From Methanofollis formosanus (GTDB lineage Archaea > Halobacteriota > Methanomicrobia > Methanomicrobiales > Methanofollaceae), in NCBI RefSeq assembly GCF_019633745.1, contig NZ_CP037968.1, positions 1,370,789 to 1,434,788 on the forward strand: 64,000 nucleotides of DNA, given 5' to 3'. Of the stretch, positions 1 through 64,000 are shown piece after piece. Both the position numbers and the translations under genes were made by a program. The notes under the pieces are model-generated. The model had not been told where the DNA came from. It saw only the letters and a program-made list of their open reading frames with translations, and did not search any database. How positions within the stretch are numbered: position 1 is the first letter of the stretch; every line of letters begins with the position of its first letter.

Positions 1-488
1 AGGATTGCCTGAATCTCCTCGAAGGTTCCGCCGAGGCTGTTCTTCGTCCCGGCGGTGTTCTCCAGGAGGAGGAGGGTTTTGCCCTCTGTCTCCTCATAGG
101 CCCGGAGGATCCCTGCGATCAGTCTCTGTCTCCCGCCCTCGATCCCGGTCCCGAGATGGCTGCCCAGGTGCATCACGAGGTACGGGATCCCCAGGACCTC
201 GCACCGCCCGAGTTCCGCGGTAAGGGTCGTCACCGACTTTGCATAGACCTCCTCTTTGGGCGAGGCGAGGTTCGGGAGGTAGGGCATGTGGTCGACGACC
301 GGCCCGATCCCGGAGGCTTCGAGGGTCTCTCTGAAGGCGGAGATGTCTTCGTCGGTCAGCGGCTTGAACCGCCAGCCCCTCGGGTTCCGCGAGAAGATCT
401 GAAAGGTCGTGCATCCCCGCTCCCCGGCGCGGCCCACCGCCGCCGCCAGGGAACCGGCGATCGAGACATGACACCCGACGCGTAGCAT
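1..488 (-). CDS. nfo: Endonuclease IV (deoxyribonuclease IV), 3' end outside the window
   Basis: Translating the minus strand from the ATG at 488 gives MLRVGCHVSIAGS at the N-terminus, then FQIFSRNPRGW near residue 30 and VVDHMPYLPNLASP near residue 65. These are hallmark segments of the Zn-dependent AP endonuclease IV TIM barrel. LVMHLGSHLG follows, carrying metal-site histidines. The frame stays open to the window edge, so about 160 N-terminal residues of a family of roughly 280 are visible. The enzyme cuts the DNA backbone 5' to abasic sites in base excision repair. It reads away from the window, and nothing upstream within 260 bp is co-transcribed with confidence. The identification rests on motifs and is secure; the missing C-terminal part cannot be judged. 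Confidence 0.93.
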   Translation of the reverse strand, partial: MLRVGCHVSIAGSLAAAVGRAGERGCTTFQIFSRNPRGWRFKPLTDEDISAFRETLEASGIGPVVDHMPYLPNLASPKEEVYAKSVTTLTAELGRCEVLGIPYLVMHLGSHLGTGIEGGRQRLIAGILRAYEETEGKTLLLLENTAGTKNSLGGTFEEIQAI

Positions 489-585
489 GGGAGAAGGGTG
501 GGGGAGGGGAGGAGATGAGGGTGACGATCGGGAGGGGGGAGAGGGGGCGTCTTGAGAGATGCTCTCGTCGAGATCTCCCGGCGTC

Positions 586-655
586 GCCTTCCCGACCCCA
601 TCGCCATCCCGGGGGTCCGAGGGGCAGAGCCCCCGACACGAGCGTATGGGAAGGC
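586..655. repeat. Short palindromic repeat R3 (GCCTTCCC...GGGAAGGC), copy 1
   Basis: The element is about 70 bp, bounded by GCCTTCCC and its complement GGGAAGGC, with a GC-rich inner inverted repeat around GGGGGTCCGAGGGGCAGAGC. The same architecture recurs near 1840, 3118, 41886, 42091, 42240, 52466 and 62325, always between genes. It lies between nfo and the lipoprotein gene. Its function is unknown; it resembles a REP-type extragenic palindrome. Confidence 0.6.
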
Positions 656-756
656 CAGAGGTGCTTCTTTACGCTACGAGGGGGTGAGGATCTTTCAACC
701 AGAATCCATCGCTATCTTCTGTGAAGGTAAAGTTGGAGAGTTTTGGGATGACCTCG

Positions 757-1269
757 TTAATCATAGTCCTCTCTGAGAGCGATAGGATCGGCATGTCCCA
801 GAACATAGGGATAGGATTTTTCCATACACGTACGATCGGTCCAACTCGAATCGTTTCTTTCCAGGCGATACCCCCACGTACCCGCTGGAGCACTGTGCGG
901 ATACCACCCATATTCACCGGTATCATATTCGTCCCATTTGAAGATCACATCCGTTTGATACGCATCATTTTGAGAGTCATAATCCAGAATGACCTCTGCA
1001 ACGTCTGAATCCTGCTCATAAGAGATCACATCCCCGATCGCGTACGCGGGTTCCGGCAGAGGTGCGGAAGGAAGGGGGGGGGTCGTTGTATCCGGCGTAT
1101 TACCCGGTTGAATGTCGATGGAAGAAATGCTTTGATTTTCAGCACCACCATCGAGTATTTGCAGGTGTGTATCTCCTTCGCTGAGAGATGAATCAGTACA
1201 TCCAACCGTTAAAACAACTGCAATGACAGAAAAAAACAGCAGAACCAACGGATTTATTTTCATATCCAT
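757..1269 (-). CDS. Small lipoprotein of unknown function
   Basis: This is a 170-residue protein. Its N-terminus MDMKINPLVLLFFSVIAVV leads into TVGC, a lipobox with the acceptor Cys at residue 24, so it is probably a lipid-anchored exported protein. A Ser/Thr/Pro-rich stretch (about residues 45-75) acts as a linker. It is followed by a compact domain of about 95 residues starting near AYAIGDVISYEQDSD and containing several Trp and Tyr residues (FKWDEYDTGEYGWYP). A GAGGTC ribosome site lies 9 bases before the ATG at 1269, which favours this start over the in-frame ATG at 1263. Base composition is noticeably less GC-rich than in neighbouring genes, which may indicate relaxed selection or transfer. 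I do not recognise the domain and assign no function. Confidence 0.75.
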   Translation of the reverse strand: MDMKINPLVLLFFSVIAVVLTVGCTDSSLSEGDTHLQILDGGAENQSISSIDIQPGNTPDTTTPPLPSAPLPEPAYAIGDVISYEQDSDVAEVILDYDSQNDAYQTDVIFKWDEYDTGEYGWYPHSAPAGTWGYRLERNDSSWTDRTCMEKSYPYVLGHADPIALREDYD

Positions 1270-1423
1270 TTTTAAAAGACCTCGTTATCTTAAAAGACAC
1301 AGAATCGTGCAACGCCCTGAGAGATATGCACTTCGATCTGGAATTCGTGAAATATAGACATTGAAGACCCCCAAAGGATATTGTGTATGAAAAATGACTT
1401 CTTTTGGCTTTGTAGAATTCAGC

Positions 1424-1738
1424 ATGAGGCGAGCGCCCCACCTCAAGCATACGCGATGAAAATATCAGATCAGATCTGGATCAGTTCTTGACCCTCATCC
1501 GTGCGTTCGAGGAGCGAATCGAAGTCGAGCATCGTGCCGCCCCCCGGCTATCTTCGTCGTGGGGGGTCCGGGGGTTTCCCCCCGGCGCGAGACAGCAGGG
1601 AAATCTCGACGACTGGGGGTGGCCGATCCATCAGAGGGATTTTCTATCCCCTTCGTATCGGCTTCAACGGAATATGGCGAGTTCAAACTCTCATGCAAAC
1701 CTGAAGAGAGGATCGTCAGGATCATTTTCATGGTAAAT
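1424..1738 (+). repeat. Long mosaic repeat R1, copy 1 (left-arm type L1)
   Basis: The copy begins near GCGAGCGCCCCACCTCAAGC, passes through an AGATCAGATCTGGATC segment and a GC-rich imperfect palindrome (TATCTTCGTCGTGGGG ... CCCCCCGGCGCGAGA), and ends with GGATCATTTTCATGGTAAAT. Close copies occur at 41525, 57716 and 58028 with the same left arm. Others at 52632 (inverted), 57075, 57406 and 62475 (inverted) have a different left arm. The right arm contains a small antisense frame that is preserved in most copies. Confidence 0.8.
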
Positions 1739-1839
1739 CATCGTGATGGTTCTCTTCGCCGGGGGGCTGGCCGCCCCCCGGTCCCCCCGCATCACGATAG
1801 GGAGGGGGACTGCATCCCCCTCTCTGTAGTCATCTCTCC

Positions 1840-1909
1840 GCCTTCCCGACCCTATCGCAATCCCAGGGGTCCGGGCGGCAATCGCCCCCGGCGTGAGCAT
1901 GAGGGAAGG
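1840..1909. repeat. Short palindromic repeat R3, copy 2
   Basis: The element opens with GCCTTCCC and ends with GGGAAGG. The inner pair is CCGGGCGG ... CGCCCCCGG around GCAAT. It has the same order of segments as the copy at 586-655. Confidence 0.55.
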
Positions 1910-2141
1910 TGATGGATGAAGGTCACAGGGGGGTTGTGGTGATGAAAAGAGGATGTTTTCTACAAAGCCCTTCTTTTTAAGATCAAGGCTTTGTAAAGAT
2001 CCTCTGGATAGTTCTCTTCGCCAGGGGGTTGGCCGGTCCCCCCGCGCGAAGACAGGCGGGGGCGGCGATGGGATAGGTTCTCACCCGCACGACGAACCCA
2101 CAGTCCCGAGAGAGACGATGAACCCCCACACCGTTCGATGG

Positions 2142-2486
2142 TTATCTCCCGCCTTCCTCCTCGACGATCCTCTGGATCTCCCGCCGGAGTTCAGGCACGC
2201 GGTTGACGACCGTCCTCCAGACAAGCATCGTGTCGACGCCAAAATAGGTATGGATCAGTCTGTCCCGCATCCCGGCCATTTCTTTCCATGGAACGGCAGG
2301 GTGCCTCTCCCTGATGGGCCGGGGGATCTTTTTTGCTGCCTCCCCGATGACCTCGAACTTCCTGATGACGGCGCTCTGGGTCTTATCGTCATGGAGAAAC
2401 TCGTCATAGGCCATCCCCGCGGTGAACTCCTCGATCTTTTCGAGGGCACCGGTGATGTCGGAGAGGTAGAGGAGAGAGGGTCTCAT
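2142..2486 (-). CDS. hepT: HepT-type ribonuclease toxin (DUF86)
   Basis: This 114-residue all-alpha protein of the HepT/DUF86 family is the RNase toxin of type VII HepT-MntA modules. The key motif R-x4-H-x-Y is visible as RDRLIHTY near residue 75. The Arg and His are the catalytic pair, and the Tyr is the residue that the partner nucleotidyltransferase AMPylates in characterised systems. [28 protein letters not shown] earlier in the chain is also typical (split in the protein by no gap). It is translationally coupled to the upstream mntA gene through a 4-base ATGA overlap (2483-2486), the usual order for this module. Length is normal and no lesion is seen, so the toxin should be functional. 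Confidence in family is high; the biological trigger is unknown. Confidence 0.9.
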
Positions 2487-2776
2487 GCAAAGAGGAGGTC
2501 CCGCGTCACCTGGCTACGGATCTCCGGGCGGAGTGCCGTTTCCGGTACGACATCGACGCTACGACCAAGTTTTTCTTCGAGAAACTGTGAAAGCCCGACA
2601 AAATCAAAGAGGTCGGCACCGGCGCCGAACGTGACGAGGAGATCGATGTCGCTGCCCTCCCCCTGTTCCTCGCGGGCATATGACCCGAAGAGGGCGATGC
2701 GCTCGACATGGTATCGCTCTCTGAGTTCTCCTTTCAGGGACCGGAGGATATCGAGGACTTCAGCACGGGTTTTCAT
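2483..2776 (-). CDS. mntA: MntA-type nucleotidyltransferase antitoxin
   Basis: This 97-residue minimal nucleotidyltransferase shows the signature G-S-x10-D-x-D as [20 protein letters not shown] (residues about 28-47). The two Asp residues bind metal, and a third acidic residue follows around VDVVPE. In studied pairs MntA transfers AMP groups onto the Tyr of the R-x4-H-x-Y motif in HepT and so silences it. It is the first gene of a two-gene operon with hepT (4-base overlap). Repeat-rich spacers on both sides fit a mobile defence or maintenance module. Length and motifs are intact. Confidence 0.9.
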
Positions 2777-3216
2777 AGGCGTTATATCCTGCTGGTACGT
2801 CCCCCTTTTGCCGCCGGGGTGCTTTAAGGTATTGCCCGTCTTGTCTCACCCACGGCCCTCCGCCTCAGGAGGGAGCAGGGAAGGCGGAAGAATAAATTTA
2901 GGCTTCGTAAAATTGAGCATGAGGCGAGAACACACCTCAGCGTAAGGGAGGAAAATTTCCTGTTGCTGGATCATTTTATAAAAACAGGAGAACTAGTGGG
3001 GACTTCGTTCCACCGCCGCCCCTACCTATCTTCATCGTGGGGGGACCGGGGGTCTCCCCCCGGCGCGAGATGACGATCTAAATTCTGTGAGATTGGGGCG
3101 GCACGTCGGATCATCATGCCTTCCCTCACCATACGCGCCGGGGGCGCTGCCCCCGGCATGAAAAAACAGATGAGAATCCAAACATTCCATTGGGGCAGCC
3201 CTTCCGAATGTTCGTC
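2777..3216. other. Intergenic region with partial repeats
   Basis: This is 440 bases between mntA (start) and aksF (end). It contains an R1 core fragment at about 2995-3070 (TATCTTCATCGTGGGGGG...CCCCCCGGCGCGAGATG) and a short R3 palindrome at 3118-3160. TTCGTAAAATTGAGCATGAG near 2903 resembles the outer flank seen beside other R1 copies. No gene is supported here. Confidence 0.55.
3118..3160. repeat. Short palindromic repeat R3, copy 3 (partial)
   Basis: It begins with GCCTTCCC, followed by CGCCGGGGGCGCTGCCCCCGG, which is the GC palindrome shared with the copy at 42240. The closing GGGAAGGC is missing, so this is a truncated copy. Confidence 0.45.
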
Positions 3217-4167
3217 TCACCCCAGACGCTCCAGCACCGCCTCACCGAACGCGACCGTCGTCGCCGACCCCCCGAGGTCGGGCGTCTTCATTCCCGCACC
3301 GAGCGTGTTCTCCACCGCCGCCTCGACCGCCGCCGCTCCCTCGCGGTCGCCGGCATGGTCCAGCAACATCGCTGCACTCCTGAGCGCCGCCACAGGGTTG
3401 GCGATGCCCTTCCCCGCGATGTCGGGCGCCGAACCATGGACCGGTTCGAAGAGGGCGTGGTCGTCCCCGATATTTGCCGACGGGAGGAGCCCGAGGCCCC
3501 CGACCAGGGAGGCGGCGGCGTCGGAGAGGATGTCGCCGAAGATGTTGGTGGTCACCACGACGGCGTAGTGCGCCGGGTGCATCAGCACGTCCAGACAGAG
3601 GGCGTCGATGTACTTCTCCTCCCACTCGACCCCCGCCGCCTCGGCCTCCTCGACGGCGCACCGGCGGAAGAGGGCGTCGGACTTGAGCACGTTGGCCTTC
3701 GTCCCGATGGTGAGGCGACGCCCCTTCGCACGCGCCGCGGCGAAGCGTGCGATCCGCCTGCTCCCGACCTCGGTGACCACCCGGAGGGTGCAGGCCGAAC
3801 CCGGGAGTTCCCACTCGATCCCGGAGTACAGGCCCTCGGTGTTCTCGCGCACGATGGTGAGGTCCACGCCGGGCCCGCGGACCGGCCGGAGGTTGGCGTA
3901 GAGCCCGAGATCCTTGCGGAGCATCACGATGACGCTCCGGTAGTCCGGGTCTGGCGGGGTGGTCACCGCCCCGAAGAGCACCGCGTCGGCCTCGCGGAGG
4001 GCCCGGAGTTCTTCGGCACCGATGGCCGCCCCGCACCGCTTCCACCGCCCGTACCCCACCTCGACCGGGAAGTAGTCCCACTCGGGATGGAGGCGCCTGA
4101 GCGCCGCCTCGGCCACCGGGACGACTTCCTCCCCGATCCCGTCACCTGGGACGACTGCTACCTTCAT
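3217..4167 (-). CDS. aksF: Isohomocitrate (threo-isocitrate-type) dehydrogenase, coenzyme B pathway
   Basis: This is a 316-residue beta-decarboxylating dehydrogenase of the isocitrate/isopropylmalate family. It has the N-terminal VPGDGIGEEVVP, the substrate-binding LRKDLGLYANLRPVRG, IVRENTEGLYSG, and the C-terminal SANIGDDHALFEPVHGSAPD. AksF oxidatively decarboxylates the homologated threo-isocitrates during 2-oxoglutarate to 2-oxosuberate elongation, the first half of coenzyme B synthesis. By sequence alone it could be LeuB or homoisocitrate dehydrogenase; its place behind aksA, aksD and aksE decides for AksF. It is the last gene of the operon and overlaps the upstream gene by 26 bases. Length is slightly under the usual 330-350 residues. 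Confidence 0.88.
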   Translation of the reverse strand: MKVAVVPGDGIGEEVVPVAEAALRRLHPEWDYFPVEVGYGRWKRCGAAIGAEELRALREADAVLFGAVTTPPDPDYRSVIVMLRKDLGLYANLRPVRGPGVDLTIVRENTEGLYSGIEWELPGSACTLRVVTEVGSRRIARFAAARAKGRRLTIGTKANVLKSDALFRRCAVEEAEAAGVEWEEKYIDALCLDVLMHPAHYAVVVTTNIFGDILSDAAASLVGGLGLLPSANIGDDHALFEPVHGSAPDIAGKGIANPVAALRSAAMLLDHAGDREGAAAVEAAVENTLGAGMKTPDLGGSATTVAFGEAVLERLG

Positions 4168-4960
4168 CCTCTCGCCACTCCTTCAGCATATCCCTCAGCA
4201 CCTGGTCGACGGTGTGCGGCGACGCACCCCAATGGACCACGCCGCCGAACTTCTTGTTCCAGACACCGACACCCTCGCGCTCGGCCCGGCAACACCGGGC
4301 GATGAAGGGTTCCTCGGCCACCTGGGTGAGCGGACAGATCTCGGCGATCTCGATCCCCTCGCCATAGTTCTCGGCACAGAACTGCCTGGCCGTCAGGCAC
4401 CCGGCCACCCGCTCGGTCCCTTCCAGGCGGTCGGCGTCCAGCGTCCGGTCGAACCCGCCCGCCCGGCAGGGATAGACCTCGGCCTCCAGGTCGCGGATAT
4501 CTCTGATATGATATTCAAAGGTGATGTTGAGGTCGCCAAAGAGCCCGACGCCCTCCAGTTCCTCCAGCACCGCGACCAGATGGGCCCGCGGCGGGACGAT
4601 GTCGTAGACATGGACGGTGAGGAGGCTCCCCGGTTCCGGGTCGAGGATGAAGGTCCGCGACTCGTCCGGGCTCGTGAAGATCGTGCACCGCTTCCCGCTC
4701 TCGCGGGCAAGGCGGAGCAGACGGGAGCGGTCGTTGAAGTTCACCGGTTCGGGCCAGACCACCGTCTCGTCCGGGGTGGCGAGCACCCACCCGGCCTTCA
4801 CCTCGCGCATCAGCCCGTTCCCGTCGGCGAGTCTGACCGCGAGCACCTCCGGTCCCTCGGCCGTCTCCCGGATCAGCCAGCGGGAGAGGAAGTAGACCTT
4901 CTCGCCCAGGGGCTGCGAGGTGGCGATCCCCACGTATTTGCATTCTTCGGGAAATATCAT
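4142..4960 (-). CDS. Conserved uncharacterised protein inside the coenzyme B operon
   Basis: This 272-residue soluble protein starts MIFPEECKYVGIATSQPLG. I chose the ATG at 4960 because it forms an ATGA overlap with the end of aksE, whereas the longer frame (to 5068) only adds shadow sequence. The N-terminal half contains WLIRETAEGPEVLAVRLADG. The middle reads LLTVHVYDIVPPRAHLVAVL. The C-terminal half has four Cys residues in a spread pattern (GCLTARQFCAENYGEG, EICPLTQ, ARCCRAEREG) that could bind metal or a cluster. The family has no function known to me. Tight coupling between homoaconitase and dehydrogenase genes suggests a role in coenzyme B synthesis or in sensing it; this is inference from context only. 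Confidence 0.82.
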   Translation of the reverse strand: MIFPEECKYVGIATSQPLGEKVYFLSRWLIRETAEGPEVLAVRLADGNGLMREVKAGWVLATPDETVVWPEPVNFNDRSRLLRLARESGKRCTIFTSPDESRTFILDPEPGSLLTVHVYDIVPPRAHLVAVLEELEGVGLFGDLNITFEYHIRDIRDLEAEVYPCRAGGFDRTLDADRLEGTERVAGCLTARQFCAENYGEGIEIAEICPLTQVAEEPFIARCCRAEREGVGVWNKKFGGVVHWGASPHTVDQVLRDMLKEWREDEGSSRPR

Positions 4961-5436
4961 CCACGTCCTCCGCTGAGATAGGGGACGAGGCCCCCGGCCC
5001 GGAGGATCTCCCGCATCCGCGGGGAGAGCGGTCGGAGAGGCCGGCGGACACCGGCGGCCTCGATCCATCCCTCATCGAGATCGAAGCGCACCGCTTCACC
5101 CTCCTGGCATGGGACCTCGCACTCAAGCACTGGAAGACCAATATTGACCGCGTTCCTGAAGAATATTCTGGCAAAGGTCGGGGCGGCGACCGCCACGACT
5201 CCCGCCTCTTTCAGGGCGACCGGTGCCTGTTCCCTCGACGACCCGCACCCAAAATTCGGGCCGGCGACGATCACCGCCCCCTTGAGCCGGCCGGCAAGGG
5301 CGGGGTCGAGGTCCTCGAAGGCATGCTCGGCCCAGACGGAGCGGTCCTTCGTCCGCAGGTACCTGCCCGCGATGATCAGGTCGGTGTCGATGTCGCGGCC
5401 CACGCAGACCGCGCGGCCCTCGGCCCTCACAGGCAT
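4957..5436 (-). CDS. aksE: Methanogen homoaconitase small subunit
   Basis: This 159-residue LeuD/AcnA-swivel-type subunit pairs with AksD. Near residue 25 it carries GRYLRTKD; the YLRT loop is the known signature that separates methanogen homoaconitase from isopropylmalate isomerase, which has YLVY-type loops. The conserved GPNFGCGSSREQAPVALK motif follows, then FARIFFRNAVNIGLP. The enzyme interconverts homocitrate, homoaconitate and isohomocitrate and their longer homologues. Overlaps with aksD (10 bases) and with the downstream gene (4 bases) indicate translational coupling. The YLRT loop makes the coenzyme B assignment firmer than for the other subunits. Confidence 0.92.
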   Translation of the reverse strand: MPVRAEGRAVCVGRDIDTDLIIAGRYLRTKDRSVWAEHAFEDLDPALAGRLKGAVIVAGPNFGCGSSREQAPVALKEAGVVAVAAPTFARIFFRNAVNIGLPVLECEVPCQEGEAVRFDLDEGWIEAAGVRRPLRPLSPRMREILRAGGLVPYLSGGRG

Positions 5437-6641
5437 CCCTCCGGGGAAGCGATCTCACCGGCAAGCGCCGTCGCCGCCGCGGTCGAGGGCGAGGCGAGAT
5501 AGATCTCGCCGCCGATGCCCATCCGGTTCCTGAAGTTCCGGTTCGCCGTCGAGAGGCAGACCTCCCCCTCCCCGATGACGCCCATATGTGCACCCAGGCA
5601 CGGCCCGCACCCGGGCGTCCCGACGGCGCACCCGGCCTCGACGAGGGTGGTGAGGACGCCGGTCTCCACCGCCCTGAGGAGCACGGCCCTCGACGCCGGG
5701 ACGACGACCGTCCTCACCTTCACCGTCTTCCCCCTGACGATCGCAGCAAAGCGTTCCAGGTCCTCGTAGCGCCCGCAGGTGCAGGTGCCCAGGAAGACCT
5801 GGTCGACCGGCACTCCCTCTTTCTCCGCGACCGGGCAGACGGTGTCCACCCGCGGCGGGAGGGCGAGGAGGGGTTCGAGGTTCTCGAGGTCGATCGTGAC
5901 CTCGTCGGGATAACCGTCGACCTCCCGACGCTGGACCTCGACCTCGTGCCCGAACCCGGCGAGGTACCGCCTGGTCGTCTCGTCCGCATAGAAGAGTCCG
6001 GCCTTCGCCCCGGTCTCCACCGCCATGTTCGAGAGGGTGAGACGGTCGGCCATCGAGAGCCCAGCGGCCCCCTCACCCACGAACTCGAGGGCGCGGTACG
6101 TCCCGCCGTCCATCCCGAGGGCGGCGACATAGGCAAGGGCGAGGTCCTTCGCCTCGACCGCCCCGGAGAAGGTCCCTTCCAGGAAGATCCCGGTCGTCTC
6201 CGGCACCCGGAACCAGGTCTCCCCGGTCGCCCAGACCCCCGCGAGGTCGGTCGCCCCGACCCCGGTCGCAAAGGCGCCGAGGGCACCGAGGGTGCAGGTG
6301 TGCGAGTCGGCGCCGACGACCACCTCGCCGGGCAGGACGCACCCCTCGGCCATCACCTGGTGGCAGACCCCGCCGCCGACGTCGGAGAAATGGACCTTCT
6401 GTTCCTTCGCAAAGGCACGCAACTCGTGCTGGAGGTCGGCGGTCAGCGAGGCGTTGGCCGGGGCGATGTGGTCGAAGATGAGATGGCGGCGGTCGGAATC
6501 GGTGAAGACCCCGCTGCCGATCGCCCGCCAGGCCTCCAGGGCCAGCACGCCGGTGCCGTCATGGGCAAAGGCCCGGTCCACCCGCCGGTCGAGATACTCG
6601 CCGGCCGGCGCACCGAGGATCTGCTCTGAGAGCGTGCTCAT
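5427..6641 (-). CDS. aksD: Methanogen homoaconitase large subunit
   Basis: This 404-residue member of the aconitase/LeuC family is started at the ATG at 6641, which overlaps the aksA stop by 4 bases; the 23 extra residues of the longer frame look non-homologous. The first cluster Cys lies in FLGTCTCGRYEDL, and the pair GTPGCGPCLGAH near residue 340 completes the [4Fe-4S] ligand set. HFSDVGGGVCHQVM and VVGADSHTCTLGALGAFATG are substrate and cluster loops. RNFRNRMGIGGEIYLASP closes the active site. It works with AksE on homocitrate-series acids. Length fits the archaeal two-subunit type (about 400-420). Confidence 0.92.
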   Translation of the reverse strand: MSTLSEQILGAPAGEYLDRRVDRAFAHDGTGVLALEAWRAIGSGVFTDSDRRHLIFDHIAPANASLTADLQHELRAFAKEQKVHFSDVGGGVCHQVMAEGCVLPGEVVVGADSHTCTLGALGAFATGVGATDLAGVWATGETWFRVPETTGIFLEGTFSGAVEAKDLALAYVAALGMDGGTYRALEFVGEGAAGLSMADRLTLSNMAVETGAKAGLFYADETTRRYLAGFGHEVEVQRREVDGYPDEVTIDLENLEPLLALPPRVDTVCPVAEKEGVPVDQVFLGTCTCGRYEDLERFAAIVRGKTVKVRTVVVPASRAVLLRAVETGVLTTLVEAGCAVGTPGCGPCLGAHMGVIGEGEVCLSTANRNFRNRMGIGGEIYLASPSTAAATALAGEIASPEGCL

Positions 6642-7774
6642 CCGCGCACCTCCCTTCCCCGCACCGCGGTGCAGAGGAGGTCCCGGAGCACCTCGGGCGT
6701 CACATTGCACTTCGCCTCGCTGCGCCGTTTCACTTCATGCAGCACCCAGCGCACCCCTTCGTCATTCAGGTGGTAGCCGAGGGACGCCGCCACATGCTCG
6801 ATCGCGTGCCGTCCCGTATGCTTGCCGAGCACAAAGGTCCGCTCCCGCCCCACCAGCGCCGGACGGTAATACTCGTAGGTCGAGGGATCTTCGAGAAGGG
6901 CGGCGATATGGATCCCGCTCTCGTGGGCAAAGGCGTTGGCACCGACCACTGCCTTGTTCCTGGCCACTTCCACCCCGGACGTCCGGGCGACCAGGTCGGA
7001 TAGGGCGCCGATCTGCGAGAGGTCGTAGCGGTTGATCCCGGCCTTCGTCGCGAGGACGACGAGCACCTCCTCGAGCGGGGTGTTGCCGGCCCGTTCGCCC
7101 AGGCCGTTGACCGTCGTATGGAGCTGGAAGGCCCCGGCCTCCGCGGCGACGAGGGTGTTTGCCGTGGCGCACCCGAGGTCGTCATGACAGTGGATGCAGA
7201 GCGGGAGGTCGACCTCCCTGCGGATCGCCTGCATCCGCTCAAAGGTCTCCATCGGGGTCATGCACCCCACGGTGTCGGCGAAGGTGGCGAGGTCGGCCCC
7301 GGCCTCCGTCGCCTGTCGGTATGCATCGATGAGATCCTTGAGATCGGTCCGCGAAGCGTCTTCGGCCCCGAACCGTACCTGGACTCCGTGGTCGTGGGCG
7401 TACTCGATCATCGCACAGGTCTCGGCCATCACCTCTTCCCGGCTCTTCTTATATTTGGTCCTGATATGGAGGTCCGAAGTGGCGGCAAAGAGCCCGATCA
7501 TATCGACACCGCAGTCCAGGGCGGCATCGACGTCACCCTTTCTCGCGCGGGAGAGCGCACAGATCCGGGCGCCGAGGTCCATCCGGCAGACCGCCCGCAC
7601 GGCCTCCTGTTCCTTTGCGGAGACCGCGGGGAACCCTGCCTCGATCACCTCGACGCCGGTCGCGTCGAGGAGGGACGCGATCTCCATCTTATCTTCACGG
7701 GTAAACGTGACGCCCGGCGTCTGTTCGCCGTCACGCAATGTTACATCACAGATCTCAACATGCAACTTTTTCAT
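6638..7774 (-). CDS. aksA: Homocitrate synthase family protein, coenzyme B pathway
   Basis: This 378-residue DRE-TIM metallolyase has CDVTLRDGEQTPGVTF at the N-terminus, the metal-binding HCHDDLGCATANT, the substrate loop NGLGERAGNTPLEEV, and AHESGIHIAALL. AksA condenses acetyl-CoA with 2-oxoglutarate and then with the longer 2-oxoacids. The ATG at 7774 has GGTGA placed 5-6 bases upstream, so it is preferred to the ATG at 7798. The gene overlaps the preceding TPP-enzyme gene by 20 bases. Isopropylmalate or citramalate synthase paralogues look similar; the adjacent aksD and aksE genes support the assignment. Confidence 0.9.
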   Translation of the reverse strand: MKKLHVEICDVTLRDGEQTPGVTFTREDKMEIASLLDATGVEVIEAGFPAVSAKEQEAVRAVCRMDLGARICALSRARKGDVDAALDCGVDMIGLFAATSDLHIRTKYKKSREEVMAETCAMIEYAHDHGVQVRFGAEDASRTDLKDLIDAYRQATEAGADLATFADTVGCMTPMETFERMQAIRREVDLPLCIHCHDDLGCATANTLVAAEAGAFQLHTTVNGLGERAGNTPLEEVLVVLATKAGINRYDLSQIGALSDLVARTSGVEVARNKAVVGANAFAHESGIHIAALLEDPSTYEYYRPALVGRERTFVLGKHTGRHAIEHVAASLGYHLNDEGVRWVLHEVKRRSEAKCNVTPEVLRDLLCTAVRGREVRG

Positions 7775-8897
7775 GAGATTCACCAGCAGGGCATTCACCG
7801 CCGACGATCACCGTCTTCGGACGGTCTGCCGGCACGATCAGCCGCCGCAGTCCGGGCAGGTCGTCGGCCCGGCAGAATTCAGGATCGGCCCATTCGAGAT
7901 ACCGCTCCACACCGGGCGTCTCCTGGCCGCCGACCATGCCCATACGCCTGTTCTCCAGTACGATACAGAGGAGCGGGAGCTCCTTTTCGTAGACATCGAT
8001 GAGGGCGTTGAGCCCGGAGTGGAGGAGTGCATAGTCTCCGATCAGGGCCACTCCGGTGCTCCGCGCCCCCACTCCCACCGCCGATCCCAGGCCGTAACTG
8101 GCCGTCCCGATGCGGTACGGCGGGTTGACGGCGAGGAGCGAACACCCGGCATCGACCGCCGTCCGCATCCCTCGCTCTGCGAGCAGGGCAAAGAGCGGGC
8201 GGAAGGGACAGTTCGGACAGAGGGTCCGGGAATACCCGCGGTCTGAGAAGCGCTCGGGCGGGCCTTCAGGGGCGGTCACCGCGGGGTAGGTGACTCTCAC
8301 CCCCGCGGGGGCCGGCCGATTCGATGAAGCAGCCATGACCTGGAGGGCATGCTGCCACCGTCCCTGGTTGGTCAGGCCGGGGTCGGCGAGCGTGCCGGAG
8401 CCCGGTGTCCTGGGAAGAGGCGCACCCGCCGCTTCCGCCTCAAGGGTCTCGGGGAGGATTCTGAGGATGACGGCCCGCGAGAGCGCCTCGGAGAGGGAAA
8501 ACGCCTCTTCGACCGCGGCCGGGAGGGCGAACCCCCCCTCGGGCTCCACCACCGGGACCATCGCAACCGGCCCGAAGGCACGGGAGTCCTCGGCCGCCTG
8601 CGACGCCCGGGCCTGGAGGTCGTCGCCGGCGACGACCACGACGCCGGCACCGATCCCCTGGGCCGTCGCCTGGACCATCGGGTCGGCAAGCAGGTTCATC
8701 CCCACGTTCTTGACGACAACCGCCGCCCGCCTGCCAGCAAGCGAGTCGCCGAGGGCGTACTCCAGGGCCACCTTCTCGTTGGTGCAGACCTCGGCCCCGG
8801 CCGCGGCGGCGAGGTCGGTCACCGGGTAGCCCGGCACCCCGTAGACGCTATCGGCCGCAGCCTGGAGAGCGTTCGCCAGACACTCGATCCCTCGCAT
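7755..8897 (-). CDS. TPP-dependent enzyme, IorA-like without ferredoxin domain
   Basis: This 380-residue protein is built like the pyrophosphate and pyrimidine domains of indolepyruvate ferredoxin oxidoreductase alpha (IorA). It has an N-terminal ALEYALGDSLAG region, YSRTLCPNCPFRPLFALLAE (IorA has a CPxCP motif here), and a diphosphate loop VALIGDYALLHSGLNALIDV followed by CIVLENRRMGMVGG. IorA proper is about 600 residues with two C-terminal [4Fe-4S] motifs; these are absent here, so a ferredoxin-linked oxidation is less likely and a non-oxidative decarboxylation possible. It is co-transcribed with aksA, overlapping it by 20 bases. My inference is that it may be the decarboxylase turning 2-oxosuberate into 7-oxoheptanoate. 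Family assignment is firm; the substrate is hypothetical. Confidence 0.85.
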   Translation of the reverse strand: MRGIECLANALQAAADSVYGVPGYPVTDLAAAAGAEVCTNEKVALEYALGDSLAGRRAAVVVKNVGMNLLADPMVQATAQGIGAGVVVVAGDDLQARASQAAEDSRAFGPVAMVPVVEPEGGFALPAAVEEAFSLSEALSRAVILRILPETLEAEAAGAPLPRTPGSGTLADPGLTNQGRWQHALQVMAASSNRPAPAGVRVTYPAVTAPEGPPERFSDRGYSRTLCPNCPFRPLFALLAERGMRTAVDAGCSLLAVNPPYRIGTASYGLGSAVGVGARSTGVALIGDYALLHSGLNALIDVYEKELPLLCIVLENRRMGMVGGQETPGVERYLEWADPEFCRADDLPGLRRLIVPADRPKTVIVGGECPAGESHEKVAC

Positions 8898-8898
8898 A

Positions 8899-9864
8899 TC
8901 AGTCCCTCCCCGGGATCAGGTCGCAGCCAGCGCAGGCCGCACACATCGTTCGGGCCGCGGCCGGGTCGAGCCCGGCCTCGTGCAGCGCCTCCTTCAGCAC
9001 CGCATGAAGACGGAGCAGCCGTTCGGCCGACGGCCGGGCAAAGTGGGCGAGCCCGGCGCCGGGCGCCAGCGGCCGGAGCACCGGAATCACCCCGATGGAA
9101 CAGAGCCGACGGACGACCGCTTCCATCTCCTCGTCGCTCTCCCCGAGCCCGACGATGACATTGCTCTGGACATGGTTCTTCCCGAAGAGCCCGACCGACT
9201 CTTCGAGCACCTCCCAGAGGAGGTTCCAGTCCTGTCCAGGACACATCTCGGCGAAGAGTCCGGGCGTCGCCGCTTCGAGGTTGAACTTCACCTCCGCGAC
9301 CCCCGCCGCCCGCAGCACCCGCGGGGTCTGCGGCGTCGGGTAGATGGAGACCCCGATCGGAAGACCGAAGGGAACAAGAAGCCTGACGACCTCGACCGCC
9401 CGCGCCTCCTCTTCCGCCACGCTCCCGGCCACCCCGCTGGTGATCGAGATGGCGTCGATCTCTCCGAGGACCGAGCGCACCATCCCGACCACCTCGTCTG
9501 GGCTCTTCACCCGGCCCTGCCTGAGCGGCACGGCACAGTACTTGCACGAGAAGATGCACTGTTCAGAGAGAGTGATGTAGGCCTGGCCTGGACAGTGGAG
9601 AGGGGCGGGTTCGATTATGCCCCGCACCAGTTCTCCCCCGAATGGGATGGTCGCCCGCCCCATCCCCTCGTGGACGAGCGTCAGGTCGGCCTCTGGATCG
9701 ACCGCGAGCCTGACCCGCTGGCCGTCGACCGAGAAAAAAAGAGAACCTCTGCCGCCGGCGCCGGGCCCGGCCGTCGAGGAGGAGATATACGGCTTCGCCA
9801 GCACCCCGACCACCTTCACCCGGCCCCTGGCCAGGAGTTCGGCCTTCAGTCCGAGCCAGTCCAT
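8899..9864 (-). CDS. Radical SAM protein of the coenzyme B operon
   Basis: This 321-residue protein has a radical SAM cluster motif C-x3-C-x2-C in EQCIFSCKYCAVPLRQ (about residue 100) and the barrel segments VEVVRLLVPFGLPIGVSIYP, VKFNLEAATPGLFAEMCPG and VQSNVIVGLGE, close to the biotin-synthase/lipoate-synthase branch. Three Cys residues at the end (TMCAACAGCDLIPG) look like a second cluster site. The gene overlaps its upstream neighbour by 19 bases and ends one base before the next start. The operon suggests a role in coenzyme B or another methanogen cofactor, such as sulfur insertion, but no direct evidence shows this. It is intact and of normal length for a small radical SAM enzyme. Confidence 0.85.
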   Translation of the reverse strand: MDWLGLKAELLARGRVKVVGVLAKPYISSSTAGPGAGGRGSLFFSVDGQRVRLAVDPEADLTLVHEGMGRATIPFGGELVRGIIEPAPLHCPGQAYITLSEQCIFSCKYCAVPLRQGRVKSPDEVVGMVRSVLGEIDAISITSGVAGSVAEEEARAVEVVRLLVPFGLPIGVSIYPTPQTPRVLRAAGVAEVKFNLEAATPGLFAEMCPGQDWNLLWEVLEESVGLFGKNHVQSNVIVGLGESDEEMEAVVRRLCSIGVIPVLRPLAPGAGLAHFARPSAERLLRLHAVLKEALHEAGLDPAAARTMCAACAGCDLIPGRD

Positions 9865-10760
9865 AGGGCAAGCGCCTCCTCGAAGTCGGTGTAGAAGGGG
9901 ATCGCACCGACCGCTCCGATGAGCCCGTTCCCGTCCATCACGACCCTGACGTGGGGGAGCACCGCTTCGAGGTCGGCACGCGAGACCTTCCCCCGCTTCA
10001 CCGCCTCGCCATACTCACGGAGGGGCGAGGGGTCGAACCCCACAAAGGCCGCCATCCCGGTCTGGTCGGAGAGGGTGTAGCGTTTGAGTAATGCCGCGAA
10101 CCGCTCGATGAGGCCGTCGGGATCAGTGGAGGCGAACTCCACCGCACAGGCCACGCAGTTCTTTGTCCGTTCCGGCACCGGGAAGAGTTGCACGATGGTG
10201 TGCGAGAGGTAGACCGAGGCCTCGTCCGCGATCTGCCGGGCGATGTTGTGGACCAGGGTCCAGGTCGCCCCCGCCTCAGGAGTGTCGGTGTCGTCCACCC
10301 CGATCACCACCCGCTCGCGGCGGGGAAGCCAGACCGTCGATCCGGCCAGTTTCCCGCCGCCCGACTCGTCGCACTCGGCCCGGATCACGCCGCGGCCCCG
10401 CGCCCGGCAGGCTGAGGCACCGACGCCACCGCCGCCCATCCCGAGATAGGTGACCGAGACCTCGTCGCCCTCGACCGACGCCCCGGCAATCCCCGCGGGG
10501 AACTTCGAGCCTTCGAGCCCGAGGTCGACCGCACCGGTCCGCAGGAGGTAGCGCGTCGTCGGCCCGACCGTCCGTGCCGACTCGACGAGCGGGCTCTGCG
10601 CATAGTGGCGGCGGACCCACTGCGCCCCGCCGATACATTCGTAGAACTCAACGACCTCGGCCCGGTCGCCGCCGGCATCGGCGACGGCGACGATCCCGGG
10701 ATACGAGATCACATACGGGTCTACCAGATCTTCAGAGACTCCCATCCGGTCGTTCGCCAT
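9846..10760 (-). CDS. Methanogenesis marker 11-type protein (DDTD motif), second tandem copy
   Basis: This protein of about 304 residues carries VVIGVDDTDTPEAGATWTL in its middle. The GxDDTD motif is that of the ATP-using domain of archaeal TiaS-like proteins, and the overall layout matches methanogenesis marker protein 11. A Gly-rich stretch (VTYLGMGGGGVGASACRARG) precedes it, and KNCVACAVEFA follows. The start is uncertain: 10760 has a GGAGG-like site at a long distance, 10745 has none, and 10814 is the longest. It shares most of its plan with the gene upstream, from which it differs by about half of its residues by eye, so the two are old tandem paralogues. The role is unknown; ATP-dependent ligation or phosphorylation is inferred from the motif. 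Confidence 0.82.
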   Translation of the reverse strand: MANDRMGVSEDLVDPYVISYPGIVAVADAGGDRAEVVEFYECIGGAQWVRRHYAQSPLVESARTVGPTTRYLLRTGAVDLGLEGSKFPAGIAGASVEGDEVSVTYLGMGGGGVGASACRARGRGVIRAECDESGGGKLAGSTVWLPRRERVVIGVDDTDTPEAGATWTLVHNIARQIADEASVYLSHTIVQLFPVPERTKNCVACAVEFASTDPDGLIERFAALLKRYTLSDQTGMAAFVGFDPSPLREYGEAVKRGKVSRADLEAVLPHVRVVMDGNGLIGAVGAIPFYTDFEEALALWTGSD

Positions 10761-11697
10761 AGAGACCAGCCGCCTCCACGCCGCGGTTGCCCCAGAGCAC
10801 AGCTCCAAGAGCACCTATCCGGCCTTTGCTCGCCGCGGAGTCGATGAAGGTGATCCCGAGCCTCGTCGCCTCGGCCTCCACCTCCTCCCGGGTGAGCAGT
10901 TCGGTCTTGATCTTCCTTGCGTACTCGGTCTCGGGCAGGCCGATCCCGCGGTAGTAGGCGATCCCGGTGTCCCCCGAGACCGCGTGCTCCTCGATATAGT
11001 CCTTCACGAAGGCGAGGAGGTCGTCGACCGCACCGGGCCTGACCGCGAAGTTCAGCACCGACCCCACGCAGTTAGTCGTCTTCTTCGGCGCCTTGGGGTT
11101 GAGCTGAACCAGTCTCATATTAAGGTACTCTGCTCCTTCAACCTTGCACGCCTCGGCACACTGGAGGGCCAGCACCCAGGTCGCCCCTTCCTCTTTGGTA
11201 TCGGTGTCGTCGATCCCGATGCTCACCTTCTCGTACTTCGGCGAGACGATCCGCACCCGACAGGCCCGCGCCCCGCCGATGTGGAGATCTTCCTCGCTCG
11301 GGTACTCGGCCCTGATCACGCCGGGCGCCTGCGGGAGACACGCCGCGACGCCGACACCGGCACCGGCGATCCCGGCCCAGGTGGTCACGACCTCGTCGCC
11401 CTCCACCTCGACGCCGGCAAGGGCCTGGCCCCCGATCTCCTGCCCGGCCGCCCCGAAGTGGGGTTCGTACGCGCCCAGACGGGCGGTCATGGTCATCGAC
11501 GACCCCTGGACGTCGGCGGCGGTCAGCGCCCCGCCGGCACGCCGACGGTTCATCACGTCCCACTCGATGGTGCCGCGGTGCCGGCAGGTCTCCAGGATCT
11601 CGGCCAGGCCCTTCTCCTCGTCCACCATCACGATAAATTTCTCTGCAAAGAGCGGTCCAAAGCGCTCTCTCACTTCATCAGGGGTCAGCACGATCAT
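10732..11697 (-). CDS. Methanogenesis marker 11-type protein (DDTD motif), first gene of the operon
   Basis: This 321-residue protein starts MIVLTPDEVRERFG. The ATG at 11697 has GGTG about 8 bases upstream, so the 70-residue extension of the open frame is rejected. The centre contains VSIGIDDTDTKEEGATWVLA, matching the DDTD motif of its neighbour and of TiaS-type ATP-using domains. AGIAGAGVGVAACLPQAPG precedes it and KKTTNCVGSVLNF follows, and the C-terminus has a segment similar to the partner (IGALGAVLWGN against IGAVGAIPFY). One of the two genes corresponds to the marker protein found only in methanogens; I cannot say which is the orthologue. It opens a nine-gene operon ending in aksF and follows a palindrome that touches its ribosome site. 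Confidence 0.82.
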   Translation of the reverse strand: MIVLTPDEVRERFGPLFAEKFIVMVDEEKGLAEILETCRHRGTIEWDVMNRRRAGGALTAADVQGSSMTMTARLGAYEPHFGAAGQEIGGQALAGVEVEGDEVVTTWAGIAGAGVGVAACLPQAPGVIRAEYPSEEDLHIGGARACRVRIVSPKYEKVSIGIDDTDTKEEGATWVLALQCAEACKVEGAEYLNMRLVQLNPKAPKKTTNCVGSVLNFAVRPGAVDDLLAFVKDYIEEHAVSGDTGIAYYRGIGLPETEYARKIKTELLTREEVEAEATRLGITFIDSAASKGRIGALGAVLWGNRGVEAAGLYGERPDGSL

Positions 11698-11707
11698 AGC
11701 ATATACA

Positions 11708-11735
11708 CCGAAAATTTCGTTGACGAAATATTCGG
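11708..11735 (-). promoter_or_regulatory. 28-base palindrome at the ribosome site of the aks operon
   Basis: Positions 11708-11735 form an inverted repeat with 12 of 13 outer pairs matching around a 2-base centre (arms CCGAA-n-ATTTCGT and its complement). In the minus-strand RNA the 3' arm ends in CGG, the first part of the GGTG ribosome site of the first gene at 11697. It may be an operator or an RNA hairpin that limits translation. Confidence 0.5.
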
Positions 11736-11744
11736 CGGCATCAC

Positions 11745-11754
11745 GGATAAATGG
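11745..11754 (-). promoter_or_regulatory. Possible TATA box of the aks operon
   Basis: The minus strand reads CCATTTATCC about 50 bases before the first start codon. This fits an archaeal promoter, with the transcript starting just before the 28-base palindrome. Confidence 0.4.
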
Positions 11755-11755
11755 A

Positions 11756-12430
11756 TCGCAGGTGAGCAAGAGGAACAGCTCCCCCCTCTGTCCGCCCCCG
11801 GCCAGAGAGAACCACGTCCAGATTGCCCTCCGATCCGGGAGGAGGGCCGCTGATCCGGGTTCAGATTGGAGAGATTGTGGAATCGGGGCAGAGAGGCATC
11901 TGTTCACGAAACACCGGCAGGATCATGGACTTTTCCGGCCCCGTGGTGCCCCATATGAGCGTGAGAGATATCAAGACATCTCTTCTCCAGAAGAGGCGAC
12001 ATATGACTGTCGTAGACGCGTGGAAATCGCCGCGATTGTTCGGGCTACCGAATGCTCGGGGAGTGGCAGAATCGCAGATGAAAGGAGGTGTTTTCAGCCC
12101 GCCCCACAAAATATGAACGCTGTATCCAAACGATTCGTCCTCTGCCTCCCCCCCTATCTTCATCCCGAAGGTTCGGCGGCAGAGCCCCCGGCGTGATGAT
12201 CAGGCGTGCCGCCACCCAATCGCAGAATCTCCACCATCATCTCGCGCCGGGGAGCCTTGCCCCCCGGACCCCCCACGACGAAGATAGCCGAGGGGCGGCA
12301 CAATGCTCGATTTCTGTTCGTTCATCGAACGCAAGAAGGATCAAGGATCGATCCGTCCTCACACCGGGGAGCCACAAGAATGTTCACCACGTATGCTTGA
12401 GCCCCGGGTTCATGCTCGATTCAACAGAGC
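11756..12430. other. Intergenic region with degenerate repeat cores
   Basis: This is about 680 bases between the aks operon promoter and the end of the giant surface protein gene. Fragments of the GC-rich repeats occur at about 12144-12215 (CTATCTTCATCCCG..., CCCCCGGCGTGATGATCA) and 12235-12310 (inverted R1 core: CTCGCGCCGGGG ... CCACGACGAAGATAG). CACGTATGCTTGAGCC near 12388 is an R1 outer end. No gene is supported. Confidence 0.55.
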
Positions 12431-12438
12431 AAAAAAAA
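12431..12438 (-). terminator. T-run terminator of the giant surface protein gene
   Basis: Eight A residues on the plus strand give a run of eight U in the minus-strand RNA, 3 bases after the stop codon. This is typical of intrinsic archaeal termination. Confidence 0.55.
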
Positions 12439-12441
12439 GAA

Positions 12442-15400
12442 TTATCTTCTTCTCATCACGACCGCCGCCCCGAGGGCGAGGATCGCAAGCCCCTCCATCA
12501 CCGGAGTCTGTTTCGGGACGGTGGTGCTTGCCGGGGGCGCGGAGGTCTCGGCGGTCTGCACCACCTCAGTCGTCGGGACCGGCGTCTCTTCCGCCTGCAC
12601 CGGCGCCTCCGCGGCGACGATCTTCCCCGCGACGATCGCGAAGTACGAGAACCCGTCGGCTTCGGCCGAGTAATAAACTCTCTCCTCGTCCTCCTTCTGG
12701 AGCGTCACGGGAAGATTCTTCATTCCCTCGTCGGTGTACTGCAGGAACATGATCTGGCTGCCAGATAGGCCGTGTGCATCCAGCCAGGTCTTCGGCACCG
12801 AGAACTCGATGACAAGACCCGCGATCGTGGAGGGGCCGGCGCGATACAGGGTCATCTTCTCGATCTCATAGACCGTCGAGCCGGGCATCCTGACGTCCTT
12901 GGGGAGAGACGCCTTCTCCACAGTGACCAGGAGGTCGGAGACGGCATCGCGGGCCTTCACCGTGACCCGGCCGATCGCGGTGCGGTCCACCGAGAACGAC
13001 CGCGCTTCCCCTGCAGGGACCGACCCGGCAAATGACGCTACGTCCGAGAGATCACCGCCCGAAGACGACGACCGGCCTTCGGCCGCAGGCCGGGAGATCG
13101 CCGACAGCCCGAAGAGCGAGAGGCCGTTGGGGGAATATGCCTCGAAGATCAGGTTGCCCGCGGGATCGGTGCCGACCAGCCTGGTCTCCAGCACCTCTTT
13201 CGTGTCGTCTTCCGCCCACCTGATGATCCGGACCGCACCGACGCCGCCGTGGGCCCTGACCCATGCCGGGCTGACGGCCATCCTGACAGAGGCGTTGGTG
13301 ATCTCCTTCCCGTTCGTCAGGTTCGTCTTCACGATGTTCATCGTGAAGGCGACCGCGTCCACCTCCAGGCCGTCGTTGCTCGCGGCGAGCTGGAAGGCGG
13401 AGATGATCTCATCGGAGATGGTCTGGTTGAGGGTAGTGGTGATCCCCGCCCCGGCCGGGAGGCCGGTGAGGTTGGCGCGGATGCTGCCCGAGACCGTGCC
13501 GGGGAGCGGGAGGTCGGCGACGAGGGGATCGGTCTCGAGGACCATGCCGTCATAGGTCGCGTTGATCCGCCCGCCCGCCGGTTCCTCCATCGACGTGGTC
13601 ATGACCGTCAGGGTGAAGCCGTCGCCCTGCAGGGCGAGGCAGCTGCCGTTGATGCTGGCGGCGCTCGCGTTGACCGAGATGGAAGGCGCCCCGCTGTTGT
13701 TCTCAGCGAAGGTGCAGTCCGGCATCTCGAAGGAGACCGTCTCCGTCTTTTTCGTCGCGGGGACCACCGTGACGATCGCAGAAGCCGTGCACCCCTCGCA
13801 CCCGGCGGTGACGGTCACCTCTCCCGGCGAGAGCGCTTCAAAGCACCCGGTGGTCGCGTTCACGACACCACGAGTCGTGTTGCTGCTTGACCACATCGGC
13901 ACCGCGCCAGGCATCGCCTCCCCACGCTGGTCGAAGACCTCGGCGGTGAAGTTCACGCTCTCGGCTACTTCGAGGGTTGTGGCGGCCGGGGAGACGGTGA
14001 CTGTCGTGGGGGTGAGGATGAGATAGGCGTCGATCGGGGAGATGAGGGGGTGGTAGTGATTCACGCCGCCGGCGACAAACGGCGTGTCGCCGAGGCCGTC
14101 ACCGTCGGTGTCGTTGCCAGCGTAGGTTTGATAATAATGATTTCCGACAAAGTTGGTGTATGTTGTGCCGTTGTAGATGTAATTGATCGGCTCCGTGGAG
14201 TTCAGAGTTAGGGGAGAGGAACTTCTACAGTAAAAATAGCCACCAGGATTATTAGGATGAGTACTGATGTTATTCATATAGACATTGAAGGAGTCACCAT
14301 CTTTGATGCTATTGAGATAGAAAGATCCTATTTTACCGCCTTTTAATTCATTTCCGGTGAACGTAATGTCTTTTATTGAATTTCTTAAATTAACATTCGA
14401 TTCCGCGCATTCGTCAATGAAATTGTCCTTAACAACTGTGTTTTGTGTATCAACAATATACAGTCCCTTGCTCACACCATTGTAAATTACATTATTTGAG
14501 ACTCTCCCGTCTCTACACCTCAGAAAGGAAATGCCAGTACCTCTATTGTAGATAGAGGAGATTGTATTGTTCTCCACAATATTTCCAGAGGATCGTCCAT
14601 CTCCCATAATGCTAATTGACGTATCAAAGGCATTTTCGATAATATTGTCCCTGACAAGAGCATGGTCACAAGTATTTAAATAAACTGATGTTTTAGAATT
14701 GTTGAATTTATTCCCAGCGAGGGTCAGATTACTTACATGCTGCTTATAGACGTAGATACAATACTGTGTATCTGAAAAAATATTTCCTGAGATCGTGCAA
14801 TTGTCGCCTTCCGTGATTCTTATTGCATTTTTACTTGCAAATGTTGCAGATCCTGTCTGTTTTAGGGTAAAACCTGATATTGAAACATTGTCAGCCAGAA
14901 CCTCGATCATAAAAGCCCTTTTATCATTCGTGATGGTTGTGCCCGAAGGGCCGTTCTCTGACCTGAGTGTTATCCCTTTCTCAATCTTAAACAGTTCATC
15001 ATAGATTCCATCCCTGACGAGGACGGTGTCAATATCTCGTGCACAGGCAACAGCCTCAGTAATTGTCCTGAAATCACCTTCGCCGCTCTGATCGACGATC
15101 CATGTATGTGGGGGAAGGTCGTCGGGATAGACATAGACTGTCGCTGAGCTCTCGACTCCGGCAAAACTGGCCCGAACTTCAGTCGTGCCCGGGCCCATAA
15201 TAGTGAAGTATCCGGTTTGGTTCACGGCGCCAACTGAGGTGTTGCTGCTCGTCCACCTAAATGGAACAAACGGGATCTCAGCCCCGGATGGATCGTACGC
15301 CTCCCCACTGAACTGGAGAGGTTCACCACTCTCCCAGATCCTTACAATATCAGGCGTGATGTTTATCTCTCTGATATCAGGAGGGAACTCAAGAGAGATC

Positions 15401-17634
15401 TCTGTGACCTCTTCGATATTTTTACCAACATGCGCAATTCCCGAACCCGTCAACTTCAGCGGCCAGTATGTTCTTCCATCAATCGGCTCTTCGGGGATCT
15501 CGAACCCGTCCACTTTATAGCCGGCAATAAAGGTCTTATCACCATCGAGGAACTCACGGCTGGTAATCTGGATGGTCTTATCATTGCCTGCTGCTTTGCC
15601 GATGACGGTGACAGTATAGTCGCGAGATGCCAGCGACGTATTGAACGTTGCAGGATCCTGATCATCGACAAGCCCGATGACTGCAGAGAGGCTGACTCCC
15701 TCCCACAGCTTTCCGCTGGGGTCGGTATATGAGAGAAGCCCGCCTTTGGAGAGGTCGATGATCGTTGAACGATTCAGCATTCCGTTCACCGCTCCGATCA
15801 GGTTGATGTTCCAGTCAGGATGTGATTTGATTACAACCGTAGCATTCCCAGAAACGCTGCCGTTAGTTGCCCGGACAATGGTGGTTCCTTCTCCACGTCC
15901 GGTAAACAAACCATTTTCATCGATGGTTCCGACGGACGGAACCGTGCTTGACCATGTAACCAACACCGGAGAGATTTCGTCTCCGAACTGATCATACCCC
16001 GTTGCAGTGAATGTACAGTTCTCAATCTGATCCGCGTACATCACAACATCTGACGGCTCTAAAAGAATGGATGTCAGAACCTTCTCAACAGGAGCGGTTA
16101 CTGTTACGGATGCAGTCTGGGATGCACCTTTTGTAGAAGCGGTAATAATCGTCGAGCCTTCGGAGACTGAAGTGAAAATTCCCTTATTATCGATAGTCCC
16201 AACACCAGGGTCGCTGCTGGACCACGAGATCTGTGCCCCTTTGATTTCATCACCATTTGCATCATACGCTCTTGCCGTGAACCTCTGTTTTCCGTTTGCA
16301 GGCACTTCAGCAGAAGGAGGCGAAATCGAGAGCGTTGCAGCATCAGGCAGCGGAACACCGGATACGTACCAGCCACTGAATTCTGTTGGATAAGGCCCGG
16401 TCAGTCGATTGGTCCAGGAAGTGAGATTATATACGCCAGGGTCGGCGTTTTTGCAATAACCATAGACATTGAAAGCCAGCAGGGTGTTCAGATTTTCAAC
16501 CTCGTACTGTACCCTGAGAGGATGAGCGCGAAGAATGCCGCCATTAAGGTCGACGAACATCAGCCTGAATGTATTTGATGTATCACTCAGGTCCTGACCG
16601 GGAAATACCGGATACCGGGTCTCTGCCGCCGGCCGCCATGTCTGCGGACCATAGATAAAATCATCTTTGGTGAACCACTCATCAAGTGTCACCGGTTCGT
16701 AATGTTCTGTGCCGGGGGCGGGTTCTGCATGAGGGATCGGATTCGGTACCCACTGGTATCCGTCAGCCCGAATATGTACCTTGAAATCGTCGGGAATCGT
16801 TCCGTTTACTGCAACACAGAGGAATATTTCGTCATGATACCCGCGTCCTCCGGTCTCCGTTACATAAAAAGTTCCTGACTGGTCGTGGGTGTTGGTGACC
16901 TGTCCATATTGCATATACCCGCTTGAATTCGAGATGTGAACCGCATTCAGACCCCCACCGGTCCATTTGATCCGAAATGTATCGTTGCCGAAATCGTTGA
17001 ACCTCGCCCCTTCGTCGTTTGCAACTTTCAGGTACACGTCGTCCACTGCCGGAATCACGCCCCCGAAAACGTCACGAACAGAGGACAACACCTCCATGGT
17101 GTCCACCGGTGTCGGCGAAACCTCGGGCAACGGGGCCGTCACCGTCGCCGCCGCACTCCCGTTCACGGTGCCGTTCGCGACCGTGGCGATGATCACGACA
17201 GATCCCGGGGTGAGTGCCGTGAACGATCCGGTGCCGTTCACCGTACCGACCGATGGGTCACTGCTCTCCCAACTGAACACGACATCGGGAACGACCGCAC
17301 CCGAAGGATCATATGCCGCCGCCGAAAACGACCGCACCTCGCCCACTGTCATTTCGGCGGATGCCGGCGTGACGTTCACCCACGAGATCACAGGCAGCAT
17401 CGATGTCGTGACGTTGCCGTCTCCTCCGGACTCTGGATCCAGAGGAGAGAGCACGGTGCCGTTCATGTCGCCATCGATGCCGGATACGTTCGCGCCGGAG
17501 GCGGAAACGTTCTCCGCCCACGCAGGGACGACGCAGAGCGCGACCACAGCGAAAATCGCAAGGATCAACCACACCGGCGAGGAAACATTTCTCTGCCGGT
17601 TTTTTTCAGGGGGATGAATATCAGATTTTTTCAT
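12442..17634 (-). CDS. Giant multidomain surface protein: Ig-like repeats, beta-helix and membrane tail
   Basis: This 1730-residue exported protein is started at the ATG at 17634 (GAGGTCTG upstream). It has a signal segment (WLILAIFAVVALCVVPAWA), then a BIG2-like domain (IATVANGTVNGSAAATV). Next, at about 165-440, is a domain paralogous to the neighbouring secreted protein, followed by further BIG2-like domains with the WSSSDPxVGTI signature. A right-handed beta-helix of the NosD type follows (begins WIVDQSGEGDFRTITEAV; repeats of the NNxISxN kind). Then come another BIG2-like domain, a domain shared with the protein at 47668, a PGF-pre-PGF-like domain and a tail TPVMEGLAILALGAAVVMRR. The tail resembles a PGF-CTERM sorting signal but lacks the PGF triplet. 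It is probably an adhesin or cell-envelope protein. The helix-coding part (about 14130-15000) is much more AT-rich than the rest. Confidence 0.88.
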   Translation of the reverse strand: MKKSDIHPPEKNRQRNVSSPVWLILAIFAVVALCVVPAWAENVSASGANVSGIDGDMNGTVLSPLDPESGGDGNVTTSMLPVISWVNVTPASAEMTVGEVRSFSAAAYDPSGAVVPDVVFSWESSDPSVGTVNGTGSFTALTPGSVVIIATVANGTVNGSAAATVTAPLPEVSPTPVDTMEVLSSVRDVFGGVIPAVDDVYLKVANDEGARFNDFGNDTFRIKWTGGGLNAVHISNSSGYMQYGQVTNTHDQSGTFYVTETGGRGYHDEIFLCVAVNGTIPDDFKVHIRADGYQWVPNPIPHAEPAPGTEHYEPVTLDEWFTKDDFIYGPQTWRPAAETRYPVFPGQDLSDTSNTFRLMFVDLNGGILRAHPLRVQYEVENLNTLLAFNVYGYCKNADPGVYNLTSWTNRLTGPYPTEFSGWYVSGVPLPDAATLSISPPSAEVPANGKQRFTARAYDANGDEIKGAQISWSSSDPGVGTIDNKGIFTSVSEGSTIITASTKGASQTASVTVTAPVEKVLTSILLEPSDVVMYADQIENCTFTATGYDQFGDEISPVLVTWSSTVPSVGTIDENGLFTGRGEGTTIVRATNGSVSGNATVVIKSHPDWNINLIGAVNGMLNRSTIIDLSKGGLLSYTDPSGKLWEGVSLSAVIGLVDDQDPATFNTSLASRDYTVTVIGKAAGNDKTIQITSREFLDGDKTFIAGYKVDGFEIPEEPIDGRTYWPLKLTGSGIAHVGKNIEEVTEISLEFPPDIREINITPDIVRIWESGEPLQFSGEAYDPSGAEIPFVPFRWTSSNTSVGAVNQTGYFTIMGPGTTEVRASFAGVESSATVYVYPDDLPPHTWIVDQSGEGDFRTITEAVACARDIDTVLVRDGIYDELFKIEKGITLRSENGPSGTTITNDKRAFMIEVLADNVSISGFTLKQTGSATFASKNAIRITEGDNCTISGNIFSDTQYCIYVYKQHVSNLTLAGNKFNNSKTSVYLNTCDHALVRDNIIENAFDTSISIMGDGRSSGNIVENNTISSIYNRGTGISFLRCRDGRVSNNVIYNGVSKGLYIVDTQNTVVKDNFIDECAESNVNLRNSIKDITFTGNELKGGKIGSFYLNSIKDGDSFNVYMNNISTHPNNPGGYFYCRSSSPLTLNSTEPINYIYNGTTYTNFVGNHYYQTYAGNDTDGDGLGDTPFVAGGVNHYHPLISPIDAYLILTPTTVTVSPAATTLEVAESVNFTAEVFDQRGEAMPGAVPMWSSSNTTRGVVNATTGCFEALSPGEVTVTAGCEGCTASAIVTVVPATKKTETVSFEMPDCTFAENNSGAPSISVNASAASINGSCLALQGDGFTLTVMTTSMEEPAGGRINATYDGMVLETDPLVADLPLPGTVSGSIRANLTGLPAGAGITTTLNQTISDEIISAFQLAASNDGLEVDAVAFTMNIVKTNLTNGKEITNASVRMAVSPAWVRAHGGVGAVRIIRWAEDDTKEVLETRLVGTDPAGNLIFEAYSPNGLSLFGLSAISRPAAEGRSSSSGGDLSDVASFAGSVPAGEARSFSVDRTAIGRVTVKARDAVSDLLVTVEKASLPKDVRMPGSTVYEIEKMTLYRAGPSTIAGLVIEFSVPKTWLDAHGLSGSQIMFLQYTDEGMKNLPVTLQKEDEERVYYSAEADGFSYFAIVAGKIVAAEAPVQAEETPVPTTEVVQTAETSAPPASTTVPKQTPVMEGLAILALGAAVVMRRR

Positions 17635-17852
17635 GATCAGACCTCGAAAGCCATCGAATTTGGGAATCATTCGACGTACAATATACATTAAACGAGAATT
17701 AGTAAAATAATAATTCTTTCGATTTATTATTCTGTTAAATATATCAACATAACATAGTTCATAAACATCGGAAATATACACAAAAACGATCCCCCCCCTC
17801 ACAGAGAAAACAATCCGGATCAATCAAGAGAACATCTACAGAATCAATACTC

Positions 17853-17866
17853 AAAAAAATAAAAAA
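17853..17866 (-). terminator. T-rich terminator of the small secreted protein gene
   Basis: Two A-runs (7 and 6) separated by one base on the plus strand lie directly after the stop at 17873, giving U-runs in the minus-strand RNA. Confidence 0.5.
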
Positions 17867-17872
17867 TGAAGA

Positions 17873-18703
17873 TTAGAAACCGATGGTCCACCCACTGCTT
17901 CCTGTACCTGTTATTCTGTTCGTCCAGGAGACGGATTTTCCCTGAACCGACTGATTGCACCAGGTGTAGATGTCGAATAGGGCATTTCCGCTATAACCTG
18001 TAATGCCATAGTCAACTTTGATCATGCCATTGTCCGTAAGACCAAGACCAGTGGCGTTCAGAGTCCCAAGCCCAGTGTCGATGAACATGACCTTGTAGGT
18101 GTCTGAAGTGTTCGTCATGTCCTGGCCGTAGTACATCGGATAGTTTTCATCGAAATACGGGCGCCACTTGCAGTCAACGAGTTCTAACTCTAAATCATTC
18201 TCAAGGAAATCGCCGTTACCAAACGTGCCGATACTAGCATTACTATAGTACGTGAGACTGCCCGACGACGGGAACATAATCGTCGGTGTCAGAGTCCAGT
18301 TGTATCCGGAAGCCGTGATGCTCAATGCAAGATTCGTGGTATCGGCCCCTCCCGGCACTCCGAACATGACGATGGCGGAATCACTGCACCCCGGGTTCTT
18401 ACTCGTGTCTGAGATGTAAAACGTCCCGTTCAGATTTTGATTGGCATATACAGCCCCATTTTTGTTCGTCGTGCTGTTCGTGATATGAATTGCTTTGAGG
18501 CCGCCACCAGCTTTTGAGAAGTTGAAATAGTAGGTGCCATCGCCATGAGGATCATAGAACGCCCCGTTTGCCATCTCGATATACGTCTGGTTGTTGTCAG
18601 CAAATTCAGCCGCAGAAGCCGGCGCGACACATGTGGCGAGCATCAGGACAACTGCCGATGCCATCGCCACCTTCAGTACCATTGCTTTTCCTTCATGTTT
18701 CAT
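17873..18703 (-). CDS. Secreted protein, single-domain paralogue of the giant surface protein
   Basis: This 276-residue protein has a clear signal peptide (VLKVAMASAVVLMLATCVA then PASAAEF, cleavage near residue 32). The mature part follows the same order of motifs as residues about 165-440 of the neighbouring giant protein: GGGLKAIHITNSTTN against GGGLNAVHISNSSGY, LNGTFYISDT against QSGTFYVTET, ENYPMYYGQDMTNTSDTYKV against a similar PVFPGQDLSDTSNTFRL stretch, and SWTNRITG against SWTNRLTG. It has no membrane tail, so it is released or held by partners. Many Asn-x-Ser/Thr sites suggest N-glycosylation. The start may also be the ATG at 18682, which has AAGGA at good spacing. It lies upstream in the same direction, 238 bases from the giant gene start. 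The function is unknown; an envelope or adhesion role is inferred. Confidence 0.85.
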   Translation of the reverse strand: MKHEGKAMVLKVAMASAVVLMLATCVAPASAAEFADNNQTYIEMANGAFYDPHGDGTYYFNFSKAGGGLKAIHITNSTTNKNGAVYANQNLNGTFYISDTSKNPGCSDSAIVMFGVPGGADTTNLALSITASGYNWTLTPTIMFPSSGSLTYYSNASIGTFGNGDFLENDLELELVDCKWRPYFDENYPMYYGQDMTNTSDTYKVMFIDTGLGTLNATGLGLTDNGMIKVDYGITGYSGNALFDIYTWCNQSVQGKSVSWTNRITGTGSSGWTIGF

Positions 18704-19271
18704 CAGAGATCATCTCTTTCGTTCATGTGATCCGGGCACCTGTAGAGACACCAGGATCCTGCCAACAGAAGCCGGACAACACCTAGTAAACTATAAAAGA
18801 TTTACTTAAGGCCACTGTCAACGATCAATACCCAGAAAATCATCAGATATATAATTGTCGAATTAATATAGCCCCAAATTCTTGACGCAATTCCGTGCAA
18901 ATAGAGATAGCAACCAAAAACGGATCCACTTTAAAAAAGAACAACCACTTCTATCGATACCAGATATCATTCCCCCCAACACTACATCCCCCACAAAGAA
19001 CCCAATCACAAAATAGCCATTTTCATTCCAGATAGAGAGAAAAGAACCCAAAGATGCTGCACGGCCACTCCCGGCACATCGGCCGATACGAGATCAAATA
19101 AGAAAATGCTGCAAGCCACCGCTCCTGCGCGTTGCATTCGGCTCCCGATCACCTACACAGAGAGCGATCAACCCACCAAAATCCGAACAACCTCTCAAGT
19201 CTTCCAGGCGACAGACACCGACACGGCCAATCCCCCGACACGACCCCACCGGGACGATCGAGACCGATCAG
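18704..19271. other. AT-rich intergenic region, no gene seen
   Basis: This is 570 bases between the secreted protein start and the ftr end. The first half is AT-rich (18820-19050). Short open frames exist on both strands, but none has a ribosome site or a recognisable product. No tRNA-like fold or repeat module was seen. Confidence 0.5.
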
Positions 19272-19279
19272 AAAAAAAA
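19272..19279 (-). terminator. ftr: T-run terminator of ftr
   Basis: Eight A residues on the plus strand lie 4-11 bases after the ftr stop codon, so the minus-strand RNA ends in a U-run. Confidence 0.55.
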
Positions 19280-19282
19280 GAT

Positions 19283-20167
19283 TTAGAAGAGGTCCTTGAG
19301 TTCGATCTTGAAGGGCCCGAGGTTGCCGCCGAAGTTGCCCGCGCTGATGAAGACGACGCCCGGCACCCTGGTCGCCGCCTTGACACCTGCGGACATCGCT
19401 TCCTTCACCGACTCCTCGTCGACACCGTCGATGACGATCTCGTAGATCGCCTTCACGCCCTCAGGCACCAGAGAGTCCTCGACCTGCTCGCGCAGCGTCG
19501 GGCAGTACTTCTCGTTGGTGCTCGCCGACATGAACTTGTACTTGTTGCTCCCGACCTTCGAACCCGACGCCACGATGCCGCCCGGGAATGAGGTGATCAC
19601 ACCGCAGACCGAAGCGATCGCGTCGACCGCCGCCTGAGCGGCCATGAGCGCGGCCATCTGGTTCTCGCCCATGATGAAGAAGTTGCCGCCGGCAACGCCC
19701 TTGACGATCCCGAAGTCCTCCTCACCGACGTACTCGCCGTTCATGATCGGGATGGCCCAGCACTGCCGGCCGCCGACCTCCTTCTTGTACTCGTACCCGT
19801 CACCGAAGAAGTGGAGCTTCACCGGGATCCGCTCCTCGGCCTCGGGCAGACCGTCGAAGACGGCGGTCGTCGGGGCGGTGAGGACACACTCGGCCAGACG
19901 CTCGACAACCTGCTCCTTGAGCTTCTTCTTGCCGGCACAGATGAGGATCGCATACCCCGGTCTGCCGTCAGGAGTCTCCTCAGCCGGGACAAAACCCTCC
20001 ACCCCGGCCTCGCACGGACAGCCGATCGCCGAGGTGGCAAACCCGGTCGCCTCAACGGCGGCCTTGTAAGCCCACTCCTCGGTCACGGCGGTAATGATCA
20101 CCCTGGACACCCAGGTGGGGAACGCTTCAGCGTACGTCTCGTCGATGGTCACACCGTTATACTCCAT
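19283..20167 (-). CDS. ftr: Formylmethanofuran:tetrahydromethanopterin formyltransferase
   Basis: This 294-residue protein starts [20 protein letters not shown] chose the ATG at 20167 because the 9 residues before it are not part of the family. Typical Ftr segments are [60 protein letters not shown] and the end [14 protein letters not shown]. Ftr moves the formyl group from methanofuran to tetrahydromethanopterin, the second step of CO2 reduction to methane, in the cytoplasm. It is transcribed away from the fwd-hdr operon that makes its substrate, sharing a 310-base control region. Length matches the roughly 297 residues of known Ftr. The assignment is secure. Confidence 0.97.
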
Positions 20168-20477
20168 TATGTGTACACCGCTACAGAGTTGCAACAGGGA
20201 AACAGAAGAACATTTCTAAATCACCCGTGACCGGACGGCCCGCCCGGACGACCGGACCCGATCATCCATGCGAGACCTGATAAAAGGCTCGAAAAATCCG
20301 GATCACAGGGCCCATAGAGGATCTTCAGTTAATGACCGGGCAAAATCAACATAATCCACTTGTCTGAGAGCCTTTCCGGGCCTTTTTAATGGGTGTGGTG
20401 ATTCAGAAAGTTTATCTATATTATTTGCCAACTCTTTCTTAATCGATTTTCAATCGAGATAGCTGGTGCGTGAAACC
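20168..20477. promoter_or_regulatory. Divergent control region of ftr and the fwd-hdr operon
   Basis: For the fwd side, CAGAAAG (BRE-like, 20404-20410) precedes TTTATCTATA (20411-20420), placing the transcript start near 20445 with a short leader. For ftr, CATTTCTAAA at 20209-20218 reads TTTAGAAATG on the minus strand, a weaker TATA candidate about 45 bases before the start codon. The shared region allows co-control of formylmethanofuran production and use. Confidence 0.5.
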
Positions 20478-20756
20478 ATGGCATTTGCAGTGCACGTCAA
20501 CATGGAACGGTGTACCGGTTGTAACAATTGTGTGGTCGCGTGCCCAGTGGACGCACTGGAGCTCAACACCGTGGATCCTGTCACCACCGACAAGATCTAC
20601 AAGGTGATGAACGGCAAGGCAACCGTCCTTGACGTTGATCACGAGCTCTGCGCCGGCTGCGGCGTATGCGTTGAGGCATGCCCATACAATGTTATACGGC
20701 TGGTCGTTGGATCAATGCAGTCCGGGTCTCCGGCCCCGATGACAGCAAAGGAGTGA
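20478..20756 (+). CDS. fwdG: Ferredoxin-like subunit of formylmethanofuran dehydrogenase
   Basis: This 92-residue protein starts MAFAVHVNMERCTGCNNCVV; I start it at 20478 because GGTGCGTGA lies just upstream. Two [4Fe-4S] motifs are visible, CTGCNNCVVACP (about residues 12-23) and CAGCGVCVEACP (about 58-69). It is the first gene of the fwd-hdr operon, 9 bases before the polyferredoxin gene. It probably passes low-potential electrons between the heterodisulfide reductase part and the CO2-reducing active site in FwdB. Naming as FwdG rather than another small Fwd ferredoxin (FwdH) is by position and size. Confidence 0.85.
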   Translation: MAFAVHVNMERCTGCNNCVVACPVDALELNTVDPVTTDKIYKVMNGKATVLDVDHELCAGCGVCVEACPYNVIRLVVGSMQSGSPAPMTAKE

Positions 20757-20765
20757 GGGTTACTC

Positions 20766-21932
20766 ATGGCGATCTTTCCGAAATTCTCCAAGACAAGAGA
20801 TGGTGTGAATATCATCAATGAGCAGCGGCTCCTCAAGCAGGTCAACCACCTCATTCTCGACACCCAGCGGTGTACGGGATGTGGCATCTGCTCTGAGTCA
20901 TGCCCTGAAGAAGCGATCACGGTCAGCATGGTTGGTGCGACCAAGAGGAACAAGGGTATCAGCTACGCAGCACCCGTGAACATCGACGAGGTCAAGTGTT
21001 CATACTGTGGTGTCTGTGTGGTCATGTGCCCCTTCAACTCGCTGACCCTGAAGATCGACGGCGAAGAGTCTCTCCCCATCGTAGAGCGGGAAGGCTTCCC
21101 GCAGTACGACATGCTCGCCAAGATCGACGAAGAGAAGTGCGTACGGTGCACCGTCTGCGAGGACGTCTGTCCCCGTGACGCGATCGACCGCGACGTCCCG
21201 GCCTACGAAGGCAGCGTCGAGGACGGGCGCGAGCGCCAGACCGCACTGACCGCAAAGACCACCTTCGAGGTCGACACCGACAAGTGTACGGTCTGTGGCA
21301 TCTGCGGTTCGCTCTGCCCGGCAATCACGGTGAAGCGCAAGGCATTCACCGCCGAGACCGGTGCGGTCGAAGGCGACGTCCTCTGGGACGAGAACCTCTG
21401 TGACGCCTGTAAGGTCTGTGTCGAAGCCTGCCCCGAAGAGGCGATCACCGTCGTCCGCGAGGTCGAGACCAAGAAGCTCCCCGGCAAGGTCAACATCATC
21501 GAGGATGACTGTTGCACCTGCCGCTGGTGTGCCGAGAACTGCCCGTCCGAGGCGATCACCGTCGAGAAGATCTTCGAGGGCGAGATCGAGTTCCACGCCG
21601 AGAAGTGCCCCGGCGGCTGCTCGACCTGTGCCGAGATCTGCCCGGCCCACGCGATCTATCTCCCCTCCCCTGCACCCGTTGCCGAGATGAAGGGCGAGAA
21701 GGAGCCGAACATCGCCGTCAACAAGGACCTCTGCATCCTCTGTGGCGCATGTGTCAACGCCTGCCCCGGTGAGGACATCATCGTCCTGAAGCGGACCGGC
21801 ATCCGTATGAAGGGCAAGGAGACCGACCTGTTCAACAAGATCAAGGCAAAGCTCTTCACCCCGCGGACCTCCAAGGTCAAGGAAGGCGTCACGCCCGGCG
21901 AAGTGGAACTCAAGGCCCTTGAAAACGCGTGA
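20766..21932 (+). CDS. fwdF: Polyferredoxin subunit of formylmethanofuran dehydrogenase
   Basis: This 388-residue protein has eight [4Fe-4S] cluster motifs: CTGCGICSESCP, CSYCGVCVVMCP, CVRCTVCEDVCP, CTVCGICGSLCP, CDACKVCVEACP, CCTCRWCAENCP, a variant CPGGCSTCAEICP, and CILCGACVNACP. This is the FwdF layout, an electron wire or reservoir joining Fwd cores and, in large assemblies, joining Fwd to HdrABC. It is followed directly by hdrC with a 9-base gap. The variant seventh motif has an extra residue between the first Cys pair. Length agrees with known FwdF (about 350-390). Confidence 0.93.
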   Translation: MAIFPKFSKTRDGVNIINEQRLLKQVNHLILDTQRCTGCGICSESCPEEAITVSMVGATKRNKGISYAAPVNIDEVKCSYCGVCVVMCPFNSLTLKIDGEESLPIVEREGFPQYDMLAKIDEEKCVRCTVCEDVCPRDAIDRDVPAYEGSVEDGRERQTALTAKTTFEVDTDKCTVCGICGSLCPAITVKRKAFTAETGAVEGDVLWDENLCDACKVCVEACPEEAITVVREVETKKLPGKVNIIEDDCCTCRWCAENCPSEAITVEKIFEGEIEFHAEKCPGGCSTCAEICPAHAIYLPSPAPVAEMKGEKEPNIAVNKDLCILCGACVNACPGEDIIVLKRTGIRMKGKETDLFNKIKAKLFTPRTSKVKEGVTPGEVELKALENA

Positions 21933-21941
21933 GGTAGTGAC

Positions 21942-22523
21942 ATGGCAAAAGGATATAATGACCCTGCAATGGAAGAGAAGTTCCAGGACAGGTACTTCCA
22001 CGCTACGACGGAAAGCAACCCCGAATTTATCAAGGAAATCGAGCGTCTCGGCCGTACCCCTGCACACATGTGCTTCCAGTGCGGTACCTGCACCGGCTCC
22101 TGCCCCTCGGCCCCCCGGTCGAGCTACCGGATCCGGAAGTTCATGCGCCGTGCCGTCCTCGGGCTTGAGAAAGAAGCCCTGACCGACCCGGACCTCTGGC
22201 TCTGCACCACCTGCTACAGCTGCAGCGACCGGTGCCCCCGCGAAATTGCCCCGACCGACGTCATCATGGCGATGCGCAACCTCGCGTTCAAGGAGGACAT
22301 CGTCCCCAGGAACTTCCTCAAGACGATCCAGCTCATCTACAACACCGGCCACGGCGTCCCCAACAACGACGTGAACCGTGCCGCCCGTGTCAAACTGGGT
22401 CTTGAAGCCGAACCTGAGACGACCCACAAGTACCCCGAGTTCATCCCGGGCATCCAGAAGATCCTGGACCACTATCAGATGAAAGAGAATGCAGACAGAA
22501 TCCTCTCAGAGGGTGAGCAGTAA
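21942..22523 (+). CDS. hdrC: Heterodisulfide reductase subunit C
   Basis: This 193-residue protein has two [4Fe-4S] motifs, HMCFQCGTCTGSCPS (about residue 44) and LWLCTTCYSCSDRCPRE (about residue 87). HdrC hands electrons from HdrA to the catalytic HdrB during reduction of CoM-S-S-CoB. The gene ends one base before the hdrB start. The conserved RKFMRRAVLGLEKEAL segment and the Hdr-type C-terminal helix region are present. Cytosolic HdrC of this type pairs with soluble HdrA, unlike the membrane HdrDE of Methanosarcina. Confidence 0.95.
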   Translation: MAKGYNDPAMEEKFQDRYFHATTESNPEFIKEIERLGRTPAHMCFQCGTCTGSCPSAPRSSYRIRKFMRRAVLGLEKEALTDPDLWLCTTCYSCSDRCPREIAPTDVIMAMRNLAFKEDIVPRNFLKTIQLIYNTGHGVPNNDVNRAARVKLGLEAEPETTHKYPEFIPGIQKILDHYQMKENADRILSEGEQ

Positions 22524-23414
22524 ATGCATGAGTATGCGTTTTTCCTCGGTTGCATTGCACCGAACCGTTACCCCGGCTGTGAAGCAGCCGCCATCAGGAC
22601 GAGCCGGAACGTCGGCATCGAACTTCTCCCGCTGAAGGGCGCGAGCTGCTGCCCGGCACCGGGTGCGTTCGGCGCCGTCGACCTCCGCGTCTGGTACGCC
22701 ATGGCCGCCCGCAACATCTGTCTCGCCGAAGAGATGAACCGCGACATCGCCCTCATCTGCAACGGCTGCTACAAGTCGATCTACGAGGTCAACGAGCGGC
22801 TCAAGGAAGACGACGAGCTCCGCGACGAGGCCAACGAAGTCCTCGCCGAGATCGACATGGAGTTCAAGGGCTCCATCGACGTCTACCACCTCGCCGAACT
22901 CTACTACGACCCCAAGATCTGCGGTGTCGAGAAGATCCGCGAGTCCGTGGTCAGGCCCCTCGACAACACCAAGATCGCGGTCCACTACGGCTGCCACCTC
23001 CTCAAGCCACTCAAGGAGCGCCGGTTCGACGACTCCGAGAACCCGATGTGGATCGAGGAACTCGTCGAAGCAGTCGGTGCTGAGGCGGTTCAGTACCGCA
23101 ACAAGATGCAGTGCTGCGGCGCCGGCGGCGGTGTTCGTGGTTTCGACCTCGCCCACTCGCTGGACATCACGAACGAGAAGCTGATCAATATCAACGAGGC
23201 AGGTGCCGACGCACTCACCGAGGTCTGCCCGTTCTGTCAGCTCCAGTTCGACCGCGGCCAGATCGAGATCCAGGAGAAGTTCGGCATCGAGTGGGGCATC
23301 CCCGTACTCCACTACAACGAACTGCTGGGCCTTGCCCAGGGAATGAGCCCCCAGGAACTTGCACTTGACCTCCACGCCATCGACTGCAAGCCGTTCCTGG
23401 ACAAGATCCTGTAA
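22524..23414 (+). CDS. hdrB: Heterodisulfide reductase subunit B (catalytic)
   Basis: This 296-residue protein starts MHEYAFFLGCIAPNRYPGCE. The two CCG-type domains that bind the noncubane [4Fe-4S] clusters are seen as GASCCPAPGAFG with ICNGCYKS (first) and HYGCHL, MQCCGAGGGVRG and VCPFCQLQFD (second). HdrB splits the CoM-S-S-CoB disulfide, regenerating coenzyme B and coenzyme M. It sits between hdrC and hdrA in one operon. All cluster Cys residues are present and length is typical. Confidence 0.96.
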   Translation: MHEYAFFLGCIAPNRYPGCEAAAIRTSRNVGIELLPLKGASCCPAPGAFGAVDLRVWYAMAARNICLAEEMNRDIALICNGCYKSIYEVNERLKEDDELRDEANEVLAEIDMEFKGSIDVYHLAELYYDPKICGVEKIRESVVRPLDNTKIAVHYGCHLLKPLKERRFDDSENPMWIEELVEAVGAEAVQYRNKMQCCGAGGGVRGFDLAHSLDITNEKLININEAGADALTEVCPFCQLQFDRGQIEIQEKFGIEWGIPVLHYNELLGLAQGMSPQELALDLHAIDCKPFLDKIL

Positions 23415-23427
23415 GGGAGGAATATCA

Positions 23428-25443
23428 ATGGCAGAAGAGAAGAAACAACCTAGAATTGGTGTGTTTGTGTGCCACTGCGGTACCAATATCGCTGGTACCA
23501 TCGACGTGGAGGCAGTCAAGGAATATGCCGCGACCCTCCCCAACGTCATCGTCGCCGATGACTACCAGTACATGTGCTCGACCCCGGGTCAGGCAAAGAT
23601 CATCGACGCCATCAAGGACCATGACCTGACCGGCATCGTCGTCGCCGCCTGTACTCCGCGTCTGCACGAGCCGACCTTCAGGACGGCCACGAAAGAGGGC
23701 GGTCTCAACCCGTTCAGGTTCGAGATGGCCAACATCCGTGACCAGAACTCCTGGGTCCACATGCACGACCCCGAAGGCGCCACTGCAAAGGCAAAGGACG
23801 CCATCAGGATCGCCGCCGCCAAGGCGTCCCTCCTCGAGGACCTCTACCCCAAGAGCGTCCCGGTCGAGCACGCCGCCATGGTCGTCGGCGCCGGTGTCGG
23901 CGGGATCCAGGCTGCACTCGACCTGGCAAACGCCGGGATCAAGACCTACCTCGTCGAGAAGAACCCGACCGTCGGCGGACGCATGTCCCAGCTCGACAAG
24001 ACCTTCCCGACCCTCGACTGTTCCCAGTGTATCCTCACCCCGAAGATGGTGGACGTCGGGCGTCACCCGAACATCGAACTCCACACCTACACCGAGGTCG
24101 AGGAAGTCGACGGCTACATCGGCAACTTCGACATCACCCTCAGGAAGAAGGCCCGCGGTGTCATGAGCCAGGACGAGGCCGCGGCCAAGGGCATCGTCGG
24201 CGGCGGCTGCAACGGCTGCGGCGACTGTGCGGCGGCCTGTCCGGTCATCAAGCCGAACCCCTTCGAGTTCGGCATGGCCCCGAGAAAGGCGATCTACATC
24301 TACCACCCGCAGGTCGTGCCTCTCGTCTACACCATCGACTTCGACGCCTGTGTAAAGTGCGGGCTCTGTGTCGAGGCGTGTGGCGAGAAGAAGGCCATCG
24401 ACCTCGAGATGACCGACACCTTCGAGACCGTCAAGGTCGGCACCGTCATTCTCTCGACCGGGTACGACATGTTCGAGATCGAGAAGAAGCGCGAGTGGGG
24501 CTACAAACAGTTCGACAACGTCATCACCTCGCTCGAGTTCGAGCGTCTCATCTGTGCCTCCGGCCCGACCGGTGGTCACCTGATCCGTCCGTCCGACGGC
24601 GAGACCCCGATGAAGGTCGCCTTCGTGCTCTGTGCCGGGTCCCGTGACAACACCGGTGTCGGCAAGCCGTACTGCAGCCGGTTCTGCTGCATGTACTCGC
24701 TCAAGCACGCCCACCAGCTCATGGAGAAGATTCCAGGCTGCCAGCCGTACATCTTCTACATGGACATCAGGTCGTTTGGCAAGATGTACGAGGAGTTCTA
24801 CTACCGTATCCAGAACGAGGGTGCGAAGTTCATCCGCGGCCGTGTGGCCAACGTTCTTGAGGACGCGGAAACCAAGAACCTCCACGTCTATGCCGAAGAC
24901 ACGCTTCTCGGCCGTCCGGTCGACCTCGAAGTCGACATGGTCGTCCTTGCAGCTGCGATCCAGCCCACCGAGAACATCGACCCGGTCAGGAAGATGTTCG
25001 GTGTCTCCTGTTCACAGGACGGCTGGATGCTTGAGGCTCACCCGAAACTCAACCCGTGCGGCACCACGACCGCCGGTGTCTTCCTCGCCGGCGTCTGTCA
25101 GGGGCCCAAGGATATCCCCGACACCGTCGCCCAGGCCGAGGGTGCGGCATCCGCAGCATCCATCCCGATCCACACGGGCAAGGTCGAACTCGAACCGTAC
25201 TTCGCCCAGTGTCTTGAAGAGAAGTGTGCCGGCTGTGGCATGTGCATCAGCCAGTGCCCGTACTCCGCCCTCTCGCTCGTCGAGAAGGATGGCAGGCAGG
25301 TCATGCACGTGACCGAAGCAAAGTGTAAGGGCTGCGGTACCTGCGGTGGGTTCTGTCCTGGAGGTGCAATCTACATGCAGCACTTCACCACCCCGCAGAT
25401 CGTGGCTCAGATTGATGCATTCCTCCTTGGAGGTGAAGAGTAA
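23428..25443 (+). CDS. hdrA: Heterodisulfide reductase subunit A (flavin-based electron bifurcation)
   Basis: This 671-residue protein starts MAEEKKQPRIGVFVCHCGTN. The ATG at 23428 follows GGGAGGAAT, so the 23 earlier residues of the frame are excluded. An FAD-binding Rossmann motif VVGAGVGGIQAALDLANAG lies near residue 150. Cluster motifs are CNGCGDCAAACP and CVKCGLCVEACG in the middle, with CAGCGMCISQCP and CKGCGTCGGFCPGG at the C-terminus. HdrA bifurcates electrons from its donor to ferredoxin/Fwd and to HdrB. The last base of the stop is the first of mvhD (TAATG). No selenocysteine or N-terminal fusion is seen. Confidence 0.96.
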   Translation: MAEEKKQPRIGVFVCHCGTNIAGTIDVEAVKEYAATLPNVIVADDYQYMCSTPGQAKIIDAIKDHDLTGIVVAACTPRLHEPTFRTATKEGGLNPFRFEMANIRDQNSWVHMHDPEGATAKAKDAIRIAAAKASLLEDLYPKSVPVEHAAMVVGAGVGGIQAALDLANAGIKTYLVEKNPTVGGRMSQLDKTFPTLDCSQCILTPKMVDVGRHPNIELHTYTEVEEVDGYIGNFDITLRKKARGVMSQDEAAAKGIVGGGCNGCGDCAAACPVIKPNPFEFGMAPRKAIYIYHPQVVPLVYTIDFDACVKCGLCVEACGEKKAIDLEMTDTFETVKVGTVILSTGYDMFEIEKKREWGYKQFDNVITSLEFERLICASGPTGGHLIRPSDGETPMKVAFVLCAGSRDNTGVGKPYCSRFCCMYSLKHAHQLMEKIPGCQPYIFYMDIRSFGKMYEEFYYRIQNEGAKFIRGRVANVLEDAETKNLHVYAEDTLLGRPVDLEVDMVVLAAAIQPTENIDPVRKMFGVSCSQDGWMLEAHPKLNPCGTTTAGVFLAGVCQGPKDIPDTVAQAEGAASAASIPIHTGKVELEPYFAQCLEEKCAGCGMCISQCPYSALSLVEKDGRQVMHVTEAKCKGCGTCGGFCPGGAIYMQHFTTPQIVAQIDAFLLGGEE

Positions 25444-25868
25444 TGGCAGAAGGAGAATGGCAGCCCAAAATCATCGCAATCATCTGCAACTGGTGTTCCT
25501 ACGCCGGTGCCGACCTCGCGGGCAGTGCCCGTACTCAGTATCCGCCTGACATCCGTGCCATCCGTGTGATGTGCACCGGCCGTGTCGACCCGCTCTTCAT
25601 CATGAAGGCCTTTGCCGACGGTGCCGACGGCGTCCTCGTTTCCGGGTGCCACTTCGGTGATTGCCACTACATCGCAGGCAACTTCAAGTGCGCCAAGAGG
25701 ATGTTCCTCCTCAAGAGTGTCCTCAAGGACCTTGGTATCGACGACAAGCGTCTCAGGATGACCTTCGTCTCCGCATCAGAGGGTGCGAAGTGGGCAATGG
25801 TCATGGAAGACGTCGTCAAGACCGTCAAGGAACTTGGACCCAGCCCGATCAACCAGCTGAAGCAGTAA
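25443..25868 (+). CDS. mvhD: MvhD-type iron-sulfur electron-transfer subunit
   Basis: This 141-residue protein has IICNWCSYAGADLAGSAR near the N-terminus, then VMCTGRVDPLFIMKAF and GVLVSGCHFGDCHYIAGN, the Cys set of the [2Fe-2S] subunit that docks HdrA to its electron donor. In Methanobacteriales the donor is hydrogenase MvhAG. No mvhA or mvhG is found here, and in Methanomicrobiales formate dehydrogenase or FrhB-like subunits are thought to serve instead. It is co-transcribed between hdrA and fwdD. Confidence 0.94.
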   Translation: MAEGEWQPKIIAIICNWCSYAGADLAGSARTQYPPDIRAIRVMCTGRVDPLFIMKAFADGADGVLVSGCHFGDCHYIAGNFKCAKRMFLLKSVLKDLGIDDKRLRMTFVSASEGAKWAMVMEDVVKTVKELGPSPINQLKQ

Positions 25869-25886
25869 ATTCTGGAGGTTGTTACG

Positions 25887-26288
25887 GTGCCAGAAATCGA
25901 ATTAAACCTCATATCCGGGCGGACAATCCACCAGGGTGTGTCCATGGAGGCGGGCAAGGAAAAGCCCGCCTACACCAAGGCCTGCGGCATCATCGAGATG
26001 GATGATGCCGACTTCAAGCGCCTGGGTGCCTGGAGGAACACCAACGTCCGTGTCACCAGCGAATACGGCAGCGTCGTCGTCAAAGCAATCCAGACCACCC
26101 AGGGTCCCCACCCTGGTGTCGCCTTCATCCCGATGGGACCGTGGGCAAACATGGTCATCAGCCCGAACACCTACTCGACCGGAATGCCAACCTTTAAAGG
26201 GGTCCCGGTCAAGGTCGAGGTCGCCGCCGACGAACCGGTGTACGACTCGCTCGAACTTGTCCGCAAGGCCTGCAGGGGTGAGATCTAA
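25887..26288 (+). CDS. fwdD: Formylmethanofuran dehydrogenase subunit D
   Basis: This 133-residue molybdopterin-dinucleotide-binding protein corresponds to the C-terminal domain of formate dehydrogenase-type enzymes. Visible segments are LISGRTIHQGVSMEAGKEKP, NVRVTSEYGSVVVKA and GVAFIPMGPWANMVISPNTY. With FwdB it holds the tungsten- or molybdenum-pterin active site. Start codon 25887 is a GTG (GAGGTTGTTACG GTG CCA); the ORF overlaps fwdB by one base. Whether the W (fwd) or Mo (fmd) form is encoded cannot be decided from this subunit. Confidence 0.92.
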   Translation: MPEIELNLISGRTIHQGVSMEAGKEKPAYTKACGIIEMDDADFKRLGAWRNTNVRVTSEYGSVVVKAIQTTQGPHPGVAFIPMGPWANMVISPNTYSTGMPTFKGVPVKVEVAADEPVYDSLELVRKACRGEI

Positions 26289-27604
26289 TGGCGAAGATTA
26301 TCTCTGACGTAGTCTGTCCGTTCTGCGGAACGCTCTGTGACGACCTGGAAGTCAAGGTCTCCGACGACGGCAAAGAGATCCTCGAGGTCTACAATGCCTG
26401 CGTCATCGGCACGGAGAAGTTCCTTCACTCCCAGGCGAAAGACCGCCTGACCGTCCCGATGAAGCAGGACGAGGAGGGCAACTGGAACGAAGTCTCGGTC
26501 GACGATGCCGTCGAGTACACCGCCCAGATGCTCTGCAACGCGAAAAAGCCGCTGATGTACGGCTGGTCTTCGACCAACTGCGAGGCGCAGTCGAAAGGCC
26601 ACGAGATCGCCGAACTCGTCGGCGGGGTCGTCGACAACACCGCGACGGTCTGCCACGGCACCACCCTTATCGCCGTGCAGGACGTCGGTGTGCCGAGCTG
26701 CACCCTCGGTGAGGTCAAGAACCGTGCAGACCGGATCGTCTTCTGGGGCTGCAACCCTGCCCACGCCCACCCGCGGCACATGAGCAGGTACTCGATCTTC
26801 CCGCGTGGGTTCTTCACCGGCAAGGGTCACAAGGCCCGTAAGATGGTCGTCGTCGACCCGCGGAGCACCGACACGGCGAAGATGGCCGATCTCCACATGC
26901 AGATCGAGCAGGGTCGCGACTACGAACTGCTCAGCGCTCTGCGTGTCGCCATCCGCGGCAATCCGCTGCCCGAGACCGTCGCCGGGATCCCGAGAGAGAC
27001 GATCCAGGACGTCGCCGAGACCCTCAAGTCCGGCCGTTTCGTGGTCATCTTCTTCGGCATGGGTGTCACCCAGTCGCTCTCGAAGAACCACAACATCGAC
27101 ATCGCCATCGCGCTCACCCGCGACCTCAACGACTACACCAAAGCGGCCATCATGCCGATGCGCGGCCACTACAACGTCACCGGCTCCGGCCAGGTGCTCG
27201 GGTGGCAGTTCGGTTACCCGTTCTGCGTGGACCTCTCCCGCGGCTTTGCCCGCTACAACCCGGGCGACTCGACCTCGAACGACCTGCTCCGCAGGGGCGA
27301 GGTGGACGCGGTCTTTGTCCTGGGTTCCGACCCGGGTGCACACTTCCCGATCTCCTCGGTGAAGAAGATCGCACAGCTCCCGTCGGTCTGTGTCGAGCCG
27401 CACTACACCCCGACCACCGCCGTCTGCAAACTCCACATGCCGGTCGCGTTCGTCGGTGTCGAGGAGGGCGGCTGTGCCTACCGGATGGACAACGTCCCGA
27501 TCGAGACCAGAAAGGTCGTCGAGCCTCCCGAGGGCATGCTCAGCGACGAGGAGTTCCTCGAACGCGTGCTCGAACGAGTAAAGGAGATCAAGGGAGTTGC
27601 GTGA
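26288..27604 (+). CDS. fwdB: Formylmethanofuran dehydrogenase subunit B (W/Mo catalytic)
   Basis: This 438-residue protein of the formate dehydrogenase/DMSO reductase family has a [4Fe-4S] Cys set at VVCPFCGTLCDDL and NACVIG near the N-terminus. The metal ligand position is Cys in NTATVCHGTTLIA (about residue 119); it is a normal TGC codon, so this is not a selenoprotein form. RIVFWGCNPAHAHPRHM and IMPMRGHYNVTGSGQVLG are pterin-binding segments. It reduces CO2 to formate inside the FwdABCD complex. It overlaps fwdD by one base and ends just before fwdA. Confidence 0.95.
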   Translation: MAKIISDVVCPFCGTLCDDLEVKVSDDGKEILEVYNACVIGTEKFLHSQAKDRLTVPMKQDEEGNWNEVSVDDAVEYTAQMLCNAKKPLMYGWSSTNCEAQSKGHEIAELVGGVVDNTATVCHGTTLIAVQDVGVPSCTLGEVKNRADRIVFWGCNPAHAHPRHMSRYSIFPRGFFTGKGHKARKMVVVDPRSTDTAKMADLHMQIEQGRDYELLSALRVAIRGNPLPETVAGIPRETIQDVAETLKSGRFVVIFFGMGVTQSLSKNHNIDIAIALTRDLNDYTKAAIMPMRGHYNVTGSGQVLGWQFGYPFCVDLSRGFARYNPGDSTSNDLLRRGEVDAVFVLGSDPGAHFPISSVKKIAQLPSVCVEPHYTPTTAVCKLHMPVAFVGVEEGGCAYRMDNVPIETRKVVEPPEGMLSDEEFLERVLERVKEIKGVA

Positions 27605-27605
27605 A

Positions 27606-29315
27606 ATGGCAGAATATCTGATCAAGAACGGTTTCGTCTTCGACCCGGTGCTTGAGATCAACGGGGACAAGGTCGATATTGCCATCAAAGACGGCAAGAT
27701 CGTCCAGTCCACCGAGATCAAGAACCCGACGGTCGTCGACGCAGCCGGCAAGACCGTGATGGCCGGCGGTGTGGACATTCACGCCCACGTCGCCGGGCCG
27801 AAGGTCAACGTCGGCAGGAACTACCGGCCCGAAGACAAGCTCTTCAACTACGAGCCCAGAAAGGGCGTAAAGAGGATGGCAGGCGGCTTCTCGGTCCCGA
27901 CGGTCTTCAGGACCGGGTACAAGTACGCCCAGATGGGGTACACGACCGTGATGGAAGCGGCAATGCCGCCCCTGTACGCCCGCCATACCCACGAAGAGAT
28001 GCGGGACACCCCGATCCTCGATCAGGGGGCCTACCCGGTTTTCGGGAACAACTGGTTCGTCCTTGAGTACCTCAAGAACCACGAGGTCGAGAACGCGGCG
28101 GCCTATATCTCCTGGCTGCTGCGGACCACCAGAGGGTACGCGATCAAGATCGTCAACCCGGGCGGCACCGAAGCCTGGGGCTGGGGTCTCAACTGCAACT
28201 CGATCCACGACCCGGTCCCGTACTTCGACATCACCCCGGCCCAGATCATGAAGGGCCTGATGGACGCGAACGAGGCCCTGAGGCTCCCGCACTCCATCCA
28301 CATCCACACCAACAACCTGGGCAACCCGGGCAACTACGAGACCACCCTCGACACCTTCAAGCTCTTCCAGGGCGAGAAGCCGAACAACGACTTCGGGCGC
28401 GAACAGGTCATGCACCACACCCACGTCCAGTTCCACTCGTACGGTGGCGACAACTGGGGCAACGTGGAGTCGAAGGCCGACGAGATCATGAACTATGTCA
28501 ACAACAATGACAACATGACCATGGATCTCGGCTGCGTGACCCTGGACGAGACCACGACGATGACCGCCGACGGGCCGTTCGAGCATCACCTCACCGAACT
28601 CAACCACCTCAAGTGGGCGAACACCGATGTGGAACTCGAGACCGCCGCCGGCGTCGTCCCGTACATCTACTCGCCCAATGTCAAGGTCTGCGGTATCCAG
28701 TGGGCTATCGGTCTTGAACTCGCACTGCTCGCCAAGGACCCGATGCGGGTCTTCATCACCACCGACCACCCGAACGCCGGTCCGTTCTTCAGGTACCCGC
28801 GGGTCATGAAGTGGCTGATGAGCCAGGACGCCCGTGAGGCCCAGATGGACGCGCTCAAGTGGGCCGAGAAAGTCAGGTCCGCCACGCTCCTCTCCGGCCT
28901 CGACCGCGAACTCACCCTGTACGAGATCGCGGCGATGACCAGGGCGGGTACGGCCAAGGCACTCGGTCTCAGCCACATGTACGGTAGCCTCAAGCCCGGC
29001 CTCGAGGCCGATGTCGCGGTCTACGACTACAACCCCGAGACGGCGGAGGACCCCGAGCTTATCGAGAAGGCCTTCGGCAACGCGGCGTACCTCTTCAAGG
29101 GCGGCGAGATCGTCGTCAAAGAGGGCGAAGTCGTCAGCAACGGCAACAAGAAGACCCTGTGGGTCGACGCCAAGGTCGCCGAGAACCCGCAGGTCCAGCG
29201 GGACGTCGCCGAGAAGTTCCTGCGGTACTACACGGTCACGCAGGCGAACTACGAGGTGAACGAGAAGGTCTTCATGAAGAACCCGTACAGGATCGAGGTC
29301 GACGCAACCCAGTGA
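27606..29315 (+). CDS. fwdA: Formylmethanofuran dehydrogenase subunit A (amidohydrolase)
   Basis: This 569-residue member of the amidohydrolase superfamily carries the dinuclear zinc site motif GGVDIHAHVAGPKVNVGR near residue 55 and the later histidines in SIHIHTNNLGNPGNY, MHHTHVQFHSYGG and FITTDHPNAGPF. FwdA condenses formate made by FwdB with methanofuran to formylmethanofuran. The internal tunnel between the two sites is a family property. I start at the ATG at 27606, as in known proteins (MAEYLIKNG). The stop is followed after 10 bases by fwdC. Confidence 0.96.
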   Translation: MAEYLIKNGFVFDPVLEINGDKVDIAIKDGKIVQSTEIKNPTVVDAAGKTVMAGGVDIHAHVAGPKVNVGRNYRPEDKLFNYEPRKGVKRMAGGFSVPTVFRTGYKYAQMGYTTVMEAAMPPLYARHTHEEMRDTPILDQGAYPVFGNNWFVLEYLKNHEVENAAAYISWLLRTTRGYAIKIVNPGGTEAWGWGLNCNSIHDPVPYFDITPAQIMKGLMDANEALRLPHSIHIHTNNLGNPGNYETTLDTFKLFQGEKPNNDFGREQVMHHTHVQFHSYGGDNWGNVESKADEIMNYVNNNDNMTMDLGCVTLDETTTMTADGPFEHHLTELNHLKWANTDVELETAAGVVPYIYSPNVKVCGIQWAIGLELALLAKDPMRVFITTDHPNAGPFFRYPRVMKWLMSQDAREAQMDALKWAEKVRSATLLSGLDRELTLYEIAAMTRAGTAKALGLSHMYGSLKPGLEADVAVYDYNPETAEDPELIEKAFGNAAYLFKGGEIVVKEGEVVSNGNKKTLWVDAKVAENPQVQRDVAEKFLRYYTVTQANYEVNEKVFMKNPYRIEVDATQ

Positions 29316-29325
29316 GGAGATGACG

Positions 29326-30126
29326 ATGGAGACGGTAACACTGACACCAAAGGCACAGCCCGAGCTCTTTATCGACGCGGAAAACATCACTCCCGATGCA
29401 TTCGCAGGGAAGTCCGCGGCGGAGATCGCGGGGCTGTCCGTCTTTGAAGGGAACCAGACCCAGACTCTCGGCCAGTACTTCGAGGTCGCCGGCAAGGCCG
29501 CGGCCACGGCCGATGAGACGAAGATCGTCATCAAGGGCGATGTGACCAAGGTCAAGTACATCGGCATGAGGATGACCGGCGGCGAGATCGTCGTCGAGGG
29601 CTCGGCCGACATGTACGTCGGTGCCTGGATGGAAGGCGGCAGGATCCGTGTGAAGGGGAATGTCGACGCTTTCTCAGGGACCGGGATGAAAGGGGGCGAA
29701 CTCGAGGTCGACGGCAATGCCGGCAACTACCTCGGCGCCGCCTACCGCGGTGACTGGAGAGGCATGCAGGCCGGGACCATCCGCGTCCACGGCAATGCCG
29801 GTTCCGACCTCGGGACCTTCATGAACGGCGGGACCATCATCGTCGAGGGCGACGTCGACGTCCATGTCGGCACCCACGCCGAGGGCGGGACCATCATCGT
29901 GAAGGGCAACGGCAAGTCCAAGATCGGCGGCCAGATGGTGAAGGGCGAGATCTACGTCTTCGGCACCATCGACGTCATGATGCCCGGCTATGTCTACCGG
30001 GAGGACGTGGACCTTGAAGTCGACGGTGAGTCGGCCAGGTTTGCCCTCTTCGAGGGCGACATGGGCGAGCGCCATGGCAAGCGGAAAGGCCAGGTCATCT
30101 ACGGTAAAATCTACCAGAAATACTAA
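29326..30126 (+). CDS. fwdC: Formylmethanofuran dehydrogenase subunit C
   Basis: This 266-residue beta-helical subunit is related to the glutamate synthase C-terminal domain. Repeats of the form GG-x-I-x-V-x-G are visible, such as GGEIVVEGSADMYVGAWMEG, GGRIRVKGN, GGTIIVEGDVDVHVGTHAEG and GGTIIVKGNGKSKIGG. I choose the ATG at 29326 because GAGGAGA stands 5-10 bases before it; the ATG at 29320 would overlap that site. FwdC supports the FwdABD core. It is the last gene of the ten-gene operon. Confidence 0.94.
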   Translation: METVTLTPKAQPELFIDAENITPDAFAGKSAAEIAGLSVFEGNQTQTLGQYFEVAGKAAATADETKIVIKGDVTKVKYIGMRMTGGEIVVEGSADMYVGAWMEGGRIRVKGNVDAFSGTGMKGGELEVDGNAGNYLGAAYRGDWRGMQAGTIRVHGNAGSDLGTFMNGGTIIVEGDVDVHVGTHAEGGTIIVKGNGKSKIGGQMVKGEIYVFGTIDVMMPGYVYREDVDLEVDGESARFALFEGDMGERHGKRKGQVIYGKIYQKY

Positions 30127-30480
30127 ATTTCAATCTTCTTTTTTTCGGAAAGAGAGCGCGAGTCAGGATGTTATATTTTCCCAAGTATAATATCACCCCG
30201 TAATACGCACTGCAAAATATCTCACACATATATACAACGCACTCCGAGCCACAGGCTCCTCTATTTGAATCTTTTTTCTTGACCCCCATATATCATCGCA
30301 TATATAAATCGGTAGACGCCCCCCGAGATAGCAATGCTTATATGGCGAGATGGTGATTATGCAATTGTCCCTTGAGGGACGTGCAGTAGCAACAGCAGCA
30401 ATTATCAGCGATTCCTTTAGCGATTCAGTGCACAGTTCCTGTATTGTATTGGAAAAATACATCAAATCCGGAGGAATTAT
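30127..30480 (+). promoter_or_regulatory. mcr promoter and long leader with hairpin
   Basis: TATATAAATC at 30301-30310 is a strong TATA box. It gives a transcript start near 30330 and a leader of about 150 bases, long for an archaeon. A second weaker box, CTTATATGG, lies at about 30337. The leader contains the perfect hairpin GTCCC-TTGA-GGGAC at 30367-30380 and a repeated GCGATTC (two copies near 30410-30425). GGAGGAAT lies 3-10 bases before the mcrB start. Confidence 0.6.
30134..30145 (+). terminator. T-run terminator of the fwd-hdr operon
   Basis: TCTTC followed by seven T residues starts 8 bases after the fwdC stop. Confidence 0.5.
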
Positions 30481-31788
30481 ATGGCGAAATACTCAGACAC
30501 GATCGACCTCTACGACGACGAAGGAAAACTTCTGAAGAGTGGGGTCGCACTGGAGAAGATCAGCCCGGTTGTCAACCCGGCGATCAAGAAGATCATCGAC
30601 ATGACCAAGCGGACGATCGCGGTCAACGTGGCCGGGATCGAGAAGGGCATCAAGACCGGCGCCGTCGGATCCAAGGCCGACTCGATTGCCGGGCGGACGC
30701 TTGACCTTGACATTGTCAAGGACGTCGATGCCATCAAGGCAAAGATCCAGGAGATGGTCCAGGTCGAGGAGGGCGACGACACCCAGATCAAGGACTTCGG
30801 AGGCAAGCTCCTCCTCGTCGAGGTGCCGAAGGCCCGTATCGAGGCCGCCGCCACCTACGACGCGGCGATCACCGCCGTCGCGGCGGCGACCACCTACGCG
30901 ATCCTCGACCAGTACGACATCGGGCCCTTCGACGCCCCGATGGTCAAGGCGGCAGTCTGGGGGACCTACCCGCAGACCATGGACATGAAGGGCGCAAACG
31001 TCGCTTCCATCCTGTCCATTCCGCAGAACAACGAAGGTCTCGGTTTCGCCCTGAGGAACATCCCGGCCAACCACGTCGTGATGATCACCGGCCGCAACGC
31101 CATGCAGGGCTCCGCTCTCTCGTCGACCTTCGAGCACGCGGGCCAGTTCGAGATGGGCAACGCCATCGGACCCTTCGAGCGCGCCCAGCTCCTCGGCTAT
31201 GCCTACCAGGGCCTCAACGCCAACAACCTGGTCTACGACCTGGTCAAGACCAACGGTCAGAGCGGCACGATCGGTACGGTCGTCCAGTCCCTGGTCGAGC
31301 GTGCGATCGAAGACAAGGTCATCGCACCGGGCAAGAAGGGCGGGTACTTCCAGTACTACGACACCAAGGACCCGATGCTCTGGAACGCCTACGCAGCAGC
31401 CGGTACCCTGGCCGGGACGATGGTCAACTGTGGTGCCGGGCGGTTCGCCCAAGCCGTCTCCTCGACGCTCCTGTACTTCAACGACCTGCTTGAGCACGAG
31501 ACCGGTCTGCCCGGCTGTGACTACGGTCGTGTGATGGGTACTGCCGTCGGCTTCTCCTTCTTCAGCCACTCCATCTATGGTGGCGGTGGTCCGGGTATCT
31601 TCAACGGCAACCACGTCGTGACCAGGCACTCGGCAGGCTTCGCCATTCCGTGTGTGGTCGCTGCCTGTTCAGTCGATGCAGGCACCCAGATGTTCGCACC
31701 GGAAGGCACCTCCAAGATCTACGGCGAGACCTACGGCCAGATCGACGAGTTCGCGAAACCGATCCAGAACATCGCAAAGGAAGTATAA
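30481..31788 (+). CDS. mcrB: Methyl-coenzyme M reductase subunit beta
   Basis: This 435-residue protein has typical McrB segments MAKYSDTIDLYDDEGKLL, NIPANHVVMITGRNAMQGSA, LLGYAYQGLNANNLVYDLVK and FNGNHVVTRHSAGFAIPC. Residues in the second half help bind coenzyme B and F430 in the alpha2beta2gamma2 hexamer that releases methane. It is the first gene of mcrBDCGA, preceded by a strong GGAGG ribosome site. Codon choice is highly uniform (mostly C-ending), as expected for one of the most abundant proteins of the cell. Confidence 0.97.
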   Translation: MAKYSDTIDLYDDEGKLLKSGVALEKISPVVNPAIKKIIDMTKRTIAVNVAGIEKGIKTGAVGSKADSIAGRTLDLDIVKDVDAIKAKIQEMVQVEEGDDTQIKDFGGKLLLVEVPKARIEAAATYDAAITAVAAATTYAILDQYDIGPFDAPMVKAAVWGTYPQTMDMKGANVASILSIPQNNEGLGFALRNIPANHVVMITGRNAMQGSALSSTFEHAGQFEMGNAIGPFERAQLLGYAYQGLNANNLVYDLVKTNGQSGTIGTVVQSLVERAIEDKVIAPGKKGGYFQYYDTKDPMLWNAYAAAGTLAGTMVNCGAGRFAQAVSSTLLYFNDLLEHETGLPGCDYGRVMGTAVGFSFFSHSIYGGGGPGIFNGNHVVTRHSAGFAIPCVVAACSVDAGTQMFAPEGTSKIYGETYGQIDEFAKPIQNIAKEV

Positions 31789-31800
31789 AGGTAGCCGCTG

Positions 31801-32271
31801 ATGACAGAAGCCACATATCCCCAGTGTAGGATTGTGCCTGCGCGTTTCCTCAACCCGGAGACGGTAGAGAGTCTCCTCACCAGGATCCTGGAGATCGGTG
31901 GGATCCGAAGGCTGGTCCTGAACGGACCACGCCTCCCCGCCACCATTCCCTACGGCCCGGCCCGGGGCAAACCGAATCCTCACCCTATGCGAAAGGTGAT
32001 CAGGGTCGGAGACCAGGACATGGAACTCCAGGTGCATGTGGGAACGATCCTCCTCGAACTCGAAGATCGGTCGTATATCGACCCCATCAGGCAGGCATGT
32101 GACGAAGTCTTTGTGAACTTCCCGTACGGTTTCTCGGAGGGGACGTTCATCAAGAGACAAGCGACCGTTTCAGACTACGCAAAGTACGGGCCCGACGCCG
32201 ACGAACTCATTCTCGGGATGACCGATCCGAAGAGTCGCAGCGGGCCGCTTATCATTCAAGGAACCAAGTGA
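31801..32271 (+). CDS. mcrD: Methyl-coenzyme M reductase operon protein D
   Basis: This 156-residue protein matches McrD: YPQCRIVPARFLNPETVESL at the N-terminus and NGPRLPATIPYGPARGKPNP. McrD is not part of the mature enzyme; work on homologues suggests it acts as a chaperone in F430 delivery or assembly of MCR. It lies 12 bases after mcrB and overlaps mcrC by 4 bases if the GTG at 32268 is the mcrC start. Confidence 0.93.
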   Translation: MTEATYPQCRIVPARFLNPETVESLLTRILEIGGIRRLVLNGPRLPATIPYGPARGKPNPHPMRKVIRVGDQDMELQVHVGTILLELEDRSYIDPIRQACDEVFVNFPYGFSEGTFIKRQATVSDYAKYGPDADELILGMTDPKSRSGPLIIQGTK

Positions 32272-32909
32272 TTTCTATGCCGATCGGAAGGGTAACCCAG
32301 GTAGTGGACTGCAGAGAGAGTATGGGCATGGGTAAAGGCGGAGGCCTTGCCCAGCGAGGGACCATATCAGAATGCCGCAGCCCCGACGTGATCGTCGTCG
32401 GGATGTCGCCGGGACGCAGGCACGTGACAAAGCCGGTCTGCGATATCACATCCGCCCTGAGGAGGGAAGGGGTGGAGTTCTCGGTGAGCACGCTCGTGCT
32501 GAACGCGGGCAGCGGTGTTCCTCCCGACGCCCCCGGCATTGCGGGGTCGGTCCTTGGCGCCTACTTCGGGCTCACCCCCCAGGAGATCGAGCAGATAGAA
32601 GAGCATAAGGTCGCGATCCTCCATCACGGGAACGTCAGATCTCATGTGGTGCAGAAGGTCAGGTTCATTCTGGAGCATGTCGACGTCAAGGCCGTCGTCG
32701 TCGCCCAGTGCCCGATCGACTACGAGGATCTCGCAAAAGAGGGCGTTAAGACCGCCCTCGTCATGCCCCCACCCGACAGGGTCAAGACCAGGGGAAGCGT
32801 CGAGGCGATCGTCTCCGGCGTCACCCGTGGCCAGACCCCTACCAGGGAGAAAATGGCTGAGGTCATCACAGCCGTTACCAGATTGATGAAAGAACACAAC
32901 CCAAGGTGA
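32268..32909 (+). CDS. mcrC: Methyl-coenzyme M reductase operon protein C
   Basis: This protein of about 213 residues starts at GTG 32268, which has AAGGA five bases upstream; the ATG at 32277 is the alternative. McrC-type segments are MPIGRVTQVVDCRESMGMGK, GLAQRGTISECRSPDVIVVG and LVLNAGSGVPPDAPGIAGS. McrC takes part in the ATP-dependent reductive activation of MCR as a member of the A3a-type activation complex, according to work in other methanogens. The gene overlaps mcrD at its start, and its stop overlaps the mcrG ribosome site. Confidence 0.93.
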   Translation: MISMPIGRVTQVVDCRESMGMGKGGGLAQRGTISECRSPDVIVVGMSPGRRHVTKPVCDITSALRREGVEFSVSTLVLNAGSGVPPDAPGIAGSVLGAYFGLTPQEIEQIEEHKVAILHHGNVRSHVVQKVRFILEHVDVKAVVVAQCPIDYEDLAKEGVKTALVMPPPDRVKTRGSVEAIVSGVTRGQTPTREKMAEVITAVTRLMKEHNPR

Positions 32910-32917
32910 AATTGTCT

Positions 32918-33682
32918 ATGGCATACAAACCACAGTTCGGACCGGGCACCACTGTCGTCGCCGAGAACCGGCGCAAGCAGATGAACCCGGACTACCAGCT
33001 TGAGAAGCTGCGTGATGTTACTGACGAGGACATTGTCCTGATCCTCGGGCACCGTGCCCCTGGTGCAGCATACCCGACCGCCCACCCGCCCCTGGCCGAG
33101 CAGCAGGAGCCCGACTGCCCGATCAGGAAGATCGTCGAGCCGACCGAAGGCGCAAAGGCCGGTGACCGCGTCCGCTACATCCAGTTTGCAGACTCGATGT
33201 TCAACGCCCCGTCACAGCCGTACCAGAGGACGTACATGGAGTGCTACCGCTTCCGCGGTATCGACCCCGGTACGCTCTCCGGCCGTCAGATCGTCGAGTG
33301 CCGCGAGCGTGACCTGGAGGGCTACTCCAAGGTGCTCATCAACACCGAGGTCTTTGACCCGGCCAGGATCGGTATCCGCGGTGCGACCGTGCACGGTCAC
33401 TCCCTCCGTCTCGCAGAGGACGGCATGATGTTCGACATGCTCCAGCGCTGTGTCCTCGGCGAAGACGGCATCGTCCGCTACGTTAAGGACCAGATCGGCG
33501 AGCCCCTGGACCGCGCGGTCGAGGTCGGCAAGCCGATGGACGAGGCCTGGCTCAAGGCGCACACCACCATGTTCCACTCACTCGCCGGGACCGGGTTCCG
33601 CGATGACCAGGAATATGTCGAGTACGTACAGCGTATCCACTCGCTGAGGACCAAGTACGGCTTCATGCCGAAGGAGGAGTGA
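32918..33682 (+). CDS. mcrG: Methyl-coenzyme M reductase subunit gamma
   Basis: This 254-residue protein starts [20 protein letters not shown], with AGGTGA 8 bases upstream. Family segments are [38 protein letters not shown] and [20 protein letters not shown]. McrG closes the active site of each half of the MCR hexamer. It lies 8 bases after mcrC and 5 bases before mcrA. Confidence 0.97.
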
Positions 33683-33687
33683 TTGAC

Positions 33688-35394
33688 ATGGCAAAGATTG
33701 AGAGGGCACAGAAACTGTTCCTGAAATCGCTCAAGGAGAAGTTCCAGGACCAGGACGTCCAGTCCGAGAAGACCGAGTTCTACAAGTTCGGCGGCATCCG
33801 CCAGTCCCCGAGGAAACTCGAGTTCATGAAGGCGAGCCAGGCCGTCGAGATGCAGCGCGGTATCTCGATGTACGACCCCGAGCGCTGCCACCTCGGCGGC
33901 CTGCCGATGGGTCAGCGCCAGCTGATGACCTACGAGGTCTCCGGCACCGGCGTCTATGTCGAGGGCGATGACCTGCACTTCGTCAACAACTCTGCCATGC
34001 AGCAGATGTGGGACGACATCCGCAGGACCGTCATCGTCGGCATGGACCTCGCGCACGCCACCCTCCAGAAGAGGCTGGGCAAGGAGGTCACCCCCGAGAC
34101 GATCAACGAGTACCTCCACATCCTCAACCACGCCATGCCGGGCGCAGCCGTGGTTCAGGAGCACATGGTCGAGACCCACCCGGGCCTTGTCGATGACTGT
34201 TATGTGAAGGTCTTCACCGGCGACGACGAACTCGCCGACGACATCGAGCCCCAGTTCCTCATCAACGTCGAGAAGCTCTTCCCCGGCAAGTCGGCGGAGG
34301 CCCTCAAGGCCGCGGTCGGCAAGTCGATGTGGCAGGCAATTCACATCCCGACCATCGTCTCCAGGACGTGCGACGGCGGTACCACCTCCAGGTGGTCTGC
34401 GATGCAGATCGGTATGTCCTTCATCGCCGCGTACCGCATGTGCGCCGGTGAGGCGGCGGTCGCCGACCTGTCCTTCGCCGCAAAGCACGCCGGCGTCATC
34501 CAGATGGCCGACATCCTGCCGGCACGCCGTGCCCGTGGTCCGAACGAGCCGGGCGGCATCAAGTTCGGTCACTTCTCCGACATGATCCAGACCGACCGGA
34601 AGTACCCCAACGACCCGGCCAAGGCGTCCCTTGAGGTCGTCGGTGCAGGTACGATGCTCTTCGACCAGATCTGGCTCGGTTCCTACATGTCCGGCGGTGT
34701 CGGGTTCACCCAGTACGCCACCGCGGCGTACACCGACAACATCCTCGATGAGTACACCTACTACGGTATGGACTACATCAAGGACAAGTACAAGGTGGAC
34801 TGGCAGCACCCGAACGCGGCCGACAAGGTCACGGCCACCCAGGAGATCGTCAACGATATCGCCACCGAGGTCACCCTCAACGCGATGGAGCAGTACGAGC
34901 AGTTCCCGACCCTGATGGAGGACCACTTCGGCGGTTCCCAGCGTGCCGGTGTTATCGCCGCAGCGTCCGGTCTCTCCTCCGCCATCGCCACCGGCAACTC
35001 CAACGCCGGTCTCAACGGATGGTACCTCTCCATGCTCCTGCACAAGGAAGGCTGGAGCCGTCTCGGCTTCTTCGGCTACGACCTGCAGGACCAGTGCGGT
35101 TCAGCCAACTCGCTCTCGGTCAGGCCCGACGAGGGCTGTATCGGCGAGTTCCGTGGCCCGAACTACCCGAACTACGCGATGAACGTCGGTCACCAGGGCG
35201 AGTACGCCGCTATCGTCGGCAGTGCTCACTACAGCCGCGGCGACGCGTGGTCCATGAACCCGCTGATCAAGATCGCCTTCGCCGACCCGTCCCTCAAGTT
35301 CGACTTCGCCGAACCGAGGCGCGAGTTTGCGAAGGGCGCCATCCGCGAGTTCGAGCCTGCAGGCGAGCGCTCGCTCATCATCCCGGCCAGGTAA
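33688..35394 (+). CDS. mcrA: Methyl-coenzyme M reductase subunit alpha
   Basis: This 568-residue catalytic subunit starts [20 protein letters not shown] start at 33688 because the frame before it adds only MID. Signature regions are [40 protein letters not shown] and [20 protein letters not shown]. The last holds the Gly that is a thioglycine and the Cys that can be methylated in studied enzymes (near residue 460). The Arg-containing LPARRARG stretch includes the usual methyl-arginine site region. The enzyme reduces methyl-CoM with coenzyme B to methane. All modified residue contexts look conserved. Confidence 0.98.
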
Positions 35395-35408
35395 ATCCCA
35401 TAACACAA

Positions 35409-35416
35409 TTTTTTTT
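35409..35416 (+). terminator. T-run terminator of mcrBDCGA
   Basis: Eight T residues occur 15 bases after the mcrA stop, before an AT-rich spacer that carries the mtr promoter. Confidence 0.55.
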
Positions 35417-35504
35417 GATCTACTTCAAATGGGCATGAAAAAATCCAAGAATTATGCCCAAATTAGTATTTTAAAGCATCTCAGGAGAGTATTCCAAATG
35501 CTTT

Positions 35505-35520
35505 CCGAAACCTTTAATTG
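35505..35520 (+). promoter_or_regulatory. Likely promoter of the mtr operon
   Basis: CCGAAA (BRE-like) is followed by CCTTTAATTG, an archaeal TATA-like box, in the AT-rich gap after mcrA. A start about 25 bases downstream gives an mtr leader of roughly 85 bases. mtrE then has GGGAGGGAGA as ribosome site. Confidence 0.45.
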
Positions 35521-35629
35521 AATAATAAACGACTGTTAAATGAACCACAAAGAGTTTGTACTCCATCTGTGTGGTAACGCGAACAGAAACTCTCGTGCAT
35601 CGATCCTGTGTGCGCTGGGAGGGAGACGA

Positions 35630-36535
35630 ATGGAAAGCGTATTATTTGGCATTGGAGTAACAGCATTGGCAGGTGCCCTTGCTACTATCGCAGGCGCTGC
35701 TGAGGATACTGAGTCCAACATCGGGTCGCAGGGTGACCCGAACTCTCAGGTCCAGTTGGCTCCACAGATGGGCTATATCCACCGGATTTACAACAAGGCT
35801 GTGTCCGGTGAGCCCCCCGCATATGGTCTGTGGGTCACCATCAGCGCAGGTGTAGCGTGGGCATTCATGGCAACGGGAATGAACCCGGTGCTTGCCCTTG
35901 TCATCGCTTCTGCACTCGCGATCTTTGTGCAGGGTGTGTATGCAACGACGGCCTACCTCGGAAGGACGGCCAGTCTTGCGAAGTTTGAACAACCGGTATA
36001 CATCGATGTCCTCAGGTCGGTCACCACCGTGACGATGGCGCATGCCTTTGTCGCTGTGTTCCCGGCAGTGGCGATGTGTTACCTCCTCATCGCGGCACTC
36101 GGTCACCCCTTCCCGCTGGCCCTTCTGGGCATCGTCTGGGGTATCGCTCTTGGTGCCGCCGGTTCTGCGACCGGCAACCCGTTCTATGGTAAGGAACGTC
36201 AGTACCAGTCCCAGAAGTTCGGCGCTGGTGTGCCGATCTCCGCGTCCGGCAACATCGTCAGGTACGCGGAAGCCGGTCAGCGCAGCTCGCTCGACAACGG
36301 CTGGTTCACCGCGAAGCTCGCCGGTCCGGCATCAGGTGTCTGTTTCGGCCTGATCGTGTTCCTTGAGATCTGGAGGACCGTGCTCTTTGAGGAAGTCGCC
36401 TCAGGGTGGGGCGCTATCATCGCCGGTGTCGTGATCATCCTGATCTTCATGATCATCGACCGGTATATCGAAGTCTGGGCACGGAAGAACTACGGTCCGT
36501 ACCAGGCAGAAGCCACTGAGGAGGTGTCCGCGTGA
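35630..36535 (+). CDS. mtrE: Tetrahydromethanopterin S-methyltransferase subunit E
   Basis: This 301-residue membrane protein starts MESVLFGIGVTALAGALA. The ATG at 35630 has GGGAGGGAGA 4-12 bases upstream, and the 30 extra residues of the open frame are rejected. At least six hydrophobic segments are seen. Family marks are YLGRTASLAKFEQPVYIDVL and NPFYGKERQYQSQKFGAGVP. MtrE with MtrC and MtrD forms the sodium-translocating membrane core of Mtr. The end overlaps the mtrD GTG start by 4 bases. Confidence 0.96.
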   Translation: MESVLFGIGVTALAGALATIAGAAEDTESNIGSQGDPNSQVQLAPQMGYIHRIYNKAVSGEPPAYGLWVTISAGVAWAFMATGMNPVLALVIASALAIFVQGVYATTAYLGRTASLAKFEQPVYIDVLRSVTTVTMAHAFVAVFPAVAMCYLLIAALGHPFPLALLGIVWGIALGAAGSATGNPFYGKERQYQSQKFGAGVPISASGNIVRYAEAGQRSSLDNGWFTAKLAGPASGVCFGLIVFLEIWRTVLFEEVASGWGAIIAGVVIILIFMIIDRYIEVWARKNYGPYQAEATEEVSA

Positions 36536-37371
36536 GCGCAATTGCAGCAGGCTCAGGTGGAGGCGAAGGAATCAACCCCGTCGCATCAGTCATTGGTATC
36601 GTTCTTATTCTCGTCACTCTCGCAATTACCTACATCGCGGCTCCGGTCGCCATCGCGGCACTCGTCGGCGTCATCGTCGGCGGGCTTCTCATCGGCTTTG
36701 GCGTCCACTTCGTGCCGGTCGGTGGTGCCCCGGCTGCTATGGGGCAATCTCCGGGTATTGCGACCGGTGTGGCGATGCTCGCCGCCGGTGCCGGTCTCGC
36801 CGGTCTCTTCGGCGGGGCATGGGCCGCAGCGAACCCCGCGTTCGATTTTGCGGTCGTCATCGCTGCCGGCGCTGTCGGCGGCGGTCTGATGATGGCGATC
36901 ACCTGTCTGATGGTCAACGTCATCTACATCTTCGGCATGGGTATCCCGGCCGCGTCCGGTAAGGTCGCCAAGGACCCGATCACCGGCGACACCCAGGAGG
37001 CATACAAGTCCCAGGGTACCGAGGGTCACGGTCTGCCGTTCATCTCCTATGTGGGCGGTGTCATCGGCGGTCTCCTCGGCGGTGCCGGCGGTACGCTCAT
37101 CTACTACGAACTTCTCCAGGTCTACGCCGCGGCGCTGCCCACTGTGTTCAGTGCCGACGCCGCTGAAGTGCTGCCGATCGCCGTCTCGCTCGCCGGGATC
37201 TTCGCCATCGGTATGTTCCTGGTGAACGCCGTGCTTGCCGCGTACAACATCACGGGTACCATCGAGGGCCCCCACGACCCGAAGTTCAAGCGCTTCCCGC
37301 GTGCCATCATCGGGTGTGCGACCGCTTCGGCCGTTTGCGGGCTCTTTGCAATTCTGATTGTGGTGGTGTGA
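36532..37371 (+). CDS. mtrD: Tetrahydromethanopterin S-methyltransferase subunit D
   Basis: This 279-residue membrane protein begins with a GTG at 36532 that overlaps the mtrE stop (GTGA); GAGGAGGTG is its ribosome site. It has many Gly/Ala-rich hydrophobic stretches (PVAIAALVGVIVGGLLIGFG, AAGAVGGGLMMAITCLMVN) and the loop KVAKDPITGDTQEAYKSQGT. It is a core subunit of the sodium pump with MtrC and MtrE. Sequence is continuous and intact. Confidence 0.95.
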   Translation: MSAIAAGSGGGEGINPVASVIGIVLILVTLAITYIAAPVAIAALVGVIVGGLLIGFGVHFVPVGGAPAAMGQSPGIATGVAMLAAGAGLAGLFGGAWAAANPAFDFAVVIAAGAVGGGLMMAITCLMVNVIYIFGMGIPAASGKVAKDPITGDTQEAYKSQGTEGHGLPFISYVGGVIGGLLGGAGGTLIYYELLQVYAAALPTVFSADAAEVLPIAVSLAGIFAIGMFLVNAVLAAYNITGTIEGPHDPKFKRFPRAIIGCATASAVCGLFAILIVVV

Positions 37372-37375
37372 AAAG

Positions 37376-38242
37376 ATGACCGTACAAGTTACTGCATCCG
37401 AAGGCGGCATTCCGCACAACACGATCATGGCAGTCGGTCTGGTCGGTTCTCTGGTCTGTCTGTACCTGACCTATATCAACCAGTTCATCAGCGCCGAATA
37501 TGCCGCGTTCTTCGGCGGGCTCGCCGCAGTGTTCGCCCTCCTCTGGGGGACTGACACGATCAAGCACCTCTGCAGCTACGGTATCGGTACCGGTGTCCCG
37601 TCGGCGGGTATGATCGCCTTCGGTACCGGTGTCATCGCCATGCTGCTCGCGACCAAGGTCGAGACTGTGATGCCCTACTCCGCCCCGATCGCCGCCGTAG
37701 TCTTTGGCGCCATCGTCGGTGCGGTCGCAGGCTGGATCGCAAACAGTATCATGCGGATGAACATCCCGGTCATGGTCCGCTCGCTTACCGAGATGGCCAT
37801 CATCGGCGCTATCGTCCTCATGGGTTTCACTGCCGTCATGGCAGGCGGCTTCAGCTTCGACGCCATTGCCGCAAAGGAGATCGCCATCCTCGGACCTCTC
37901 ACCGCGACGTCCTATGCCGGTTCGCTTCTTGGCGGCTGTCTGCTTGCGGTCTCGTTCATGCTCGGCAGTCTCGCGCTGCAGCACCCGTTCAACGCGTGCC
38001 TCGGCCCCGGCGAACAGCAGGACAGGACCATGATGCTCGCTGCTGAGTGCGGGTTCCTCTCGATGATTGTCGTCGCTGCGATCTCGTTTGCGTTCGTTGC
38101 CTTCGGGGCCGCGATCCTCTCGCTGATCGTCGCACTCGTCGGGTTCTACTACACCTATGTCCGCTTCATCGAGCTCTCCAAGCGCGACGCCTTCGCGTGG
38201 CTCGATGCAAAGCCGATTCTCGAACCAAAGGGTGAGGACTGA
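37376..38242 (+). CDS. mtrC: Tetrahydromethanopterin S-methyltransferase subunit C
   Basis: This 288-residue membrane protein starts MTVQVTASEGGIPHNTIMAV at 37376, four bases after mtrD, with GGTGTGAAAAG upstream. Hydrophobic segments alternate with conserved loops such as GTDTIKHLCSYGIGTGVPSA and HPFNACLGPGEQQDRTMM. It is the third core subunit of the Na+ channel. Its stop codon shares its last base with the mtrB start. Confidence 0.95.
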   Translation: MTVQVTASEGGIPHNTIMAVGLVGSLVCLYLTYINQFISAEYAAFFGGLAAVFALLWGTDTIKHLCSYGIGTGVPSAGMIAFGTGVIAMLLATKVETVMPYSAPIAAVVFGAIVGAVAGWIANSIMRMNIPVMVRSLTEMAIIGAIVLMGFTAVMAGGFSFDAIAAKEIAILGPLTATSYAGSLLGGCLLAVSFMLGSLALQHPFNACLGPGEQQDRTMMLAAECGFLSMIVVAAISFAFVAFGAAILSLIVALVGFYYTYVRFIELSKRDAFAWLDAKPILEPKGED

Positions 38243-38526
38243 TGGGATACGTGCAGGTACTGCCCGAATTCGGGCTGGTCGTCGACCCGATGGTCGGCGT
38301 TGTCACCACAGCAGGCGTCTCCTACCAGCCGGTGATCGATAAGGTCGAGGCACTCGAGAAGTACACCGACGACCTCGTCGGGATGCTCTCTGGCGAAGGT
38401 TCCTTCGTTGCGTCCTTCCCCGGCAGGGAGAAGTCACTGGCTATCGCCGGCAGTGTCACCGCCCTGTGGTATGGTATCGCAGTCGGACTGCTCATCGCAG
38501 GGATCATCGCCCTTGCGCTGATGTGA
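38242..38526 (+). CDS. mtrB: Tetrahydromethanopterin S-methyltransferase subunit B
   Basis: This 94-residue protein starts MGYVQVLPEFGLVVDPMVGV. A soluble N-terminal part is followed by KVEALEKYTDDLVGMLSG and one C-terminal membrane helix (SVTALWYGIAVGLLIAGIIA). It is a small single-pass subunit that packs with MtrA, MtrF and MtrG helices in the Mtr stalk. The spacing to mtrA is 11 bases. Confidence 0.94.
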   Translation: MGYVQVLPEFGLVVDPMVGVVTTAGVSYQPVIDKVEALEKYTDDLVGMLSGEGSFVASFPGREKSLAIAGSVTALWYGIAVGLLIAGIIALALM

Positions 38527-38537
38527 GGTGAAGAAAT

Positions 38538-39260
38538 ATGGCAGACAAGACATCACCGGCGAGTGGCTGGCCCCTGATCAAGGGCGACTTCCACTCTGGC
38601 GACGCAAATTCGTGTGTCGCCGTCGTCACCATGGGCTCTCACCTCGACGAGCAGGGCATCTGTGATGCAGGCGCCGCACTCTGCGGGTCGTGCAAGACAG
38701 AGAACCTCGGCCTGGAGAAGGTTATTGCAAACGTCATTGCAAACCCGAACATCAGGTTTGTCCTCCTCTGTGGTACTGAAGTCAAGGGCCACCTCTCGGG
38801 CCAGACACTCAGGGCGCTCCACGAGGGCGGTCTTGAGGGCGGCAAGGTCGTAGGCTCAAAGGGCGCTATCCCGTTCATCGAGAATCTCGATGACGCAGCG
38901 GTCAAGCGTTTCCAGGAGCAGACCGAGATCGTCGACATCATGGAGTCCGAAGACCTCGGCGAGATCAAGGCAAAGATCTCAGAACTCGCCGGAAAGGACC
39001 CAGGTGCGTTCGGCGCGGCCCCGATCGTTGTCGAGGTCAAGGAGGAAGAAGGTGGAGCAGGAGAGGAAGTCGGCGAAGCGGTAGAGCTCAACGGCGACCT
39101 CGCACTCATCCACGCCAGGTTCAAGACCATCGAGAAGATGGTGACCGACATCGGATACCGGGACAGGTTTGCCGCCGGTGTCTACTCAGGTAAGATCGAA
39201 GGACTGATGATCGGCCTGATTGTGTCGTTCTCTATCCTCGGGCTTCTCCTGCTGGGGTGA
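38538..39260 (+). CDS. mtrA: Tetrahydromethanopterin S-methyltransferase subunit A (corrinoid protein)
   Basis: This 240-residue protein has a cobamide-binding domain (residues 1-160), including [20 protein letters not shown] with His85 at the expected lower-ligand position. A linker follows ([17 protein letters not shown]), then the usual MtrA amphipathic region and a C-terminal membrane helix ([19 protein letters not shown]). MtrA carries the methyl group on cobalt between MtrH and coenzyme M. Its first 161 residues are identical to those of a second gene downstream (39486), with only five silent base changes in about 480 bases. This copy, with the standard tail, is the orthologue of known MtrA. 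Confidence 0.96.
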
Positions 39261-39266
39261 TTTGAG

Positions 39267-39473
39267 ATGGCGGAAGAAGACAAGAAAACTGGTGGCGCGA
39301 TCAGGATGAACGCCATCGACAGCATCGTGGCAGACATCCAGTACAAGTCGCAGATTCTCGCCAGAACAAACAAAATCGACTCAGGCATCATGGACTCCGG
39401 GATCCCCGGCTTTGCAGCAGGGCTGATCATCTCGCTGCTCCTCATCGTGGTGCCGGTACTGGTGCTGATGTGA
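39267..39473 (+). CDS. mtrF: Tetrahydromethanopterin S-methyltransferase subunit F
   Basis: This 68-residue protein has an N-terminal MAEEDKKTGGAIRMNAIDSI, the motif VADIQYKSQILARTNKIDSG and a C-terminal membrane helix (FAAGLIISLLLIVVPVLVLM). It is related to the tail part of MtrA. It lies 6 bases after mtrA and 12 bases before the fused gene, in the usual order A-F-G. Confidence 0.93.
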   Translation: MAEEDKKTGGAIRMNAIDSIVADIQYKSQILARTNKIDSGIMDSGIPGFAAGLIISLLLIVVPVLVLM

Positions 39474-39485
39474 GGTGGATAAAAC

Positions 39486-40217
39486 ATGGCAGACAAGACA
39501 TCACCGGCGAGTGGCTGGCCCCTGATCAAGGGTGACTTCCACTCTGGCGACGCAAATTCGTGTGTCGCCGTCGTCACCATGGGCTCTCACCTCGACGAGC
39601 AGGGTATCTGTGATGCAGGCGCCGCACTCTGCGGGTCGTGCAAGACAGAGAACCTCGGCCTGGAGAAGGTTATTGCAAACGTCATTGCAAACCCGAACAT
39701 CAGGTTTGTCCTCCTCTGTGGTACCGAAGTCAAGGGCCACCTCTCGGGCCAGACGCTCAGGGCGCTCCACGAGGGCGGTCTTGAGGGCGGCAAGGTCGTA
39801 GGCTCAAAGGGCGCTATCCCGTTCATCGAGAACCTCGATGACGCAGCGGTCAAGCGTTTCCAGGAGCAGACCGAGATCGTCGACATCATGGAGTCCGAAG
39901 ACCTCGGCGAGATCAAGGCAAAGATCTCAGAACTCGCCGGAAAGGACCCAGGTGCGTTCGGCGCGGCCCCCCTGATCGTCGAGGTCAAGGAAGCCGAAGG
40001 CGGCGCAGAAGGCGGAGCAGTCGCCGGCGCAAGCCCACAGTTCCTTGAGATCGAGCAGAGACTCGACGAGATCGAAACAAAGATTGAGTTCGTAAACGCC
40101 GAGGTCGCCCAGCGTGTCGGTCGCAAGGTCGGCAGGGACATCGGCATTCTCTACGGATTAGTGGCAGGACTGATCGTCTTCATGATGCTGATTTTCCTGC
40201 TCCCCAAGTTGATGTAA
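39486..40217 (+). CDS. MtrA-MtrG fusion: second MtrA corrinoid domain joined to MtrG
   Basis: This 243-residue protein begins with the complete MtrA corrinoid domain (identical for 161 residues, His85 kept). A linker [20 protein letters not shown] leads into a canonical Mtr[41 protein letters not shown] and a terminal helix. It holds the place of mtrG between mtrF and mtrH. No separate mtrG exists in the operon, so the fusion must supply MtrG function and adds a second cobamide site per complex. Near-identical DNA to mtrA suggests recent duplication or ongoing gene conversion. MtrG is about 70-80 residues in most methanogens. Confidence 0.92.
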
Positions 40218-40233
40218 AGGAGGCAAGATCAGA

Positions 40234-41256
40234 ATGTTCAAATTCGAGAAGGAACAGGCCGTTTTCGACTTCAACGGCATCAAGATCGGCGGTCAGCCGG
40301 GCGAGTACCCGAGGGTGCTCGGCGCGTCCATCTTCTACAACAAACACGAAACGGTGCTTGACGACCACACGGGAAAGATCGACAAGGCAAAGGCCGAGGC
40401 GCTCTGGAACCGCTGTCAGGAGCTCTACGACCAGACGGGCAACCCGTATTTCATCCAGATCATCGCCGAGTACGGCGAGGCGTTCGAGAGCTACTTCGAC
40501 TGGTTCTGCTCCATCGACGACAAGACTCCGTTCCTGATGGACTCCTCCGCTCCGGAGGCCCTGATCCACGCGTGCGAGTACGTCACCGAGGTCGGGATCG
40601 CAGACCGTGCCATCTACAACTCGATCAACGGTTCGATCCTGCCCGAGAGCATCGAGGCGCTGAAGAAGTCCGATGTCAACTCCGCAATCGTCCTCGCCTT
40701 CAACCCCGGCGACCCGTCGGTCGCAGGGCGTGAGAAGGTGCTGGCCGAGGGCGGTGTCGCCGGTCAGGCACAGTCCATGCTCTCCATCGCCGAGGAGTGC
40801 GGTATCACTCGTCCGATCCTCGACACGGCGGCCACTCCGCTCGGCATGGGTTCCGGCGGTTCGTTCCGTGAGATCCTTGCTTGCAAGGCGATCCACGGTC
40901 TCCCGACCGGTGGTGCCTACCACAACATGACCGTCTCCTGGACCTGGCTGAAGCGCTGGAGAAAGAGCGTCCTTGCCGGGCAGTACGAGGGTAAGGATGT
41001 CCTCCTCGAGCAGATGTCCCACCACCACTTCGGCGGGATCGAGGGCATCAGGCAGACCGCATGGTCGTCCCCTGATATCGGCTGCAACATCATGGCCATG
41101 ACCCTCGGTGCGGACCTGATCATGTTCGGGCCTATCGAGAACTGTGAGGGTATCGCCACCGCGGCCGCCTTCTCCGACATCGTCCTTGCCGAGGCCCTCA
41201 AGGAACTCGGCGGCGAAGTCCAGGCCGAGAAGCACCCGATCACGCTTCTCGTCTAA
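40234..41256 (+). CDS. mtrH: Tetrahydromethanopterin S-methyltransferase subunit H
   Basis: This 340-residue TIM-barrel methyltransferase starts MFKFEKEQAVFDFNGIKIGG, with AAGGAGGCAAG upstream. Family segments are GDPSVAGREKVLAEGGVAGQ, DTAATPLGMGSGGSFREILA and LGADLIMFGPIENCEGIATA. MtrH transfers the methyl group from methyl-tetrahydromethanopterin to the cobalt of MtrA. It is peripheral, on the cytoplasmic face. It is the last gene of the operon, followed by a T-run at 41263-41275. Confidence 0.96.
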   Translation: MFKFEKEQAVFDFNGIKIGGQPGEYPRVLGASIFYNKHETVLDDHTGKIDKAKAEALWNRCQELYDQTGNPYFIQIIAEYGEAFESYFDWFCSIDDKTPFLMDSSAPEALIHACEYVTEVGIADRAIYNSINGSILPESIEALKKSDVNSAIVLAFNPGDPSVAGREKVLAEGGVAGQAQSMLSIAEECGITRPILDTAATPLGMGSGGSFREILACKAIHGLPTGGAYHNMTVSWTWLKRWRKSVLAGQYEGKDVLLEQMSHHHFGGIEGIRQTAWSSPDIGCNIMAMTLGADLIMFGPIENCEGIATAAAFSDIVLAEALKELGGEVQAEKHPITLLV

Positions 41257-41262
41257 ATTCAA

Positions 41263-41275
41263 TCTCTCTTTTTTT
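41263..41275 (+). terminator. Terminator of the mtr operon
   Basis: TCTCTC followed by seven T residues lies 6 bases after the mtrH stop codon. Confidence 0.55.
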
Positions 41276-41524
41276 CTGGTTTCAGGCTACGGCGAAGATT
41301 TCGTCACTTACCGTATGACAAAACAGCGGACGAGGACCACAGCGCCTCGTCGTCCCTGCAGTTATCTTCGTCCGTGAGGGGAACGAGCGTGAGCGAGTTC
41401 AAGAAAGTCGTAGGCTTTCGCTGACGACCGAAAGGAGTCGAGAAAATTTGGTTTTGAGGTCATCCCAAAACGTCTCTGGCCTTGATAGGTGAGGAGAAGA
41501 AGTTGCTGAAGCACGGGCCCTGTA

Positions 41525-41848
41525 GAATCAGGCATGAGGCGAGCGCCCCGCCTCAAGCATACGCAATGAAAATATCAGATCAGATCTGGATCGGTTCTTG
41601 ACCCTTATCCCTGCGTTCGAGGAGCGAATCGGAGTCAAGCATCGTGCCGCCCCCCGGATATCTTCGTCGTGGGGGGCCCGGGGGGTGCAACCCCCCGGCG
41701 CGATACAGCAGGGAAATCTCGACGATTGAGGCCGGCATATCCATCAGAGGGATTTTCTATCCTCTGCGTATCGGCTTCAAACGGATATGACGAGTTCAAA
41801 CGCTCATGCAAACCTGAAGAGAGGATCGTCTGGATCATTTTCATGGTA
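41525..41848 (+). repeat. Long mosaic repeat R1, copy 2 (left-arm type L1)
   Basis: It has the same order of segments as the copy at 1424-1738: GCGAGCGCCCCGCCTCAAGC, AGATCAGATCTGGATC, the GC palindrome with CCGGGGGGTGCAACCCCCCGG, GTATCGGCTTCAAACG and the end GGATCATTTTCATGGTAAAC. Identity by eye is around 90 percent. Confidence 0.8.
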
Positions 41849-41885
41849 AACCCTCACCTTTTCTGGGTGCGAGCGCGATTCAACC

Positions 41886-41954
41886 GCCTTCCTCCATCTT
41901 CTCGCCAGGGGCTCGGCCCCCGGACCCCCGGGATGAAGATAGAGCCGGGAAGGC
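41886..41954. repeat. Short palindromic repeat R3, copy 4
   Basis: Outer ends GCCTTCCTCC and CCGGGAAGGC surround GGGGCTCGGCCCCCGGACCC. Confidence 0.5.
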
Positions 41955-42090
41955 ACCATCAATGACCATGAAGAGCGCACTGCCGTCCCCTGTCCCATCC
42001 TGACACGGGGGGTTCGAGGGTCTCCCCCCGGCAGGAGAGAGCAAGGAACCATTCTTTATGCTTTCTGTGGGCGGCACCTCTGATCGGTCC

Positions 42091-42152
42091 GCCTTCCTTC
42101 GTCACTCTCGCCGGGGGCGTTGCCTCTGGATAGCAATTGAAGCAGGGAAGGC
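42091..42152. repeat. Short palindromic repeat R3, copy 5 (diverged)
   Basis: It starts GCCTTCCTTCGTCACT, contains CGCCGGGGGCGTTGCC and ends GGGAAGGC. Confidence 0.45.
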
Positions 42153-42239
42153 AGATGAACGGCCGAAAAGAGTCTTGATCCTGCTCTTTAGAAACCATCC
42201 TCTTTTCATCACTTCAACCCCCTGCGAACCAAATCCATC

Positions 42240-42307
42240 GCCTTCCCTCATGCTTGTGCCGGGGGCGCTGCCCCCGGACCCCGGGGATGAAGATTGGGTC
42301 GGAAGGC
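42240..42307. repeat. Short palindromic repeat R3, copy 6
   Basis: It starts GCCTTCCCTCATGCTTG, contains CCGGGGGCGCTGCCCCCGG and ends GGAAGGC. It is the most symmetric copy in the window. Confidence 0.55.
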
Positions 42308-42666
42308 GGAGAGATGACCATGAAGAGGGGGTTGCAATCCGCCACCTATCTTCGCGCGGGGGGTTTGGGGGGCGGCCAGCCCCCCGAAGAAATAGCCATC
42401 CAGAGCATTTCTACAAAGCCCTTGATCCAGATGATGGATCGAACTCTGGATACTTTTGGGATATGCTCTTTGTAAAATCAGGTATGAGACGAGAGGGACC
42501 CTCAAGCATACGCTATGAAAATTTTTCGTCGCTTGATCTCTCTTTTCAAGACAAAAGGATTGGTTGAGACCTTGTTCCATCGCCGCCCCGCCCCATCCCC
42601 TCGCGAGACGGCAGGAACGATCGTGGGATAGGGGGCGGCACACCTGATCGGTCTGCCGCCCCCTAA

Positions 42667-43407
42667 TCACGCCCTCTTCTTCTCCCCCTCCAGATACGCC
42701 AGACTCGGCCGCACGGCTCCGGGGTCGAGCACCTCGACGACGGCCGTCGCCGATCGGGGGACCGCCGCCATGACGGCCGAAAAGTCGATGGACCCGCTGC
42801 CGCAGGCGGCATGGAGGTCGCTCTGTCCGTCGTTGTCATGGAGATGAAGATGGACGGGCCGCGCCTCTGCAAGGAAGGTGTCCAGGGTTCCGGTGAGCGC
42901 GGCGTGCCCGACGTCGAGGGTGAACCCGAGGCCCAGGTCGTCGAGGACCGGGAGGAGCGCGGGGTCCCTGAAGTGGCAGCAGGTCCATGAGCCCATGTTC
43001 TCGACCGCCAGGACAACCGAGACCTCGTCCTGGAGGGTGGCGAGGTCGTGGAGGGAACGGGAAAGGGCCTCTTCGGAGGCCTGCCAGAGGGAGGGTTCCA
43101 TGCAGAAGCCCGGGTGGATGACGAGGCGGCGGGCCCCGACCTCGTCGCAGATCCGGGCAAGACCGGCGATCGCTTCGACCGAGGCATGTCGCATCGTCTC
43201 GTTCTCTGTAGCGAGGTTGATGTCGGTGGTCGGGGCATGGACGGTGTAGGCGAGGTCGAAGGACTCGCAGACCTCCCGGTGAACGAAGAGCGAGTGAAGG
43301 GAGTCGGAGAGGATCTCCACGAGATCGGTTTCCGCGGCAAGGAGCGCGAGGGCCTCGTCGAGGGGGCGGTCCATGAGACAGTACGTGGAACACCCGGGAA
43401 GACTCAT
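42667..43407 (-). CDS. TIM-barrel sugar phosphate isomerase/epimerase-like protein
   Basis: This 246-residue protein of the xylose isomerase-like TIM barrel superfamily starts MSLPGCSTYCLMDRPLDEAL. The ATG at 43407 overlaps the btuD stop by 4 bases (ATGA), which sets the start. Metal-binding type motifs are RRLVIHPGFCM, VVLAVENMGSWTCCH, LGFTLDVGHAALTG and VHLHLHDNDGQSDLH. The substrate is unknown. Tight coupling to a cobamide transporter suggests a role in corrinoid processing or an unrelated sugar-phosphate task; I infer nothing firmer. Length is a little short for the family (250-290). Confidence 0.82.
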   Translation of the reverse strand: MSLPGCSTYCLMDRPLDEALALLAAETDLVEILSDSLHSLFVHREVCESFDLAYTVHAPTTDINLATENETMRHASVEAIAGLARICDEVGARRLVIHPGFCMEPSLWQASEEALSRSLHDLATLQDEVSVVLAVENMGSWTCCHFRDPALLPVLDDLGLGFTLDVGHAALTGTLDTFLAEARPVHLHLHDNDGQSDLHAACGSGSIDFSAVMAAVPRSATAVVEVLDPGAVRPSLAYLEGEKKRA

Positions 43408-44684
43408 CGCTCCGTCCCGCTCCTCAGGGAGGCGAGGTGCGCGACGAGCGCGGGGATGTCCCTGACGGCGACGGCGCCGTTCCGGCACAAGGACGAGAAG
43501 AGCGCGGTCGCCTCGCCGCCGGTGTAGTCGCGGCTCGAGAGTGGTGCGCCGTCCCGCGCGAGCACAAAGACCTTGAGGGCTGGAAACTGTTCCAGCGCCC
43601 TGAGGTTTGCGATGTTGCCCGCACCGATCGGCATCTCGGTGATGACCACGGCGTCGGTTTCCTTCAGGAGAGCGGTGTATTCGGCGAGCGAACCCTCCGA
43701 AATCGGGGCAAAAGGAGACTCTTTGACGACCGGGATCCCGAGCCCTTCGGCGGTGGTGCAGTCCGAGTCGTTGGCCGAGAGGACGCCGGCGGTGACCTGG
43801 TAGCCCTGCGAAGAGAGCGCATACATCGTCTCGGCCCCGGTCCCCCCACCGCAGACGACATGGACGCACACCGGCGTACCGCCGGAGAGCGTCGGCGACG
43901 CCGCCGGTTCGTAGCGCGGGACCAGGTACGGCCTGCCGGTGAGCGGGTGCGTCCTGACCATCATCGGGACGCCGAAGACCTGCCTGATGTTGGCGTCGGT
44001 GAGCACCTCTTCCGGCGTGCCGACGGCGACGATCTTCGCCTTCTCCATGAGGATCACCCGGTCGCAGAAGTAGGCGGCAAGGTTGAGGTCGTGGAAGACC
44101 GCGACCACCGTCACCGCCGGGGTGAGGCCGCGGATGATCGAGAGCACCTCGATCTGGTGGTTGATGTCGAGGTGCGAGGTCGGTTCGTCGAGGAGCATGG
44201 CTTTCGGCTGCTGGGCGAGGGCGCGGGCGATGAGCACCCGCTGCCGTTCGCCCCCGCTGATCTCGGTGATGAGCCGGTCGGCCAGGTGCGTGGTGCTGGT
44301 CAGGTCCATCGCCTCCCGGCAGACGGCATAGTCCGCTTCTTTCATCGAGGAGAGTCTGCCGAGGTACGGGTGGCGACCCATCTGCACGATCTCTTCGACG
44401 GTGAACCCGAAGGAGACCGCGGTCTCCTGAGGCACGGCGCCGAGTCTGGTGGCCAGTTCACGGGGCGAGTACTCCCCGACATCTCTGCCGTCGACGTAGA
44501 CCGCGCCGGCCGCCGGGTCGATGACTCTTGATATAGCACGGATGAGGGTGGTCTTCCCGCACCCGTTCGGCCCCAGGATCCCGATGAACGTCCCTTCGTT
44601 CACGGCGAGGGAGACCGCGTCCAGAACCCGGACGTCGCCATACCTGACGTCAAGATCCTCTGCCCTGATCATCTCTGCTGTCAT
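43404..44684 (-). CDS. btuD: Cobamide (BtuD-type) ABC transporter ATPase with C-terminal extra domain
   Basis: This 426-residue protein is started at the ATG at 44684, which overlaps the btuC stop (ATGA); an alternative ATG is at 44672. The ATPase part (1-255) has Walker A GPNGCGKTTL, the ABC signature ISGGERQRVLIARAL and Walker B KAMLLDEPTSHLD, all of the FecE/BtuD class. Residues about 265-426 form an added Rossmann-like domain, starting VCVHVVCGGGTGAETMYALS and including VVITEMPIGAGNIANLRALE. This extra domain occurs in archaeal BtuD-like proteins, is absent from E. coli BtuD, and may bind a nucleotide or corrinoid. It drives import through BtuC. Confidence 0.88.
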   Translation of the reverse strand: MTAEMIRAEDLDVRYGDVRVLDAVSLAVNEGTFIGILGPNGCGKTTLIRAISRVIDPAAGAVYVDGRDVGEYSPRELATRLGAVPQETAVSFGFTVEEIVQMGRHPYLGRLSSMKEADYAVCREAMDLTSTTHLADRLITEISGGERQRVLIARALAQQPKAMLLDEPTSHLDINHQIEVLSIIRGLTPAVTVVAVFHDLNLAAYFCDRVILMEKAKIVAVGTPEEVLTDANIRQVFGVPMMVRTHPLTGRPYLVPRYEPAASPTLSGGTPVCVHVVCGGGTGAETMYALSSQGYQVTAGVLSANDSDCTTAEGLGIPVVKESPFAPISEGSLAEYTALLKETDAVVITEMPIGAGNIANLRALEQFPALKVFVLARDGAPLSSRDYTGGEATALFSSLCRNGAVAVRDIPALVAHLASLRSGTER

Positions 44685-45640
44685 GTCCGTGTCCTGCTCC
44701 GTAAGAGGTAGATGAAGAACGGCGCGCCAAAGAACGCCGTGACGATCCCGACCGGGATCTCGTTGGGCATGGTGCGGGCAAGGGTGTCGGCCCACATCAG
44801 GATCGCCGCACCGGCCATCATGGCTGCGGGGAGGAGAACCCTGTGGTCGGGACCGACGATGATACGCATCACATGCGGCGTGATGAGCCCGATGAACCCG
44901 ATGGCCCCGGCGACCGAGACGGCGATCCCGGTAATGAATGATGAGAGAAGAAGGAGTGCGAGTTTGAGGCGTTCGACGTCCACCCCAAGGTGCAGGGCGT
45001 CCTCCTCGCCGAGTGAGATGACGTTGAGGTCTCTGGCAAAGAAGAAGAGTACGAAACACCCGATGAGGATGAGGAGCGCCACATGGACGTCGTCCCACCA
45101 GACGTTCCAGAGGCCGCCCATCAGCCAGAACATGATCTGGTGGAGGCTCTTGCCCGAGATGTACATCACGAAGGAGAGGAGCGAGGAGAGAAAGAGTGAG
45201 ACCGCGATCCCCGAAAGAAGAAGGGTCTCGACGGCCACCTTTCCGTCACGCCGTGAGATGAGGTAGACGACGACGGTCGAGGCGGTGGCGCCGACAAAGG
45301 CGAAGATCGGCAGGCCCCAGCCCATAAGAAATACAATCGAAAGTGCCGCGCCGAGGGCGCCGCCGGACGACGTGCCGATGATGTACGGGTCTGCCATCGA
45401 GTTCTTGAAGAGGCCCTGCATCGCAGTCCCGGCGGCCGCCAGTCCCGCGCCGACGAGGAGCGCGGCGAGCACCCTGGGGAGACGGACGTCAAAGAGGATC
45501 TGCATGATCCCGGCAGGGCTGAGGTCAAGGAGGGAGAGGCCGCTGGTCCCGATTGCGGTGGTGAGGATGACGCTTGCACCCAGGAGGAGAAGGAGGGCGA
45601 CCAGCACGATCCAGGTCTTCTTTTGCATGATAGTCTTCAT
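44681..45640 (-). CDS. btuC: Cobamide (BtuC/FecCD-type) ABC transporter permease
   Basis: This 319-residue membrane protein of the FecCD family has about ten hydrophobic segments. Family marks are DVRLPRVLAALLVGAGLAAA near residue 50, SSGGALGAALSI, ISLGEEDALHLGVDVERLKL, and the end IPVGIVTAFFGAPFFIYLLR. It forms the channel for B12-type cofactors or iron chelates. The B12 assignment comes from the BtuF-like and DUF4430 proteins of the divergent operon. No clear ribosome site precedes the ATG at 45640, so an internal ATG at 45628 is possible. Confidence 0.88.
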   Translation of the reverse strand: MKTIMQKKTWIVLVALLLLLGASVILTTAIGTSGLSLLDLSPAGIMQILFDVRLPRVLAALLVGAGLAAAGTAMQGLFKNSMADPYIIGTSSGGALGAALSIVFLMGWGLPIFAFVGATASTVVVYLISRRDGKVAVETLLLSGIAVSLFLSSLLSFVMYISGKSLHQIMFWLMGGLWNVWWDDVHVALLILIGCFVLFFFARDLNVISLGEEDALHLGVDVERLKLALLLLSSFITGIAVSVAGAIGFIGLITPHVMRIIVGPDHRVLLPAAMMAGAAILMWADTLARTMPNEIPVGIVTAFFGAPFFIYLLRSRTRT

Positions 45641-45760
45641 CCAATTGTTTTACCTTAACAACAATATAGTTACCTGAAGTCCCCGGCCGCCATATCGCCA
45701 CATTAATGTACTTATAGTCACAGAATTTTATCAATAAAAAAATAGTTAATGTAAATTTAT
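45641..45760. promoter_or_regulatory. Divergent control region of the corrinoid locus
   Basis: This is 120 AT-rich bases between btuC and the propeller-DUF4430 gene. TTAATGTA occurs twice (45703-45710, 45746-45753), and TTACCTTAA/TTACCTGAA occur at 45650 and 45670, 20 bases apart (two helical turns). These are candidate binding sites for a regulator. GAATTTTATCAATA (45723-45736) is a possible TATA element for the plus strand. No B12-riboswitch-like fold is evident. Confidence 0.45.
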
Positions 45761-47683
45761 ATGAGTGTGACGACCATGCGATCCCTATTCATTGCAACCC
45801 TGACCGGCATCCTCGCGATGCTGCTTATCATTGCGCCGGCTGCGGCCGATTTTCCGTTCTTCGGCGCGGACGAGGCTCGGACCGGGACCACATCTGCCGG
45901 CGGCCCCGTGACCAATACCACCCTCTGGGTGGTGGAGACTGCCGAATACGCCGACGGTTCACCAGTGGTCTATGACGGCAAGGTCCTTGTCCCGACCTGG
46001 CCGGATATGAACTTCACCGACAACGAACCGATGGGACTGGTCTGCTATGACGCCGCCACCGGCGAAGAACTCTGGACCAACGAACTCGGCGGCGCGGCCG
46101 TCGGGGCGGTCTCGGGAGTGGCCGTCGCCGACGGGAAGGCCTACCTCGGCGGGACCGATGGGAAACTCTACTGTGTCGACGAAGAGAGTGGTGCCACCTC
46201 CTGGTCGAGCGAGAAGATCGACGAGACCGGATACTTCGGCCTTTCCTCGTCCCCGCTCGTATACAACGGGAACGTGTACGCCCTCTCGGCCTCTGATGCC
46301 ACGCTCCATGCGTTCGGCCCGGACGGCAACGAGGCCTGGTCGTTTCCGATCGGCGGCGGGGCGGCATACTTCGTCTCACCCGCAGCGGCCGACGGAAAGG
46401 TCTACTGCTCGAACATGACCGCGCTCTTCTGTATCGACCCCGTGACGCAGGATGAGGTATGGAACACCAGCGTCACTGATGTCATCCTTTCGACACCGGC
46501 CGTGAGCGGGAACGCCATTTTCTGCGCCGGGGCCATCAACACCTATGCCTTTGATCGCGAGACCGGCGACGAACGCTGGAACGTCTCCCTCGCCGGCACC
46601 TCGTCTTCCCCTGCGGTCGACGGCGCAAACCTCTATGTCGGCGCAAAGGACGGCCTCCACTGCCTGGACGCCGCCACCGGTGCAGAGCGCTGGGCTTTCT
46701 CCTCAGCTCAGATCACGGTCTCCCCGGTGGTCGCAGACGGGACGGTCTACTTCGCGACAAATGAAGAGGCTGGATCGGTGTATGCGGTGGACACCGTCAC
46801 CGGCGACGAGGTCTGGTCATACACCCTTGAGGCACCCGAAGACGGCACCTTTGCCGCCTTCTATGCCTCGTCACCCGCCGTCTCCGACGGCGTCCTGTAC
46901 ATCGGGGCCGAGAACAACCTTCTCTACGCCTTCGGCGAGGGGGCGCCCTGGCCAGAGAGTATCTTCGACGGCACCGTCGGTCTCACCGATACCACCTTCA
47001 CCTTCGTGCCGTCGAACAACGCTTCGGCCACCTATGAGATCACACGCACCACCGACCTCGGCGCCCTCGACGCCGCCGCCGACCTCGGCGGGTTCACCTT
47101 CGATGCAAGCGACGCGTGGTACGCCTCGTACGGTTCCTTCACCCTCGAATCGATCGACGGCATCGCCAACGAGGACTGGACCAAACCGGGCGCACGCTCC
47201 TGGTCCATCTTCATCAACAACCAATCGGCCCCCAGAGGCCTCGGCGGAAACACCCTCGACGACGGCGACCTCCTCGAGTTCTTCTACTGCCCGGTCAACG
47301 AGACCACCTATGCCCCGCTCATCGACGAGGCCGACGCCGTCGTCAGGATCCGCGTGAGCATGTCGGACGCCACACTCTCGGCACTCACCCTTACCGACGG
47401 CAGCCGCGGCGGGAATCTCCGTGCCGATGTCACGGCTTCCGCCATGAACGAAGGGTGGTATGTCATCGTGGTGAGCGGGACAGATGGGAATGGTGAGTCT
47501 CTTGCAGGGGCCGGCACCGTCCACCTCGCCGCCGGCGAGAGTGTCGAGGTCCCGGTCCTTGTCACTGTGCCCCTTCAGGCAAAAACCGACACCTACACGC
47601 TCCACGCAGGCATCTACCAGATCGACGACTACCCCACACACTGTCTGTTCACGAGCGAGGGAGTGGAATGCACCATAACATGA
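45761..47683 (+). CDS. Exported PQQ-type beta-propeller with DUF4430 (transcobalamin-like) domain
   Basis: This 640-residue protein has a signal peptide (MRSLFIATLTGILAMLLIIA, then PAAADF). Residues about 30-400 hold repeats of the PQQ/BamB propeller type, such as GLVCYDAATGEELWTNELGG and VYAVDTVTGDEVWSYTLEAP. Residues about 405-520 resemble the DUF4430 fold of the transcobalamin/intrinsic factor beta-domain: TTDLGALDAAADLGGFTF, WSIFINNQSAPRGLGGNTLD and DGDLLEFFYCP. A final beta-rich domain follows without a membrane anchor. The start may be the ATG at 45776, which has GTGTGACG before it. The context (BtuF, BtuCD) suggests a surface corrinoid or corrinoid-complex binder; that function is inferred. 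Confidence 0.87.
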   Translation: MSVTTMRSLFIATLTGILAMLLIIAPAAADFPFFGADEARTGTTSAGGPVTNTTLWVVETAEYADGSPVVYDGKVLVPTWPDMNFTDNEPMGLVCYDAATGEELWTNELGGAAVGAVSGVAVADGKAYLGGTDGKLYCVDEESGATSWSSEKIDETGYFGLSSSPLVYNGNVYALSASDATLHAFGPDGNEAWSFPIGGGAAYFVSPAAADGKVYCSNMTALFCIDPVTQDEVWNTSVTDVILSTPAVSGNAIFCAGAINTYAFDRETGDERWNVSLAGTSSSPAVDGANLYVGAKDGLHCLDAATGAERWAFSSAQITVSPVVADGTVYFATNEEAGSVYAVDTVTGDEVWSYTLEAPEDGTFAAFYASSPAVSDGVLYIGAENNLLYAFGEGAPWPESIFDGTVGLTDTTFTFVPSNNASATYEITRTTDLGALDAAADLGGFTFDASDAWYASYGSFTLESIDGIANEDWTKPGARSWSIFINNQSAPRGLGGNTLDDGDLLEFFYCPVNETTYAPLIDEADAVVRIRVSMSDATLSALTLTDGSRGGNLRADVTASAMNEGWYVIVVSGTDGNGESLAGAGTVHLAAGESVEVPVLVTVPLQAKTDTYTLHAGIYQIDDYPTHCLFTSEGVECTIT

Positions 47684-49248
47684 AGTGGGCCCTCCCCCTT
47701 CTCCTCCTCATCGCGCTTGCCGCGCCGGCGGCGGCACTCACCATGGACGTCGCCGCGTCGTCGTCGCCGGGTTCGGCCGTCACGGTCACCCTTGATAAAG
47801 AGGCGGACGTGACCTTCCAGATGAACGGCGGGACGCCCTACTACGCCCACGGGACGAGTGCGAAGTTTGTTCCGCACATCACCGGGACGCTCACGGTCAC
47901 CGCGATGGCAGAGGGACAGTCCGTTGAGAAGACGGTCAGGATCACCTCCGGGAGCGGCGGAGGCGGAGGCAGCGACTTCAACGACGATGACTCCGGCCCC
48001 TGGAAGGAAGTCACCCTCGGCCCCGGCACCTTCAACGTGACCGCGGAGAGCGGCGAGACCTATGGGGTGAACCGGCGCACCGCCCTCGGTGCCCTCGACG
48101 CCTCAGGCGCCACCTATGTCCTCGACGACGGGTGGTACGACCAGTACGGCACGCTGTTCCTCAAGTCCGTCAACGGCCGCGAAGGTGAGGGGATGGCCGG
48201 ATGGGTCTACCAGGTCAACGGCAAGTCGCCGTCGGTCGGTGCCAACACCTACAAAGTGAAGGAAGACGACAAAGTCGTCTTCTACTACAGCGAGAGCATG
48301 TCGGCACAGCCCGAGGACTCGCCCGAGGCGATCTATCTCAAGGTCGCCTTCGGCAGCATCACCTCAAACGGAGATGACGAAGAAGGATCTGGAACGGCAC
48401 AGGGACGCCTGGTACCGGCCGATGGCCCTGAGATCCCACTCGGTCTCCCGGAGGGCGTGACAATGACCTTCGGTGCGAGCGGATCGCGGATCTCGGTCCA
48501 CCAGGACGCCGGGGGCGACGGCGACGAGGTGATCGTCAGGGGCGACCGGGTCATCATCATGCGCCCGGGCCTCCTGCTGACCGTCCTGACCAGCGATATG
48601 AACAAGGAGGACAATTCCTCAACCGGTCAGGTCAGAAGTGTCACCGCCGAACTGATGCCCGCTGCGGCCGGGGTCAGGGGGAACATGATCCTCGTGCTTG
48701 CCGGGATACCGGGAGAAGGAGCCATCACGACCGGTTTCAGTGACCGGCCATCTCCAGAGATCACAGAGTCCCTCACGACCTTCGCCACCGCCGAAGACCG
48801 GTCTCTCCTGGGCGTCGCCTCGGTGATGGACGTGAAGAGGACCAACCTGAAGAACGGCGAGGATATCCTCGGCGCCACCGTCAGGATGGAGATCGACCCG
48901 GCCTGGGTGGACGAGCACGGGGGCGCCGACGCGATCCGGATCGTTCACATCGCCGACGACGGGACGATCGAGGTCCTTGAGACCAGAAAGATTCTGGAGA
49001 CCGGAGACTCCGTCAACTTCGAGGCGGAGTCAAAGAACGGCCTCTCGTCATTTGTCATCGTCGCCCTCGGAGAGAGAGAAGGACCCGCGACATCTGCGAC
49101 GACAGCACCGGCGACAGGGAGTGAGACTGGCACCACACCGGCACCGACCACCCCGCAGCAGACGCCTCTCTGGGCCTGGGCCACCATTCCGGCGCTCTTT
49201 ATTGGGGGCGCCGCATATCTCATGAACAGAAAGGAGGAATCGAACTGA
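47668..49248 (+). CDS. Exported DUF4430 protein with C-terminal membrane tail
   Basis: This 526-residue protein has a signal peptide (WALPLLLLIALAAPAAALTM), a beta domain (25-90) and a Gly/Asp linker. A DUF4430 domain spans about 120-210, including RRTALGALDASGATYVLDDG, AGWVYQVNGKSPSVGANTYK and DDKVVFYYSE, close to the consensus of the transcobalamin-like fold. Residues about 295-475 match a domain of the giant surface protein at 12442 (SVMDVKRTNLKNGEDILGAT against MNIVKTNLTNGKEITNAS). A Thr/Pro linker and membrane helix (LWAWATIPALFIGGAAYLMN) end it. GAGGGAGTGG precedes the ATG, which overlaps the previous gene by 16 bases. It is a likely corrinoid-capture partner of the BtuF fusion next door. 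Confidence 0.87.
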   Translation: MHHNMKWALPLLLLIALAAPAAALTMDVAASSSPGSAVTVTLDKEADVTFQMNGGTPYYAHGTSAKFVPHITGTLTVTAMAEGQSVEKTVRITSGSGGGGGSDFNDDDSGPWKEVTLGPGTFNVTAESGETYGVNRRTALGALDASGATYVLDDGWYDQYGTLFLKSVNGREGEGMAGWVYQVNGKSPSVGANTYKVKEDDKVVFYYSESMSAQPEDSPEAIYLKVAFGSITSNGDDEEGSGTAQGRLVPADGPEIPLGLPEGVTMTFGASGSRISVHQDAGGDGDEVIVRGDRVIIMRPGLLLTVLTSDMNKEDNSSTGQVRSVTAELMPAAAGVRGNMILVLAGIPGEGAITTGFSDRPSPEITESLTTFATAEDRSLLGVASVMDVKRTNLKNGEDILGATVRMEIDPAWVDEHGGADAIRIVHIADDGTIEVLETRKILETGDSVNFEAESKNGLSSFVIVALGEREGPATSATTAPATGSETGTTPAPTTPQQTPLWAWATIPALFIGGAAYLMNRKEESN

Positions 49249-51230
49249 AGAAACTCTACGCACTCGTCATCCTCATCTGCACCGCCTGCGTCATGGGCGG
49301 TGCGGCCTACCCGCTTGACGCCGAGGACGACACCATACAGCACGGTCTTGACTATCTCAAGACCTGCCAGCAACCCGACGGCGGGTTTGCCGAACCCGAA
49401 CGGGAGAGCAACCCGGGCACCTCATGGTTTGCGATGATGGCGATCGTCGCCGCGGGCCAGGACCCCCGGACCTGGACCGTGAAAGGCACCTCAGCGGTTG
49501 ACTACTGGGAACACCCCGGCGAGGGCGTTCAGGCTGAAGGAACCGCCGAACTCGGCCGGATGGTCACCCTCATCGCCGCCGTCGGCGGTGACCCACACAA
49601 TTTCGGCGGGAAAGACCATCTTGCCGACCTCAAGGCCCGAATGAAACCGTCGGGCCAGTTCGGCGACTTTGTCTACACCTCGTACTGGGGGATCTTCGGA
49701 CTCGCCGCCACAGGCGAGGACACCACCAGGCCCCTCGCCTGGCTGAAGGAACAGCAGAACGAAGACGGCGGGTTCGGCTGGATGCCGGGCGCGGAGAGCG
49801 ACTGCGACGACACTTCCGCATCAATTATGGCGATGACCGCTGCAGGGGAACCGAAAGACTCTCCAGCGGTGAAGAAGGCACTGGCTTATCTGAAAAACGC
49901 CCAGATGGACGACGGCGGGTTCAACTACGGCGGGTCCTCGTCTTCGAACGTGGCATCGGCCGCATGGGTGACGCAGGCGATCGCCGCTGCGGGCCAGGAC
50001 CCCTCGACCTGGACGAAGAACGAGAGAGATGTCGTCTCGTACCTCACCGACCTCCAGCAGCCCGACGGGCCCTTCAAGTGGACTGCCCAGGTCACCGACA
50101 ACCCCTGCCGGATGACGGCCGCCGCAGTCCCGGCACTCCTCGGCCGGCCGTACCCCATCCTGCCCGGCCAGACCTCCCCTGCCCTCCCAGCGCAGACTGC
50201 CGCGGCGGAGACGACCCCTGATGCCGCCGCAACCACTCCAGTCGCCGCCGCCACGACAGACGCACCGGCAGCCGGCGGCCCCTGGGAACCGGTCACGGTC
50301 ACCGACGATTTTGGTGAACAAGTCACCATCACGAAAGAACCCCTGCGGATCGTCTCCCTTGCGCCGGCCAACACCGAGATCCTCTTTGCCCTCGGCCTGG
50401 GCGATCGGGTGGTCGGGGTGACCGATTACTGCAATTATCCTGAAGAGGCCACGACGAAGCCGAAGGTCGGCGGGTTCTCCACGGTGAACATCGAACGGGT
50501 GGTGGCGGCAAAGCCCGACCTGGTCTTTGCGGCCCTGGGCAACACCGAAGAGGTGGTCACCCACCTCAGGAAACTCGGCCTGACCGTCGTCACCCTCAAC
50601 CCCGACTCGGTCCAGGGGACGCTCCAGGACATCAGACTCGTCGGTGACGCAACCGGGACAGAGGCGGAAGCCGACGCGCTCGTCACCTCGATGCAGACGC
50701 GGATCGATGCCGTCACCGGGAAGGTAAAGGGCACATCCGAACGTCCGACCGTGATCCATGCCGTCTGGTACGACCCCATATGGGTGAGCGGCAACGGCAC
50801 CTTCCAGGACGAGTTGATCGAGATCGCCGGTGGAAAGAACGCTTTCCCCGACCTCGAAGGCTGGCAGATCGTCACCCTCGAGAAGTTCCTCACCACCGAC
50901 CCGGACGTGATCCTGGTCAACTCGGGTACCGGGATGGACGGTGCGGAGAACGACCTCATCTACCGGTACTTCAGCGAAGAACCGCGGTTCCAGAACCTCA
51001 AGGCAGTGAAAGAGGGTCGGGTCTACGTTGTGCCCTCAGACATCATCGACCGGGGCGGCCCCAGGATCGTGGACGCCATCGAGATGGTGGCGGCCGACAT
51101 CCATCCCGAACTCTTCGGAGCAGAAGAGGAGACCCCGGCACCGTCCGGCGCACAGAGCCCTGGGTTCGGCGCCTTTGCAACATTAGCCGGGGTGCTGGGG
51201 GCGTGCCTCCTCCTGAGGAGGATTGGATGA
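49245..51230 (+). CDS. Alpha/alpha-barrel repeat domain fused to BtuF-type corrinoid-binding protein, CTG start
   Basis: This 661-residue protein appears to start at a CTG codon (49245). AGGAGGAAT lies 5 bases upstream, and a perfect signal peptide follows in frame (KKLYALVILICTACVMGGAA); the first in-frame ATG (49293) falls inside that signal. Residues about 25-305 are squalene-cyclase/prenyltransferase-type helical repeats (LDYLKTCQQPDGGFAEPERE, LAWLKEQQNEDGGFGWMPGA, LAYLKNAQMDDGGFNYGGSS), the fold of the intrinsic factor alpha-domain. After an Ala/Thr/Pro linker, residues 347-625 are a BtuF/FecB-type binding protein (IVSLAPANTEILFALGLGDR, GVTDYCNYP). The end PGFGAFATLAGVLGACLLLRR is a PGF-CTERM-like sorting tail. 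It probably binds corrinoid for BtuCD. Confidence 0.88.
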   Translation: MKKLYALVILICTACVMGGAAYPLDAEDDTIQHGLDYLKTCQQPDGGFAEPERESNPGTSWFAMMAIVAAGQDPRTWTVKGTSAVDYWEHPGEGVQAEGTAELGRMVTLIAAVGGDPHNFGGKDHLADLKARMKPSGQFGDFVYTSYWGIFGLAATGEDTTRPLAWLKEQQNEDGGFGWMPGAESDCDDTSASIMAMTAAGEPKDSPAVKKALAYLKNAQMDDGGFNYGGSSSSNVASAAWVTQAIAAAGQDPSTWTKNERDVVSYLTDLQQPDGPFKWTAQVTDNPCRMTAAAVPALLGRPYPILPGQTSPALPAQTAAAETTPDAAATTPVAAATTDAPAAGGPWEPVTVTDDFGEQVTITKEPLRIVSLAPANTEILFALGLGDRVVGVTDYCNYPEEATTKPKVGGFSTVNIERVVAAKPDLVFAALGNTEEVVTHLRKLGLTVVTLNPDSVQGTLQDIRLVGDATGTEAEADALVTSMQTRIDAVTGKVKGTSERPTVIHAVWYDPIWVSGNGTFQDELIEIAGGKNAFPDLEGWQIVTLEKFLTTDPDVILVNSGTGMDGAENDLIYRYFSEEPRFQNLKAVKEGRVYVVPSDIIDRGGPRIVDAIEMVAADIHPELFGAEEETPAPSGAQSPGFGAFATLAGVLGACLLLRRIG

Positions 51231-52300
51231 GAGTTCCCACACTCTTTTTTTCCCTGCTCCTGCTTTCTGCGCTCCCGAGCCTCTCGGTTGCGGCCGCACC
51301 GGTGGAGGCACCGCTCTGGGAGGTGACGGTCCCCGGCGAGGTGAAGGATCTCGCGCTCAACGCCGACGGCACCGGGGTGGCCGTCCTCTCTGAGAGAACA
51401 CTCTCATGGTACAACAGAGACGGCACACCAGGATGGGAGATCCCCGCAAACAATGCAGAGACCATCGGAGTCTCTGAAGACGGGTCGCTCCTTGTCTCAG
51501 GCGGCGCCGACCTCAGGGCCTACGACCGCGACGGCGGTCGGGCCTTCAGGTTCGACACCGGGTTCTTCGCTTTCGGGACCGGCGTGTCCCCGGAAGGTTC
51601 CTGCATCGCTGCCGGTTTCGACAACAAAAGTCTGACCGTCTTCAGGACCGACATCACCGACGACTTCGAACCGGCCTGGACGGTCGAGACCACAGAGGAC
51701 GTCATCAGTGTGGCGCTCGCCGAGAACGGAACCGATCTCACGGCCTGCACCAAGGACGGGATGGTCCACTCCTACACCGGCGACGGGAGACTGCTCTGGA
51801 GTTATGACACCGGAAGCGAAGGACTGAACTGTGCCGTCACCCGCGACGGATCGTACGTCGTCGCCGGGGCCGACCACGGCGTCGTCCTTCTCCTGAACCG
51901 GAACGGCGTCCTCGTCAGAGAAGAGGTCGTCGGCGAGCGTCTCCCGTCGGTCTCGATCTCGGCCGATGGGTCGGTCGTCGCCGTCGGCGGGGACGACGGG
52001 GTCGTGCTCCGCTCTCTGCAGGGCGAAGACCTCGGTACGCTCGGGACCGGGAAGGTGCATGCGGTCGCGCTCTCGGCCGACGGGAACCGGGTCGCCGCCG
52101 CCGGACCGGGGGGACACCTCGCCCTCTTCTCGATAGGCGCAGATGAGGTCGTGCCGGGAACTACGGCCGCGACCTCGACCACTGCCGCAGCGTCCGGCAG
52201 CACCGGGAAAGAACCCGTCCCGGCCCCCACGCAGCAGGCGGCCCTCTCCGCCCTGCCCGCCCTTGCGGCCGTCGCCTTCCTCCTGTGGGGGAGACGGTAA
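51227..52300 (+). CDS. Exported WD40/PQQ-like beta-propeller with membrane tail
   Basis: This 357-residue protein starts MRVPTLFFSLLLLSALPSLS. The ATG at 51227 overlaps the upstream stop by 4 bases (ATGA), and the 149 earlier residues of the frame are shadow sequence. The mature part has about seven blades with recurring VALSADGNRVAAAGPGG, VSISADGSVVAVGGDDG and VAVLSERTLSWYNRDG elements. A Thr/Ala/Ser-rich linker (about 300-335) leads to a C-terminal hydrophobic helix (ALSALPALAAVAFLLWGRR). It is the last gene of the four-gene surface operon. The role is unknown; it may scaffold or gate the capture proteins. Confidence 0.84.
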   Translation: MRVPTLFFSLLLLSALPSLSVAAAPVEAPLWEVTVPGEVKDLALNADGTGVAVLSERTLSWYNRDGTPGWEIPANNAETIGVSEDGSLLVSGGADLRAYDRDGGRAFRFDTGFFAFGTGVSPEGSCIAAGFDNKSLTVFRTDITDDFEPAWTVETTEDVISVALAENGTDLTACTKDGMVHSYTGDGRLLWSYDTGSEGLNCAVTRDGSYVVAGADHGVVLLLNRNGVLVREEVVGERLPSVSISADGSVVAVGGDDGVVLRSLQGEDLGTLGTGKVHAVALSADGNRVAAAGPGGHLALFSIGADEVVPGTTAATSTTAAASGSTGKEPVPAPTQQAALSALPALAAVAFLLWGRR

Positions 52301-52304
52301 TCCC

Positions 52305-52311
52305 TTTTTTT
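52305..52311 (+). terminator. T-run terminator of the surface corrinoid operon
   Basis: Seven T residues lie 5 bases after the last stop, followed by a second run (GGCTTTTTAG) at about 52318. Confidence 0.5.
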
Positions 52312-52465
52312 CATTCGGCTTTTTAGAATTCGCATGAACCCCGGGATCACCCCTTCGTTGCCGCCCCTGCCTATCTTCCGTCCGTGGGGGGTCCGGGGGG
52401 CAAAGCCCCCCGGCGCGAGATGACGGTGAAGGTTCTGCCATGAGGGCGGCCGATCAGATCGACGT

Positions 52466-52535
52466 GCCTTCCCACACGCTTCGCCGGGGGCGATTGCCGC
52501 CCGGACCCCCGGGATGGCGATAGAGTCGGGAAGGC
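52466..52535. repeat. Short palindromic repeat R3, copy 7
   Basis: It starts GCCTTCCCACACGCTTCGCC, contains GGGGGCGATTGCCGCCCGG and ends TCGGGAAGGC. Confidence 0.6.
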
Positions 52536-52631
52536 TGAAAAAACGATCCTGATAGGCGGGATGCCGTCATCCCCCTATCTTCGTGCGGGGGGTTCGGGGG
52601 ACGGTCAACCCCCCGTCAAAGAGAACCATCA

Positions 52632-52945
52632 AGATGATTTACCATGAAAATGATCCTGACGATCCTCCCTTCAGGTTTGCATGAGAGTTTGAACTCGCCA
52701 TATCCCTTTGAAGCCGATACGCAGAGGATAGAAAATTCCTCTAATGGATCGGCCGCCCCGAATCGTCAAATCTTTCCCGCAATCTCGCGCCGGGGGAAAC
52801 CCCCGGACCCCCACGACGAAGATAGGTGGGGGCGGCGATGGAACACGAATCCCCCCAGATTCTCCGGTCTTGAAAAGAGAGAGCAAGCGACGAGAAATTT
52901 TCATGCCGTATGCTTGAGCCAGGGGTTCATGCCTGATTCTACAGA
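52632..52945 (-). repeat. Long mosaic repeat R1, copy 3 (inverted, left-arm type L2)
   Basis: Read on the minus strand it begins CATGAACCCC(T)GGCTCAAGC, goes through CATACGGCATGAAAATTTCT and TCGCTTGCTCTCTCTTTTCA, then the GC core and the arm CGTATCGGCTTCAAAGGGAT, ending GGATCATTTTCATGGTAAAT. Confidence 0.75.
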
Positions 52946-53191
52946 GCCAAAAAATGCTTCTTTGCTCTCTCATGCCGGGGGAGACCCCCCGGACCCCCCC
53001 ACGACGAAGATAGGGGTGGGGCGGCAGCACGCTCTTGAACGACACTGTACTTCAGAACGTTCTTCCCCTCACCTCTCAGGGCCAGGGGAGTTTTGGGATG
53101 ACCCCATGGTAATTCTCAGAGCCCGGGGATCGATCCTTCCACGGTCCAGAGGGCTGCGAGATCAAATTTTCATCCAGTACCAGTCCATATT

Positions 53192-54343
53192 TCATTCCCC
53201 ATCATCGTCCTCCCTGAGATAGGTCTCGCTGACATCGACGGCCCCCTCGGGGCAGAGTTCCTGACAGCAGAAACACCTGATGCAGCGGGCGGTATCGATC
53301 GCCGGGAGACCGTCCCGACCGACAACGATGGCGCCGGGCGGGCAGACCTCCGCACAGACGCCGCACCGTCGGCACCGTTCATCGTCGACGACCGGACGGG
53401 CTGGCACCAGTCTTCCGTCCAGTTGTCTGACAAACGAGGGGAGAGCAGGACGAAGAGCGGTCGGCGCCGGGACAAAGTCCCTGACCCGCACCTCTTCCAG
53501 CGGCGGGCCGACGATCTCCACCTCGGCCAGGCACCCGGGCCCCTCGCCACGCGCCGCGGCCCGCGCAAGCGTCGGGAGGGTGGTGGGGTCGAGGCCGACG
53601 AGCGTGGCGGCGAGATAGTCGAGGGCCGTGCAACTCTCCGAGGCAAGAAGGACGCCGATCTTTCGGGGGTCTCCGTGCTGCGGCCCCTTCCCTTCCATCC
53701 CGACGACGGCGTCCATGATCGAGAGCGTCGGTCTGAGGAGGGTGTGGAGGTCGAGGAGGAGGTCGGCGAAGGTCGCCGGATTCTGGCCGGCATGGAGGTG
53801 ATAGGCCGCCTTGGAGACTCCCGGGACAAAACCGTACAGGAGTTTGACCGCCCCGGTGTACCCGGTGAGGGCATGGGTCTTCAGTTTGGGCAGAGCGATG
53901 ACGACGTCGGCATCGAGGGGGGCCCGCGCCACGGTGAACCGGCGAAAAGTCCTGGCTCCGGGAGCCCTGACCGTCATGGTCTCGTCGTCAAAAAAGACCG
54001 ACTCGCACCCGGTTTCCTCGACGACCCCGGCCATCCCGGTCGTCGTGAGAAGATGCCGGTACGAGGCCTCGGTCTGGTTCCCGCCCGGCGAGTCGCCGAC
54101 GACGGCGGTGCCCCCGCACTCCCGGACCAGCGTGACCACTGCCTTCACGAGAGCAGGATGGGTCGTCACCGCCCGCTCGGGCGGTTGGGCGGAGAGAAGA
54201 TTCGGCTTGACGAGGACACGCATGCCGGGCCGGACATAGGCCTCCATCCCTCCAAACGGGGTAAGAACTTCCTTCACCGCCTCCAGAACGGCATCTTCGT
54301 CATAGGTCGGGCACCGCGCCAGGGCGACTGTGGGGCAGGACAT
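53192..54343 (-). CDS. DUF362 protein with two C-terminal [4Fe-4S] motifs
   Basis: This 383-residue protein starts MSCPTVALARCPTYDEDAVL; the ATG at 54343 is chosen because the longer frame adds 23 unrelated residues. DUF362 marks are VLVKPNLLSAQPPERAVTTH, DVVIALPKLKTHALTGYTGA and GAVKLLYGFVPGVSKAAYHL. The end has two cluster motifs, CRRCGVCAEVCPP and CIRCFCCQELCPEG. Such proteins are common in anaerobes and probably act in electron transfer or metal-cofactor chemistry; no reaction is established. It stands alone, divergent from lemA. Confidence 0.87.
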   Translation of the reverse strand: MSCPTVALARCPTYDEDAVLEAVKEVLTPFGGMEAYVRPGMRVLVKPNLLSAQPPERAVTTHPALVKAVVTLVRECGGTAVVGDSPGGNQTEASYRHLLTTTGMAGVVEETGCESVFFDDETMTVRAPGARTFRRFTVARAPLDADVVIALPKLKTHALTGYTGAVKLLYGFVPGVSKAAYHLHAGQNPATFADLLLDLHTLLRPTLSIMDAVVGMEGKGPQHGDPRKIGVLLASESCTALDYLAATLVGLDPTTLPTLARAAARGEGPGCLAEVEIVGPPLEEVRVRDFVPAPTALRPALPSFVRQLDGRLVPARPVVDDERCRRCGVCAEVCPPGAIVVGRDGLPAIDTARCIRCFCCQELCPEGAVDVSETYLREDDDGE

Positions 54344-54479
54344 CTGAGAGATAGGTGCACGCCCTTCCGGGATATAGATAGTTCTTGATAGAGCAGATCG
54401 CTTCAATCCCACCAGAAACGGCCTGGACCGAGCATACTTTCATATCCGCAGACCTCTACCTTTCAGGTACGGTGAACCC

Positions 54480-55043
54480 ATGGACTTAGTTACCATCATT
54501 GTGATCGCAGTCGTGGTGCTGGTCATCCTCGCCCTCATCGGCTGGATCATCAGCATCTACAACCGGTTCATGAACCTGAAGAACTCGGGCGAGGCGACCC
54601 TCGGCCAGATCCGTGTCGCCATGAAGAAGCGGCTCGACCAGATCGAGCAGTTGCTCGGGGCCGTCAAGAGTTACGCCGCCTTCGAGAAGGAGACCCTCAC
54701 GAAGGTCACCGAGATGCGGGCCGGCGTCGGCAAGGCCGATCCCGGCGACCTCAACGAGGTGGAGCGGCAGTCGCGCTCGATCATCGGTCGGCTCTTCGCG
54801 GTCGCCGAGGCCTACCCCGAGCTCAAGACGCAGGCGACGGTCTCCGAACTGATGACCTCCATCCGGCAGATCGAGGACGAGATCGCCCGCCAGCGGTATA
54901 CCTACAACAACATCGCTCAGCAACTCAACACCATGACCGAGACGATCCCCTCCAACATCGTCGCCTCCATGGCCCACATCCAGCGGCTCGACTACCTCGA
55001 GTTCGAGGAGGAGATCGAGCGGGCGCCGAAGATCGAGTTCTGA
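54480..55043 (+). CDS. lemA: LemA family protein
   Basis: This 187-residue protein has one N-terminal membrane helix (IIVIAVVVLVILALIGWIIS), then the LemA coiled-coil region with SIYNRFMNLKNSGEATLGQI, LDQIEQLLGAVKSYAAFEKE and RYTYNNIAQQLNTMTETIPS. LemA proteins are membrane-anchored helical bundles of uncertain role and often pair with DUF2207 proteins, as here (the next gene starts within 11 bases). Length and topology are normal. Confidence 0.92.
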   Translation: MDLVTIIVIAVVVLVILALIGWIISIYNRFMNLKNSGEATLGQIRVAMKKRLDQIEQLLGAVKSYAAFEKETLTKVTEMRAGVGKADPGDLNEVERQSRSIIGRLFAVAEAYPELKTQATVSELMTSIRQIEDEIARQRYTYNNIAQQLNTMTETIPSNIVASMAHIQRLDYLEFEEEIERAPKIEF

Positions 55044-55053
55044 GGTGGACGTG

Positions 55054-56871
55054 GTGAGTGAAAACCGGCAGATCGCTGCCCTCATCATCGTCACTCTTTT
55101 TCTCGGCGTCGCGGCCCTCGGCCTCAGTGCCGCCCTGCCCTTCCTCACCGAGGGGGACCTGGTCGTCGACGATTATCAGGCGGTCCTGTACGAGAACGGC
55201 ACGCTGGTGGAACGCTACACCTATGACGTCGCGAGTTCGGGCGAGTACAGAATGCTCTTCCGCTTCTTCGACGACCGCCTCACCTTTGTCGATCCTTCAA
55301 GCCCGCATGTGAAGTTCGAGGGGATGACCGTACCCGAGGGTGTGATCGGGTATGCGAAGGATGCCTCCGGCGATGTCAGGACCTTCCCGGCCGCGACGGA
55401 GGGCGAGACCGACCTCATCAGGAGCAAGGCCTTCCCCAACGAGGTCGGGCTCTACGACCCGGGATATTTCGGTGCCGGGACGTATACCGTCGAGTACCGC
55501 TTCGTCATGCGCCCGCCGGTGGAGTACGACGCCGAGGTGGCCCACGTCAACCTCAAACTCGTCCGCCAGCACATCCCATACCGCCACCTCACCATCACCC
55601 TCCCTGACTGGGAAGGAATCGAGACGGTCTATGCCTATCCGCCCGGCCTCTCGGTGGAACGGCAGGACGGGACGGTGACGATCACCGGAAGCGTCGCCGA
55701 AGACGATCCGGTGGCGGTCGAACTGATCCTGCCTCTCTCCTACCTGGAACAGACGAGCGGTTTCCCGCACCAGATCGAGGACGTGAGGCAGAAGACCGAG
55801 GACGGGGCCTTCTGGTACAACCTCCCGTACCACGCGGCATCGGCCCTCCGGACACTTGCCGCCCTCATGGTCGTCATCCTCCCCTTCGGCCTCCTTCTGC
55901 TGTACCGCAGGTACGGGCGGGAGAAGGTCTTCACCGTCCCCGAGTATCTCAGTTTCACGCCCAACACCGTCCTCAAACCCTGGCAGGTGAACCTCCTCTT
56001 CAAAGACGACGTGAACGACTTTGACGAGAACGGGTTTTACGCCACGCTCCTCGACCTCCACAGGCAGGGCGCGGTGACCATCAGGGAGAAGGACGATGCG
56101 AAGGGCATCACGGTCACGGTCAACCGCGGCCATTCCGACGACCCCTACGAACAGCGGGTGCTCAACTACATCTCCAGCGTCGCGGGCAACGGCGTCTTCG
56201 ACTCCGGCGAACTGGAAAAACTGGCGACGCGGGCGGCAGAAGGCAGGACCGACCTGGCCAGGGTGCAGGGTTACCAGCGCAGCCTCCAGGCGCTCTTCAG
56301 TGCGGTGGACACGCGCCTCTCCGGACGGTACGCCGTCGACGGCCGGAAGTTCGTCGCGCCCCTCTTCTTCCCGCCCGCGTTCCTCCTCGGGCTTGCGGTC
56401 CTGGTCTACGTGCTTGCCCCGGCCACCGGCGCCGACGCCGTACCGGCGATCGTCCTCTCCATCGCAGGCCTCGCCGAGGTGGGCATCGCCTTCCTGATGC
56501 CCTCGACGCTCTTCGGCCACTGGAAGGACGACCACTTCAAGGAAAAACTGGAATGGGACAGTTTCGGCAGGTTCCTCTCCGACATGGCACAGATCCAGAA
56601 GTACGCCCCAGAAGACCTCTCGATGTGGGGCGAGTGGTTGGTCTACGGCACCGCCCTGGGCCTCGGCGACCAGGTCGAGAAGGCGATGGAGAACCTGAAC
56701 GTCTCCTACGCCGAGGTGGGGATGCCGGTCTATTCCCATATGCCTCTCGCCTTCATGCCGATCGCCCACTTCTCCGCGCCCTCCAGCGGTGGCGGTGGAG
56801 GCGGCTTCGGCGGTGGAGGTGGTTTCGGTGGCGGCGGCGGCTTCGGCGGCGGCGGCGTCGGCGGCCGATAA
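55054..56871 (+). CDS. DUF2207 membrane protein with Gly/Phe-rich tail
   Basis: This 605-residue protein is started at the GTG at 55054 (MSENRQIAALIIVTLFLG); GAGGTGG lies 5 bases before it, while the GTG at 55045 leaves no room for a ribosome site. After a signal anchor, residues about 35-230 are the DUF2207 beta domain. A membrane helix follows (LRTLAALMVVILPFGLLLLY), then a cytosolic region with a winged-helix-like part (FYATLLDLHRQGAVTIREKD), two more helices (AFLLGLAVLVYVLAPATG and AIVLSIAGLAEVGIAFLM) and a low-complexity end of GGGGGFGGG units. It is paired with lemA. The function is unknown; envelope stress or membrane remodelling is suggested for related pairs. Confidence 0.88.
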   Translation: MSENRQIAALIIVTLFLGVAALGLSAALPFLTEGDLVVDDYQAVLYENGTLVERYTYDVASSGEYRMLFRFFDDRLTFVDPSSPHVKFEGMTVPEGVIGYAKDASGDVRTFPAATEGETDLIRSKAFPNEVGLYDPGYFGAGTYTVEYRFVMRPPVEYDAEVAHVNLKLVRQHIPYRHLTITLPDWEGIETVYAYPPGLSVERQDGTVTITGSVAEDDPVAVELILPLSYLEQTSGFPHQIEDVRQKTEDGAFWYNLPYHAASALRTLAALMVVILPFGLLLLYRRYGREKVFTVPEYLSFTPNTVLKPWQVNLLFKDDVNDFDENGFYATLLDLHRQGAVTIREKDDAKGITVTVNRGHSDDPYEQRVLNYISSVAGNGVFDSGELEKLATRAAEGRTDLARVQGYQRSLQALFSAVDTRLSGRYAVDGRKFVAPLFFPPAFLLGLAVLVYVLAPATGADAVPAIVLSIAGLAEVGIAFLMPSTLFGHWKDDHFKEKLEWDSFGRFLSDMAQIQKYAPEDLSMWGEWLVYGTALGLGDQVEKAMENLNVSYAEVGMPVYSHMPLAFMPIAHFSAPSSGGGGGGFGGGGGFGGGGGFGGGGVGGR

Positions 56872-56894
56872 TGGTGATGGAGAGAACTCAATCC

Positions 56895-56900
56895 TTTTTT
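56895..56900 (+). terminator. T-run after the lemA-DUF2207 operon
   Basis: Six T residues occur 24 bases after the DUF2207 stop. Confidence 0.35.
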
Positions 56901-57074
56901 CGTATCGATCCCATGCCGTCCCATACACTCGCACCGGGGGGCGGGATGAAACCATATCTTCTCAATATCCTGTCGCGAGGATCGGGATCCGCCCACACGC
57001 TGAAGCGCTGCTCAGAAAATGTTCAATCGCGTATGCTTGAGCCGTGGGTTCATGCTCGATTACCATGAAAATGA

Positions 57075-57405
57075 TCTCGAAGATCAGCTCTGTAGAATCG
57101 GGCATGAACCCCAGGTTCAAGCATACGGGATGAAAATTTTTCGTCGCTTGATCGCTCTTTTTCAAGAGAAGAGAATCGATGGGGATCGTGTTCCATAGCC
57201 GCCCCCACCTATCTTCGTCGTGGGGGGGTTCCGGGGGGTGCAACCCCCCGGCGCGAGGTTGCATGGAAATCTCGACGATTGGGGGCGGCCGATCCATCAG
57301 AAGAATTTTTTTATCCCCTGCATATCGGCTTCAACAGGATACGGCGAGTTCAAACTCTCATACAAACCTGAAGAGACGATCGTCGGGATCATTTTCATAG
57401 TAATT
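57075..57405 (+). repeat. Long mosaic repeat R1, copy 4 (left-arm type L2)
   Basis: GCATGAACCCCAGGTTCAAG starts it; CGTCGCTTGATCGCTCTTTT marks the L2 arm. The GC core with CCGGGGGGTGCAACCCCCCGG and the arm to GGATCATTTTCATAGTAATT follow. Confidence 0.78.
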
Positions 57406-57715
57406 TTTCATGATGGGAAAGCGCACCTCAAGCATACGCGATGAAAATTTCTCGTTGCGTGATCGCTCATTTTCAAGAGAGGAGAATCGGTGTGGATCCT
57501 ATTCCATCGCCGCCCCCACCTATCTTCGTCGTGGGGGGGTTCCGGGGGGTGAAACCCCCCGGCGCGAGACAGCAGGGAAATCTCGACGATTGGGGCGGCC
57601 GATCCATCTGAAGAATTTTCGATCCTCTGCGTATCGGCTTCAATGTGATATGAAGAGTTCAAACTCTCGTGCAAACCTGAAGAGAGGATCGTCTGGATTA
57701 TTTTCATGGTAATTT
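57406..57715 (+). repeat. Long mosaic repeat R1, copy 5 (left-arm type L2)
   Basis: It begins with CACCTCAAGCATACGCGATG and CGTTGCGTGATCGCTCATTT (L2 arm). The GC core has CCGGGGGGTGAAACCCCCCGG, and it ends GGATTATTTTCATGGTAATT. Confidence 0.78.
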
Positions 57716-58027
57716 TGCATGAACCCCCAGGCTCAAGCATACGCGATGAACATATCAGATCAGATCTGGATTGATTCTTGACCTTCATCCTTGCGTTCGA
57801 GGAGTGAATCGAAGTCAAGCACCATGCCGCCCCTCGGCTATCTTCGTCGTGGGGGGTCCGGGGGGTGCAATCCCCCCGTGCGAGATGGCAGGGAAATCTC
57901 GACGATGGGGGCGGCCGATCCATCAGAGGAATTTTCTATCCTCTGCGTATCGGCTTCAACGTGATATGGCGAGTTCAGACTCTCATGCAAACATGAAGAG
58001 AGGATATTCTGGATCATTTTCATGGTA
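57716..58027 (+). repeat. Long mosaic repeat R1, copy 6 (left-arm type L1)
   Basis: It begins GCATGAACCCCCAGGCTCAA, has the L1 arm with AGATCAGATCTGGATTG and ends GGATCATTTTCATGGTAATT. The core differs slightly (GCAATCCCCCCGTGCGAG). Confidence 0.78.
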
Positions 58028-58260
58028 ATTGCATGAGGCGAGCGCCCCACCTCAAGCGTACGCGATGAACATATCAGATCAGATCTGGATCGGTTCTTGA
58101 CCCTCATCCGTGCGTTCGAGGAGCGAATCGAAGTCGAGCATCGTGCCGCCCCACGACGAAGATAGGTTGGGGCGGCGATGGAACAAGGTCTCCACCGGTT
58201 TTCTCGTCTTGATAAGGGAGAAAGCAAGCGAAGAAAAATTTTCATCCAGTATGCTTGAGG
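58028..58260 (+). repeat. Long repeat R1, copy 7 (rearranged: L1 arm joined to inverted L2 arm)
   Basis: The L1 arm (AGATCAGATCTGGATCGG ... GAGCATCGTGCCGCCCC) leads directly into CACGACGAAGATAGGTTGGG, the complementary orientation of the core, and then into an inverted L2 arm ending CAGTATGCTTGAGGC. The right arm is missing. This looks like recombination between inverted copies. Confidence 0.7.
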
Positions 58261-58382
58261 CGTGCTTTTGCCTCATGCCGAATTCTCCAGAACCGCAATG
58301 CCGGCGTGTGGGGTGCCCGGCGCGGGGGGTCCGCACCGGAAAAAAGTCCTGAGTGGTGTCCTGCCAGTCAACGCCGATCAGT

Positions 58383-58622
58383 CTAGTTCTTGACGGTGGG
58401 AGCGATCCCTGCGGCCTGCCTGATCTGCTCGCGGAGGATCGGGTGGATCATCGGCGCGTTGGCAAGATCACTGAGGGCTTCAAAGGCCTCAGCGTTGCCT
58501 TTCTGTGCCATGATGCCAAGAAGGTCGACTGCGTCACGCTGGATATCGTTGACCATCGGTTCGATGTCATTCTTGACCGATAGGTAGAGTTGGAATACCG
58601 TTTTGTCTTCAAAGTGATGCAT
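58383..58622 (-). CDS. UPF0147 family protein
   Basis: This 79-residue small helical protein starts MHHFEDKTVFQLYLSVKNDI at 58622; an ATG at 58631 is an alternative. It contains VNDIQRDAVDLLGIMAQKGN and LANAPMIHPILREQIRQAAG, the core of the UPF0147 family found across euryarchaea. Function is unknown. It stands alone, transcribed away from the AEC transporter, with a 254-base AT-rich region between them. Confidence 0.88.
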   Translation of the reverse strand: MHHFEDKTVFQLYLSVKNDIEPMVNDIQRDAVDLLGIMAQKGNAEAFEALSDLANAPMIHPILREQIRQAAGIAPTVKN

Positions 58623-58876
58623 TGCTCTCACTCATCTATGGTAATTGCATTTCTCAAATAAATGCCATATGTTAATTTATCCCCATTTACTCCATTAACC
58701 CCACAGGAACGTTTTTATAGAAACAGACATTATTTATAAAGGCACTGCACGATGCCCTCTCTGGCGTGTGAGATCGCCGATCCAATGATCTCCACCCTCC
58801 TTTTACCCTATATATCGGGAATTAATGGGTTTTAGGTGGGCGCATCCAAGAAATGTCCCATACAGAGGCTTATGTT
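58623..58876. promoter_or_regulatory. Divergent AT-rich control region of UPF0147 and the AEC transporter
   Basis: For the transporter, CTATATAT at 58808-58815 is a good TATA box about 30 bases before a start near 58840. Other boxes on the plus strand, GTTTTTATAG (58711-58720) and TTATTTATAA (58730-58739), could serve an unannotated short RNA, though I see no conserved fold. The UPF0147 side has CATATGTTAATTTATC (58666-58681), which reads GATAAATTAACATATG on the minus strand. Confidence 0.45.
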
Positions 58877-59803
58877 ATGGACTTTGTCACGGTCTTTGAC
58901 CAAATTTTACTTCTCTTTCTCCTGGTGCTGGCAGGATACGGCGCCCGACGTCTTGATGTCTTTGACGACAAGACGACCAGCGGACTCTGCAGTCTGCTGG
59001 TGAAGGTGACCCTGCCGGCCCTGATCATCTCCTCGATGATGGTCCCGTTCAGTCCGGAGCGGTTGACGGCATGCGGAGAGATGCTCGTCATCTCGGTCGT
59101 CTTCTATGCGATCTCCCTGGTCGTCGCCTGGGAGCTCCCCAGAATACTCAAGGCACCCGAAACCGAGCGTGGGGTGTACGGGTTCATTCTGATGTTCTCG
59201 AACACGGCGTTCATGGGATTCCCGGTCGTTGAAGCGATCTTCGGCAAGGAGGCGCTCTTCTACACTGCAGTCTTTAACCTGCCTTTCAACCTGCTGGTCT
59301 TCTCCATCGGGATCATCATGCTCAAGTGGGGCGCTGCCGGGGAGAAGGGCCGTTTTGATCCGAAAATTCTGCTCAACCCAGGGATCGTTTCGGTCATCAT
59401 CGGCCTGATCCTCTTCGTCACCTCGATGCGCCCGCCCCTTCCGGTCGCAGGGGCGCTTGAGTCGCTGGGTTCCCTGACCACCCCCCTCTCGATGATCGTG
59501 GTCGGAGCGATGCTGGCACGGATCAACCCCGCCGAGGTTTTCGCGGGGTGGCGGGTCTATGCGGTTACGGGAGCGCGCCTTCTCCTGATGCCGGTCATCG
59601 TCTGGGCCGTTCTCGTGCCCTTCGTCCATGACCCCTATCTGCTGGGAGTGCCGGTGATCATGGCGGCGATGCCCGCCGCTGCCTTTGCGGCGATCCTCGC
59701 AGAAGAATGTCACACCGATACGAAATTGGCTTCCCAGGGAGTGTTTCTCTCAACGCTTTTCTGTGTTGGGACCATTCCGTTTGTCGCCCTCCTGGTCGCC
59801 TGA
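58877..59803 (+). CDS. AEC family transporter (auxin efflux carrier type)
   Basis: This membrane protein of about 308 residues starts MDFVTVFDQILLLFLLVLAG; AGAGG 8 bases upstream supports the ATG at 58877 over that at 58853. About ten hydrophobic segments are present, with conserved KVTLPALIISSMM near residue 50, LMFSNTAFMGFPVVEAIFGK near residue 110 and SLTTPLSMIVVGAMLARINP near residue 205. AEC carriers move organic anions; the substrate here is unknown. Its 3' end overlaps the opposite-strand ywbE-like gene by 54 bases. Confidence 0.9.
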   Translation: MDFVTVFDQILLLFLLVLAGYGARRLDVFDDKTTSGLCSLLVKVTLPALIISSMMVPFSPERLTACGEMLVISVVFYAISLVVAWELPRILKAPETERGVYGFILMFSNTAFMGFPVVEAIFGKEALFYTAVFNLPFNLLVFSIGIIMLKWGAAGEKGRFDPKILLNPGIVSVIIGLILFVTSMRPPLPVAGALESLGSLTTPLSMIVVGAMLARINPAEVFAGWRVYAVTGARLLLMPVIVWAVLVPFVHDPYLLGVPVIMAAMPAAAFAAILAEECHTDTKLASQGVFLSTLFCVGTIPFVALLVA

Positions 59804-59998
59804 AGGTGCGAGGATCTCCTGGACCCTCCCCACCTTGCCGTCCCTGAGGCGGACTTTGATCCCATGGGGATGAAAGGACGAGTTGGTGAGGATGGCTGCG
59901 ACGACGCCCCGGGTACGTTTTCCGGTTTTCTGGTCTGCTTTCAGGACGATGTCCACAGTAATCCCGGGTTTGATGTCTTTGCGATGTTGTCCGTTCAT
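59750..59998 (-). CDS. YwbE family protein
   Basis: This 82-residue protein starts MNGQHRKDIKPGITVDIVLK. It includes KRTRGVVAAILTNSSFHPHG and IKVRLRDGKVGRVQEIL, the almost complete YwbE/DUF2196 consensus. The family is small, basic and of unknown function, possibly nucleic-acid binding. The last 18 residues lie antisense to the end of the AEC transporter gene, so both 3' ends are fixed by each other. The basic tail GDKRNGPNTEKR is probably unconstrained extension. Confidence 0.88.
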   Translation of the reverse strand: MNGQHRKDIKPGITVDIVLKADQKTGKRTRGVVAAILTNSSFHPHGIKVRLRDGKVGRVQEILAPSGDQEGDKRNGPNTEKR

Positions 59999-60067
59999 GG
60001 ACCATCAGGTACATTGAACAACGCTTTTAATGTTGCTTGCGGAATAGGTACTGAGAGTGAATTTACA

Positions 60068-60490
60068 ATGGGTGCGTGTAAAGAAGCTTATTACAACACG
60101 GTTGAACGTGACCTGAAAAGGGCGTACAGAGGTGAAGAAGGCTGGAAACTCGAGCGCAGTGCTGACGTTGACGGTTCCGCGCCCGACTTTATCCTGAGCA
60201 GGGGCCGCCCCGGTTCTCTCGAACAGATCGCGGTGAACGTCAGGATTGCCCCTCTGATCGGGTCTGTTGATGTGGCCCGTATGCGGACTGCGGCCGAAAG
60301 CCTTCTTTCAAAGAAGGTGCAGGCCAAGAAGATGCTCCTGGTTGTTCCGCGGGATGTCGAGATCGCTGCCGAGATGGAAGGGATCGACCTCTTTTACCTC
60401 GAGACCTATGCTGTACGGGGCGGCGAGGTCATCTGGTCGCGTAGCAACCTCTGGACTGCTGACGGGACACCGGTCCTGGGCAGTTCCTGA
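60068..60490 (+). CDS. Small conserved protein of unknown function
   Basis: This 140-residue soluble protein starts MGACKEAYYNTVERDLKRAY. The ATG at 60068 follows GAGAGTGA; the longer frame from 59864 runs antisense to ywbE and is rejected. It contains EGWKLERSADVDGSAPDFIL, LSKKVQAKKMLLVVPRDVEI and GIDLFYLETYAVRGGEVIWS. The alternation of strands and helices with a basic patch (SKKVQAKK) recalls small restriction-endonuclease-like folds, but no catalytic set can be fixed. I do not recognise the family with certainty. Confidence 0.75.
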   Translation: MGACKEAYYNTVERDLKRAYRGEEGWKLERSADVDGSAPDFILSRGRPGSLEQIAVNVRIAPLIGSVDVARMRTAAESLLSKKVQAKKMLLVVPRDVEIAAEMEGIDLFYLETYAVRGGEVIWSRSNLWTADGTPVLGSS

Positions 60491-60491
60491 A

Positions 60492-60508
60492 TTATTCTTT
60501 TTCTTTCC
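60492..60508 (+). terminator. T-rich terminator
   Basis: TTATTCTTTTTCTTTCC directly follows the stop at 60490. Confidence 0.45.
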
Positions 60509-60530
60509 CCATTTACAATAAAAAAAAGGG

Positions 60531-60584
60531 TGTTGGGTGCCAGAAACTGAGCCCGAAGTTGGTGCCCGAAAGGTGCGCCTAACA
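60531..60584 (+). ncRNA. Candidate small structured RNA (three-way junction)
   Basis: TGTTGGGTGC (60531-60540) pairs with GCGCCTAACA (60575-60584) over all ten positions if two G-U pairs are allowed. G-U pairs only work for the plus-strand RNA. Inside, AACT/AGTT can form a hairpin around GAGCCCGA, and CC-GAAA-GG a hairpin with a GNRA tetraloop. TTTACAATAA just upstream (60512-60521) is a possible TATA box. It lies after a terminator and before a gene on the other strand, so it would be a stand-alone RNA. An H/ACA-type guide is one possibility. Confidence 0.3.
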
Positions 60585-60608
60585 ACTCCGGTTATTCATC
60601 ACCTCGTC

Positions 60609-60648
60609 GTGAGAACTATTAAATCTGTCTATTTAACTTTGTTCTCAT
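60609..60648. other. Long AT-rich inverted repeat
   Basis: GTGAGAAC (60609-60616) pairs with GTTCTCAT (60641-60648) with one G-U, and inside it TTAAAT (60619-60624) pairs perfectly with ATTTAA (60631-60636) around CTGTCT. It lies between convergent transcription units and may be a bidirectional terminator structure or a protein-binding site. Confidence 0.45.
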
Positions 60649-60664
60649 GTTAAAGGCTTGAATC

Positions 60665-62011
60665 TCATCTCCGGTCCACCAGTCGTTTCGGTCGCCCTCT
60701 CACCGCGGCGAGTTCGAGTCCGCCCGGCGCGGTGAAGTGGAAGAGCACTCTGCACCTGCCCTCCTCGCAGGCCTCTGCAAGGTCGGGCTTGTCTTTGAAG
60801 AGCGTCTCGAGAAAACGGTTTTTAATGGTGTTCCGGTCGGCCGCGGCAAGATCTTCGCACTCCATGCTGACCCGAAGCACCGTCTCGTCCTCCTCGCCAT
60901 AAACGAAGGCCTCATACTCGCCGGTCAGGTATGCCATGTTCTCCGGTTGAAAGACCGCCCGTTCGATATCGACCCGGTTAACCGCACATCCGGCGACGGC
61001 CACGCTCTCGGCTTCCCGCCAGGGAGGTTCGATCTTCATGTGCGTCCGGCCGCAGGGGCAGGTGCCGCGGCTCACCACCCGGCTCCAGTCCTCGGTGTCG
61101 TAGTTGAGGAGGAGGGTGCCGGCTTTTCCGCCGGGAGGGAGAAGGGTGGTAAGGACGAGACGGCCCTCTTCTCCGTCTCTGACGAAACGCCGGAGCGCCG
61201 GGTCGTACAGGTCAACGTGGACGAGGTCTTCAGGACAGTGCAGACCGTTTTTGACCTGGCACTCCCCGCACATGGTGCCTTCGGTGGAGCCGTAAGTGTT
61301 GTAGACTTCGCAGCCCCAGACCTTCTCCAGGTGGGCCCGCGACTCCGCGGCAAACCCTTCGCCGCCGATGACCAGCCTCTGCACCCCTGAATCCTGCGGC
61401 TCGATCCCTTCCGCCCTGAGCCGCCGGGCAAGCCTGAGAAGTTTGAAGACGCTTCCGACGATGGCGGTGGGGTGGTAGTTCCTGACCACCCTGACCGGGA
61501 AGGTGCATTTTCCTTCCGGGATGACGGCGACACCCATGTCCCGTGCGGCGAGGGTCATGGTGTTCGCCCCGATGTTCATCCCGTAGGAAGTGCAGAGGAC
61601 AAGGCGGTCGCCCGTGCCGATCCCCTGGGCGGTGAAGGCCCTGGCATATTTCTCGGCATATCGTTCCCAGTCTTCCCAGGTGAGGAAGAAAGTCTTGGGC
61701 ACGCCGCTCGTCCCGCTCGTCTCGTGCACGGTGAACACTTCGTCCCATTTCACCGAGCGGAAGGCGAAGTCGGCGGCGGCCGGCGGTTGGTGTTCCCTGA
61801 TCACCTGGCCCGAGATGACCGGGAGGTCGAGGAGATCTTCGTGGCAGGTGACGGCGGCCGGATCGATCTGCTCTTCTGCAAACCATTTTTTGTAGAAGGA
61901 GGAATGTTCGGCGGCGTACCTGACGGTGTAGCGGATGCGCTCGTCGACGAGGGCGTCGAGGTCGCCCCGATCCATCGTCTCGGTCGTCTCGTCCCAGTAT
62001 CTCCGTGCCAT
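60665..62011 (-). CDS. PaaK-family adenylate-forming ligase, probable coenzyme F390 synthetase
   Basis: This 448-residue protein starts MARRYWDETTETMDRGDLDA at 62011; TTG at 62014 would add one residue. Adenylation motifs of the phenylacetate-CoA ligase/F390 synthetase group are HETSGTSGVPKTFFLTWEDW, CEVYNTYGSTEGTMCGECQV and LLNYDTEDWS, with RGTCPCGRTHMKIEPPWREA near the C-terminus. F390 synthetase (FtsA) attaches AMP or GMP to coenzyme F420 when reductant is short. A true aryl-CoA ligase cannot be excluded, but methanogens rarely have one. It is monocistronic, preceded by repeats. Confidence 0.82.
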   Translation of the reverse strand: MARRYWDETTETMDRGDLDALVDERIRYTVRYAAEHSSFYKKWFAEEQIDPAAVTCHEDLLDLPVISGQVIREHQPPAAADFAFRSVKWDEVFTVHETSGTSGVPKTFFLTWEDWERYAEKYARAFTAQGIGTGDRLVLCTSYGMNIGANTMTLAARDMGVAVIPEGKCTFPVRVVRNYHPTAIVGSVFKLLRLARRLRAEGIEPQDSGVQRLVIGGEGFAAESRAHLEKVWGCEVYNTYGSTEGTMCGECQVKNGLHCPEDLVHVDLYDPALRRFVRDGEEGRLVLTTLLPPGGKAGTLLLNYDTEDWSRVVSRGTCPCGRTHMKIEPPWREAESVAVAGCAVNRVDIERAVFQPENMAYLTGEYEAFVYGEEDETVLRVSMECEDLAAADRNTIKNRFLETLFKDKPDLAEACEEGRCRVLFHFTAPGGLELAAVRGRPKRLVDRR

Positions 62012-62324
62012 CAACCCCCCGGGAGGCGCGTGAGGTTATAGCATTTTGGGCAGTGGGAAAATCCTTGATGACGCTCGTCACAGCAGGACTGCAGGTGGAT
62101 GCACACCCCAACTGCCGCCCCCGGAACCCCCACGACGAAGATAGGGCCGGGAAGGCAGAGGCCCGATCATTCAGGAGATGCATCTGCAATCTGTGTATCA
62201 GTCCTGAAGGTGTTTGGTGGATTCAAACCATTATGCAAACACAGAGAGATAATCATCAGGATCATTTTCATGGTATACCATCCTCTTTTCATCACCTCAG
62301 CCCCCCTGTGACCTTTCATCCATC

Positions 62325-62392
62325 GCCTTCCCTCATGCTCACGACAGGGGGAGAGTCCCCAGCCCCCCAGGATGAAGATTGGGGCGGAAGGC
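62325..62392. repeat. Short palindromic repeat R3, copy 8
   Basis: It starts GCCTTCCCTCATGCTCACG, contains GGGGAGAGTCCCCAGCCCCC and ends GGAAGGC. Confidence 0.5.
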
Positions 62393-62474
62393 GGAGAAAT
62401 GACCATGAAAGAGGGGTTGCAGTCTCCCGCCTATCTTCGTGCGGGGGGTTCGGGGGGCGGCAAGCCCCCCGTCG

Positions 62475-62790
62475 AAGAGAACCATCAAGATGATTTACCA
62501 TGAAAATGATCCAGACGATCCTCTCTTCAGGTTTTCATGAGAGTTTGAACTCGTCATATCACGTTGAAGCCGATACGCAGAGGATAGAAAATTCTTCTAA
62601 TGGATAGGCCGCCCCCATCGACGAGATTTCCCTGCCATCTCGCGCCGGGGGGAAACCCCCCGGACCCCCCACGACGAAGATAGGGACGGGGCGGCGATGG
62701 AGCGAGGTATCAACCTGTTCTCCTGTCTTGAAAAGAGAGAGAAAGCAAACGACGAGAAATTTTCATCATGTATGCTTGAGACCCCCTCTC
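62475..62790 (-). repeat. Long mosaic repeat R1, copy 8 (inverted, left-arm type L2)
   Basis: Read on the minus strand it shows CTCAAGCATACATGATGAAA, TCGTTTGCTTTCTCTCTTTT, the GC core, GTATCGGCTTCAACGTGATA and the end GGATCATTTTCATGGTAAAT. It is the closest relative of copy 3 at 52632. Confidence 0.78.
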
Positions 62791-62880
62791 GCCCCATGCA
62801 GAATTATACACAGCCGAAATCTTTGCTTTCTCTCTCATACGTTCTATCTTCTCCACCCGGAGAGTCCATCAGGGAAGAAG

Positions 62881-62997
62881 ATGAGAGAGTACGGCATGGA
62901 GCATGGGTATGTGCGGGTGAAGATCTGCGGAGTGACGAGGCCGGGAGTGAAGGATCCCGCACTGGTCAGAGCCTTTGTTGCCGCGGTGAAGGGATGA
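62881..62997 (+). pseudogene. trpF remnant with large internal deletion
   Basis: The 38-codon frame reads MREYGMEHGYVRVKICGVTR followed by PGVKDPALVRAFVAAVKG. The first part matches the extreme N-terminus of phosphoribosylanthranilate isomerase (RVKICGxTR). The second matches its extreme C-terminus (xxPGVKDPxLVRAFVxAV). About 160-170 residues that should lie between them are missing, and the join is in frame. The product cannot form the TIM barrel, so it is read as a deletion relic. Its last 32 bases overlap the end of the opposite-strand flavodoxin gene. Confidence 0.55.
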
Positions 62998-63940
62998 ACG
63001 TCCGGTCCCGCACGACCTGCCGCACGGCATAACCTTCGTTTCCGAGGGAAGCGTCCAGGTAGACCGTCTCGTCGGGGGTGATCCGGATCACGTTGAGGTC
63101 TGCCGGGAAGGCGGCGAGCGCTTCTCTCGTGAGACCACGGAGGGCGAGCGCCTCCTCGTACCCCGGTTCGCCCGGCCTGATCACCTCGACGCTGCCGGTG
63201 AGTTGCATGCCGCGCACGTCCTCCATGGAGGTGTGGGGATCGTAGACCGCGACCGAGGCGCGGGGGTTCTGGACCAGATGAGCGAACTTCGCCCCGCCCT
63301 CGCTGTAGATATAGATCTGCCCATCGGCGTAGTGGTAGTCGACCGGGGTGGCCCGCACCGCTTTTTCGTGGCCGGTGGCCAGCACACATTCCGAATGGGC
63401 GCTGAGGAAGCGGTCGGCCCTGGCCCTGAGTTCCTCTTCGGGCATCAGGTCGATACACTCCAGTTTCTCGCGCAGGGCCAGGGCATATGCTGCGACCGCT
63501 TTTAGATCGAGAAGGTCGCGGTCCTGCAGGATGAACCCGGTCCTCTTCCCGTAAAAGGTGAGGGCATTTCTGTCGTCACGGTCGAGGTCGGCGGTTCTGA
63601 GTCGTCCGCCGAAGGCGACGGCCGGCACATCCTCGCCGAGGAAGGTGCGCAGTCCCGTGAGGTACGTCCGTCCCCTGTGGAGTTTGATGCAGGTGCAGAA
63701 GAGGGCCACCGGTTTTTCCCGCAGCCACGAGGCGTTGGTCTCAACAAACCGCCGGATCGAGGGGGCGACCTCACCATTGTAGATGGGAGTGCCGATCACA
63801 AAGAGGTCGGAGGACTTCAGGTCCTCTGAGAACGTCTCGGGCCGGCACGTCCTCGACGGCCCGAGGACGAGGGCGAACGCCCTGGCCACCTCGGCCGTCG
63901 TCCCGTATTTGCTCTCATAGACGACACATGTCCTGAGCAT
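62966..63940 (-). CDS. Flavodoxin domain fused to a pyridoxamine oxidase-like FMN-binding domain
   Basis: This 324-residue protein starts MLRTCVVYESKYGTTAEVAR at 63940 (9 residues of the longer frame rejected). Residues 1-160 form a flavodoxin domain of the HemG/FldA kind with the FMN-phosphate loop SKYGTTAEVA and LFVIGTPIYNGEVAPSIRRF. Residues about 180-310 form a split-barrel PNPOx-like domain: FLSAHSECVLATGHEKAVRA, TPVDYHYADGQIYIYSEGGA and NPRASVAVYDPHTSMEDVRG. Two flavin-binding units in one chain suggest an intramolecular electron relay, perhaps with F420 or FMN. The last residues (PSPRQQRL) lie over the trpF remnant. Confidence 0.87.
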   Translation of the reverse strand: MLRTCVVYESKYGTTAEVARAFALVLGPSRTCRPETFSEDLKSSDLFVIGTPIYNGEVAPSIRRFVETNASWLREKPVALFCTCIKLHRGRTYLTGLRTFLGEDVPAVAFGGRLRTADLDRDDRNALTFYGKRTGFILQDRDLLDLKAVAAYALALREKLECIDLMPEEELRARADRFLSAHSECVLATGHEKAVRATPVDYHYADGQIYIYSEGGAKFAHLVQNPRASVAVYDPHTSMEDVRGMQLTGSVEVIRPGEPGYEEALALRGLTREALAAFPADLNVIRITPDETVYLDASLGNEGYAVRQVVRDRTFIPSPRQQRL

Positions 63941-63964
63941 GAGGCCCCTTCTGCCGTGTGCCCT

Positions 63965-63976
63965 CATAAATACTCT
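63965..63976 (-). promoter_or_regulatory. Possible TATA box of the flavodoxin fusion gene
   Basis: The minus strand reads AGTATTTATGAG about 26 bases before the start codon, which would give a very short or absent leader. Confidence 0.4.
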
Positions 63977-64000
63977 GGCGTCTCAGGGAGTCCGGATCTG

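Follow-up and report, generated by a model that had tools for sequence, protein, structure and literature searches.

A candidate cell-surface corrinoid capture and import locus in Methanofollis formosanus, with an alpha/alpha barrel fused to BtuF

Animal intrinsic factor and transcobalamin grip B12 between an alpha/alpha barrel and a beta domain; could the two halves of such a clamp sit on separate surface proteins beside an archaeal importer? The question is raised by a locus of Methanofollis formosanus at 42667-52300 of the window, by which we mean the whole 64,000-nt stretch analysed (NZ_CP037968.1, GCF_019633745.1, positions 1,370,789-1,434,788, forward strand). The locus consists of two divergent gene groups, one on each strand (Table 1). 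As a first-pass annotation had described, btuC and btuD diverge from a set of four genes whose products are exported; an N-terminal signal-like segment was read by eye in each product, and two of the four proteins contain beta-propellers. On the btuCD side that annotation had overlooked a third operon gene, which encodes a CbiR-like protein. Genes within the locus overlap by 4-16 nt, with ATGA overlaps between the CbiR-like gene and btuD and likewise between the fusion gene and the second propeller gene; each side therefore looks like one translationally coupled operon. A search of the whole window with Rfam at gathering threshold returned no family and no riboswitch.

Table 1. Coordinates of the locus features within the window.
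Feature	Position	Strand	Model or match
CbiR-like TIM barrel (AP endonuclease 2 superfamily)	42667..43407	-	NCBIfam NF041277, Pfam PF01261
BtuD ATPase with C-terminal domain of ~165 aa	43404..44684	-	best NCBIfam match PRK09536
BtuC permease	44681..45640	-	FecCD 303 bits; best NCBIfam match PRK09535
Divergent intergenic region between both operons, 120 bp	45641..45760	.	
P0002: exported PQQ-type beta-propeller with divergent DUF4430 in C-terminal region	45761..47683	+	PF13360, profile A2
P0002 propeller	about 45878-46960	+	PF13360 (PQQ_2)
P0002 DUF4430	46973-47290	+	profile A2
P0003: exported DUF4430 protein, PGF-pre-PGF-like region, C-terminal hydrophobic anchor	47668..49248	+	DUF4430 55.6 bits
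P0003 canonical DUF4430	47983-48342	+	Pfam PF14478
Barrel-BtuF fusion: signal peptide, alpha/alpha barrel, linker, BtuF domain, PGF-CTERM-like anchor	49245..51230	+	
Barrel of the fusion	49320-50144	+	
BtuF domain of the fusion	50349-51041	+	
Exported second beta-propeller, C-terminal hydrophobic anchor	51227..52300	+	WD40/PQQ-like

The fusion of a helical-repeat barrel to BtuF proved real: Prenyltrans/SQHop repeats (PF00432/PF13243) and a Peripla_BP_2 domain (E=3e-43) were found on one protein. Its gene starts at a CTG codon with a AAAGGAGG ribosome-binding site, and a relative (L055) has ATG at the matching codon. In a survey of such neighbourhoods, which the first-pass annotation had proposed, the barrel was present in 50 and canonical DUF4430 in 45 of 232 genomes of the class; 44 genomes had both, 6 the barrel only, 1 DUF4430 only and 181 neither. 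The four barrel-only genomes that were looked at, out of six, carried a divergent barrel set, with a 49-bit DUF4430 adjoining in one and sub-significant traces in two. DUF4430 was adjacent in all 20 fusion loci and in none of 15 plain-btuF loci, and a second-propeller gene neighboured the fusion in 16 of the 20. In Archaeoglobi the domains are joined differently: DUF4430 is fused to the barrel, with DUF4430 first, BtuF is a separate neighbour, and a propeller gene lies upstream. Since it recurs in roughly 50 genomes of the class as well as in Archaeoglobi, the arrangement is more than chance, and co-occurrence together with the alternative fusions supports the conclusion that barrel and DUF4430 are near-obligate partners. 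In a few loci, where two adjacent genes share a frame, read-through of both is conceivable; for structure prediction, a natural Archaeoglobi fusion and the window's own DUF4430 were preferred to such a chain.

The same pair of domains occurs in Clostridia, in barrels that cluster apart from the archaeal ones. There, barrel and DUF4430 genes accompany CbiQ/EcfT, a double ATPase and an ECF S component (annotated in locus L119), and a cobalamin riboswitch precedes the barrel/DUF4430 genes in all 11 loci with scoreable upstream DNA. Burroughs et al. predicted in 2007 that bacterial toroid+SLBB proteins are B12 scavengers (PMC1796856), and for Clostridia these riboswitches support that prediction.

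Both DUF4430 proteins named by the first-pass annotation were recovered, one of them clearly. The domain of P0003 scored 55.6 bits (Pfam cut-off 23.8), next to a PGF_pre_PGF match of 22 bits that lies under its cut-off of 28, and the protein was modelled by AF2 with a pLDDT of 90 and a pTM of 0.84. P0002 contains a 134-bit PQQ_2 propeller followed by a DUF4430 domain that scored 20.5 bits, short of the Pfam cut-off, and was detected (E=1e-10) with an independent profile, A2, built on P0003-type domains. When the window DUF4430 model was compared with the PDB by Foldseek, ranks 2-4 and 6-19 (17 of the first 19) were beta domains of transcobalamin, haptocorrin or intrinsic factor, with probabilities of 0.72-1.00, E values of 0.0075-0.6 and TM scores of about 0.5; after these ranks the probability fell from 0.72 to 0.03. 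By this comparison the model has the SLBB/transcobalamin beta-domain fold. Sequence-profile searches of the PDB gave nothing convincing for window-type DUF4430 domains and a weak transcobalamin match (E=0.015) for a divergent DUF4430 of locus L148.

Taken together, the pairing, the fusions, the clostridial riboswitches, the CbiR/BtuCD context and the fold match of DUF4430 make a role in corrinoid-related uptake well supported. We consider it probable that the locus serves to capture corrinoids at the cell surface and import them, with DUF4430 and barrel forming the capture unit and handing over to BtuF-BtuCD. Against this reading stand the Foldseek scores of DUF4430, with E values of only about 0.01 and TM scores of about 0.5, and the Rfam search that gave no riboswitch in the window. 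A more specific version, on which our judgement is evenly balanced, is a split intrinsic factor: the halves of an animal-type B12 clamp would reside on separate surface proteins, one of them built into the importer's receptor, and closing the clamp would load the importer in one step.

Whether the two halves close jointly on one ligand, as the first-pass annotation implied, bears on a looser alternative, a corrinoid relay in which DUF4430, barrel and BtuF bind singly and barrel and DUF4430 never share a ligand. AF2 modelling of the natural DUF4430-barrel fusion L112 gave confident domains and no confident orientation between them (pTM 0.67), linkers in the Archaeoglobi fusions range between about 40 and 248 residues in length, and a structure exists of a transcobalamin beta domain on its own with cyanocobalamin (PDB 5np4), all of which would suit a relay. 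The near-strict pairing and the Archaeoglobi fusion nevertheless exceed the needs of a loose relay, and we regard it as unlikely. Foldseek does not settle the arrangement, since the L112 search was dominated by the barrel, and with DUF4430 first this fusion has no sequential alignment to intrinsic factor.

A different ligand (heme, an iron or nickel chelate, F420 or an unknown cofactor) would reduce the btu resemblance to shared membership of the FecCD/Peripla_BP_2 family. BtuF, BtuC and BtuD all fell short of their NCBIfam equivalog cut-offs (115 of 234, 340 of 461 and 364 of 537 bits, respectively), the PDB entry that best matches the BtuF domain carries the name of an iron-binding protein (4m7o), followed by BtuF entries, and Burroughs et al. 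suggested another, distinct metabolite for archaeal SLBB proteins (PMC1796856). In addition, the genome encodes CbiD, making corrinoid synthesis likely, so that the cell may make its own B12. Against this, corrinoid models outscored heme and F420-0 models for both BtuC (F420-0 permease model, 239 bits) and BtuD (heme 268, F420-0 258 bits), the operon includes the CbiR-like gene, the genome also encodes CbiZ, and the bacterial barrel/DUF4430 cousins lie behind cobalamin riboswitches. The CbiR assignment has a similar character, at 69.2 bits under a cut-off of 105 and yet the protein's best match (PF01261, 79 bits). On balance, a non-corrinoid ligand appears improbable.

The description of the barrel as like the intrinsic-factor alpha domain held only for its general form: it is an alpha/alpha barrel, and its resemblance to terpene-cyclase toroids is at least as strong as that to intrinsic factor. 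No Pfam match to the eukaryotic cobalamin-binding type (PF01122) was seen at E<=0.1, and PDB profile searches with the barrel gave cyclases and prenyltransferases instead of intrinsic factor. Likewise, the top 50 Foldseek matches of the L112 fusion contained no intrinsic factor, the nearest being terpene cyclases and prenyltransferases. Polar barrel residues (D186, D188, D189, T190, N235, Q244, T291) are kept in methanogens, Archaeoglobi and Clostridia, and a DxDDT motif (D161-x-D163-D164-T165) is invariant. A role of the barrel as an enzyme like class II terpene cyclases, with a catalytic DxDDT, is very hard to credit, even though the motif aligns with the DVDDT of squalene-hopene cyclase and cyclases are the closest solved structures, because the barrel is a single exported toroid of ~275 residues fused to BtuF or DUF4430, and riboswitch-linked clostridial barrels retain the motif, which may thus serve ligand binding.

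Mtr methyl transfer requires a corrinoid, and the first-pass annotation had pointed to the neighbouring mtr genes. The adjacency stands (mtrH ends at 41256), and it is weak as corrinoid evidence because plain btuF loci without the module can also have mtr next to them, and the adjacency was not seen in most other genera. As support for the capture module it was set aside, being independent of the module.

For the preferred reading, a corrinoid capture and import system, the likely order of events would begin with the membrane-anchored DUF4430 protein meeting a corrinoid, after which the barrel would close on its other face. Such a dedicated extracellular capture unit, made of one or more DUF4430 domains and the barrel, would use the two folds of animal transcobalamin and intrinsic factor. 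Since barrel and BtuF are parts of one polypeptide, we propose that the ligand is handed directly to BtuF and from there to BtuCD, the three proteins importing a corrinoid. The CbiR-like enzyme, judged from its sequence, probably acts within the cell to open foreign cobamides, and the propellers may be surface scaffolds or additional capture sites.

The general concept of toroid+SLBB B12 scavengers in prokaryotes is already known from 2007 (PMC1796856); what is new is the joining of the barrel to BtuF, the setting with BtuCD and CbiR, the alternative domain fusions and the evidence favouring corrinoids in archaea. The last bears on a question left from 2007: do the archaeal proteins related to the intrinsic-factor beta domain take up corrinoids or another ligand? 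The locus suggests a route to a dedicated surface B12 trap in a cell without an outer membrane, as well as the combination of a single capture module with importers of two unrelated kinds, BtuFCD in archaea and ECF in Clostridia. If binding is borne out, the origin of the human proteins for B12 uptake could be studied on prokaryotic counterparts, and the sharing of corrinoids in methane-producing communities would become easier to address. Searches of the open-access literature found nothing on the present archaeal arrangement beyond Burroughs et al., and a paper on corrinoid starvation in Dehalobacter (PMC4285132) does not mention toroid, transcobalamin or ECF.

Compared with intrinsic factor, transcobalamin and haptocorrin (2pmv, 2bb5, 4kki), the locus likewise combines an alpha/alpha barrel with an SLBB/DUF4430 beta domain. 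The animal proteins hold both on one chain, barrel first, whereas the window divides them between two proteins and joins the barrel to BtuF, and the Archaeoglobi fusion puts DUF4430 first; the barrel here has no PF01122 match and is nearer to terpene-cyclase toroids. With the BtuFCD B12 importer it shares the families of substrate-binding protein, permease and ATPase, but its BtuF is extended by a barrel at the N-terminus and bears a PGF-CTERM-like anchor, and its BtuD has an extra C-terminal domain (~165 aa) without a Pfam match. The TIM-barrel gene of the operon finds its best model match, predicted from sequence at 69 bits against the cut-off of 105, in the cobamide-remodelling phosphodiesterase CbiR, for which a 2020 survey listed one archaeal taxon (PMC7733943). 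Like the bacterial operons of Burroughs et al. (PMC1796856), in which paralogous SLBB proteins and propellers are also frequent, the archaeal locus places exported toroid and SLBB proteins together by a transporter; there the transporters are of the CbiO/CbiQ type (ECF), whereas here BtuF-BtuC-BtuD (FecCD type) is accompanied by a CbiR-like gene, with barrel and BtuF on one covalent chain. Finally, by description only, the propellers resemble Bacteroides BtuG, a surface beta-propeller by a B12 importer; BtuG partners an outer-membrane TonB receptor (PMC10404256), whereas the propellers here are PQQ_2/WD40-like.

Gene reading confirmed that btuC and btuD, in an operon of three genes (42667-45640, minus strand), diverge from a set of four genes for exported proteins (45761-52300, plus strand) in a genome consisting of a single 2.97 Mb contig. 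Adjacent genes within both sets overlap by 4-16 bases, an arrangement that, as read from the sequence, resembles translationally coupled operons. The apparent start codon of the barrel-BtuF gene is a CTG preceded by the ribosome-binding site AAAGGAGG; this codon is CTG in a near relative (locus L054) and ATG in a second relative (L055). In two further loci (L058 and L059), a CTG beside a ribosome-binding site is the plausible fusion-gene start. The C-terminal ~165 residues of BtuD (43404-43904) have no Pfam match and accompany btuD in nearly all relatives examined. Both sides of the locus carry an intergenic interspersed repeat with units of ~200-300 bp; genome-wide, one 301-bp unit has 103 matches, of which ~44 are strong (81-91% identity).

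Features of the probable corrinoid-transport locus and its surroundings (window positions)
Feature	Position	Strand	Remark
cbiR-like	42667-43407	-	third gene of btuCD operon
btuD	43404-44684	-	
btuC	44681-45640	-	
gap between divergent gene sets			120 bp, btuC to propeller gene
PQQ propeller protein	45761-47683	+	
DUF4430 protein	47668-49248	+	
barrel-BtuF fusion	49245-51230	+	
second propeller protein	51227-52300	+	
repeat copies	41521-42597; 52359-53106; 57016-58299; 1411-1968; 62222-62820		

The fusion protein consists of prenyltransferase/squalene-cyclase-type toroid repeats (the barrel) followed by Peripla_BP_2 (Pfam, E=3e-43), bearing out the helical-repeat domain fused to BtuF that the first-pass annotation had described. 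Its two DUF4430 proteins were likewise recovered: Pfam gives 55.6 bits for the domain of the DUF4430 protein and a sub-threshold 20.5 bits for the PQQ propeller protein, in which a profile built from DUF4430 domains of the former type only (A2) matches 46973-47290 (E=1e-10). Elsewhere in the genome, outside the window, further large open frames contain weak DUF4430-like matches (G000:C1:714512-715252 and 1715471-1715794). Among NCBIfam models, those for corrinoid transporters scored best for BtuC and BtuD, F420-0 and heme models scored clearly lower, and none of the equivalog cut-offs of BtuF, BtuC and corrinoid BtuD was reached. The best match of the BtuF domain among PDB sequences was 4m7o, an iron-binding protein, followed by nine vitamin B12-binding proteins. 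The third btuCD-operon gene most resembles CbiR (NCBIfam, 69 bits; cut-off 105), a cobamide-remodelling phosphodiesterase (PMC7733943). CbiZ and CbiD are also encoded in this genome, so corrinoids are probably both salvaged and made.

The first-pass annotation had proposed a survey of DUF4430-barrel-BtuF neighbourhoods in archaea, and this revealed a conserved unit. Full-length barrel-BtuF fusions were found in four families (61 genomes of the order scanned), and a DUF4430 gene adjoins the fusion in 20/20 fetched loci; within reach are btuC and btuD (18/20), a second propeller (16/20) and a cbiR-like gene (12/20). The 15 plain-btuF loci lack both barrel and DUF4430, and 14 have btuC and btuD. 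In a genome of the same genus (G011, locus L053), plain btuF lies divergent from btuC-btuD-cbiR, so this transporter can occur with or without the capture module. Of 232 genomes surveyed in the class, 50 carry the barrel (>300 bits), 45 canonical DUF4430 (E<=1e-25), 44 both and 181 neither (Fisher p ~1e-39, computed ignoring shared ancestry); presence is mixed within several genera, which implies that the two were gained or lost together more than once. Six genomes have the barrel only. In four of them (G076, G077, G079, G081) the barrel is divergent, and a neighbouring DUF4430-like stretch is clear in one and sub-significant in two; the remaining two assemblies are incomplete (80-81%). Propeller-DUF4430 proteins of loci L065, L066, L062, L060 and L057 carry three or four tandem DUF4430 domains, of which one is canonical and the others divergent in L062, L065 and L066. 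In one Methanofollis relative, the propeller gene is preceded upstream by an additional canonical DUF4430 gene that stands alone (L055:4474-4827, a 172-aa open frame).

Scanning one genome from each of 84,980 species with a barrel profile revealed relatives in Archaeoglobi (~45-50% identity) and Clostridia (32-39%). Seventeen Archaeoglobi loci encode a single DUF4430-barrel polypeptide, DUF4430 first, with a propeller gene upstream and, in nearly all, a separate BtuF gene next downstream. Thus the barrel is fused to BtuF in methanogens and to DUF4430 in Archaeoglobi, and these alternative pairings are strong evidence for a joint function of barrel, DUF4430 and BtuF. In the barrel tree, Archaeoglobi form one clade (100/99), and methanogens a moderately supported group (89/61), both separate from clostridial barrels.

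In Clostridia, a double ATPase gene precedes the barrel gene and two DUF4430 genes lie upstream; the annotated order in Candidatus Formimonas warabiya (L119) is CbiZ, SLH-anchored DUF4430 protein, DUF4430 protein, CbiQ/EcfT, double ATPase, SLH-anchored barrel and ECF S component. A same-strand cobalamin riboswitch (Rfam) lies ~0.1 to 2.3 kb upstream of the operon in 11/11 scanned loci that reach upstream (L118, L119, where the locus end interrupts the aptamer, L120, L121, L122, L127, L129, L130, L131, L135 and L136); six others (L123-L126, L133, L134) begin inside the operon and are left out of this count. These riboswitches tie the barrel and DUF4430 pair to corrinoids in bacteria. Homology and the BtuFCD/CbiR context suggest that the archaeal ligand is also a corrinoid.

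The window DUF4430 domain was modelled with a confident fold (pLDDT 90, pTM 0.84). Its proposed likeness to the intrinsic factor/transcobalamin beta-domain held in a Foldseek search of the PDB: ranks 1 and 5 are 3u7z, a Ruminococcus gnavus protein, and all others to rank 19 are transcobalamin, haptocorrin or intrinsic factor (E 0.007-0.6, TM ~0.5), after which the probability falls from 0.72 to 0.03. A natural Archaeoglobi DUF4430-barrel fusion (L112), modelled without ligand, gave pLDDT 91 and pTM 0.67, as expected where domains are confident and their relative placement is uncertain. This weighs neither for nor against a sandwich, as animal B12-binding proteins close around their ligand. The barrel part of L112 matches cyclase and prenyltransferase toroids, and intrinsic factor is absent from its top 50 matches. 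The fusion protein has polar residues (T100, S185, D186, D188, D189, T190, N235, Q244 and T291) that barrels from methanogens, Archaeoglobi and Clostridia share at a conservation of at least 80%, and several of these lie close to where helices begin in the L112 model. The DxDDT stretch among them aligns with DVDDT of squalene-hopene cyclase, which raises the very unlikely alternative that the barrel is a terpene-cyclase-like enzyme.

Taken together, we consider it highly probable that the locus encodes a surface corrinoid uptake system with barrel and DUF4430 as working partners. That the two jointly hold one corrinoid, in the manner of intrinsic factor, we rate at about even odds, if slightly favoured. 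The ligand may be handed directly to BtuF, and the propellers may also have a role in the system.

Burroughs, Balaji, Iyer and Aravind defined the SLBB superfamily in 2007, reported that bacterial toroid+SLBB proteins adjoin CbiO/CbiQ genes, predicted B12 scavenging, and suggested a distinct metabolite for archaea, since these often make B12 (PMC1796856). A search of the open-access literature turned up no later account of either the BtuF fusion or the BtuCD/CbiR arrangement; the variant therefore appears new and its kind already predicted. Whereas those bacterial systems neighbour CbiO/CbiQ, the locus described here combines BtuCD and CbiR-like genes with a barrel-BtuF fusion.
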